Positions 1 through 64,000 of a DNA stretch of 64,000 nucleotides are shown here, piece after piece. Each line of letters begins with the position of its first letter. Position 1 is the stretch's first letter. Source of the stretch: Ectobius pallidus (taxonomy: Eukaryota; Arthropoda; Insecta; Blattodea; Ectobiidae); the NCBI GenBank assembly GCA_964059195.1, contig CAXKWD010000005.1:140641686-140705685 (forward strand), given 5' to 3'. The position numbers and the translations under genes are program-made. The notes beneath the pieces are model-generated. The model was not told the origin of the DNA, made no database searches, and was given only the letters and a program-made list of their open reading frames with translations.

Positions 1-340
1 CTGAAAATTCAGGAAAATGGACTAAGCGAGTTTTGGATTCACACTTTTTAACTGTTGAAGGGTGAATTAATACAGAATGATCAGGCCAACTTAAAAATCC
101 CTACAACCTCACCCCAAATCCTTATTATTTGTAGCAAGTAAATTAAGCCTAACGGCATCCATGGCATACTTATGAGAATAATTAACCCAAAATTATACTG
201 GTCTGATTCAGGTATTCACTCAAATCAGATGATATTAGCATAAAAATTATTTCTTTTAAAGTTTACCCAACTACTAACCTGCCATTAACTACAGTTTGAA
301 ATCAATGAAGAAGTAGAACTAAGAATAGAATCATACTAAC

Positions 341-530
341 TTGACACACGCAGACTCTTGCAAACCACGCTCAATCATTCCAGGATGCAAGGACAGGAGT
401 GATAAAATGGCTGCACACAATGGCTGAACAGGGGAACGGTAGAATACTAAGCGGCGCTCCAACAGCAGCAGCTTGAACAGGATGAGAGCTTTGTGTCTAA
501 ACTGTAGAATCAGATCTCGAACAGACAAAC
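341..530 (-). CDS. AVL9: AVL9 coding exon 4
   Basis: This exon follows a TTTCAG acceptor at 531-536 and ends before GTTAGT. Its first two bases complete the glycine codon begun in exon 3. It encodes LSVRDLILQFRHKALILFK and LSLHPGMIERGL, matching the DENN core of AVL9. It ends two bases into a codon that continues outside the window. Confidence 0.9.
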
Positions 531-3500
531 CTGAAATGAATTAAATAATTATTTTACTAAAATTATGCACTGACTATGCCAACCATTGTATATTGCTGTT
601 GCTCTTACACATTTGGGTACTCCATTTAGGAGGATAGATGGCAATTGTGGCCCACTTTTGAATTATGCACCGCTACGGCCAGTCACATTAGATAATGTTG
701 AGTAACTGTAACAAGCATGAGGTGTAGAGTTGAATGTATATAGTAAGTGTGGTGATGAGGTGAGGAAAGGTGAAAAGGTGAAAAGGAAAGCTGGTGCTGG
801 CATTAGGCTAATCTAATCGATAGACACCTAGTGGACGACTAAGTTTAACATCTCCAATCCAATGGAAAACCACTATGAACAGTGACATATGGCTCCACTT
901 CACACGCAGAGGTTTGGGTTTGAATGCAGGTATATTTGTTGTAAAAACTAGTAATTAGAGGTTGTACAGCACTATCTCTCCTAATTCCAGTCCTCAGACT
1001 TAGATTTTAAAAAATCCAATCCTAACGGGAATTGAACCCAAGCCACCAGATTAGAAGTTAGTTATGCTGCCGACTGCACCATGGGAAAGAACATTCTACA
1101 ATAGATGATTTTAAAAGATAAGTTACATTTAAACCTTAAGTTAAAATAAAATTTAAAAAAATACACGCACCTCGAAATGCCCTATTAGGACAATTTCTAC
1201 GAATATGTCCCTGTCTGTGACAATAATAGCACGACCTGCATTCTATGCAGTTGGCAGAAAGTCTAACTACCTGATTACTGGCTCGGGTTGTGAGAGAAAA
1301 GTTCTATGACCATCATTCTCGGATCTTAAGGAATCCGAAAATTCAATAGAATGAAACCTGGCACATAGCAGATCTAATTGTTGGAAATTAGAAGGCCTAT
1401 TTTCGAATATACCTATGCTCCTAGCTTTTGGTGATATCCCATCCAAAATACTTCCTACTATCTGAGTTTCAGATTGCCCAACTAGGAAAGCATCTGCATA
1501 AGATCTTATATCCTTCACGTATTCAGAAAAGGCTTCATTTTCACCCTGGACCCTATAATACAATTTAATCACAAGTCCTATACAAGCCCTGGATGGCAAA
1601 AAATATTCAAGAATGATTTCATGGAAATAAGCCAAATCCCTGTTTTCTTGGACTGCCCTACCAGCTAATTGCTTCATACCTCCTTTTAAACCAGCAAAGC
1701 ATAAAGCCACAATTTGTTTCTGACAAAGCCCAAAAATTTCAACTTGTCTTAAGTTCACCCCAAGAAGCCAAAATTTAACTCTCTTCCAAAGAATGGTCAC
1801 TAAAATGTTCTAACCTGTCTAACAGCTTGCCCAAAGGATGGGGAAGTTTATCAAAATCAATACTAAAATCAAACTAACTTTCTAACAACCGGATTTGGGG
1901 AATGCTCAAGATCATTACCTGAAACAGGTTCACTATTAAGAAAAGGATTCTGAGAACCACCTTTCGAGTCACTTGCAAAAAATGTTTTTGGTGAAATGCC
2001 GAAACCCCTCGTTACATTTCTGGCCAAATGATATTTGACTCTCTCTTTCTCCAGCAATATCTCCTGACTCAGTAACCAAAGTGAGACACTATAATCTAAA
2101 GCGATATCCATTTGTGATAAGTCATTTATTCTGTTTAAGATATGATCAAACTTAGCCAGGAGTAGTTTTGCCTGTTTTTGAGATAACTGACCATCTGCAA
2201 GTTCTTGGCATTGCTGAAATCTCTCTTCAGCTTTAGAAATGAGAACCGAAAATTCACCAACAGGTTTGATATCTTTTAAGTTAATTTGATCAACTGGACT
2301 TGCCAAATTGTCTTTCAGTAGCTTAGATAGATTCACAACCGAATAATCAGAATAGACTTTAATATCTCGAACTAACAATTCGTAAATAATATCGGCCTTC
2401 AGCAAAAATTCCACTGAAACATATATCCTGTTACTCATGGTGGGAAATTTATTTAAATAACAACGGCAAAGTACTATTTTAGTGTTAGGTTAGAAAATAA
2501 TTAAGCAGAATGTGAAGTAAATTAGGCATAATCCCAATGGCGCGGACCCATTCACGTGATATTCACATTTCCACGGACTGTGTGATATTTTTGTTTATGA
2601 GGGAGGTAATGTGACCAACACCCCCCAAAATCCAGCCTCGGTGTCCATGTCGCGGGGGGTGGGCAACGATAAGTAGGAGATTGCCTGTTGGGGTGAAGTA
2701 CGGTGGGGACATTTGTGCCCCGGGACCGTCACGGTAGCCGTGAAGGCCCAACAGGAACTCTGAAAACGTCGGCGAACGAGGCAATGGTTGCAGTTGGAGC
2801 GTCTGACCCAGAGTGGGCGGCTTCAATCAAGGCTAGGGAGCTGCTGCCTTGCAGGTTGAGAATTGGTCTTCTAAAGGCTATGGGAAGAAAACCCAGAAAA
2901 GAAATTACCTGGTCCCCCAGGTTGGGGGTTGGAACGTTGGGCTGACTACTCAACTTCTGGAAAAAGCAATTGTTGAGAAGCCTCTATCGAAGCCTCGGAA
3001 CCAGGACAGATCTCAAAGGAAACGACTTTGGCAACGAAATATGGTACTAGAATTTGGAACTTGGAATGTCAGAACTTTAAATAAGACTGGTGCATTGATG
3101 GCATTACTATTGGAACTAAAAAAATACAAAGTACAGGTAGCTGCAATACAGGAGACAAGATGGCATGGGACAGGGATAAATGATTATAAAAGCCATACAG
3201 TATTGTATAGTGGTAAGAAAGAAGGCACACATGAATATGGAGTAGCCTTTATTGTAGATAAAGTAATCAAAGAAAAGATAATTGACTTTAAACCTGTCAA
3301 TGAAAGAATATGCGTGCTGAGACTAAGAACAAAATTTAACAACATAGCAATGATAAATGCTTACGCACCTACTGAGGAAAAAGACCCATTAGAAAAAGAT
3401 GAATTTTATGATAGGATGGAAAGAGTTCTGGATTCCCTTCCAAGTAATGATACAAAAGTTATCCTGGGAGACATGAATGCAAAGATTGGAAAGGAGATAG

Positions 3501-6500
3501 AGTATAGAAAGATCACTGGCAATAATAGCTTGCATGAGATCACAAATGACAACGGTAAGAGACTGATAGACCTTGCCGAGAGTAGAAACATGATTATAAG
3601 CTCCACACAATTTCCTCACAAGAAAATCCACAAGCAAACATGGAGATCCCCGGACAAAAAAATAACAAACCAAATTGACCATATATTGATTGATAAGAGA
3701 AGAGCATCTGGAATCACAGATGTGAGATCCTATAGAGGGGCTGATGCAGACTCGGATCACTACTTGGTTAAAGCTAAGTACATATGTAAGATCACGAGAA
3801 CTACAAACAAACAGTATACCCCAGCTGTTAAATATAATGTGTCAGCACTTAAAGAACAAGAGGTCTTAGTGAAGTATCGAAAGATACTAGACGAAAGACT
3901 CAAAAGTGCAAATGAAAATGAAAATGAAAATGAAAATGAACAGGAAGAAGTAGAACCAAGGTGGGAAGAGCTGAAGAAAATTATTAAGGTAACAACGGAA
4001 GAGGTAGTCGGCCATGAACCAAAAGTTCCAAGAAATTGCTGGTTTGACAGGGAGTGTGCCCAAGCTCTGGAAGAAAGAAGCATGGCACGTAATAAATATC
4101 TTGCACGGCCTACCAGAGCAAAGTATATTGAATTTCAATCTAAAAGAAGAGAAGCCAGCTACATATGTAGACGCAAGAAGAGAGAGGTGAACAACAATCG
4201 AATAATGGAAATGGAAAGGAATTTCCAAGAAAATAACATAAGACAGGGATACAGGGAGGTGAGCTACAGAAAGAAAGGATTTGTTCCAAGAACGGATATG
4301 ATTAAGGAACAAAGTGGGAACATCCTTAATGAGCAGGAACAGGTTTTAGATAGATGGAGAAGTCATTTCCAACAATTATTGAATAACGAAACAGGAAATG
4401 AAGAGATTTTAGAAGATTTTAACGAAGGTTTTAGAGAAGAAGAACTGGAAGAACCAGATAGAATAGACATAAGAATGGCAATTGAAGCATTAAAAAATGG
4501 CAAGGCACCAGGGATTGACAATATACCGGCAGAACTGATTAAAGCAGGGGGAGAATCAATGGAAAAGGCAGTTCACTCACTGATAATACATATCTGGAGA
4601 AAGGAACAGATGCCCAAAGAATGGCAAACAGCCATAATATGCCCAATCCACAAGAAGGGTGACCGACTGGACTGCCATAATTACAGAGGCATATCGTTGC
4701 TATGTACTGTGTATAAAGTCTTCACATATGTGCTGCGGAAAAAACTGGAACCATACTATGAGAGCATAATAGGCGAATATCAAGCTGGTTTTCGGAAAGG
4801 CAGGTCTACCATAGATCAAATACACACAGTTAAAATTATGTCAGAGAAATTCTGGGAATATAATCTGAACTTATACCATCTTTTTATAGACTTTAAGACG
4901 GCTTATGACAGTGTAAACAGAACTGGAATATATAGGATCTTAGCCCAGCAAAAAATACATCCGAAGATAATAAGACTGATCAGAATGACAATGTTAGAAA
5001 CCAGAGCACAAGTCAAAGTGTTTGGTGGCATATCTGAAGCCTTTGTTGTTAACAGCGGGCTGAAACAAGGGGATGGATTGGCACCGATGCTATTCAATAT
5101 CACACTAGACTGGGTGATAAGGCAAACGGATATAGATATTAACAACACATTGATGTACAAGAGTGTACAAGTAGTTGGCTACGCAGATGATCTGGACATC
5201 ATGGGTAGATCAAAAGCCAAAATAGAAGAGGTGCTTAAAGATCTTGAAAAAGCAGCAGGAAAAATGGGACTGAATATTAACAATAGTAAGACTAAGTGGA
5301 TGACGCAGTCTAGAAACGCCCTAATATCCAACCAACTGATAGAATTAGAAAGGTTTGGTACTACAAGAGATTTTAAATATCTTGGATCTGTTATAACTAG
5401 CGATAATACAGAAGGGACAGACATACAGACACGCATGACAGCAGCAAACCAAACTTACTTTGCATTATTGGACATCATGAAATCAAGATGCGTACATAGG
5501 AGAACCAAATTCCGAATTTATAAAACAGTGATAAGAACAGTGCTCTGTTACGGATGTGAAACCTGGGTAATGAACAAGAAGATAGAATCAGACCTAGGCG
5601 CATTCAAAAGAAAGATCCTGAGGCGGATAAGTGGACCAGTTAATGAAAATGGACAATGGAGGATAAGGTATAATCAGGAATTGATGGAGCAATATCGAGA
5701 TATGGATGTAGTAACTTACATCAAACTCCGAAGACTGGAATGGGCTGGACACGTTAATAGGATGGAAAATCAGAGGATACCCAGGAAAATCATGGAGGGA
5801 AGGATATATGGTAAAAGACCGGTTGGAAGACCGAAGGATAGATGGGTCGACGCAGTGAGAGAGGATGCAAAACAAGTTTTGGGAATAACGGCCTGGAAAA
5901 GAGTGTCGCTGGACAGATCTGATTGGAGGAGGAGGATGGAGGAGGTCAAGGCCCGATTTGGGCTGTAGCACCATTGTAGAAGAAGAAGAATGTGACCAAC
6001 TGTTCTTGTATATAGTGACAGCAGATGATTTTATGCTGTGCACCAGCCAAGCTCCGCTGTTTTGTTAGGTTAGGAACATTTATGTTAGTTAAGGAGCAAT
6101 ATACAGAAAAGCATGAGGCAAGCTCCACTGTTTTGTTAGGTTAGGAATGTTTATGTTAGTTAAGGAGCAATATACTATTTCTTACGAGCAGCTAGAGGCT
6201 TTTACCTTTGTAGGTTTGTCAGACTGTTCAGCCTCAATTAGCGATATGACGTCACATCTCCAATGTCCAATCATGAGGAAGAGGACAGAAAAATGGCGGA
6301 GAAAATGGAAGTTTTCGCTAGATCGTGATATAAAAGAAAGTGAATCAATTAGGGCGGGTTGGTCGGACCAAATCATTCGCTGAGACAACATCTCCTCTCC
6401 ACACATCTATCTATAACAAAATTCGTGTGATATAAGTGTTTTATGAAGAGAATCTCTGTTCTAAAAAAATGGTCCACGCCAATGAGATTTTACCATAAAT

Positions 6501-9500
6501 TATAGCTAATGGATAGATGATTAAATACAGAATAGTGAAAAAATATTATGAAGCATAGATAACATTTGAAAAATAGGAACTCTGAACTACTCAAAATGCC
6601 AATACAAAATGCAGATCCAGTCTAGACTTAGGAACTAGATCAAAATCTAAGTGATGGAAATACAAGTGAAAAAAAAAAAAAAAATCAATTTTGAAAAGAA
6701 TGCAATTCTCGAAAAGTCTGACTAAAGGAAAGCAGAGCGCAAATTTAGAAAAATGGGGACAAAAACCTAACTACGCTCTGCGATAACACTTATTTGTGCC
6801 CCCTATGGGTCAATATTACATATGTCGGAAGCTTAGAACATATGATTTATGATATAGATAGGGTTTCGACCATTTTTGGTAAAATCCCATCTACGGGGAC
6901 CATTTTTTAGAACCGAGATTCTCTTCATAAAACACTTATATCACACGAATTTTGTTATAGATAGATGTGTGGAGAGGAGATGTCTTGGCGAATGATTTGG
7001 TCCAACCCACCCGCCCTAATTGATACACTTTCTTTTATATCACGATCTAGCGAAAACTCCCTTCTTCTCCACCATTTTTCTGTCCTCGTCCACCTGATTC
7101 GACGTTGGAGGTGTGACGTCATATCGCTAAACAAGATATGATTGTGGATGAACAGTGTGACAAACCTACAAAGGTACAAGCCACTAGCTGCTCGTAAGAA
7201 ATGGTGGTTGTGCTATTCAGTATATTGCTCCTTAACTAACATAAACGTTTCTAACCTAACAGTTGGTAACCGTGTATCGCTCATAAATAAAAAACATCAC
7301 ACAGTCCGTGGAAATGTGAATATCGTGAGAATTGGTCCCCGTAATTGGGATTATGCCCCATTTTTAGCCAAATCTGTGATGCTACTGGCATCCATAATTC
7401 CCTTAATGAAACTCAGAAAAGGTTATTGCAATTACAAGGAAGACCTAGGAAATTAGCAAACTACATCAAAATAATCTGAAATTCCGAGAACAGCTTTATT
7501 CCTGAAAATAACACTTGGGAATGTAGAATGTGTAACGATATACTATATCTTTAAAAACGACAACATTTCAATCATGTACAAACTATAATAAATCCCGATA
7601 ATTTAATTATGTAAAATCTCAATAACTCTCATAACATTAAACATCTAAAATGATTGTTTAATTTTACTTCACTATCCAAAAATCCATTCTATATAGTCTT
7701 TGCAATGCAAAATCTATAATAGCAGTACATCACTATATCACCGTTTTAATCTCAATTCTACAATTTGAGTCCATTAAAGCCTGCACATAATAAGCATCCT
7801 AAAATCAGTCCCAAACCTTTACTCTTTAATTTTAATCACTCTGTATTTAATAGTAAATAATACCTGTATTTAAATCACTCTGTATCTAATAGTGAATTTT
7901 ATAACTGACTAGAACAAGCAGAAAAAATTGAATTCCAAATAGATATCAAACCATAGAATCATGTTAATCCCTCAATTGAATCTTAAGTCCTTTTTCTATT
8001 CAAATTCAGCCCTTTTATTAAAATTTCACAACACATATTTCACCCTATCTATCATGCTATTACGGGGTAACAAATGATACATTAATTACTGCCTGAACGC
8101 AGGAGAACATGAGAAAGACGAAAGAAACGGACGAAAATGTATATACGGACAGACAAGACATGACCAAAAATGAATATTAATAATTACATGGTGAATGGCG
8201 TGATTAAAAAACAAAAAAAAACAAAAACAAAAAAAAAAAAAAAAACAAAAAAAAAAAAAAAAAAACCAGGACATTGACTTTACTGTTTTACCTTTATAAA
8301 TATCAAAACGAAATTTAGATGCCAAAATTGGGTGAGCACAGAATAGAATGTAGGATAATTTAACTGATATTAAACAAGAAAAGAAACGGTCTCACCCAAA
8401 ACGCCGTAGTAGAAGACATCTTCGACACGGCAGCAACGCCCACCAGAATCACTAGAACTTAGTTTTACATGCTTACCTCCCAAGAACATGATCTCAACTG
8501 CCATCGCGTGACCACGTCTCTCGCGTCCCTTTTACGTTCAAAAAACGGCAGTGCTGTCGCGGACCGCTTTCATGAACACTCAAAACCACGCTGTTTCACT
8601 TGTAGTCCAGGCAACGAACGAAAGATAGAAAAAAAAAAAAATAGTGTAGTTTTGAAATTTTTCAGAGTTGTCGGAGGGAGTGTCCTGAACAACATACTAA
8701 AGTCCCCGAAGGTGGGAAGTGAGCGGGGAGCCCGCAGAAAGTCCCTTTTTTTTTAGGTTTTTTTGCTTATATCTAAACAATGGTGCATCGTAGAGGGAAA
8801 ATTGCTATATACAAAATTCAAACTGATACAATTTCCTACAAGTTTGATCCTACACATTTCTTTCTATTCCCAATAGTTTTCGAGATATACGCCAGCGGAA
8901 ATAAAGTTTCAAAAATAGCTCTTTCCCCTCGCGCTTTTCGACACACTTTGCCTTCTAGCGCTTCAGCCCTTTATTGAATGTAATTTCTCGCGGTTTTCGC
9001 TGTGTCGAAAAGCGCGAGGCGAAAGAGCTTTTTTCGAGAATTTATTTTCGCTGGCGGATATCTCGAAAACCATTGGAAATAGAAAGAAATGTGTAAAAAC
9101 AAACTTGTAGGAAATTTTATCAGCTTGAATTTTGTATATAGCAATTTTTCCTCTACAATGCACCATTGTTTAGATATAAGCGAAAAACCTAAAATAGGGA
9201 CCTTCTGCGGGCCCCACTGCCCCCCGCTCACCCCCACCTTCGGGGACTTTTAGTATGTTGTTCAGGATACTCCCTCCGACAACTCTGCAAAATTTCAAAA
9301 TTACATGATTCTGTTTTTTGTTCTATTTGGTGTTTTTCAACCTTTATTGACTGGACTATTGGGCGCGTTTACTGATTTCCAGATTTTAGTGGTTATTTGC
9401 AGATTGCTTATTTAGAAATGCTTTTTATTGTAGTAGTGTAGTGTGTTTGTCGTTCAATATCTTGAGTATGTCTGTCTTGTATATTAAATCCTCTACTGTA

Positions 9501-12500
9501 ATACGTAGCTCTGCCATATCTTCCTTAAGTTCTGTAATCCAGCTTATATTTTTCTTACTCTTACTCTTCCATAATTTTATATAAACATTAATCCATTTTA
9601 ACCCCTAATCATTAATGTTTATTTTGTAATTACTGTTTGTAATTTAACCCCTTAACCTACTATCATGACTCTGAGCTGTGAGCACAATTCCATGTGTACC
9701 ATCACTGCTGCCATACGAGTTTGAACCACAGATTCCCCCCCCCCCCCCAGCTTTCTGTCAATAGATGGCATGACATGCCTTATACTCATTTTCAAGCTAA
9801 AGGAATAATATATTTAATAGTAGGCCTATGTGTTATATACATTTTTAGTTATAAGTCAGTATGAAAATCTAAAATAAAGTGACAATGACGAACCAACACC
9901 ACCAGCACAAAAAATAATTAAGAAGACAAAGCAATAAGGTTTGGAAGTGGATTGAAACTGTGGATTGAGCATCAGAATTTTATTTTTATCAAAAACCAGT
10001 CATAGATCGTAATCTTTCCACTGAACCAAATCTGAAAGCTTTTCAGCTTGTGGTCCATGACTCGCTCTGGGATAAGATAGCCAGAGAAACAGGTTTGCCA
10101 TAAAATTTTGTAATAAAAATCCTAATTCTTTTCCAGTAACATGATGGCTCCCTAAAGCTTTGGATGAAATATAAGCTTACTTTGCATGGCCCAGTAAAAG
10201 TAGCAAATTTACATATTAAATTCACATTTTTGTCTGGAAATATTAGAATTTATGGGTGCACCATGTGCAAAAAAATATCATCCTAATAGGTTATCCCTTT
10301 TTTTTTTTAAAATTTTTTTTTAAACAAAATGGAAATAGCATACCAGAAAGAATGTGAGAAATCTATATTTGGAATAAAAGTGACATTATAGGATCAGGCT
10401 CACTTTAGAGTTTCCAATATGGGTAAGTCCTTCTTTGGAAATGATAGCATTTCTACAGGTTGAATTTAAGCACAACAGAGCCTTTTCCGGAAAGTGATAT
10501 TTTGTGTAGCCTACTTCTAAAGCTGATAATTTTGTATCCAATGTAATGCCAATAACTCCATTTGTGTATTTTGTGGACAAAACAAGTTATGGATACCAGC
10601 CATAGATCAATGAAATATAAATTTTTATTGCACATTATTGTACACCTATGTATAAAATGTTACTACATAAAAGGAATTCATACTACAAATTGTTCCATCT
10701 GGAAGATACGAGGGCGTTTCGTAAAGTAAGTTCCAATATTTATTTTGCAGAAAACACTTTATTGTGGGGACTTTACACACCAGTAACAGTACATCCTTTC
10801 AGCTATTTTTCAACATAATTTCCACTAACATTCAGACATTTGTCATACCGCTTCACAAGCTTCGAAATTCATTCTGCATAAAACTCTGCCGCCTGTGCGT
10901 GTAGCCACCCAGGGAAGCTCTCCTTGAGCTCCTCGTCCGTTTGAAACCGCTGCGATCCAAGCCATTTCTTCAAGTTTGGGAAAAGGTGGAAGTCGCTGGG
11001 AGCTAAGTCAAAACTATATGGTGGATGCTGAAACATCTTCCACCGGAATCGTTGCAAGAGAGTTTGAGTGCATACAGCAGTATGTGGCCGAGCATTGTCA
11101 TGGATCATGCCGGAACTCAACATGCCACATCGTTTGTTCTGCAGTGCTCTCCTCAATTTGGTTAGTGTGTCACAGTACACATCCACGTTTATTGTTGTTC
11201 CTCGTGCCATGAGCCATGACAGTTGCCATGAGCTTTTGGTGTGAAAATGATTGGAGATATTTTTGTGGTTTCGTAGGGGAGTTGGTGTGATTCCATATGC
11301 CATGGATTGTTGTTTCATTGCAGAATTCACGTATTGAACCCACATCTCATCACCAGTGACAATTTGGTCGAGAAACATCTTCAGTTTGGTAATGCTGAAA
11401 AAACGTCAATGCTGCTCCCATTTTGGGCTTCAGACAACGAGCACAAAACTTGCGATACTGTAACCTTTCTGTCACCACTTGATGAAAATCAACAAGCAGA
11501 GAATAGGAAGAGTAGTTCCAGAAGCAGAAAGAAAATTGCGGTCAGAAAGGATGAAAAAGTACTGGGCTCACAAAAAGAAGAAAAACCTCAACCAGAAACC
11601 TGACTAAAGTGGTCCTATGAAGGCCAAAAAATTAAAATTAAATTAAATAGCTTTTAACTAGGTGTTACATGGTATAAAAATAAATATTATTCTAATTAGG
11701 ACTAAAAAAGTATAATGATTCCAAAAATAAATATAATTAATTAGGGGTTAAATGTATGGTGCAAATCAAACATAGCAGCACCTTATATTCTTCTCACCAG
11801 CCAAATTGTCTATTTTCAGCATGGAGTAATAGTAGTTGTAAAGAGCATAGTTCTTGCGTTTGTAACGGTGGATTTTTCTATTAAACAGCGCATTTTAATT
11901 GCTGAAACATATCTTCTGAAAAAATGTGTATGTAAATTGCATTTGCAAATTTGAAAGACTATGTTATCCCAGAATACATAAAAAATAATATTATATAATT
12001 ATCCTACATATAACATACTATTTAACATAAAGATCTAAATGGTCTTCTTGTCCCATAAAAAAACTTACGCTTTCTCACTTAATAATTAAATTCAAAACAA
12101 ATAACTACAATACAGAATATATCTCATCCAATCCTTCATTTCAGCCTTAAATTAAAAGATTAATGATTATGCTACCTTTGTACGGTAGGTATAGGTGGAT
12201 GAATAGGCCAAATCATCTACACAACTGTATGAATGGGGCAACAAACTGGATCATATTTAAATAAGAAGAAATTGTATCATAAGAGAGCTCTACTCATGAA
12301 AATCTTAATGATATTCATGTGAGAATCGAAGATATCCTAAAAAGCCAAACTGTCATTTGTTCAAGAAGTTGGGATTTCACAAATATCAGTGTTAAGGAAC
12401 TTAAAAGTTTTCGGTTTTGTCCCAACAAAGTTTGTGCTGTTCATACCTTACAATCTCCTGAATATGATACTTTGTTTTTATAAAGTTTTGGTTTACACTC

Positions 12501-15500
12501 ACAGAATTCAAGACTCTGGGATACTGAAAAGTTTCAAAAGAAGACTCGAAGATGATGTGATGTGTTTAGAAATTTTACTTATTTGAAGAATAATTTAATC
12601 AGATCAGCCTTTAATAACCAGTAATTATGTAAACTGGATGAATAGAAGTCTATTTGCATGTTGCCTATCAATGCTTGAAATGAAAGAAAATCAGGTAACT
12701 TAAACTGATGTAACAAAGTGCCAGTATGTTTTTTTGTTTAATCAGTTATGATTGCAATTATGATATGCAGAATACAAAAAAAGTCAAATTGGCCGGTTTC
12801 AGGATTTGAACCATGGAACTCCAGAATGTGAGACCAAGAAGTTACCATCTCAGCCACCTGGGTCAGTTTAACGGTCTAGTTCGATAAGCGCAAGTAAAAC
12901 AATAGTGTTATTTGTCATAGCTAACTGTATTTTAATTTCCAAAGCCTTATAAGATCACAGTAAAACAATAGGCTATGTTGTCATGATAACTGATTCACAT
13001 TTCATAAATTCTTTCGAATACGTATATTACCATAAAATAGACACTAAATTGAGCATTACTCCGAAACAGGTCAACCGATTTCATCTAATATCAATAGACG
13101 TCTTCCCATGGACATTATAAACGTGTATATCAAGTTCCATAAAAATCCGGTAAAGCGTATTTGAGTTACCGCGTCTTTAAAATAGACACTAAATTGGTTT
13201 TTACTCCAGTACCGGTCTACCGATTTGGTCCAATATCAGTAGACGTCTTCCCATGTACATTATAAATGGGTATACAAAGTTTCAGGAAAATCCAATAAAG
13301 CATATCTGAGTTATCGCGACTTCTTATATATAATAACATAAAAGGCTCTAAATTGGGCATTATTCCGGTACTGGCCAACCGATTTAGTCGAATATCAATA
13401 GATGTCTTTCCATGGACATTATAAATGCGTATACGAAATTTCATAAAAAACCAATAAAGCGTATTTGAGTTATTGCACCTATAAAATAGGCACTCAATTG
13501 GGTTTTACTCTGGTACCGGTCAACAAATTAGGTTCAAATTCAATAAGGTACTTCTCATGGACGTCATAAATGCGTATACCAAGTTTCATGGAAATCCGAT
13601 ACAGCGTATTTGAGTTATGGCGCCTTTCTATTAGAAAGGCACCATAATCTATTAAAATCGGCACTAAATTGGGCATTACTCCGATACTGGTGAACCGATT
13701 TGGTTCAATATCAATAGGGTTTTTCCTATGGACATTATAAATGTGTTTTCCAAGTTTCATGAAAATCCGAAAAAGCGTATTTGAGTTATGGCGCGTACAG
13801 ACTGTACAGGCGGACAGACATTTTTCGTCCCCACACACAATCTCATAAAGTACCATACTGGCACTTAATAAATACCATAAATGGAATGGTCAACATAATG
13901 CAGTCTGTGGGAGTTCATATACACAATGAGGGAAGTGTGGCGGTATGCGCCGGTATGGAATACTGGCACTGGTTTCAAAGGTTCAATGAAATACCAGCAC
14001 TGGTTTCAATGGTCAAATAGCATACCGACAGTGAAAATCAGTGGATGTTAAAAAAATTGTTAACGTTCCTTTGAATCAAAGAGTAGGTCCTCTAATCTGT
14101 ATGAGTTGTAATATAATTACTTTTCATGATCATTCATCCACTGGCATGCTTTCTACGTAGCCATTGCCAGAATAGAAGTCCGTGGTCAGTAACTTGTGAT
14201 GGTCTTTGTTGCGATCTTAATGACTAGAGCTGGGATTTCTATGTAATTACATATTTTGTTCCTTGCTATTTAGATGCTGGGAAAAGAGATATCTTCACAA
14301 ACCACTATGTTAGGGTTACTGTAACTGAATTTCATTTTACATATTTTTAAGTATATTACATATTCTTGTGATGTTACATAAAATTACATATTTCAATATT
14401 TTCTTGTTTCACATGTGTAAATTTCTCTATAAATTTTATACTGAAGCTATGTGGATATTGTCACTTGCCACAATAGGAAGATTAAGATCACTGACTGGTA
14501 TTGAAAAGCAAGGAATGACCATACCAGGTAAGAAAGGGTTGACAGATGATTGACAGCCACTTAAGAGCATGACCACTACATGAAAAGAAACCTATTAGCC
14601 CTAATGGTTTTGTGAATTATTCCATAAAACTGTTGTGAATTCTGCACTCAATACTTTTACTATATACTTTACATCTCCCTTTTAACAATGCCTAATTTTT
14701 CTTTTCAAAGAGGTAGGCTACTGTTGATTGGATTTTCCAGTAATATTTTTAAATTTGTTCTTTTGTTGGGAATTCCAGTTAACCTTAAATCCCAAACTGT
14801 TTTTAGTTTCATTCAGAATCAAAGTGGGTAAGTGAACAGTTTACTTCAGTTCTTTCTAGTGCGAACATGGCACCAGTGTCATCTTCGCTGTCTTCAAAAT
14901 TAAAATCATGGACTGCAATTGACGAGTGTTTTACGACTGACGGCAAAATAGTGATTTGTCAAGATTGCAACAAACACATAGGATGCTCTATGAAATCCCA
15001 GCTTGAACAGCATTTAAGAAGTGCACTGCATAGAAAAAACAAACAATTACGTCAACCGACAAAGCAAATGCTTTTAACCCAGATGAAAAATTCAACTTCA
15101 ATTAACCCTTTCTATAAGGATTTGTGCAGTGCAATGATTGCTGCTAACATTCCATGGTACAAGATTCAAGTACCTGAATTCAGATCTTTCTTGGAAAAAC
15201 ACTGCAAGCAACATATACCAGACCATTCAACACTACGCAAAAACTATCTACACATCTGCTACGATGAGGTAATGGACAGCATAAGAGAGTACATCGGAGA
15301 TTCTTTCATATGGGTTTCGGTTGATGAAACAACTGATTCTAAGAGACGTAACATAGCAAATCTCATGGTAGGAAAGTTGCAACCTGACAGCGCTTCTAAC
15401 CCGTGTTTAATCTACTGCAAAGAGCTGGACCGTACTAATCATTCAACTATTGCAAGATTTGTGAATGATGGACTAAAAGTTTTGTGGCCTACCGGAACTC

Positions 15501-18500
15501 AAGAAGAGAAAGTATTAGTGCTATATTCTGATGCAGCACCATACATGCTTAAAGCTGCAACTTCTCTGAAGGTATTTTACCCGAACATGCTCCATTTGAC
15601 GTGGCTCATGGTTTGCAACGTGTTGCCGAGGACATAAGAGTTAAATTTCCAGAAGTCAACACATTAATTTCGGCAACAAAAAAAGGGTTTCTAAAAGCCC
15701 CACAGCGAGTGAACTCATACAAAGAGCAACTACCAGGAATACCATTGCCTCCAGAACCAGTTTTAACTAGGTGGGGAACATGGATTGAAGCAGTGAACTT
15801 TTATGGTGAACATTTCGATGACATAAAGACTGTTGTAGATTCTTTAGATCCTGAAAATGCTGCATGTATTCGTGAATCTCAGAGTGCCTTCAGCGATTCC
15901 AAAGTGGTTTGTGCTGTCTCCTACATTAGGAGCAACTTTAGCTGGCTACCGGAGAGCATCACACGCTTGGAAACTTCAGGACTTCCAATTCAAGATTCTA
16001 TTGGTGTTGTGGAAGATGCAATTGAAAAACTAAGTGCAGTGCATGGGGAGAGTGGTGAGAGTGCATTGAATAAATTAAAAACCGTTTTGAGAAAAAACCC
16101 TGGATTTTCAACATTTCGCAGTGTGTGCCAAATTCTAAAAGGGGACATTATAGATTGTCCTGAGGACATCTCACCGGAAAATATTCCTTTGCTAAAATTT
16201 GCCCCAGTGACATCATGCGATGTTGAGCGGTCATTTTCCGCTTATAAGAACATTCTTTCTGACAAACGGCTATCATTCACCCCAGAGAACTTAGAAAAAT
16301 ATTTAATTGTTCACTGTGCTGCAAAATTTAATGAATGAATGTCTCTATATTAGAATTTGTGTGTTTACTCATATTATAATATTTTTACTTGATAAGACTG
16401 AGAGCTAATATTCGAAATCAGATTAATACAATGTTGTTTCTAGGTTACATTTTCATCAAATAATAACTGTTCACTGTACTAAAAAATGTAATGTTAACGT
16501 ATGAATGTCTCTTGAGCATAATGTTAAGAAATTGAAATGAAATATTTAATATTTTATATTACATATTTTTCTACATATTTCCCCAATTTTCACTACATAT
16601 TTATGTACATATTTTCCAATTGATACTACATAAAAATCACAGCTCTATTAATGACTATACCGCTAAATGTGATTTTCTAAAATATATTTCTTAGTAATTA
16701 AAAAAATTAACTTTTAAATAGGTCTTAAATACATTTAAAGTATCTTTATTGAAGTGAATGAAGGTATATCAATCAACAGTACAAGATGTTTGAGGCTTAT
16801 GCTTGGAGATCATGTATAAAATAGGGTTGGTTACTCAAGGAAGAAGTTAATTAAAAACACCATCCACTGTACAGAACAATTTTCTACATAATAATTATAT
16901 AGTAAAGGAGGGGATATACTTCCAAATTGACATATGATAGGGAAAAATCTTGGGATAACATACTGCCTCTGGTTTTTTCTCACTTCCTTCACTGCAGATA
17001 CATGAGTGTTTTACTCACCGACATAAAGCTGTGGAGTGGAAGCTTGAGAGAAGTCCACCTCAGCCAAACAGGAGTTGAGATGATAGTATGTGTCATGAAG
17101 TAGCTGCACTTTGCTAAAGTCTCCCTCATCGAAGTAAGCATGTGTAATGAGTGCCATCTTCACTTGGATGTGTCCGTAGAGTGGCAAAGTGCTTAAGACA
17201 CAAACTGATTTTTGCACAGTCCCTCTTGTGATGTCGGCTGTCTTATTTGTCAGTTTCTACAAGATAAATTACATATACAGTTAAGAGCATTAAGAGGGTT
17301 ATGACTAAATTCTCTACACCCAAAATTGTATCTCAACTCATATTACCTTTAATGTAACTTTGGTTTTCTGACAGATAGCTGTAGGGAGTTCAAGGAGAAA
17401 CATCCTGACGATGGTTCTCGGCCTTTTTACCTTTTCACACACCACTACTTCCTTCTCCATAAAATTTGTTCCACTCTCAGGGTTGGTGGCACAAGTTGCA
17501 GTTTTGAGTATGTAGTTAGGGCCTATTTACTTACAGGTAGGGAATGCTTACCAAGTGCTACAAGCAACAAGAAGTGGCAACCATGTCAGAATACCAAAGT
17601 AATTTTTACACCAGTATCATAATAGCAAAGAATTTTAATAGCAGTATATGTACAGAGAGTTGGCCTCGGTGGTCTAGAGGTAGTGTGCTCGCCTCTAGAT
17701 CCAAAGGTTGCAGGATCAAACCCGGCTGTGGTCGAACAGGATTTAAAAATCCTGGGCACGGAGTCCTCCGGGAGGGACTTTAAGCTAGGGGCCCCATGTT
17801 GTAGATTTAGTACCTCCTTTCTTAATGCTGGTAAGTAAAGCCTTTAAACATAGTTAAGGAAATTGCTGAATGGTTGCTTCAGCACTACTCTTCTATAGAT
17901 GCAGACAGCAACGTATGCCACCATTGCGAACCGGAAAATCACTGTGCAGCCGTTTCATAGCTCACTGAGTCCTATGCAGTAACTTACCAGTGGCATATTT
18001 AGGAATTCTCTGCACCTAGGCTCACAGTAAATGCCATCCTTGTTATAAATAACAAAGATACTTATAGCAGATTTATACCCTATACCTATCCTATAAATTT
18101 CGTAAGTATGTAATGTTTGCATTTGACATACTCAATGCATCCTAAAAAATAATTACCAGAATATTATATTTTCCTCTGTTTACACATCGATTTTTAAGGA
18201 ATGTTCATCACAACTTGTAGCCTATGGAATGCTTTTATGCCCGACTGGTTGGTTGCTGCTTAGCCAACAGCTTTGAATTCAGAAGAACAAGTGCAAGGTT
18301 AGTGACAGGTAACAAGAGGCTAGTGACAGGTAGCACAAGGTTAGTGACTGGTAGCACGAGACTAGTGACAGGTAGCATGGTTTGTGACAGGGTAATGATA
18401 GGTAACTCTAATGACACACCCATCACCACCGTCAAGTTTCCTGCCCTGCTTCATTATATCGAAACTCCATATTGCTCCCCTGCCTATATAGCCACAACTA

Positions 18501-21500
18501 ATATCATGTCTAGCAGCTGATTCTCATTTGTAAGCAGTATAAATTATATATTTTAGGCTATATAAATGTCTCCTTCACAATTTCAGGGATGATTTTTTTT
18601 TTAATTTGAAAAGAATTGATCACATCATGAAGCAATGCAGGAAATTTCATGTTGATGGTGGTTATGGTGATGTCAGTAGAGCTACCTGCCACTAACTTAA
18701 CCTTATCTAACCTGAAATTATAGGATATATGCATATAGGCTATGCATATACAGAGTGTTAATAAATAACACCAAAATATTTTACCTGTGTATAGAAGGGA
18801 CTTAGATAAGCAACTTTTATTAGGAGATTTTTGCTCTATGACGTAAAATGTGTAGATGCTACAGAGCATAAAAGACATAATTTGGTGCTTATAAGTCAAT
18901 AATGAAGCGAAATAGGGTTAAAATGTTGATTAAATTAACTTCATGCCTTCTTATTGATCGATAGAAACCTAATTCTTAATCATTCATCAACAGCTGAATC
19001 ATAATTTAGCGTTTTCATAATCTGCAAAATTTACAGACTAATCACATTACTGGTTGCCACTGAATTAGTATTTTTTTTTATTCATAACTACTGACTACAG
19101 TGTTAACAGCGAAGTTCCTTTGTTTTGCATTTTTTTCTAATGTTAGAAGTCAGTGGCGGCCGTGCCCTGGGAGATTTTATGTTGTAACAGGGAAAATTGA
19201 ATCCATAGAGCAAAAATCGTCTAATAAAAGTTGCTTGTCTATGTCCCCTCTATGCACAGGTAAAATATTTCGGTGTTATTCATTAGCACCCTGGCACCCT
19301 AAACTGCTGTGCATATCCTATAAAAGGGGATCTCCAGAGATCGTTGGCGATCTACGGACCTACTACTACTACTACTACTACTACTATATCTGTCTAATCT
19401 AACCTGTCATAAATCTCATGCTACCTGTCACTAACCTCGTGCTTCTCTTCCCCTTTTTTTTAAACTGTTAGAGGTTTAGTACAACGCTCTACTGAATTTC
19501 TGCGAAGGTGTTCCAAGTGGTTACACGGGCCCTAGCTTTTACACCAACACTCCCATTGGCTGCCGGTGTTGCTAACAGATTTTATGATAGTGGCAGTTAG
19601 GTTAGGAATGGTGATATTAGTTTTGATCACCAAAGACCACCACTAAACCTAGAGCCCTCTTTCTGCAGAATGTTACCCAACAACAAGTATGAATCAAACA
19701 ACTTTTTCGAGTAAGCAACACTTTATAGAACTATTTTTGGTTAATTTTGCGCTGCACCCTAGGCTCCTCTCTAATGAGGCCCGTCTGGGAAGGTGGGGTT
19801 TAGGGTTTCGTCACAGAAGAAATTCAATGTGAGACATAATAAACCTTGTGCTATTCAGTATATTGCTCCTAAACCAACAAACGTTCCTAACCTAACAAAA
19901 CGGCGGAGCTTGGCTTGGGTGCAGCATAAATCTATCTTTTGCCAATTTTGTTAACGAACTTCTTAGCGATTTCACTTACATTTACAATATTCCTGCATAC
20001 CAACGGTCCTTATATATGGATTCTACAAGTTGTCACGAAAAATAGAACATGAAATTTGGCTATTTTTCAAGGAAAACAGAAACTTAAACCATCCCAACAA
20101 TCTGATGCACTGTCCTCGCTATTGGTAGCATTACTGTTTAAGCCTGCCTAAACAGCAACCAATTAGCTGGATGATCATAGGCAGCCAATCAGATGTTGGG
20201 AGACAATCTGCAGGACACACAGCCTAACCCATATAACAACATCGTGCAGAGAATTGCAGTAAACCCAAGATTGTTCATACAAATAGCATATTTTTAAAAA
20301 ACAAACCTACCTAGTTTATACTTGAATTTTATAGACTGTAGGAAAACTCCTACTCACTACTGGGACCAGCCTAACGGCACGATTTGAACTACTAGGAACA
20401 TCAGGCTGCAATGTCATCTAGTAGGCAAAAGGTGAAACTGGGGAAAGAACTACCTTATGACCATTCTTCAGGTTAAGAAAACACAGTGTATAATCCCCAA
20501 TCAAAGAATGTCCAACAGTAAAGATCTTGGCATAAATCAAATGTAAGTTACACTGCGTTGCTATGGCGACCACCTCGGAACTCCCGACCGTGCCCTCACT
20601 CGACACTCCTGACCGTATCAAATACCAGCTACCAACCCTCGTACCAAAATGACATCCCGCTAACTCACACGGCACCCCCAACCGTACCACAATCACCTCT
20701 GCATATAGTCTAAATAATGCATAACACTAACCACATAGTTAACTGCGCGAAGCAGAGGCGGCAGCCGTAGCAAAGCGCCCTTGCATTTGCGAATAATGTA
20801 CGATACACTGTTTACAGGATTCGAAAATGTGGCATATTATATCTCCCAGAGGTTTGTCAGCCTGTCACCTTTTGTTTAGAGGTATGAGGTCACACCACCA
20901 ACGTCCACTCACGAGTTTCTTCGTAATATGAGGACAGAAGAATTCTCTAGATCGTGGTATAAAAGAAAGTGCATCGCCAGGGCGCAGCAGGAGGGAACAT
21001 TCATCCCAAGATGCGACTTAAATTTGTTTTTTCCCCAATATGTTGCTTCTTAGCTTCAAAATGTGGGATCAGTATAATTCTGAAATTTATGATTGTTTAA
21101 GCCATACATTAGGTAGATCCCATTATCCCTAGTTTACCTCAAACAAAGAAGGCAAATGGGGAAAATGTCATGTGCAAAATATTATTGGGAAAATTATATA
21201 CAGGTACAAACCTCCACAGGAATCTGCCGAAAACAGGATATTCCGTAAATAGTTTGTTTTGGGTCTGACAAACTTGGCAAGTGGAAGAATACGGTGTCTT
21301 CATCAAAATTGTGAGAACCGTCTGGCAGTGCCAAGGTTGGTAAATATTTCCATCCAGCAGGACATGCATGTGGGTCCCCTTCCAACAACGGAGGAAAAGA
21401 ATACTCCACCTAAAACAGATTACAAATGAAAACATAACCTATAGATTCTATTTGACGTAAAGATATAACCTATTTACAAAACACACATTATCATCCATTA

Positions 21501-21612
21501 CAGAATCGCCTTTCTAGCTTACCTGACATCCCTTTTTATGGTGGAAACCAACTACTATTACGTGTAGAATTGGGCCGTTACTTTCGGTGGTCTTTTTTAA
21601 TTCACTTGCCAT
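341..21612 (-). CDS. AVL9: AVL9 homologue (DENN-type trafficking protein), 5' four coding exons
   Basis: Coding exons on the minus strand are 21612-21523, 21409-21212, 17256-17019 and 530-341, giving 238 residues plus two bases before the window ends. All junctions have GT donors and AG acceptors and the phases match (0, 0, 1). The product opens with MASELKK and carries GPILHVIVVGFHHKKGC, WKYLPTLALPDGSHN, EDTVFFHLP, YGISCFRQI, TVQKSVCVLSTLPLYG and LSVRDLILQFRHKALILFK, which I recognise as the N-terminal DENN-type region of AVL9. AVL9 proteins act in late secretory or exocytic membrane traffic and in cell polarity and migration; that role is family knowledge. The start is the first ATG, directly before the conserved block. 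The C-terminal part lies left of the window. The minus strand ends at base 1 with a pyrimidine-rich stretch and CAG, so the next exon may begin just outside. Intron 3 is 16.5 kb and packed with transposons. Confidence 0.9.
1015..1085 (-). repeat. tRNA-like SINE head (weak)
   Basis: On the minus strand a B-box-like stretch (forward form GGGAATTGAACCCAAGCC) sits in a roughly 70-base tRNA-like block. It resembles the promoter end of a tRNA-derived SINE. No second copy was found in the window and no target duplication was seen, so the call is weak. The rest of 531-1170 shows only AT-rich intronic sequence. Confidence 0.35.
1170..2438 (-). pseudogene. LTR-retrotransposon Gag-like remnant
   Basis: Two minus-strand open segments in different frames (2438-1869, 189 codons; 1800-1267, 177 codons) are followed by a zinc-knuckle coding stretch around 1240-1190. 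That stretch reads CYYCHRQGHIRRNC, a perfect CX2CX4HX4C spacing. A helical region followed by a CCHC knuckle is the usual order of a Gag nucleocapsid precursor in LTR retrotransposons. The open segments are separated by stops and a frame change, so the copy is broken. No LTRs, protease or polymerase were seen nearby. I favour a Ty3-type element, but the family is not certain. Confidence 0.6.
2620..2782 (+). ncRNA. HDV-like self-cleaving ribozyme at the RTE 5' end
   Basis: A nested double pseudoknot can be drawn by hand. P1 is ACCCCCC (2620-2626) with GGGGGGU (2654-2660). P2 is GCCUCG (2635-2640) with CGAGGC (2777-2782). P3 is GUG (2641-2643) with CGC (2651-2653), closing loop UCCAUGU. P1.1 can form from C2645-C2646 with G2661-G2662. 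GGGCAAC at 2661-2667 matches the classical HDV linker after P1. P4 includes CCUGUUGGG (2684-2692) with CCCAACAGG (2747-2755). J4/2 is GGCGAA (2771-2776), with C2773 as candidate catalytic cytosine. The predicted cut lies between 2619 and 2620, exactly at the insertion junction. HDV-like ribozymes that release the 5' ends of R2- and RTE-class elements are known; activity here is inferred. Confidence 0.82.
2849..5968 (+). CDS. RTE-clade endonuclease/reverse transcriptase, 1039 aa
   Basis: One uninterrupted ORF. An APE-type endonuclease occupies roughly residues 65-310, with TWNVRTL, QETRW, INAYAPTEE, LGDMNAKIG, QIDHILID and SDHYLV in the expected order. Residues about 335-400 are charged and include an NE-repeat run encoded by a GAAAAT microsatellite at 3908-3941. 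The reverse transcriptase follows (about 545-830): NGKAPGIDNIPAELIK, CPIHKKGD, NYRGISLL, EYQAGFRKGRSTIDQI, LFIDFKTAYDSV with a catalytic Asp, LKQGDGLAPMLFN, and GYADDLDIM with the catalytic YADD. The C-terminal region has YGCETW, WAGHVNRM and GRPKDRW, as usual in RTE-like proteins. The enzyme nicks target DNA and copies its own RNA there. An in-frame ATG at 3041, just before the endonuclease, is a plausible alternative start. No frame breaks were seen. Confidence 0.9.
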   Translation: MQVENWSSKGYGKKTQKRNYLVPQVGGWNVGLTTQLLEKAIVEKPLSKPRNQDRSQRKRLWQRNMVLEFGTWNVRTLNKTGALMALLLELKKYKVQVAAIQETRWHGTGINDYKSHTVLYSGKKEGTHEYGVAFIVDKVIKEKIIDFKPVNERICVLRLRTKFNNIAMINAYAPTEEKDPLEKDEFYDRMERVLDSLPSNDTKVILGDMNAKIGKEIEYRKITGNNSLHEITNDNGKRLIDLAESRNMIISSTQFPHKKIHKQTWRSPDKKITNQIDHILIDKRRASGITDVRSYRGADADSDHYLVKAKYICKITRTTNKQYTPAVKYNVSALKEQEVLVKYRKILDERLKSANENENENENEQEEVEPRWEELKKIIKVTTEEVVGHEPKVPRNCWFDRECAQALEERSMARNKYLARPTRAKYIEFQSKRREASYICRRKKREVNNNRIMEMERNFQENNIRQGYREVSYRKKGFVPRTDMIKEQSGNILNEQEQVLDRWRSHFQQLLNNETGNEEILEDFNEGFREEELEEPDRIDIRMAIEALKNGKAPGIDNIPAELIKAGGESMEKAVHSLIIHIWRKEQMPKEWQTAIICPIHKKGDRLDCHNYRGISLLCTVYKVFTYVLRKKLEPYYESIIGEYQAGFRKGRSTIDQIHTVKIMSEKFWEYNLNLYHLFIDFKTAYDSVNRTGIYRILAQQKIHPKIIRLIRMTMLETRAQVKVFGGISEAFVVNSGLKQGDGLAPMLFNITLDWVIRQTDIDINNTLMYKSVQVVGYADDLDIMGRSKAKIEEVLKDLEKAAGKMGLNINNSKTKWMTQSRNALISNQLIELERFGTTRDFKYLGSVITSDNTEGTDIQTRMTAANQTYFALLDIMKSRCVHRRTKFRIYKTVIRTVLCYGCETWVMNKKIESDLGAFKRKILRRISGPVNENGQWRIRYNQELMEQYRDMDVVTYIKLRRLEWAGHVNRMENQRIPRKIMEGRIYGKRPVGRPKDRWVDAVREDAKQVLGITAWKRVSLDRSDWRRRMEEVKARFGL
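7358..8626. other. AT-rich intronic DNA, no gene seen
   Basis: This part of AVL9 intron 3 has no recognisable coding or repeat-family signature. It contains an A-rich run at about 8207-8265 that creates a spurious polyphenylalanine reading frame on the minus strand. Confidence 0.6.
8627..9332. mobile_element. Palindromic foldback element
   Basis: Two arms of about 310-330 bases (8627-8944 and 9001-9332) are inverted copies at roughly 90% identity by eye, around a spacer of about 56 bases. Landmarks appear in both arms: TCGGAGGGAGT, CCCCGAAGGTGGG, a GCGGGG run, and GTGTCGAAAAGCGCGAGG near the centre. Coding capacity is absent, since the reading frames here are shadows of the inverted copies. 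It behaves like a foldback MITE. The two arms have diverged by substitutions and small indels, so it is not a fresh assembly artefact. Confidence 0.75.
9333..10708. other. AT-rich intronic DNA
   Basis: No coding signature. A run of C at about 9736-9749 is the only conspicuous low-complexity tract. Confidence 0.5.
10709..11450 (-). pseudogene. Truncated mariner transposase remnant
   Basis: An open segment on the minus strand (11378-10869) encodes the catalytic half of a mariner transposase: FLDQIVTGDEMW with the first Asp, MIHDNARPHTA with the second, and DLAPSDFHLFPNLKKWL with the third. The last two aspartates are separated by 34 residues, the D34D signature of mariner. Just upstream, in another frame, VVTERLQYRKFCAR continues the family pattern, so a frameshift is present near 11380. 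The DNA-binding N-terminal half is missing. A mariner-like terminus (GAGGGCGTTTCGTAAAGTAA) begins near 10709 and the opposite terminus is absent. It lies in AVL9 intron 3 and is dead. Confidence 0.85.
11985..12185 (-). pseudogene. Nuclear copy of mitochondrial 16S rRNA (numt)
   Basis: The forward strand contains TAATGATTATGCTACCTTTG at 12161-12180, the reverse complement of the nearly invariant mitochondrial large-subunit rRNA motif. Upstream come a CATCCAATCCTTCATTTCAG stretch and, near 12040, GGTCTTCTTGTCCCAT, which are the next conserved 16S landmarks in the correct order and spacing. The rRNA sense is the minus strand. Small differences from the conserved motifs indicate a decayed nuclear insertion rather than functional rRNA. 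Confidence 0.78.
12691..13865. repeat. Minisatellite-bearing dispersed repeat, copy A
   Basis: The copy starts TCAGGTAACTTAAACTGATG and ends near ATACTGGCACT. A subterminal AGTGCCAGTAT near the left end is inverted at the right end. A tRNA-like block lies at about 12785-12860. The body is a tandem array of about five units of 146-175 bases (13033-13780), each with the pattern CACTAAATTGGG, CCGGT(C)AACCGAT, CCATGGACATTATAAATG and AAAGCGTATTTGAGTTA. Copy B at 23.3-24.7 kb is nearly the same and copy C lies inverted at 48.1-50.0 kb. Subterminal inverted repeats plus central minisatellites recall Helentron-derived elements such as DINE-1, but that assignment is inference. Confidence 0.7.
14225..16647 (+). 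mobile_element. hAT-superfamily DNA transposon, 2.4 kb
   Basis: The ends are TAGAGCTGGGATTTCTATGT and the inverted counterpart at the right, closing in CACAGCTCTA. The flanking 8-bp duplication TTAATGAC occurs at 14217-14224 and 16648-16655, the hAT target-site length. The interior encodes a hAT-type transposase that is frameshifted. Both ends are intact, so it could be mobilised in trans. Confidence 0.9.
14867..16338 (+). pseudogene. hAT transposase, frameshifted
   Basis: Two overlapping frames, 14867-15637 and 15601-16338, together encode about 490 residues. The first opens with a BED-like Cys/His module (VICQDCNKHIGC, LEQHLRSALH), continues through IWVSVDETTDS and ends its homology at VLVLYSDAAPYMLKAA. 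The second resumes at AHGLQRVAEDIR, has VLTRWGTWIEAV, and finishes with the hAT dimerisation motif VTSCDVERSFSAYKNIL and LIVHC. The break falls near 15600, where a few bases appear to be missing relative to the family pattern. The protein resembles the hAT group that also gave rise to CGGBP1-like genes. The transposase is probably inactive. Confidence 0.87.
17019..17256 (-). CDS. AVL9: AVL9 coding exon 3
   Basis: This 238-base exon lies between a CTTGTAG acceptor and a GTGAGT donor, entered in phase 0 and left in phase 1. It encodes ADITRGTVQKSVCVLSTLPL, then the ITHAYFDEGDFSKV region. The reading joins seamlessly to exons 2 and 4. Confidence 0.92.
17657..17830 (+). repeat. tRNA-derived SINE, copy 1
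   Basis: A tRNA-like head has an A-box-like GGTCTAGAGGTAGTG and a B-box-like GGATCAAACCC. It is followed by a tail with AAAAATCCTGG, GAGGGACTTTAAGCT and GTAGATTTA. A second copy with the same order is at 47.34-47.52 kb. It lies upstream of AVL9 exon 3 within intron 2. Confidence 0.7.
18290..19445. repeat. Inverted repeat with flanking minisatellite
   Basis: A roughly 20-base minisatellite (consensus like GGTTAGTGACAGGTAGCACA) runs at 18295-18380, and inverted units recur near 18690 and at 19398-19440. A second inverted pair, about 83 bases each, sits at 18756-18838 and 19208-19290 and shares AAAATATTT(T/C), GCAACTTTTATTAG and TTTTGCTCTAT. A TAC microsatellite occupies 19361-19386. This looks like a degenerate foldback structure in AVL9 intron 2, with no coding content. 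Confidence 0.6.
19845..20995. repeat. Decayed relative of the 2.5-7.4 kb foldback element
   Basis: The left piece (19845-19925) shares CAGTATATTGCTCCT and CCTAACCTAACAAAACGG with the right arm of the 2.5-7.4 kb element. The right piece (20855-20995) shares GAGGTTTGTCAG, the TGAGGACAGAA stretch and TCGTGGTATAAAAGAAAGTG. The interval between shows no recognisable gene. Confidence 0.55.
21212..21409 (-). CDS. AVL9: AVL9 coding exon 2
   Basis: Sixty-six codons between a TTTTAG acceptor and a GTTTGT donor, phase 0 on both sides. It contains VEYSFPPLLEG, WKYLPTLALPDGSHN, DTVFFHLPS and YGISCFRQI, all characteristic of the AVL9 N-terminal domain. Confidence 0.92.
21523..21612 (-). CDS. AVL9: AVL9 coding exon 1
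   Basis: Thirty codons from the ATG at 21612 to CAG, followed by GTAAGC. It encodes the conserved GPILHVIVVGFHHKKGC block. The exon ends in phase 0. Confidence 0.9.
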
Positions 21613-22298
21613 TTCTTACACATTAATTTGACTTTGCATTCTCGTTTGACGTATCAAAATTTTCCCAACGTGACCCATTGATTGGATGCGGTATAACTCC
21701 TAAACAGTCCACCAGATACCGGTAAATACTGAAGCAAGTTCAGTAATCTTCTCACGTACGAGGATGTTTGGTCATTGGTATGCTGCAAGCAAAACAAAGC
21801 ACATTACCAACCAAAGATCGGCTCGGCAGTACCAACAAATCCAAAATATATACAATGACACCAATATTTTTCCTGCCCCAAAATATGCCATAGAAAGCTA
21901 AAATAACACACTGGAATACCGCAATAAGTACTATTCCAAAACATGGATACAATAGAGATAAAGCAGTAAGCGGCGGCATAATACAGTCCATGTTCCCAAA
22001 GGGGGGATGGGGTCCTTGGGCAAAATTTCCAATCATTTTGCCTTCATCCTCTTAAATCTTTCTATAGGCGACATCATATCACAGGGGTCTTTGAAAAAGC
22101 ATAGGGCCTACTACTTAAGAGATCTCATTAGAGGCCCCTGCAACTGTTCGTATAGGGTTCTATAACTTTAAGTGTGCTTGTTACTCAGCGCAAAACATAA
22201 TACAGCTTTTGCCAACTGGTGGTTATTTAAATCAGTACTGTAATGTATCATATTACAATAATAAATAAAATGTCATAGTCCAAGCTTCGTAACCTAAG
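21613..22298. other. Region upstream of AVL9, nothing specific seen
   Basis: This stretch follows the AVL9 start codon on the transcription-upstream side. It must contain the promoter if transcription starts nearby. No TATA box, CpG-rich block or other defined element stood out. Confidence 0.4.
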
Positions 22299-22387
22299 TA
22301 GTATTGTAATAGATATATAAGCTTTCATGAACCACAGATTATTGTCTCTGTTGGACACTACATGATAATATTATAGGAGAAAAATTC

Positions 22388-22460
22388 CTCCGACACTGGG
22401 ACTTGAACCCAGGACCTTTGGCTATTCGCGCCAATGCTCTACCAACTGAGCTAAGCCGGA
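22388..22460 (-). repeat. tRNA-like module (non-canonical)
   Basis: A cloverleaf can be drawn: acceptor TCCGGCT/TGTCGGA, D arm GCTC/GAGC, anticodon stem TTGGC/GCCAA, T arm CTGGG/CCCAG with loop TTCAAGT. The anticodon loop is GCGAATA, so position 33 is C instead of the near-universal U, and acceptor pair 7-66 is U-U. I treat it as tRNA-derived, not a working tRNA gene; the nominal anticodon would be GAA. Confidence 0.7.
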
Positions 22461-22507
22461 GTCCAATTCACAGCGCCGGATGGAACCTCTCTCCTATGAC
22501 TGATTGC

Positions 22508-22685
22508 CAGTGGCGGACGCAGAAATTTTTTTCGGGGGGGGATTTGAATAGGTAGAAAAAATACTTAAAAAAATTAATCAACTTACATATACAATTAGTT
22601 TATAAAACTGGCCACTTAGAGTACTTTTTTTCAAATTTCGGGGGGGGATGTAACCCCCCTATCCCCCCCCCTGCGTCCGCCACTG
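22508..22685. mobile_element. hAT MITE, 178 bp
   Basis: The ends are CAGTGGCGGACGCAG and CTGCGTCCGCCACTG, perfect inverted repeats of 15 bases, followed inward by G-rich and C-rich runs. The 8-bp duplication CTGATTGC flanks it at 22500-22507 and 22686-22693. It is inserted in the centre of the tRNA-like mobile repeat and so is younger than that insertion. Confidence 0.92.
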
Positions 22686-22909
22686 CTGATTGCCCTAATG
22701 GGCAACAGAGACAATAATCTGTGGTTCATGAAAGCTTATATATCTATCTTGAATGTCAACTGTACAATAACAGTGGGAGCCCGGTCACAAAAATCACTAA
22801 TTAGTGTGCCTCACAGTACTGCATATGACATAACTTGTCTGTCTGTGAGGTAGACCATTTGGGCAATCAGTCATAGGAGAGAGGTTCCATCCGGCGCTGT
22901 GAATTGGAC

Positions 22910-22982
22910 TCCGGCTTAGCTCAGTTGGTAGAGCATTGGCGCGAATAGCCAAAGGTCCTGGGTTCAAGTCCCAGTGTCGGAG
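22910..22982 (+). repeat. tRNA-like module (non-canonical)
   Basis: This is the plus-strand partner of 22388-22460, identical across the module by eye, with the same GCGAATA loop and G-U pair in the acceptor stem. Confidence 0.7.
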
Positions 22983-23209
22983 GAATTTTTCTCCTATAAT
23001 ATTATCTAGTATTGTAATAATATGTAACAATAAGTATATCATACAACTTTGACCTGCTTTGGTAGAAAATTAATCTAACATTTTTAAAATGTAAAATTTT
23101 TATGGTCGGCTATAACATTGCTTCTCTAGTGGGTAGATGTAGAAAGTCGTGTCCAAGAAACCTTTGAATACTATTACTAGTGTCAGTTTTGTTTCCGTAA
23201 CAATATAAA

Positions 23210-23331
23210 TAAGTTATTTGCAGCAAACATAAACATGAATAGACTACAGAATTTACAAAAAAAATGCATTAGAATAATGTTCAAATTAAATAGGATGCAG
23301 TCGTGTAGGGAAAGTTTCAGAAATAATAAAA
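23210..23331 (+). pseudogene. Non-LTR retrotransposon RT fragment (5' part of a split copy)
   Basis: The plus strand encodes NRLQNLQKKCIRIMFKLNR and SCRESFRNN, the pattern just after the reverse transcriptase domain of Jockey/CR1-type LINEs. It stops at the left edge of the minisatellite repeat copy B and resumes at 24692. The two parts can be read in one frame across the insertion. Confidence 0.65.
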
Positions 23332-24691
23332 TCAGGTAAACTGATGTAAAAAAGTGCCAGTATGTTTTTGTTTAATCAGTTATGACTGCAATTATGATAT
23401 GCAGAATATTTTTTTTTTGAAATTGATTTCCAAGTTAAGCTCCAAATTTATTCATTAAGCAGGGCTTACGGAAGAAAAAAGGTCTATTTTTTTTTAATCG
23501 GATTAAAATCTTCCAGCATCAGCTGAACTGTACAGATTTGTGATATCTTGACAATCGCACACTCACATATAAATACAAAAAAAAAAAAAAGTGAAATTGG
23601 CCGGTTTCGGGATATGAACCATGGAACTTCAGAATGTGAGGCCAAGACGTTACCATCTCGGGCACCTGGGTCAGTTTAACGGACTAGTTGGATAAGCGCA
23701 TGTAAAACAATAGTGATTTTGGTCATAGCTAACTGTATTTTAATTTCCAAAGCCTTATAAAATCACAGTAAAACAATTGACTATGTTGTCAAGATAAATG
23801 ATTTGCTTTTTTTTTATATAAATTCTTTCGAATACATATATTATCATAAAATAGGCACTAAATTGAGCATTACTTCGAAACAGGTCAACCGATATTATCC
23901 AATATCAATAGATGTCTTCCCATGAACATTATAAATGTGTATACCAAGTTTCATAAAAATCCGGTAAAGCATATTTGAGTTACCGCGTCCTTAAAATAGA
24001 CACTAAATTGGGTTTTACTCCGGTACCGGTCTACCGATTTGGTCCAATATCAGTAGACGTCTTCCCATGTACATTATAAATGGGTATAGAAAGTTTCAGG
24101 AAAATCAAATAAAGCATATTTGAGTTATCGCGATTTCTCATATATTAACATAAAAGGCACTAAATTGGGCATTATTCCGGTACTGGCCAACCGATTTGGT
24201 TGAATATCAATAGAGGTCTTCCCATGTACATTATAAATGCGTATACGAAGTTTTATAAATATCCGATAAAGCGTATTTGAGTTATTGCGCCTTTAAAATA
24301 AACCCTAAATTGGGTTTTACTCCGGTACCAGTCAACATATTAGGTTCAAATTCAATAGGGCACTTCTCATGGACGTCATAAATGCATATACCAAGTTTCA
24401 TGGAAATCCGTTACAACGTATTTGAGTTATGGCGCCTTTCTAATAGAAAGGCGCCATAATCTATTAAAATAGGCACTAAATTGGGCATTACTCCGGTACC
24501 GGTGAACCGATTTGGTTCAATATCAATAGGGTTCTTCCCATGGACATTATAAATGTGTTTTCCAAGTTTCATGAAAATCCGAAAAAGCGTATTTGAGGTA
24601 TGGTGCGTACAGACACATGGACAGACAGACAGACGGACAGACTTTTTTCGTCCACCACACAATCTCATAAAGTACCATACTGGCACAACAC
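23332..24691. repeat. Minisatellite-bearing dispersed repeat, copy B
   Basis: It starts TCAGGTAAACTGATG and ends near ATACTGGCAC. A tRNA-like block lies at about 23597-23675. Five tandem units start near 23847, 23996, 24150, 24296 and 24470. It interrupts a LINE reading frame, which fixes its edges: host sequence AATAATAAAA lies on the left and TTACCTCACTG on the right, with no host duplication evident. Insertion without target duplication supports a rolling-circle type of transposition, as in Helitron/Helentron elements. That is inference. Confidence 0.7.
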
Positions 24692-25402
24692 TTACCTCAC
24701 TGTACATATATAAGACAATACTACTTGTAACAGAAAATACAAACCATCATGAGAAAAATAACACTGTACACTCACACAATACTCGAACAAACCAGGACTA
24801 CCATCAACTAGCATACCAACACAAATCAATAAATAAAGACCCATATGTAAGAGGCATCACATTTTATAACAAACTTCCAACACACATAAGAAATCTCCAA
24901 AAAAATAAATTCAAATCTGCCCTTAAAAACTACCTAATAGGAAAGGTGCTGTACAAATTAGATGAATATTAGATGATAACTAGACTAGATAACAAATTAG
25001 ATGATAACTAGACTATTGAATACACAATATAACTAAATTTAAAATTATTGTAAGTCTTGTATTGTAATTGTAATTACATTATTGTAATTATTGTAAGTAC
25101 CTAGCCAAGATTTTATGTACATACCTAGTTAATAAGTAAATAGTTTTAAAGATATTGTAAGTTTAGTTCATAGAAATGCCTGCATGTGCTATATCTATGT
25201 TTAACATTGTAAATATTTCAATTATTATAACATGCATTGTATCTAGGCTTAACATTGTAAATATTCCAATTATCATGTAACCTATACTAGACTTGTAAAA
25301 CACTGATTTAGTATGTAAGATAACATGACAATGCCTGAAACTTGTAAAAAAGTCTATTGGCTGCAAATAAATATTATTATTATCATTATTATTATTATTA
25401 TA
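24692..25402 (+). pseudogene. Non-LTR retrotransposon 3' end (3' part of a split copy)
   Basis: The frame reads TSLYIYKTILLVTENTN, then HNTRTNQDYHQLAYQHK and GITFYNKLPTHIRNLQKNKF, a typical C-terminal tail of Jockey/CR1-like LINE polyproteins, with a stop at 24970-24972. An AT-rich 3' UTR follows and ends in AAATAAATATTATTATTAT repeats near 25402. Together with 23210-23331 it is one 5'-truncated copy broken by copy B. Confidence 0.7.
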
Positions 25403-25499
25403 TAAATCAGTGATATTGTTATAGATTTTGCAGCAAACGCTATTAATTTATTGATACCAGGAAAATTTTGAAAATGTATAAGTATATGGTCATGAAACG

Positions 25500-26130
25500 T
25501 CATAATAATGCACTACAAAATATTGGAATAGCCAATAAAGCATTTGAAAAGTGGAGAAAGTCAAACTTCAGGGAGCAATGATTATAGAAACAAATAATAT
25601 TAAGGGAGAAGTTAACCAACTAAAAAAAGGAAAAGCTTGTTTTTATCTTCTCTTTTGTCCAGAAATCTAAAAATAAAAATTACAAGACGATTATCCTGCC
25701 AATTGTATTATATGGATGTGGCTCGGTCCCTTACTCTTCAGGAAGAACGTAATCTGTATTCAAAAACAGGATGCTTAGGAAAATATTCGGACCTTAGATA
25801 GACGAAAATGGGGACTGGAGAAAACTCAATGATGAGCTTCACATCCTGTACCCATCACTAAATATAAGGGTAATTAAATCACGAAGAATGAGATGAGTTG
25901 GACATGTTGCATGAATGGGGGAGGAAATACATAATATCTCCAAAATATTGACTGCAAGACCCAAATGGAAGAGAGTACTTGGAAGACATAGATGTAGGTG
26001 GGAGGACAATATCAGAATACATTAAGGGAAGTAGGATTTGCGAGGGATAGTTTGAGTTAGCACGGAATAGGGTTGAACGGCAGGCTTATGTAAGCGCAGC
26101 AATGAACCTCTGGGTTTCATAAAATACATA
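25500..26130 (+). pseudogene. LINE ORF2 C-terminal fragment
   Basis: Translated in pieces, the segment shows ILPIVLYGCG, FKNRMLRKIFGP, DENGDWRKLNDELH and GHVA, with stops between them, then a WED-type block near 25995. This order (YGCETW, RK, GHVxRM, RPxxRWxD) is the region after the RT of RTE-like elements. It is clearly broken. A second copy of the same subfamily lies at 27.32-28.08 kb. Confidence 0.65.
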
Positions 26131-27319
26131 ATATACCTTTAGCTTGCTTAGGAATTGTGTATTGCCATTGAGTAAGTAAGTTGTCTTCCGTAAAGAAGAT
26201 GATGATGACAATAACTCTTAAATTCCAGACCAACTTCAGGCTGGTCTGTCATGAGGAGGGAAATGAACAGGAATCAGCTCAGTTTTTGATGGTGTATACA
26301 GAGAGAAAGAAGGAATGAAATAAAAGTTGTTACTTGTAACAAGAAAGGAATATATTTTTTACATATTTTTCTGGCAAGACACTGTAACTTACTTTGGACT
26401 ACATAAGTTCGTAACAATGAGGTTTCCACTGAATGTTATGTATAGGTGCTCAAACGGAATCCAGAGGAAGAAAAAGTTGTGGTAGTATCAAAAACGTGAA
26501 TTCCGTGAGTGGCTACTAACAAACTTACGCACTCACTCCAAGCCAATCATTTTAAAATATAATAAAGCTTAAGATTATATGAGTTGAGTAAAAATACAAT
26601 TGCACATTGGTTTAAACTGGCCTTCTCTTCAAAATGAACACAAATATAAAAAAGGTAAAAAAAATTATATAACTGGATGAGTATATCTTCGTACAGTCTA
26701 TTCAAATTTCATTATTAAACTGTGAATACAATAAATTTGAGACTCAAAGGGAAGCATTGTGTCGTATAAAAGAATGAAAACCCTCCAGGTAAATATTAGT
26801 ACGGTAATAATTATTTCTTGCAATTTGCACCCAGACAAGATATTTTACTCGAACATTTAATCAATACCTCGCTTAATTATATTTTCAAGATGCAAATTCA
26901 AGAATTAATTAATTTCACTCAGAATGGGTTATATTCCTATAACAATTAACACCTGTGTATCATTATGTTACTTGTAGCTTACAGTATTTTGATTATTTTA
27001 TACAACCAGATCTAACATCATCCATTTTAAAAATCTACTTATCATGGAGTTAGAAAATATTATGCAATTCACTATACTGGTCCTTTAATATCACTAGGCA
27101 TGATTTATAGGATTGCACATTAATTCACTTAAACACTTTACTTTTTACATCAAGATAAATACTATTTTTAATAAAAACTGAACATAATTCTCTTCTATTA
27201 TTTTAAAAATTTTAACAACTAACCATGTATATTTACAAACTGTAGAATGTAAAATAAAACCAACTCAATGTGGCATATTTTGAAAGACAACTGTAATGTT
27301 AAGGTAGAAGTTAAGAGTA
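26131..27319. other. AT-rich intergenic DNA
   Basis: No coding or repeat signature recognised between two LINE fragments. Confidence 0.45.
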
Positions 27320-28085
27320 AACTCAAATCAGGGAATGCCTCTTCTTATGCAGTTCAGAAACTCTTATCTTCTCGTCTTCTGTCCAGAAATCTAAAAATAA
27401 GAATTTTTTAAGACAATTATCCTGCTGTTTGTATTATATGAATGTGAGACATGGTCACTTACTGCTCGGGAAGAATAAAATCTGTGTTCGAAAACCGGGT
27501 GCTTAGGAAAATGAAAATGGGGACTGAAGAAAACTGCATAGTGATGAGCTTCATAACCCAGACATAGAATTGAATAGTTTAATAAAAACACTTTCCTTAA
27601 CACACTTTATTACCTTGGTAAACTTCTGGACGGCCGTTTTGCAGGTGGTGTTCCTGCATCATCAGCAGGCAGGAAGTTTACCAAGTTTACCAGAGTGCCT
27701 GCTGATGATGCAGGAACACCACTTGCGAAACAGCCGTCCAGAAGTTTACCAAGGTAAATAAAATGCATTAAGGAAAGCATTTTTATTAAACTATTTAATA
27801 CACAACGGTAAAGTCAGACACAAGAATGAATGAATAAAAATATTGATTGGGAGACATAAAGAGAAAAGACCACATGGAAGATCTAGACGTCGGTGGGAGG
27901 ACAATATTATGATAGATTTGAGGGAAGTAAGAATTGTTAAAGATGGTTGGATGGAGTTAGCACAGAATAGGGTTGAATGGCGGGCTCAGGTAAGCATGGC
28001 AATGAACCTCCGGGTTCCATAAAATAGATAATATTCCTTTAGCTTGCTTAGGAATTGTCTATTGAGTAAGTAAGTATATGAAGAT
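27320..28085 (+). pseudogene. LINE ORF2 C-terminal fragment split by a palindrome
   Basis: The same subfamily as 25500-26130, with matching landmarks (CTTCTGTCCAGAAATCTAAAAA, ACAATTATCCTGC, GTGGGAGGACAATAT, TAGGGTTGAATGGCGGGCT). It is interrupted at about 27573-27805 by a palindromic insertion carrying hammerhead-like motifs. Stops and frameshifts are frequent. Confidence 0.65.
27573..27805. mobile_element. Palindromic insertion with hammerhead-like cores (Penelope-type)
   Basis: Two arms of roughly 100 bases (about 27576-27682 and 27690-27800) are inverted copies. Landmarks are AGTTTAATAAAAACA and its inverse at the outer ends and GGTAAACTTCTGGACGGCCG and its inverse inside. The right arm (plus) has CUGAUGA at 27702-27708, an extra U, stem GCAGG/CUUGC (27710-27714/27722-27726), GAAAC at 27727-27731 and GUC at 27736-27738, with inner stem I CUG/CAG. 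The left arm (minus) has CUGAUGA (27665-27659) and a complete outer stem I (GGUAAACUU with AAGUUUACC), but G12 of the GAAA box is A. Minimal hammerheads with tiny stem III are known from Penelope-like elements. Confidence 0.62.
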
Positions 28086-29107
28086 TTGAGTTCTTGAAAT
28101 GGAATTGATGAAGTCACTGGAAATTTTTCGATTAGTCAAATTCTTCTAGTGGTCTTATGAGTTGGATCTGATTTAGCCTCTAACAGAAATTAATACCAGG
28201 AACAAAGATGATTGATGCACGGAGCTAACAAAGTTAGTATATATGTAAGATACAGTATGTACTGGAAATTGTTGTAAACTACGACTACATACATATTTTT
28301 TTGTTTCAAATATAAGCCACACCAATTTTCTACCTTGTATCTGGATAAAATGTTTGGCCTTTGCATGAGTAAATACAGTACCAGTAATTTGAGATGTCTA
28401 ATGAGCAAAAATCCTAAACATAAATACCAAAATAAAAAATAAATCTAATTTATGACCTGTTATGTTAACACAACCCATTCTTCTATTGGGTAAGCTTTCC
28501 TTTAGTGTCTCTTAAATGTTCTGATTTTTATTCTGAATAGACTGTACCATGGTGAATATACAATTGCACAAAGTTAAGATAAAACAAAAATAAATAAAAC
28601 AAATGCACAATAAGTTGCATAGGCACTTTAGTAAGATGTCAACGTACAACACAACCACATGGTCACAACCGCAACAACCATCAAAACCTATACAACTAGT
28701 TGCCATCACATACAAGGGTGTATTCAAAAGAAAAGAGATCACAGGTTCGTGGCAGTGATTTTAAATATAAAATGTTGAGTATTATTAATTGGGCCAAAAA
28801 TCTGTTGTTAAGATTATGGACCCATGAGATCCTAGAACATAAAAATCAATCAAGAAAAAGATCACATAAGGCTTTAAGTGGCTTCCTGCGTATAATGCAT
28901 GAAGCTCAAAGATAATATCTCTGTTATGTAAAGTTAGAGATCTGCTTACACCGGATCTTGTCCTACGCCCAAAATAACTAATACACTTTGCGAATCAACT
29001 GTAACAACATCGTTAGTAATAACATGTTAATAATTACTTTTTGTGCTAAATACAACTATTATAACATAACCACTTTTTATCAGTTTCTTTAACCCATGTT
29101 AACTAAT
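28086..29107. other. AT-rich intergenic DNA
   Basis: Several short reading frames occur, but none has a recognisable motif or family pattern. I see nothing specific. Confidence 0.45.
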
Positions 29108-29115
29108 TTTATTAC

Positions 29116-29857
29116 TAGGGCAAGGCATTTAATGACCATAAAATAGTAAAAAAAGGGAAAATAAAAATGCATTTATGACCTAAAAATAGTGAAAAAATGA
29201 ACCACAATTTAAAAGAAATGACCAATAAATTTACCATCATTACTTATAATTAGTATTTTTTTAAGTAGTGAATCTTATAATTAGTATTTTTTAAAGTAAT
29301 GAATTGCTAAAAACAATTTATGACAGTGCGTTTGTATGAATTTACAATATAAAACACACTTATTTTGCTACTAAAGAAGTAAGTAAATTTGTAATACTCG
29401 GAAACCCTTAGCGAAAAAGAAATTCTTTCTGAACTGGCATGCCCATCAAATTGCCCCTAGAAAATATATGCCATTTAAAAAGAAAGAAAAATTCTTTATT
29501 GCTACAGACAAACTGCTATGGTGTTTACAATAAACCTGAATTAAAATGAACTATGAATATTTGGCGGAGCTCCTCAAATAAAAGCTATTGTCTGTTGTCT
29601 GTAAGAAACGATTTGTATATGGAAAAACTTCTCTCTACCTCCACTGAAACATGACCTAAAATGCCGAAAATGACATTAAAATTGCCAAAAAATGACCTAT
29701 CTCTTGAAAATGAAAAATGCAAAATAAAGCAAAATAATGCAAAAACAAATTGCCCTTATTTAATCAATTAATTCATGGTACACATTTATATATATTCGAG
29801 CTATCTTTTAAAGTTCATGTAAAAAAAAGATGCAAAATCATCAAATGCCTTGCCCTA
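29116..29857. mobile_element. hAT-like MITE, 742 bp
   Basis: The ends TAGGGCAAGGCATTT and AAATGCCTTGCCCTA are perfect 15-base inverted repeats. The 8-bp duplication TTTATTAC lies at 29108-29115 and 29858-29865. The interior is AT-rich with recurrent ATGACC(T)AAAA-type words and has no transposase. Confidence 0.9.
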
Positions 29858-30319
29858 TTTATTACAATTGAGTGATGATGAACAGCAGCCCATTAACACA
29901 CAGCCTAAACCACATTTTAAACATATTTTAACAACCTTTGCAGGATGTTTTACCTTAACATCGATTAAAGAAACCAGCATTAACATTTTAATCAGTACCA
30001 GCTCATTATAATAAAGTTTCACAACATTATAGGATGTGAATAATATCAACAATACTTAATTTTCAATGAGGTTCAGCACTTGAACACAATTTTTATCTAC
30101 AGGAATATCCACAAATGAAATTAATAGCTACCTGAATAAACTACAACAATAATGTTAGTGTCGTAAACAATAAAATGTATCTACATTACTACAAGAGGAT
30201 TGCAAAACTTTCAAAACAACGAAGTAAATTCTTCTATTGCAACAGCTCTGCTCAAGGAAAACTACGAAATTCTAACGAGGTGCTTTGTACTTAAAACACG
30301 AAAGCAACTTGTGGTTAGT

Positions 30320-30590
30320 GTCACCATCAGCCTGGGTTTAATCCCTGGTACCTCCTCGAATTTTTATGAGGTAGGGAGGTCTGGAACGGGGTGCATTCAG
30401 CCTCATGATTCAAATTGAGGAACTACTTGATAGAGAAGTAGCGGCTCCGGTCAAGGAAACCACCATTAACGGCTGTGGGTGTCGGTATGCTGACCACATG
30501 ACCCCCAATCCTGCACCTGCATATGGTAGCGGTTGGGTGGTAGGCCTAGTCCCTTCAGGGATGTAGCACCCACGAGGTTTAGTATTGTAT
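30320..30590 (+). repeat. SINE-like repeat
   Basis: The stretch contains GGGTTTAATCCCTGG, AGAAGTAGCGGCTCCGGTCA, TATGCTGACCACATG and CAGGGATGTAGCACCCACGA, an arrangement I recognise from a widespread insect SINE-like family. A decayed 3' piece of the same sequence recurs at about 56541-56620. Confidence 0.6.
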
Positions 30591-31093
30591 CTTCTTAAAA
30601 TCATTACGAATACATAAAAAAGAAAAAAATTATTTAATAATCTAAATTTTAAAGGCCCTCGCAATACGAGTATTATATTTTCTTTTTAATGTATAGGATA
30701 GATAAAGAATGTTACATGTTACTAATGATAACGATTTCCCTTCCATATAATTTTCAAGATAATAACGACTATTATGGTTATGCATGGTAACCAGATTTTG
30801 TCTGTACATGTTAGTTTATCATATTTCATAATATCAACTATAGGACTGTGCTGTACAGGTCAGGAATAAGAGTGCTGTTGGTAGCAATTTGTTCTCATGG
30901 ACGGGCTGTAAATTCCAAAGCCGTATTATAATCCTCAGCAAACTGACAATTTCACATTCGTTATTTATTTATTTACGTAGTGGATTTCAAAGCAAAGCAA
31001 CAGTCTATGGTCTCATGAAGTGACAACTGTAGTTGAGTTCAGTTCAGGTAAGAAACAAAGTTTGGAAATGGTGCAGGAAACAATTAGTGATTA

Positions 31094-32543
31094 TGAGAAT
31101 ATTAAAGGAGAAAAATTCCTCCGGCACTGGGACTTGAACCCAGGAGCTTTGGCTATTCGCGCCAATGCTCTACCAACTGAGCTAAGCCGGAGCTCAATTC
31201 ACAGCACCAGATAGAATCTCTCTCCTATGACTAATTGCCCTAATGGTCTACCTCACAGACAGACAAGTTATGTCATATGCAGTACTGTGAGGCACACTAA
31301 GTAGTGATTTTTGTGACCGGGCTCCCACTGTTATTGTACAGTTAACAATCAAGATAGATATATAAGCAATCATGAACCACAGATTATTGTCTCTGTTGGA
31401 CACTACATGAGAATAATAAAGGAGAAAAATTCCTCCGGCACTGGGACTGAAACCAGGGCCTTTGGCTATTCGCGCCAATGCTCTACCAACTGAGCTAAGC
31501 CGGAGCTCAATTCACAGCACCAGATAGAATCTCTCTCCTATGACTAATTGCCCTAATGGTCTACCTCACAGACAGACAAGTTATGTCATATGCAGTACTG
31601 TGAGGCACACTAAGTAGTGATTTTTGTGACCGGGCTCCCACTGTTATTGTACAGTTAACATTCAAGATAGATATATAAGCAATCATGAACCACAGATTAT
31701 TGTCTCTGTTGGACACTACATGAGAATATTAAAGGAGAAAAATTCCTCCGGCACTGGGACTTGAACCCAGGGCCTTTGGCTATTCGCGCCAATGCTCTAC
31801 CAACTGAAAGGCCCTGGGTTCAAGTCCCAGTGCCGGAGGAATTTTTCTCCTTTAATATTCTCATGTAGTGTCCAACAGAGACAATAATCTGTGGTTCATG
31901 ATTGCTTATATATCTATCTTGAATGTTAACTGTACAATAACAGTGGGAGCCCGGTCACAAAAATCACTACTTAGTGTGCCTCACAGTACTGCATATGACA
32001 TAACTTGTCTGTCTGTGAGGTAGACCATTAGGGCAATTAGTCATAGGAGAGAGATTCTATCTGGTGCTGTGAATTGAGCTCCGGCTTAGCTCAGTTGGTA
32101 GAGCATTGGCGCGAATAGCCAAAGGCCCTGGGTTCAAGTCCCAGTGCCGGAGGAATTTTTCTCCTTTAATATTCTCATGTAGTGTCCAACAGAGACAATA
32201 ATCTGTGGTTCATGATTGCTTATATATCTATCTTGAATGTTAACTGTACAATAACAGTGGGAGCCCGGTCACAAAAATCACTACTTAGTGTGCCTCACAG
32301 TACTGCATATGACATAACTTGTCTGTCTGTGAGGTAGACCATTAGGGCAATTAGTCATAGGAGAGAGATTCTATCTGGTGCTGTGAATTGAGCTCCGGCT
32401 TAGCTCAGTTGGTAGAGCATTGGCGCGAATAGCCAAAGGTCCTGGGTTCAAGTCCCAGTGCCGGAGGAATTTTTCTCCTTTAATATTCTCATGTAGTGTC
32501 CAACAGAGACAATAATCTGTGGTTCATGATTGCTTATATATCT
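31094..32543. mobile_element. Palindromic tandem array of tRNA-like units, mobile (locus 2)
   Basis: The 1450-bp block is flanked by the 12-bp duplication AATTAGTGATTA at 31082-31093 and 32544-32555. It consists of 314-base units, each a tRNA-like module plus a conserved spacer (landmarks GACAATAATCTGTGGTTCAT, GGGAGCCCGGTCACAAAAAT, TGTGAGGTAGACCATTAGGG). Two whole and one truncated unit lie on the minus strand (modules 31119-31191, 31433-31504, 31746-31807), then a truncated and two whole units on the plus strand (to 31838, 32080-32152, 32394-32466). The units are almost identical. The turn-around at about 31785-31807 leaves a loop of about 30 bases. The outer ends match those of locus 1 in mirror image. 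Confidence 0.85.
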
Positions 32544-32715
32544 AATTAGTGATTACTTTCATTAGCATATGTAACTGTATTATTATTCATTCTATTATTA
32601 TACTTTTCACCAAGTTTTTGTGTGTTAATTTGTAAATATTCGATAAAACGAACAAACTGAAAATCCCAATTAGATCGGGCAACTGATTTTCCATTGTATT
32701 AGAATTAGGCAATTG

Positions 32716-33475
32716 GACTATGGCTCAGCCATTTCATAATTACGGGTGGGACATTCTGATATATTAAGAAAACTATTTTTGTTTATTACGTATCATAAAT
32801 AATGAACTAGAACTGGTTCTGCACATTCTGTAAAATTTACTATGCCTTCTCCTCCAAACTACATGGAAAGCATTATTTAAAATTGATTTTAAATATTTAA
32901 AATGTGTTTTTCAAAATCTATTATGGGTGGGACATAATTTGAACAAAGATTTTAATGGTGCACAAACACAATTCTTTTGCTGTTCTGCTATTACTTTAAT
33001 GGTCTTAATTTTGTTATTAATGACGATGTGAGGAATTAAATAAAGATTATAAACTGTTTCCAGATTGTCAGAACATTTACTTAACTCATCAATAATAATT
33101 TAATAAAACTATCACCATTACGGGTGGGACAAAAAGTCACTGTTTATTATCTTACATAGTAACTAACCACACATACTTTTTGAAGTTAATCTTATACGAA
33201 ATTGTACCTTAACATGTGCAAATCAAAACGGACATAGCTGACTACTCTTGACTTGTTGATATTAAAGGGTGTTAAAATCATGCTAAAAATGAAAAAAAAA
33301 AAAACTGCAATGCAATAAATAAGTAAATTTACAGATTTTAAGCATGAAACAACTTCAAATGCACTTAACTCCTTAATTTTCAGTGAATTTGAGGTTTTAA
33401 ACTTATATTTGACCACCCAATTACTGTAATTTTATAACATCTCTCTTTGAGGGAAAAATGTCCATATTTTATGAA
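32716..33475. repeat. Possible DNA-transposon remnant with CAGCCATTTCATAA ends
   Basis: CAGCCATTTCATAA at about 32725 is matched in inverted form (TTATGAAATGGCTG) near 33470. The right terminal sequence with ACATCTCTCTTTGAGGGA recurs at 53671-53720, showing that it belongs to a dispersed family. The internal word GGGTGGGAC occurs three times, near 32745, 32930 and 33121. No target duplication was found. Confidence 0.4.
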
Positions 33476-34643
33476 ATGGCTGGGCTATAAATACTTTTTC
33501 TCACTCTATTTTGCTCTTTTGTTTAACTTCTATCCACATTTCATTTAACTACAGCCTTACTCTTAAGAAAATTTCAGGTCTAAGCACATCTCTCTCTTAC
33601 TTTCATTTTCTACTAGGGAACTTCATAGTTGACACCTTTTCTTTCTCTCTTCTCCCTTGTGTTTACATTGTAATTTTACTTAGCTAAGCTGTTTTACAAA
33701 TAACATATAAGTTCTACTCTATTTTATAGTCTACTAACAACAAATAAAATTCGAATTTTAAACAATTATAAAAAATCACCCATTAGAAGTAATCTTTTAA
33801 GGGTGTTCTCATCTTATACTACAGAAATAACTTCAAATATATTTTTTAATTTAACAGTGTACTTGAAATTCGAAATAATAAGCAAATAGTAAAGAAATTG
33901 CACAGAAAGCTGTAATATTCTTAAGTATAACAATAACTAAAAGGAATCAATTTGTACAGAGGTGTAACGTCAAGAAATGGAATACTGAATTAGAGAGCTA
34001 CACCCCTGTAAATGATGGCATATTATAAGATTAATAAATAAAAAAAATTATGATACTGTGGCATCAACTGGAACTAACAACTTTTAGGTGAACAGAAGTG
34101 AGAACACAAAGAAATATTTACACTATTTTACAAACTATGCAAATGTTACCCTCAAGCAATAAATAGTTTCCTATTGGATAACCAGATATTGAAAGCACAA
34201 AAATCAACAAATAACAAGAGGAAAAGGAATGCTTTGCAATAAATGGCTGCTTAAATAGGTAACAACAAAGCAGGAAAAAACAACAACAAATGGAAGCTCT
34301 TAAACTGGCCATGTCAGTCTGATATGCAGATTCAATGCTTGCTAATTCACTGGATATGCAGTGTTAAAATAAAAAGTAACTGCATGTGGTGACAGTAAAA
34401 CCTCAATAATGTTACATTATGTGATGTTTTCTAAAGCATTTATTATGATTCAATTTCCACTAAATTCCAGACTTCACAAGATTTCATTCAACTTTATACG
34501 ACTATGCCTACGATTCACTTATCTGTGGGTGTTTGCTAGGTAAAAAGTTGTACTAGGAGTCACACATAAGTATATCGCTCACAATAATTTTTTTTCACAG
34601 CCAAATTATTAACAATAGAAAAAAGAGAATAATCAACAACAAC

Positions 34644-34677
<34 letters not shown>

Positions 34678-36490
34678 TACAGTATTTTAAGTGGGATATA
34701 GTGCTTGATATCAACTCAAAGGATTGAGGTTTATGAACTTGATGTAGCAAAAAACCTTCAACTTCTCTGGAATATGCCACGTGCGAGTGATTGTTTTGAT
34801 GAGGGAATTGTTCACGGTAGTGTGGGATGTTAGAAAAAAGCCCCTCTTTGCTAGAACATTAGGACATTACTACTTTTCAAAATGTGGTAGGATATAGAGA
34901 AAAAATAAGGTAGAAATAAACCATGGTTAGAACTTGAGTAATTTTGTAATAACCATGCAATCAGATCAAAGTGTGGAAAATGCTTACAGCAATTACTCAC
35001 TGATTAACATGCTGACTGACTGAATGTAAATGGAGTAAATTTGAAAGCTCAACCCTTCGTTCTTGCTTTAATTATTAATGATTATGCTACCTTTGTATCG
35101 CCAAAATAATACAGTCCATTTGCATTTTCATATAGATCAGTTGATTTTTTTCTTGTAAAACCTTGAATTGAAAGGAAAAGTTTATATTGTTAAGCAAATT
35201 AAAGCATACAAATAAAATACATTCTAAAATTCACACTTGCTCTTTACTCTCATCAATTTAAAAAATTTATATATTTTCCTTTCTGAGATATTGTAATAAA
35301 GAACCAAGATTCCGAAAACTAATTTGTTTCCCACTGTTGTGGTGTGAGGATTTACTGTCAGAGAAAGCACCGGGTGTTAGCACCATCTACATATGTTAGT
35401 TCCAGTTTTACCAACACAAGATCTAACAATACCTGGTCTTGTAAAATTTAATGCCCTACTTAAGTATGTCTCTTTAAACCTCAGCTCATGCAAAAATAAA
35501 AAATGAGTATTTCATGAGTTTTTTTGCATATTTCACACCACACATGAGCTGTAAGTTACATTTAAAGACATTAAACCAAACTGATCAAGTTTGGAGAATG
35601 ATGAATACTTGCTTATATATAATAAAAATCATTATATAAAAAGTGCAATACTGATTAAATTGTTCACAAGACACAGATCAGATCTGCTTGCAGAATGCCC
35701 AACTTAAAAGTTATAATAATTAAAATAAATAAACACTCCACACATCATTACACAGAACCCATTAAACAGGGGTTATGTATGAAATTATGAAAAAAATGCC
35801 CAAACAACTCTGTAACTCTGTGAGTAATGGAAGCAATATTGCAATCAAAACTGGTTATGGTTAAAAGTTAAAAACATTCTTTGGTCCCTAGATAAACAAT
35901 CTCCAATGTTGGGAGATTGACCTATTTGTTTGGTGTGACTGACCAACACAAACAAAAAAACAAAACTGGATCGAAACAGAGGCAGAGATTTTATGACTAG
36001 GCAATTGATATACTGGGATCTCTGCACCTAACAAGTATGATAATTTATTAACAGATTTCAAAGCGAATAAAAAGTTCTGCAGGAATACTGTACTTCAATC
36101 AGCATAAAAATAATTAGTAATATATGGACTTTTTTCAATCCAAAATGTATATGGTAATTAAAAAGAAAAATAACTTTCGTACTGTAGTTTCAAAGTATTT
36201 TGTTTCTGAAATGAATTGTATGAATATACTAACTTAAATGGAAGATAAAATCCTCAAAATTTCATTTCATGGTGTCATGTGCTCAATGTGAAAATTTCAT
36301 TTCAATACATTCGTACAACGATTTCTGTGGGCCATAGCAGATTGTATTGTTATATGAGGGTTACTGTTATATTGAGAGATTGTAATGTACCCATATTAGG
36401 AAGCATGCAGAAAACTCTGTCATCTACAAGATAATTCATGGAGTAAGAAGCCAGATCAATTAACCACAAATTCATTCATTTAAGAGTACC
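33476..36490. other. AT-rich intergenic DNA with an AAT microsatellite
   Basis: No gene recognised. An (AAT)n tract lies at about 34642-34676. A short mitochondrial 16S-like piece is listed separately at 35058-35115. Confidence 0.45.
35058..35115 (-). pseudogene. Short mitochondrial 16S rRNA insertion (numt)
   Basis: TAATGATTATGCTACCTTTG at 35074-35093 is again the reverse complement of the conserved mitochondrial large rRNA motif. It is followed by GTATCGCCAAAATAATACAG, which matches the next conserved stretch with changes. The piece is short, so the confidence is moderate. Confidence 0.55.
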
Positions 36491-36492
36491 AT

Positions 36493-36688
36493 TTATTCAA
36501 AAGTAGTCACACGTTTAAAACACTTTTAGCTCACTTTATGTACCATTACTAGGACATGTTTCAAAAGGTTAGTTAGTGGTCGACCACTAGCCGACGATGG
36601 GAGGGAACTAGCCTATTGAAACATGTCCTAGTAATGGCACGTAAAGTGAGCTAAAAGTGTTTTAAACGTTTGACTACTTTTGAATAAT
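36493..36688. mobile_element. Palindrome with hammerhead-like core, degenerate
   Basis: Arms of about 82 bases (36493-36574 and 36607-36688) are inverted copies, with landmarks CATTACTAGGACATGTTTCA and AGCTAAAAGTGTTTTAAACG. On the plus strand CCGACGA (36591-36597) plus an extra U, GAAAC (36618-36622) and GUC (36625-36627) are arranged as in a hammerhead. Stem I is ACUAG (36586-36590) with CUAGU (36628-36632). The U4 to C change in the core and a weak stem II suggest it is inactive. Confidence 0.5.
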
Positions 36689-37774
36689 TAGTAAAGCTTC
36701 ACTGTCTAAAAAACTTCATTCTAAACTTTGTAAGAGTACCATAATAATTTTGTTTTAAAATTGATTGAATTCCAACAAACAGAGGTCATAACTACTGAAA
36801 AATGATTAGGAAGATTAGTTTAACTTCGTTGATCACTCTAAGCTTTGAGTCTATCATATGTCAGAAATTTCAACTTCAGACACAGTGAAAAGAGAGGAGA
36901 AAGAGCAAGTTCATCACATACCAAAGACATAAGTAAAACAATATGCTTGGTATGGTGTTTTAAGTGTACATGCTGTAGCAACCGAACTCACTAATATGTT
37001 TTGCACAGGTAATTAACCCTATTCTCAACCTTCTATTGAACCTTTCTCTTGTGAATTTTATAACAAAAGTGGTAACAGGCTTGCAGAAAACAACTGGTGG
37101 ATCAGAAGGTTAAGATTCCACAGAGCTACGTTATTGGTCAACAGTAACAATTCGTGTTTTAAAGTATTGTTGTAAAAGGGTATTTCTAAAATAGCTTTAT
37201 TGTTGTAGTGAGTGTAATTTAACATGATTAAGTTATGACATTAGCCAGGACCAAAAAGAAATATCGCTAAATGCAGGTTTATTGTTATATTGATCTTCAT
37301 TATAGAGAGGTTCGACTGTACTACATATCGAAGCTCCCAGAATACTGAAAACCCATGACTTTCAAAATCTTTCAGATTCTTTTTATTAATACAGTACAAC
37401 TCCTTGCACAATTTCTCAAAGAAAGATGTACATGACTCCATGTTTCCTTGCCAGTGAATTAAACTTGCCATTCTTATAATGATCACCTAGAACATCAGAC
37501 ATACATCCTGTTACTTCTACCTGTGGGAGTATTTAAATGCTATCATGTACTTAACCCACAGCCAGGAGATTTCCTGGAGTTGCAACACGGATTTTGTTTC
37601 CTACAGTCTTTGGAGCCCACTCATTACTACAGGAGCCTGATTAGTGATTTCATACAGTAAAAGTTGTCTGCATTGAGTACATATGAAAATGAAATGGAAA
37701 TTTAGAGTTTTTCTTTCTAATCTGATATACTTTATTCCTGTTTTACTATTTTAAATGTAATTGTCACTGAAAAT

Positions 37775-38641
37775 TACATGAGAATATTTAGGGGAAAAAT
37801 TTCTCCAAGACTGGGATTTAGCTTTCTGTGCCAGTGCTGTACCAACTAAGTTAGCCTGAGTTTGATTAACAATGTTCTTGGTGGTCGACCTCACTGAAAG
37901 ACATTTATGTCAAATTTATGTCAAATACAGTAATGTGAGGCACATTAATTTAGTGATTTTGTGACCGAAGGGTGATTATCAGGGCCCGGATTCTGATGAC
38001 CTAAAATTGTTTGAAAAATGACCTATAAAATGACCCTAAATTTTAAAGAAAATGACTCAATAATTATAAAAAATGACCTAAAAACTGATATTTTATTTAT
38101 AAAAAATTATTATAGTACACAAAAATAATACAAAATTTTGGCGATTCTTTGATTCTCATTTCCGACTGAGACATGACAACACTTAACGCCGAATTTTTCC
38201 TTCTTGCATTAAACAAACTAAACTTCAAAGATAGCACCACTAGCGATGAAAAAAAAAGTTAATACTCTCAATGTAAATACATGAAAATGACTAAATAAGG
38301 AAGCAAATGACATGAAAATGACAAAATAATGACCTAAAATTGAAATAAATGCCCTAAAAATATAAAATTGCATAAAATGACAAAAAATGACCTAATAAAA
38401 ATGCATTTCTGTAATCTAGAGGCCATGATTAGGACTTATCCACAAGTTGGCAATGTCTCTGCAGCATCAATAAAAAGATGACATGTCAATAGAATCCGAG
38501 CCCTGGTGATTATAGTAAAGAAATTTCATCCGTGTCTACAAAATGAACTCACGCTAGCTCACTTGGTAAAGCACCAGCACGAAAAGTCAAAGGTGACAGG
38601 TTCGAATCCCAGTATCAGAGGAATTCTTCTTCTAAAATATT
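37775..38641. mobile_element. Degenerate inverted tRNA-like repeat (locus 3), split by a hAT MITE
   Basis: The left part (about 37775-37979) carries a decayed minus-strand tRNA-like module with AATTTCTCCAAGACTGGGAT and GTACCAACTAAGTTAGCC. The right part (about 38514-38641) has a decayed plus-strand module with GCTAGCTCACTTGGTAAAGC and GGTTCGAATCCCAGTATCAG. The order minus then plus is the same as at loci 1 and 2. The spacer also keeps TGTGAGGCACATTAA and TTTGTGACCG from the family. The centre is occupied by the MITE 37980-38505. Confidence 0.65.
37980..38505. mobile_element. hAT-like MITE, 526 bp
   Basis: The left end CAGGGCCCGGATTCTGA and the right end TAGAATCCGAGCCCTG are inverted repeats with one or two mismatches. 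The 8-bp duplication GTGATTAT lies at 37972-37979 and 38506-38513. The interior repeats words of the ATGACCTAAAA type. There is no coding content. Confidence 0.9.
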
Positions 38642-41525
38642 CTTAAATATGATTTTCTAAAACTGCAACTACATCTTTTTTTATTCAATCAGCATAATGA
38701 AGTACAGTCCCCTGTGCTTGTGTTGGTCTGTGTGACCGATGTTACAATCCGGGTGGCTGTTGCACAAAGCACATTTACTTATATGTTAGATCCATAAAAT
38801 AACTTGGTTTGAGCAATGTGTCAATGCTTAATGCAAACGTTCTATCAAAAAGAAACAACCACATGAGCCCACACTCTGAAGCACTGGTTAAACATTCAGT
38901 AAGACATGGGGCTTGTAAGCAAACGTGCCCCTGCTAATTATTATTCGACAATCCTCACACTAAAAGGGCACTGCCATGCATAAGGACTGCAAGTGAATCC
39001 TTTAATTCCATGGCTCTAATGAGTCATTCCATGCCAAACCATCTCAGCTTCCAACTAAACTATGTTAGATTTTTTAAATTATGGTAGGATAAGGACAGAA
39101 AGGAACTTCCATATTAAAGGATTTATGATAATTATAAAGTGGACTAGTTCAGCTACCAGGCTTTACAAAATGCTCATAACTTGCATCTTACAGTGATACA
39201 ATCTTGATGTGTTTCAAAGCTAAGGATTCAATAATTTAATTAATAAGATAACATTTTAAATTTATTCCAAGTTAAAGATTTGATTTTTCTTCGAGAATAT
39301 CTAAAAGGTGATCATTTAATTTCTCTTATGAGGAAAAAAATTACAAACTAAGAAACCTTAAGAGCTGATGGTCAACTTATATACACTTTAAGCTCCACTT
39401 ACGTCACATTCATTCCCCAAAACTAGTCCAGGAAAGAATGTGACGTAAGTAGAGCTTAAAGTGTATATAAGTTGACCATCAGCTCTTAAGATTCATTAGT
39501 TTCACTGTTTATATCACTTCCCGCGTTTATTGTTTTATTTAAACTAAAAAATATTTATCTTCAAATATATTCTATTGTAAATGACTTTAAGAGCAAGAAG
39601 AGAAAGAAGACGAACAGCAGCAATAACATCAACAGTGGTAGGCCTAGCAGTGTTAGTAGTAGTGATGGTAATAATAATAACAAAAAATAACAATAATCTT
39701 CATAATAATAGTTAACATACTTGCACCTATATCTGACCTCAGTTAGAATTGGTTATGAATCAAATTCATAATGAAGTAGTCACATGATTTTTGTGGTCAT
39801 TTCTTGAATGCAAGTAATCGAGATCAAGTAATTAGTTGCAAATAACCCCCCTACTCTAAGTATTTGATACTTCAGACATGAAAAGCACTTTAAATTTCAG
39901 AAATGAAACAATTTCAGGACTGAACTTGTAATAGGCATTATTCAAACTATGAAAATGTACTTTTACAGAAAATCTCATAGAAGAAATGTCACTGATTTGA
40001 AAGTGTACTCTCATTCCTCCATTTAAATTACATCAGATCGTACTGGCCCATCATCTGAAGCATCAACAACTTCTGAGACGTTTTTAGTCATAGTATGGGA
40101 GTAATACCTAATACAGGTTTGAAGTGAAGATGATTATTTGTCATGGGCACTAAAAATAGCAGAACTTGCCACTTAGCCTTTTTCTCTGCTACTGACGTAT
40201 AAATTTGTCGCAGCAAGAAACTGCATAAAAACAGAATTATGAAATTAATAGTGTAATGATTTATGCTAAAATGTAAGGATTTTTAATCAAGTGTTATGGT
40301 CGTCATTCTTGGTAACCAACTATTTCACTGAAATGTTTTATATTGATTTCAAACTTATAATTCACTGATGATTTCACTTGATCATTGCTTAAATTGATAT
40401 GTAAATTCAGTTCTGAAAGGGTTAAATACTTGCTGTGGAAGCGAGGAATGAAAGTATTTGAGTGCATAGTTTTAAAACCCTCATGTATCAAACGTGGAAT
40501 AATATAGCTTTAACTCTATACATTTACAATTGTCTATTTGTCCCTGAAGTCATTCCAAGATAAAACTTAAACAAAAAAGAGAATGTATATATTTTATTTA
40601 AGAAGTTAAAAGATCAGTATTTAGATACTGAAGGTCAAAGGAATCTCCCAGTGTTAGTAGAATAAAAAGGTAATTGATATCAAATAAAACTAAATTCCAT
40701 TAGCTTCAAAACAAGCTATTAGAGAAGTTTTTACCTGAATCTGAAGCTGATTATGAATTCATTTTGTTCATCAAGCAGGCAAACATCTGGCATTTTTATT
40801 CATGTTGGCAACCCTCCTGTATGAATATTAAGCATTACTGAGGGTTAGGATTTTAAAATGTAAGTTATTTTCTGTCCTCTACAATTCTACCAATTTTCAT
40901 GAAAATATCTTATGGTTGTTGAAAAGTCTACTTTTCTTGTGATGATTCGACATGGAATATGACTGTAACTAAACTGAACAACTTTTAATAGAAAAATCAA
41001 TCTTGCAACACTAATCTAAATATTTCCCATCCCATTCTCAAGACATTAGGAACTCTATTATGAGAACATTAAAGAACTCCACCAGTTATTAAAATCTCAT
41101 GTAAACGTTTGAATTTTTCTACCATATTAACAACAACATTTTTTTTGAAGAATTAATAAACATAAAGATTAAGTTTGATACAAAATTTTACAAACCTTAA
41201 CAAAGTACTCCATTGTATAAATACCAACATCTACATGCCAACAACATTCTGTAAGTACAAAATATTCGATAACACAAAACTCAAAAGCTGGCTGAATGAA
41301 CAACCTCTCTGTTGTTCGTAATATCAATAGGGAAATAAAAAACATAATCTCACAAAACTGAAATCCCTTCCCTCCCCAGAAACTACAGTATTAACTAACA
41401 GTTTAACCATTCCTCATGGTTAGTTATATAAAAAAAATAGTACAAAATGTTATTGTGCTCTTGGTGGAGTAGTTCAGTCATTAGCTAACAGTGGTAAGAA
41501 TTCCCTAGTCATACAGCATTCGATG
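38642..41525. other. AT-rich region, probably FoxJ 3' UTR in its right part
   Basis: This lies downstream of the FoxJ stop codon on the minus strand. Without transcripts the UTR length is unknown. One minus-strand AATAAA is at 40598-40593, about 930 bases past the stop, and others are possible. No coding sequence was recognised. A perfect-looking hairpin at 39357-39490 is listed separately. Confidence 0.4.
39357..39490. repeat. 60-bp-arm hairpin
   Basis: The arms 39357-39416 and 39431-39490 are inverted copies with two mismatches, separated by 14 bases. They start CTTAAGAGCTGATGGTCAAC and include TATATACACTTTAAGCTC. No hammerhead or tRNA-like motif was found inside. It could be a tiny foldback insertion. 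Confidence 0.75.
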
Positions 41526-54391
<12,866 letters not shown>

Positions 54392-56085
54392 CGCCTCTCC
54401 TTACATGGCAATACCCCCTGCATAACAACTCCCCCCTAAAAATGTAATAAACAACAAGATTTACACACTTATTCACTATAGTACACTCAAAAACTATAAT
54501 TAGGCCAACCTGTTATCTCGCGAAACATAACCTAACAAATATTAGCATACAGAACTTCATAATGAAAGTTATTTTATGATAGTTCACAAGTTTAAAGCAA
54601 GCACTTTGAGTTTTTTTTCACTTTACCACTCCATTCTTAACCCTTCAACATAAAAGCAATGTATGTTTTAACTCTGGGCTGGGCAAACGAAACCCTTATA
54701 AATGTGATACTCACTACAGTAAGTAAAGTCTTATTCTAGTTCAGTGGACTATTTCATTGAATGAATACTATACCTTATTTCTCTGTAGCTACATGGAAGA
54801 ATTTTAATTTGAAATTTTGGTTAATTTCGTACCCAATGACCAATATTTGACAGCTGAGCGAATAATCGCACATTCTCATTAGAAGCCACGTTTAGAGTCT
54901 TCGAGACATCTAGTGGCAAACATGGCACACTTCATGCGATGGCGGATTATTTGAAAGAAACTTATATACCACAAAATTTATTTATGCTGCCTACATTTAT
55001 ACAATTGAAATCGTAAAGTTGCAAATGCCTATTCCTTGACTTAGAAAAGGAAATTAGATCATATTAATATCTGTGGGAAATTAAATTCCTTTTCATGCCA
55101 AGACTACTAGATCTGTATTAACGCGTGTCCATGTTCAGACTTCGCATTCTTTGAAGGTTCTAGAGTGTAATTAAATTACATAGCAGTAAAGGATGAAGGG
55201 TTATTGTGGGACAAGAATTAAAAAATTTAAATATAGCACAGCTTAATAAAAATTATACATAACAAAAATTATTTTCAGTAGGGCTCAAAACTTTTGGTGG
55301 CTTATCTACTAATATGGCAGAACTGAAAAACAACAGTGTGGCATCGCCTCAGACAAACAATATGGCTTGCACTGAAGTAAATATCATACTGTAGACATAT
55401 TGAAGGTATTTTGAGTACAGCTTTACTTTACCCTAAACATATACAAGAAAAAACATATTTTTACACTCTAGCAGTTCCTATTTTATCACTCATTAATTTA
55501 AAACTAACTTTTGTGACTTTTAGAAATAATCTCTCAGTTAGAGTTATTCTTGTTATATTAATAAACTAAACTCTTCCGTACTATATCCCATAGGTGGACA
55601 TGGGCCCACCATCCAACTGCTGTAATCATCTATATCCATCTTTTGCTTTCACTGACAGATGGCAGGTTTGGGGGCATGTGGTCAGGATGCTAACTCCAAC
55701 AGCTGTTATTAATGGTTTTCTGGACCACAGCCACTATTTTCTTAGTAGTTCCTTACTTGTCTTGATGAGGCCCAGTGCACCCTGTTCTTGGTCCCTATCC
55801 TCTGGAAAATCTGATGAGATACAGAGGGTCAAACTTGGGCCAAAAATTTCAATTAAATTTAATAATTAAGAAGCTTTTTCAGCTTGAGCTACTGAGTTGG
55901 TTACTGGTACTGAGGTACTGAGGGTAAAACTTGGGCCCAAAATTTCAATTGAATCTAATAATTAACAAGTTTTTTCTGCTATGAGTTTTTGTCAGTGATA
56001 TTAAATTATGTAGCCATTTACAGTTTTCCTTCAAATGTTTACCATAAACTGAATTCAAGGCACCCAATGAAAAAAAATAAAAAAA

Positions 56086-56087
<2 letters not shown>

Positions 56088-56151
<64 letters not shown>

Positions 56152-56178
56152 TATTATTATTATTATTATTATTATTAT
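56088..56178. repeat. (AAT)n-(ATT)n compound microsatellite
   Basis: About 21 AAT repeats switch at 56150/56151 into about 9 ATT repeats, making a self-complementary tract. Confidence 0.95.
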
Positions 56179-57597
56179 AAAAATAAAACAATAACAACAG
56201 TATTTTTTTTAGACAGTTTAAATTAAAAGTAGAACTTCTAACACAAGACACAAACAGTAAAAGTTTATCCCACTAGTGCTATAAAATCTTTATGCCACTC
56301 CATCGTAACCACCTTTGGTTTCAGTCACATGGAAAATAATTTTTAGTTAAGAATATTGCATATGAACATTAAAAAGACTTGGTAAGAATTGAAAATTCAC
56401 TACGCCTTTTGAAATGTTAAATTTCCTACAGTAGTTGCAAAATTGCTCATAGAATTGCTACACTCATCCTTATGGGCTCATTTTGCATAGATACCTACTT
56501 GTAAAATGAAATCTCTTTTTTACATTTGTATCATAAATAACTTGGCCTACCACCCGACTGCTGCGTCATCTACCCAAATCCCTCCATGGATGTAGCGCCA
56601 TGGAGTTTTGTTTAGTTTATCATAAATAACTATTATATTTGACTAGGTCCAAAATAGTGCAAGTCTCATGTTGGGTTACGCAATCCACTGAAATGCACTA
56701 ATTTGTCTTAGTCCTTCTATTCAATGATTAAATTTCAAAGTACTGAGAAACAAAATAACCAAATCAGGTTTTACAAATAACAATTGAAGGAACTAGGAAT
56801 TCCTTCACATTTCACCGATCTCAGTCGATGATATTTTCTGAAAGGTGAAAAGCATTCTGCAGTTTAAGGTCTGCAACTGTATTTAGCTACCTCAATTACT
56901 TCCATCTCTCGCTGAAGGTTCAAGTGAAAGAATACCCAAATGGAAGAAGAATTTCAGTATTTATCTTACCTATATTAAAGTAGGTATTGAAAACGCTGTC
57001 CTATCTGATCTATATGTGGCTTATCTAACAATGACGTATACATTTTATATGAGCAGAACATAACTTTTAAATCTCTTCCATGCTGGTGAGCTAAACGGCT
57101 AATTAACAGCTTAGGAAGTTGGGATTTCTCAAACATCAGTGTTAAGGGGATTTAGAAGTATGAAATTCCATCTAAACAAAATGTATACATCCTTGTCAGA
57201 TACACATAGATCAGATGGAAAGAAAACTGAAATTGTTCTTTTCATTTGGGTATTCTCTTACTTGATTCTTTGGCAGGTGATGGAAGTGGCGGAGGTATCT
57301 AAAAACTGTCATATAATCAACCACCTGATTTCCAGTGAAGGCCACATGCTTTACATGGTAGAAGTGTAGGGGCTTTACATTTGATTCCCACTGTATATTG
57401 ACATGTAGAACATAAGATACAATAATATGCAATTTAGAACTTATGGGAGAATTTTATACCCCCCTGAACTCTTTTACTGAATAAAAACATTTGATTTGGT
57501 TTGAAGTGTTGATATTTTGAAATATTATTTATGTCATTTGACAGTAATGTGTAGAGTGATATGCCTGAACTGAAAACATTATTGTTCCATAGTGTTG

Positions 57598-57672
57598 TGG
57601 CGGCAGCAATCACAGTCCGCCGCGATGCAGAAACCCGCATCATTGGCCAACTCTTGCATGGGACTCACTGTA
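57598..57672. repeat. Solo right end of the TACAGTGAGTC mariner-type family
   Basis: It contains GATGCAGAAACCCGCATCAT, TTGGCCAACTCTTGCATGGG and ACTCACTGTA, closely matching the right terminus of the element at 46165-46860. No matching left end was found nearby. Confidence 0.65.
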
Positions 57673-58619
57673 GCTAGGGTAAAGTTTTTGAGGGGACAAA
57701 TCAAATTTCAGAGGGGGTCATTAGGTTTAGCATGTTATATATAAAACCACCCAAAACAAAATTAATTGATAATCATAAGTAAGGAGATAACCACTTCACC
57801 AGATATATAATAATTATACAATGCACAATATACATATAAAATACATGATATAGTCAGTGGTCTCATCGTTATAGTACGGTAGGTACATATCTGTACTTAT
57901 TGACGTTATAACCTAGCTCATAATCTACCACAGAAAACAATATCACAGATAAAAGTTGATGTACTGTACATTTCAAAAGTTATTTAAAGAAAATTTCCGA
58001 AATACTGATTGAATAGGTTTTTATGATCTTAAATGCTAAAAATAAGAAAATGTTTTGGGGAGGAAGTGCCCCCTCTAATCCACATTAACCCAGTGCATGT
58101 TTTGCAATGCAACATTCTGCTTGAGTCTGTCATTCTGTACAATCCAGAATAAAATATTATAAAAATGGAACATGTTTCTGTTTCCCTTCATAAGTTCATA
58201 GAATACAAATTTTCAGCATTACCTTTCTACTGAAGGGATGTAAAACAATGGTCCCATCTCCTAGACTGGCAGCACATTAAGTTAAATAATTCTGGTATCC
58301 CATTTGAGGCTGTCTGAGCAAAATTAATAGCTGTTTCTTTTCTAACTTAAATTGTTCCTCCTTATCTTTCCTTGTTCTTCCAGACAATGGTCCAACCCCT
58401 CAACTCCTTTGAGGTTTAAATGAACTGTAGAATCTATTGGTTAGAAAGGTCTCGTTAGAAGCCTGGGGACAAGAGCTTAAGCTGCAAGGCCGTCAATCAT
58501 ACTTATTCACATTTTTAGAAAAAGGAGAATAATTCTTTTAAAATTTTTTTTGTTTATTTTTATATTCACTTGTTATGATCCCATGAATTCAATGTACTCG
58601 CAGAATGAATTTTGAACAT

Positions 58620-58830
58620 GTCTGTACTGTTGTAATTGGAGTGAAAGGCGAGAGTATCGAACATCGCGCGAAGGGGAAATCGGCTCTCGCGGTCTTGCCG
58701 TGGTAGTACCCCCACCCTTCCCACGATGCGCCACGTGTGACACGTAGGTTATCGTGTCGGCACGGCCAGGCAAGGTTTGGTGTCGACTGTCGGCGGCTGC
58801 TGTGAGTGGCGATTGTTTCGTTTCGTATGT
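58620..58830 (+). promoter_or_regulatory. GC-rich block, probable SSR3 promoter, with XBP1-like site
   Basis: About 130-340 bases upstream of the SSR3 ATG, an unusually CpG-rich patch (ATCGCGCGAAGGGG, GGCTCTCGCGG, GTCGGCGGCTGC) stands out from AT-rich surroundings. It contains GCCACGTGT at 58730-58738, which fits the XBP1/bZIP-type core with ACGT, and a second CCACG at 58721-58725. TRAP subunits belong to the ER secretory machinery that the unfolded-protein response controls, so such a site makes sense. Function is inference. Confidence 0.5.
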
Positions 58831-58963
58831 TTGGCTCGTGTCTGTTTTCTATTACAGATTTCTGACTAATATTGGGTTCTGTATTAATGGAGTGTTAAGA
58901 TTTTGAAAATATACTACGTTACGTTCAATTTCCGCACAGCTAAGTACATCAATTTAAGAAAAA

Positions 58964-59096
58964 ATGTCTGGTAAACAGTCAAAAGCTTTTACAAAAGAAG
59001 AGGAACTGCTTCTGCAAGATTTCAGCCGAAATGTGTCGACAAAGTCGTCAGCTCTGTTTTATGGCAATGCATTTATAGTTTCAGCTATTCCAATAT
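58964..59096 (+). CDS. SSR3: SSR3 coding exon 1
   Basis: Forty-four codons plus one base, from ATG to a GTGAGT donor. It encodes the N-terminus [20 protein letters not shown] and the first membrane segment up to AIPI. Confidence 0.94.
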
Positions 59097-62000
59097 GTGA
59101 GTATGTATAATATGTCATTATGCATAATGTATTAGTAGAGAGTAAGTTATCTACATAGGCCTAGGTTATGAAGCCTAGGCCTACATGGATACTTGGGGTT
59201 AATGACTTTGGGGCAAGCTTAATTTTATTTCATTATTTCACTAGTATTATGCATAACTAAAATTGCACGTAAACATGGGAACAGGGCGTGTACTATTTTA
59301 GAGAGTTAATTATTTTGTAGATAATAATGCCATTCATTGCTGTCCTAGGTTTGTAAAAATTTAGCTTAAATTTATTTTCAGGGCTCTTCTGGAGGATTCA
59401 CATGATTGACCTATATTCTTCAATTATTTCCTTCATTGCCGTTACATTAGCCAGTACTTACTTGGTAGCATTGGCCTACAAGAACACCAAGTTCGTTTTG
59501 AAGCATAAGGTAAAGTATAAGATTCTGCTCTGATACAGCACATAATAATTTAAAGCAGGACTGCCAATCACTCTATCGTTGAGCATGCCATTACGCTACA
59601 GCTGGTAGTCTGTTTTATCGCTCCCAAGTAAAGGTGACTTTCCTAGTTCTGGTATTAGCCAGTGCGAGAATTATATAGGTCACTGCTAAGTGTAGATATT
59701 TCGTTCTGTATATCCTGTGCTGAGTAGAACTCAAGGATTTAGAACACATCAGATTACAACATACTGGTCGAAGCACGTATTTTGAATTTATTAGAAGAGG
59801 AATTAATAAGATTGGAATTTTAGTTTATCTTGGCTAGATTAATATATAATGTACTACACTGTAAACTTATTCAAACTGGAAAATAATATTTATCCAAATT
59901 GTAGAAGGTGAGAGTCATTAAAAATTCTTTGAGAGATCCTTTTAAAGATTTGCTTGTTTTTAAATACATAATAATGTAGCCTAATGCTGTTGGAAAGCTT
60001 ATTGTATAGCTGTATTGCGGAGTATGTACTGTACCGTAAATCATTTATGTTTCTAGTAGTATGTCCATGAACACTCCTATTAGTTTGAAATTTCTCATAT
60101 CTACCATCTCTGTATGACAAGAGCATGTATATATTCCCCTGTGAAAGCGAGTACCTGGTACAGAGATCGCCTGGAATCTGAAAGCTTCGTGGCCGTTAAG
60201 ATTCGAACATGCCGTTGACAGTGCACATGCGTGGAGGGCTAAAGTCCACAGTGAAAATACAGTCCATGGCTCCATGCCGTTTAGTTAACTAAGTGGATAC
60301 TAGCATGATACCGTCAATGTTTTCAACTCAGCACGTTTCGCTTGCATTCGAATTCCTGCCTCCTCTGTCTCTGACATGGTCCATGCTTTCAGTTTGAGGG
60401 CGAGCTCTATACTTTTAATTTTTCAAAGAGCAGTTCACACAGTTCCCTTTTATTATTTCCACATATTATTCTCATTAATCGCTTTCGTAATTTAAATATT
60501 TTTTTCCTATGGGTAGAGTTGCCCCAGTATATGATTTCAAACTTCATTACAGAGTGGAAATTTGCAAAATACCGGTACACCATAGTATTTTGAGTTTTAT
60601 CAAGTATGATTTGAACCACCTCAGTGTTAAATTATCCAGTCCATAAGTGCTAGGTGTGGTATTTAGTTTTATAAACTTGAAAAATGGGCAAATTTGATGT
60701 TGTAATGTTCTTTGGAACTGTGTAAGGAATTTATATAGCCTATAAACCCCTGATTATTCCTAGAAAGACACTAAATTAAATAATGTTGTGAATAAGTGGA
60801 CACAAATAAAACTTAAAATAGTGTATATTATATACAGTGAGTCTCAGACAGATTGGTGCCGCTTGTCGCGGCGCCGTGTTTCTCTTGTGATGACTCAACA
60901 CTACCCGCATCGCGGCCAGCTGTGGCCCCGCAGATAAGTAAACAATTCCTGCATAGCCTGCAGTTGAGCATTGTTCTCGTGTTTTACAGACGTGAAAGTG
61001 TTATTCGGTAGTTGTCACAACTAAAAGAAAACATTAGGATAGAGATAAACTCAATAATAACGGAAGAACAATTAATGCGTATTAATCGGAATTTCCTATC
61101 ACAATGCCAAAAATGTGTGGATGTAGGAGGACACTTCCAGCATCTCCTGTAATAAGATAGATGCCTATTTTCGTTATTTTCAAACTTATTTAATTTATTT
61201 TCATTGTCACGCACGGACAAGTCAGTCAACTGCCGGGGAGTTCCTTTGCCGCATACCGGGGATAGGAGCGTCATCTGCGGGGAACCCAACGCGCGGCGCG
61301 GCGGCACCCATTTGCCTGAGACTCACTGTACTATAAAGCAGTAGTAACTCACGAGAATTGCTGTGTGGGGTCAGAAGGGGAGAGAGAATCATGTTAATGG
61401 AGAAGCAGGATAGAAAATGTGATAGGCCTATGTTTTTCCACCTAGAATTGTGAAAAATGTAGGTAAAATTAACAGTAAGAGGAGAACCTAACCTTTTCCC
61501 CACCTAGAAATGTGCAAAAAATTATGAAAAATTTGTAACAATTATAAAAAATGGGAAACCCAAACTTATAACTTATTTATAAAGCTCATGGGATCAATGA
61601 TAGTGTTGGGAAATGACTTATGTCCACATAACAGCATGGAGCCTCAGTTAGCAGAGACCTATAGTAACCCCATCCTTACAGAAACTATTAGCTTCTGAGT
61701 ATTAAAGTACTATGTCCATCAATATAAGGTTTGAGAAAATGAGGAGACTTCTATTTAACGTGACACAGAATAATTTATAATTTTGGTAGCCTATTTAGAG
61801 GTGGAAAATTGGTTTTGCAGTTATGGATGTGATGTATATCGAAACTTAGAATATTTATTTATTTAGAAAATAGTCTTATAGAGCACAAGGCTGAAAGATT
61901 CGTCACGCACAATAAGGTCATACATAATTACCCATTACTGAAAAAGCTGTCATCGTTGTTATATGGGCAGATATCACTTAAAATCATATTATTAACATGT

Positions 62001-64000
62001 TTCCTAAAGTTGCATTATCTAACTTTTTGGACTCTAATATTCAGCCAACAATATAATATTTCTCATTAATTTCGTGAAAAAATATCAGTCACAACATTAT
62101 ATTATTAATGACAAGCATTGAATGATATGGTGCTTTGCATAGATTCTTAAGGCAGTTAGCCTACATGTTAACAAATAGGTTGGTGGAACAATTTGATATA
62201 TGTTCTTCATTTGAGTGCACATTATTACTATTACAGGCCTAACTCTCTCATTCCGTAAAAAGTACATATAAACTGAGGAATGATAAAAATCTTTAACTGT
62301 TGCAGGTTGCTGTTAAACGAGAAGAAGCTGTGACCAGAGAGATGACCAGGAAGCTGGCAGAGGACAAGAAAATGAGCAAGAAAGAGAAGGATGAACGGTT
62401 AATAGCTTTTATTCAGTTTAGCCTTTAAGTTTAAGAATTCTGGAGATTATATAGCTGGTACTTTAGTCTTTTTTAAAAATATTTTTCTATGAAAATAGCC
62501 AAATATATTATATTGTTGTTCAAAACCTGTAGAATCCAGATATATGCACTTTTTTTGTAGGATGGTTCTAAATATACGGTAAGTAAAATCATGAGGATGT
62601 TGGTACAAAACTAGCCTAAAACGACAATGTGAAATGTTGCCTACTCACGTAATTCGTGTGCCAGTCACTGGTGCGCTGCAGGTGAAGAGCAGTGGGCTGG
62701 GTCACATGGCAAGAAAACAGTGGTGGCATCCTGATAGTGGTATCGTAGTTCTCGGGTAATCACTTGCTATCCTGCTGTCCTTAACCTTTCATAGTTGTCT
62801 GGAATTAAAAACTTGCCTTGTCGTTATTGGACCTTTTTTGCACGGGACTGAAGAGCATGCGGACGTGGATGAATAATGCTGTTGTGGAAAGGACTGATGA
62901 GATGACAGGTCATCGGTAGCCAATGTAATGTTGGTGAACAATCTAGGAACCACATAACCACACAGAGCAGCTCTTGCAGAAACCAAAGTACCAGCTATGA
63001 TAAATTCTTCTTCTTAAGTGCATGTATGTTCCCCTTGAAAAAGTATATAGTAGTTGATTAAAGTGCTTATGGAAGCTCTTAAAATAAGGCTATCACATTA
63101 AGTAGGCTAATACTGTTATCTGTGGCTTGGGCCAATAAATCTACCATTACCAAATACTATTAAACGATTCTTCCAGGGACAGAACTAGGTAGATTTCCAA
63201 ATCTCATCATGCTATTTCTATAAAATCCACAATCCTATGATCTTATGTTGTGAATCAAATTAGGAAGGATTCATGCAAGATTAATTTCTTTGTGAAAACC
63301 TAAATGCAAATTTTCTAGGTGTCATGAATATGTGATAACACTTCTAGCACCTCTTATAATCAAAGCATGAATAAAAAATAAATAAATACTGTCATTAATA
63401 GAAAATAATTATGCTTTATCTTTTACATCAGGATTCTGTGGAAGAAGAATGAAGTTGCAGACTACGAGGCAACAACCTTTTCAATTTTCTACAACAATGC
63501 TCTGTTTCTGGCACTCGTCATCTTTTCCAGCTTCTACATCCTCAAGACATTCACTCCAGCAGTGTATCCTTTTTTATGGCAAAATGCACACGGGTTTTTG
63601 TAGGAATAGCTTTATAGAGTAAATTGTATCTTAATTTTCCTAAGATAAATCAACACTCAAAGCTTCCAAAATAAAATAAAATTGTTATTAAGCCTGTAGA
63701 GGTCAATATCCTATTATAGGAATTACTGAAGTCGTTACCTGTGTGTACGATTTTGTGTTGGATTATTCAGTCACTTTTTTGAATGATATCAAATTTCTCA
63801 CGTTAAAAATAAGTAATATGCTTTAAGCGCATCTTAAATTGAATACCTACAGTTCGTAAAGTTGCTACAGCTAATTCAGAATCTCATCAGTTAACGACAC
63901 TAACACCATATGTTAAATATTTTTCTTAACTCTGGTTTAGGAACTATGTGCTTTCTGTTGGAGCTGCAGGTGGACTTCTGGCTCTGCTCTCAACAGGATC
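58964..64000 (+). CDS. SSR3: SSR3 / TRAP-gamma, translocon-associated protein subunit (3' end cut by window)
   Basis: Five exons: 58964-59096, 59382-59509, 62306-62397, 63432-63563 and 63941 to the window end. All junctions are GT-AG with matching phases. The reading gives 181 residues plus two bases; the family is about 185 aa, so only a few codons are missing. Diagnostic stretches are [78 protein letters not shown] and [20 protein letters not shown]. Four membrane segments are expected at about residues 30-51, 54-78, 134-156 and 163-180, with a long cytosolic basic loop between the second and third. TRAP-gamma is part of the ER translocon-associated TRAP complex beside Sec61. The start ATG is preceded by AAAA and gives the family length. 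Confidence 0.95.
59382..59509 (+). CDS. SSR3: SSR3 coding exon 2
   Basis: Follows TTTTCAG, completes the Trp codon and ends HK before GTAAAG. It encodes [14 protein letters not shown], the second membrane segment and the conserved KFVLKHK. Confidence 0.95.
59890..60640 (-). pseudogene. LINE RT C-terminal fragment split by a dispersed repeat
   Basis: On the minus strand 60619-60407 reads [20 protein letters not shown] and [20 protein letters not shown], and 60126-59890 continues with [12 protein letters not shown] and [10 protein letters not shown]. These are the post-RT and tail motifs of Jockey/CR1-like LINEs in the right order. Between them lies a roughly 260-base dispersed repeat (about 60145-60400) that also occurs at 52105-52265. 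The copy is 5' truncated and broken. Confidence 0.7.
60833..61330 (+). mobile_element. Tc1/mariner-type MITE with transposase tail
   Basis: The ends are TACAGTGAGTCTCAG and CTGAGACTCACTGTA, inverted repeats beginning with TA. Inside, about 61005-61151, the plus strand reads [20 protein letters not shown] and GGHFQHLL before a stop, the same transposase C-terminus as in the 46.2-46.9 kb element. It lies in SSR3 intron 2. Confidence 0.8.
62306..62397 (+). CDS. SSR3: SSR3 coding exon 3
   Basis: Follows GTTGCAG and ends two bases into an Arg codon before GTTAAT. It encodes the basic cytosolic loop [19 protein letters not shown] and [11 protein letters not shown]. Confidence 0.93.
63432..63563 (+). 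CDS. SSR3: SSR3 coding exon 4
   Basis: Follows ACATCAG and ends before GTATCC. It encodes [19 protein letters not shown] and the third membrane segment, ending FTPA. Confidence 0.94.
63941..64000 (+). CDS. SSR3: SSR3 coding exon 5 (partial)
   Basis: Follows GGTTTAG and runs to the window edge. It encodes [19 protein letters not shown], the fourth membrane segment. The last few codons and the 3' UTR are outside the window. Confidence 0.93.

Follow-up and report, generated by a model that had tools for sequence, protein, structure and literature searches.

Structure of the head-to-head block

The block at 31082-32555 of the window (the whole 64,000-nucleotide stretch of Ectobius pallidus DNA that was analysed) consists of two head-to-head arms of a 314-bp tRNA-bearing unit, flanked by a 12-bp target duplication (TSD). 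The unit recurs with a period of 313-314 bp, two units and a partial one on the minus strand being followed by two and a partial one on the plus strand, and the inverted unit pairs are 94-100% complementary, which bears out a preliminary description of the locus as near-identical 314-base units running head-to-head, minus strand first. The minus arm (31094-31807, about 2.3 units) has its outer end at unit position 99, here called site A, and its inner end at unit 13; the plus arm (31807-32543, about 2.35 units) has its inner end at unit 43 and its outer end at unit 151, called site B. The strand switch at 31807 lies within a tRNA-like module. The 53 nt from unit 99 to unit 151 form a PLE-like tail at the outer end of the plus arm only (32491-32543, plus strand). 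The perfect 12-bp duplication already noted around the block, AATTAGTGATTA, occupies 31082-31093 on the left and 32544-32555 on the right; of about 20,000 random pairs of ends in the window, allowed a slack of 3 bp, one showed a repeat of at least 12 bp. No open frame of at least 150 aa overlaps the block, and the insertion ends inspected showed neither a poly(A) tail nor one of short repeats.

Four tRNA-like modules were recognized in the block by ARAGORN and Rfam, the best with 54.7 bits; they lie at 31119-31191 and 31433-31504 on the minus strand and at 32080-32152 and 32394-32466 on the plus strand, and a partial module (31749-31813, minus strand; 21.7 bits, below the gathering score) spans the head-to-head joint. 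The module of each complete unit has the anticodon GAA, and the two outer modules (31119-31191 and 32394-32466) have in common a T at unit 48. An A box is found at unit 9 and a B box at unit 53, as judged by the usual Pol III box motifs, and a TTTTT run follows at unit 78-82. Since this run precedes both start sites and would end a transcript before site A, a simple Pol III transcript of the module could presumably not be the template for the insertions. The usual base at position 33 of the anticodon loop is U; the module, as read from the sequence, has C in its place, so a role in translation is unlikely. Among the majority letters of the loci, 6 of 75 sites vary within the module versus 33 of 239 elsewhere in the unit, varying sites too few for a claim of selection on the module. 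It may act in RNA processing, in transcription or in recognition by a protein. No Rfam hammerhead was found in the block up to an E-value of 5, and the motif CTGANGA occurs on neither strand of the unit; 39 unit loci searched with a stem filter also gave no hammerhead, the same filter having missed the hammerhead-like cores of PLEs as well.

Further copies in the window and in the genome

Two further head-to-head loci of the window, and the existence of two distinct fixed end positions in the unit, were overlooked in the preliminary description. The second copy (22299-23019) has a minus arm from site B and a plus arm to site A, is split by a MITE-like insert and is flanked by a perfect 13-bp TSD, TAGTATTGTAATA (22299-22311 and 23007-23019); it is flipped relative to the first copy, and both end at the same two unit positions. 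The third (about 37751-38654) is an old head-to-head copy with uncertain ends, also split by a MITE-like insert, with 64-86% identity across the aligned pieces and an imperfect TSD (TTAAATGTAATT and TTAAATATGATT, 10 of 12 bases matching by eye). The MITE-like elements, at 22509-22685 in the second copy and 37977-38508 in the third, have inverted ends and short duplications (ctgattgcc; gtgattat) and look hAT-like by eye.

A search of the 2.12-Gb assembly (410 contigs) with the unit gave 260 matches in the best 40 scored of 1870 first-look candidates. Thirty-nine loci outside the window were fetched from the matches listed, and as these are the best-scoring copies they represent the youngest part of the family. 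Two of them, L039 and L040, are copies of a single insertion. Thirty-six of the 39 are head-to-head, and the other three (L019, L036 and L038) have a plus arm only and no TSD of at least 10 bp. The preliminary description had named a genome populated mostly by single, one-directional units with varying ends as the outcome that would speak against its reading; the tabulation of copies gave the opposite picture, 36 of the 39 fetched loci being head-to-head with fixed ends. Twelve loci with older copies were fetched by means of a second query (40 scored of 3441 candidates): six are head-to-head (L069, L073, L075, L076, L077 and L079), three are one-armed (L070, L071 and L072) and three run beyond the fetched stretch (L074, L078 and L080). 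A one-directional subfamily, considered on the strength of short matches to the second query, was dropped once six of these 12 proved to be head-to-head. Three exact patterns of the unit had no match in the public collections searched, viral_contigs for two of them and genome_contigs for one.

Delimited insertions have one end at site A and one at site B

Of the 39 insertions tabulated, 36 come from fetched loci, one is an additional copy in L018 and two are window loci. In 37 of them an end within unit 95-103 (site A) is paired with one within unit 148-159 (site B), and 76 of the 78 outer ends fall inside the A or B windows, the chance expectation being 11%. In L020 and L027 the script had chained the boundaries around neighbouring copies or inserts; once the boundaries were corrected, both loci showed an exact 12-bp TSD and, by eye, one A and one B end. 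All 33 insertions with boundaries set by an exact TSD of at least 10 bp (one of the L039/L040 pair omitted) pair an A end with a B end, and in none do both ends fall at the same site; in this set site A spans 93-104 (mode 97) and site B 143-157 (mode 152), and the interval of about 53 nt from A to B is present on one arm only in 33 of 33. An exact TSD of at least 10 bp accompanies 34 of the 39 insertions, or 36 after correction of the two boundaries, the exceptions being L031 (12 bp with one mismatch), L013 (8 bp) and the first L018 copy (none). Exact TSDs span 8-16 bp and are mostly 12-14 bp long. The earlier view of the array as a single mobile insertion, with a target duplication and defined ends, holds. 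At the nicks the 3' ends finish in A, T or G and never in C (66 ends), and at the two window loci they can pair with RNA past the start site over just 0-3 nt, as judged by eye.

Arm lengths, joints and template

Arm lengths and joints vary freely among the loci, and the longest arm measures 2948 bp, or about 9.4 units, for which a long or repeatedly copied RNA would be needed. When measured from site A, the lengths of the two arms are correlated (Spearman 0.49, P 0.004, n = 33). The joints of 33 insertions (W2, L020, L027, L040 and both L018 copies omitted) were compared with 3000 random joints treated by the same method. At least one base is shared at 19 of the 33 joints, and the other 14 share none and carry 1-20 extra bases. 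Sharing of at least two bases (15 of 33 versus 20.4% expected, P 0.001) and of at least three (9 of 33 versus 10.1% expected, P 0.004) exceeds the control; sharing of at least one base is not enriched in the same comparison of 33 joints with 3000 random ones.

Two loci point to a multimeric template. At the window locus the T at unit 48 occurs in the two outermost copies only, one in each arm, and in L033 two linked variants are confined to copy 1 of both arms; such patterns would be expected if both arms had been read from the same unit of the same multimeric template. Most within-locus variants (75 of 81) are private to one unit, and the other three shared variants, in L009, L016 and L025, are out of register. 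Over all loci the differences between units in the same register (48/15440) and off register (156/43825) are about equal, those in the same register being lower in 11 loci, equal in 7 and higher in 14, and for this reason most loci cannot tell a multimeric from a circular template.

PLE loci of the same genome

A search of the genome for the GIY-YIG domain gave 149 matches over the cut-off in the best 150 scored of 8401 candidates. Among the matches listed, inspection by eye revealed 26 minus-then-plus pairs within 4 kb and no plus-then-minus pair within that distance. Twenty-one PLE loci were examined, consisting of the 20 top GIY-YIG matches and L068, which was picked as a pair. Nine could be resolved into arms and a TSD, and each of the nine bears its tail, 40-61 nt long, on just one arm. 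Seven have the GIY-YIG match within or between their arms, and L058 and L062 are short head-to-head non-coding copies that stand beside a GIY-YIG match and have no GIY-YIG domain themselves. Eight loci (L048, L049, L059, L060 and L064-L067) have arms and no TSD within the limits of the search, and in four (L050, L052, L054 and L063) inverted arms were not found. L068 (877-3749), 2.9 kb long, forms an almost perfect head-to-head palindrome; it has reverse transcriptase and GIY-YIG domains and a 15-bp TSD, and one of its arms carries a tail of 41 nt. The TSDs of L051, L053 and L062, three of the nine, measure just 10-11 bp.

Unit positions 60-165 showed no convincing similarity to the nine PLE ends (best match 9 nt, E 0.41). 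In the 20 GIY-YIG loci the sole strong matches to the unit are unit copies beside or around PLEs in L049 and L051; in L051 the PLE sits between the two arms of an old copy of the tRNA unit, apparently nested. As a small part of the 8401 candidates was examined, membership of the unit family in the PLEs by descent is not claimed.

Four of six folded PLE ends (L057, L061, L062 and L068) display by eye a stem around start site A, the sequence of which changes from one to another (GTGAAG/CTTCAC, GTGGAG/CTCCAC, CACTGA/TCAGTG); it is a possible shared recognition structure, and it was not found in the 314-bp unit. Hammerhead-like cores such as CTGATGATGGCGGGAAGACCCGTTGAAA are seen in L048, L053, L054, L057, L062 and L063 with a loose pattern that had no chance control. 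Rfam gave no hammerhead in eight PLE loci, and the stem filter, which is too strict, gave none even in PLEs.

Proposed mode of insertion and alternatives

It is proposed that the block is very probably a single insertion from a non-autonomous family of retroelements for whose movement a PLE enzyme is responsible. On the evidence of the sequence, the family is most likely of PLE type, with retrozyme-like tandem units and a tRNA-like module in the place of the hammerhead. The assignment is made because the A and B ends match both the published PLE signature and the nine of nine resolved PLEs of the same genome. PLEs are described as having inverted, mostly head-to-head pLTRs, with an optional 31-bp tail on one of them, and TSDs of 8-10 bp (PMC3846280). 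The anole PLE protein PAc cuts and extends both target strands from two adjacent internal start sites, and its tail is the sequence between these sites (PMC11167929). By analogy, a PLE protein, probably a dimer, would bind the unit RNA around the tail and make staggered cuts in both strands of an AT-rich target; on the multimeric unit RNA the two target 3' ends would prime at different sites, one at A and one at B, and the two cDNAs would run unequal distances before being joined, often at a few shared bases, to leave the head-to-head array and the TSD. We claim that the unit family works like a PLE insertion, and suggest a descent from PLEs only tentatively. The earlier statement that the array fits no class was too strong, for head-to-head arms, one-ended extension and a TSD are published marks of PLEs and the PLE loci of this genome look alike.

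Several observations weigh against the PLE-type reading. The partner PLE was not found, with unit 60-165 having no convincing match to the nine PLE ends; the unit has neither a hammerhead core nor the site-A stem of PLE ends; three of 39 loci are one-armed without a TSD; at 14 of 33 joints no base is shared and 1-20 extra bases are present; and three of the nine PLE TSDs (L051, L053, L062) measure 10-11 bp. The alternative closest to it retains the PLE machinery and differs in the template, which would be a small circular RNA of one unit copied repeatedly. The near identity of units within an insertion, with 75 of 81 variants private to one unit, and an arm of 2948 bp or about 9.4 units would suit such a circle; the T at unit 48 in the window and the linked variants of L033 fit a multimer read in the same register, and with same-register and off-register differences about equal overall most loci do not discriminate. 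We consider a circular template unlikely, though it is the most serious of the alternatives.

Another possibility is that a LINE inserted a linear multimer: target-primed reverse transcription of the ordinary kind would have been accompanied by twin priming, which inverts the 5' part. Twin priming is known to give head-to-head inversions with TSDs, the window contains a LINE frame, and the inner ends of the arms do vary. In twin priming, however, the outer end of the inverted segment is expected to be variable and inversion to be a minority outcome, whereas in the present family each outer end has a fixed position, with an A end and a B end in all 33 insertions delimited by exact TSDs, 36 of 39 copies are inverted, and the inspected ends show neither a poly(A) tail nor one of short repeats. 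The LINE reading is largely refuted by the fixed A and B ends, and we regard it as improbable. Less probable by far is a foldback-type DNA transposon with long inverted repeats made of tandem units, although long inverted repeats with internal tandem repeats are indeed a feature of such elements. Galileo (PMC3573991) is an element of the foldback kind. Identical terminal inverted repeats would be expected of it, but the termini differ, one being A and the other B in 33 of 33; moreover, exact TSDs vary from 8 to 16 bp, arm lengths and joints vary freely, and the PLE loci have ends of the same kind. The A/B rule contradicts a foldback origin. Palindromes are hard to assemble, and an assembly artefact or a local inverted duplication at the DNA level had to be considered; dozens of loci with differing unit numbers, joints and TSDs largely contradict this, an inverted duplication would not produce the A/B end rule, and we give it hardly any credence.

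The strict rule of one A and one B end, and the substitution of a tRNA-like module for the hammerhead, look new. The class of insertion itself is a known one. In vitro the start site of PAc is no different between the two strands, for which reason the rule is not predicted by that study, and the later steps of PLE insertion are stated there to be yet to be validated (PMC11167929). The insertions suggest that an A start is regularly paired with a B start; such a pairing is absent from the text of PMC11167929 and would be of interest for PLE transposition. The unit family supplies many short, young and well-delimited natural insertions in which both starts, both nicks and the joint can be read. 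A more specific proposal is an obligatory asymmetric, two-ended priming complex on multimeric RNA combined with a tRNA-like module replacing the hammerhead, which would make the family a tRNA-punctuated counterpart of retrozymes, a PLE-dependent SINE; we put this forward as possible and stop somewhat short of calling it probable. The replacement of the hammerhead by a tRNA-like module would show that the RNA module of PLE-dependent parasites is exchangeable.

Comparison with known elements

With the GIY-YIG PLEs (Penelope/Poseidon type) the family shares head-to-head organization, a one-ended tail, a TSD, variable arms, tandem units and AT-rich targets (PMC3846280, PMC11167929). Unlike them, the block has no frame of at least 150 aa and no hammerhead core, carries a tRNA-like module and bears no convincing match to the nine PLE ends. 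The tail of the unit, about 53 nt, compares with 30-40 nt in published PLEs and 40-61 nt in those of the same genome, and the TSDs of the family are longer than the 8-10 bp of the PLEs described in PMC3846280.

Animal (non-LTR) retrozymes are described as non-autonomous elements made of 150-450-bp tandem units that contain a type I hammerhead (PMC7229834); they have TSDs of more than 4 bp, and PLEs are proposed as their likely movers (PMC7229834, PMC7761336). Expression as small circular RNAs is a further trait of animal retrozymes. PLEs are themselves reported to carry minimal hammerheads (PMC7761336). The unit family resembles animal retrozymes in its non-autonomous tandem units, whose 314 bp lie inside the range of about 150-450 bp, and in its TSD; it differs in that retrozymes are defined by a hammerhead and none was found in the block or the unit. 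The family is head-to-head, whereas the main text of PMC7229834, on retrozymes, never uses the word "inverted".

For tRNA-derived SINEs, nine families (Sbg1-Sbg9) are described from Blattella germanica; their description comprises a tRNA head, a body and a tail of poly(A) or short repeats (PMC9191728). The family is like these in its tRNA-like module with A and B boxes, its TSD and its many copies (PMC9191728), and unlike them in forming head-to-head multimers that end at two internal sites, A and B, both preceded by TTTTT, which sustains the earlier distinction of the array from an ordinary SINE. The closest published idea found is that of the tRNA-like modules of Helenus, described as LTR-type TRIMs whose LTR includes a tRNA-like sequence (PMC10886601). 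A tRNA-like module captured by a repeat-flanked non-autonomous retroelement is common to both; Helenus differs in having LTRs, a PBS, a PPT and TSDs of 4-5 bp and in its dependence on LTR retrotransposons (PMC10886601). No tRNA-bearing PLE-dependent family was found in the titles and abstract openings of the open-licence literature among the matches listed, which is weak evidence of novelty because it is confined to open-licence papers.

Other features of the window

The LINE frame (2837-5968, plus strand) is an open frame of 1043 aa that includes an endonuclease domain and a reverse transcriptase domain. A hAT transposase has left remains (DUF659, Dimer_Tnp_hAT) at 14807-16338 on the plus strand, and a fragment at 10869-11405 on the minus strand matches Transposase_1, these matches having modest E-values, two of them below the curated cut-off. 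At 23835-24603 a sequence of about 145 bp is repeated in tandem (4 copies, 76% matches). For one protein frame of the window the best named relatives are from Blattella germanica (50% identity) and Cryptotermes secundus (49%).
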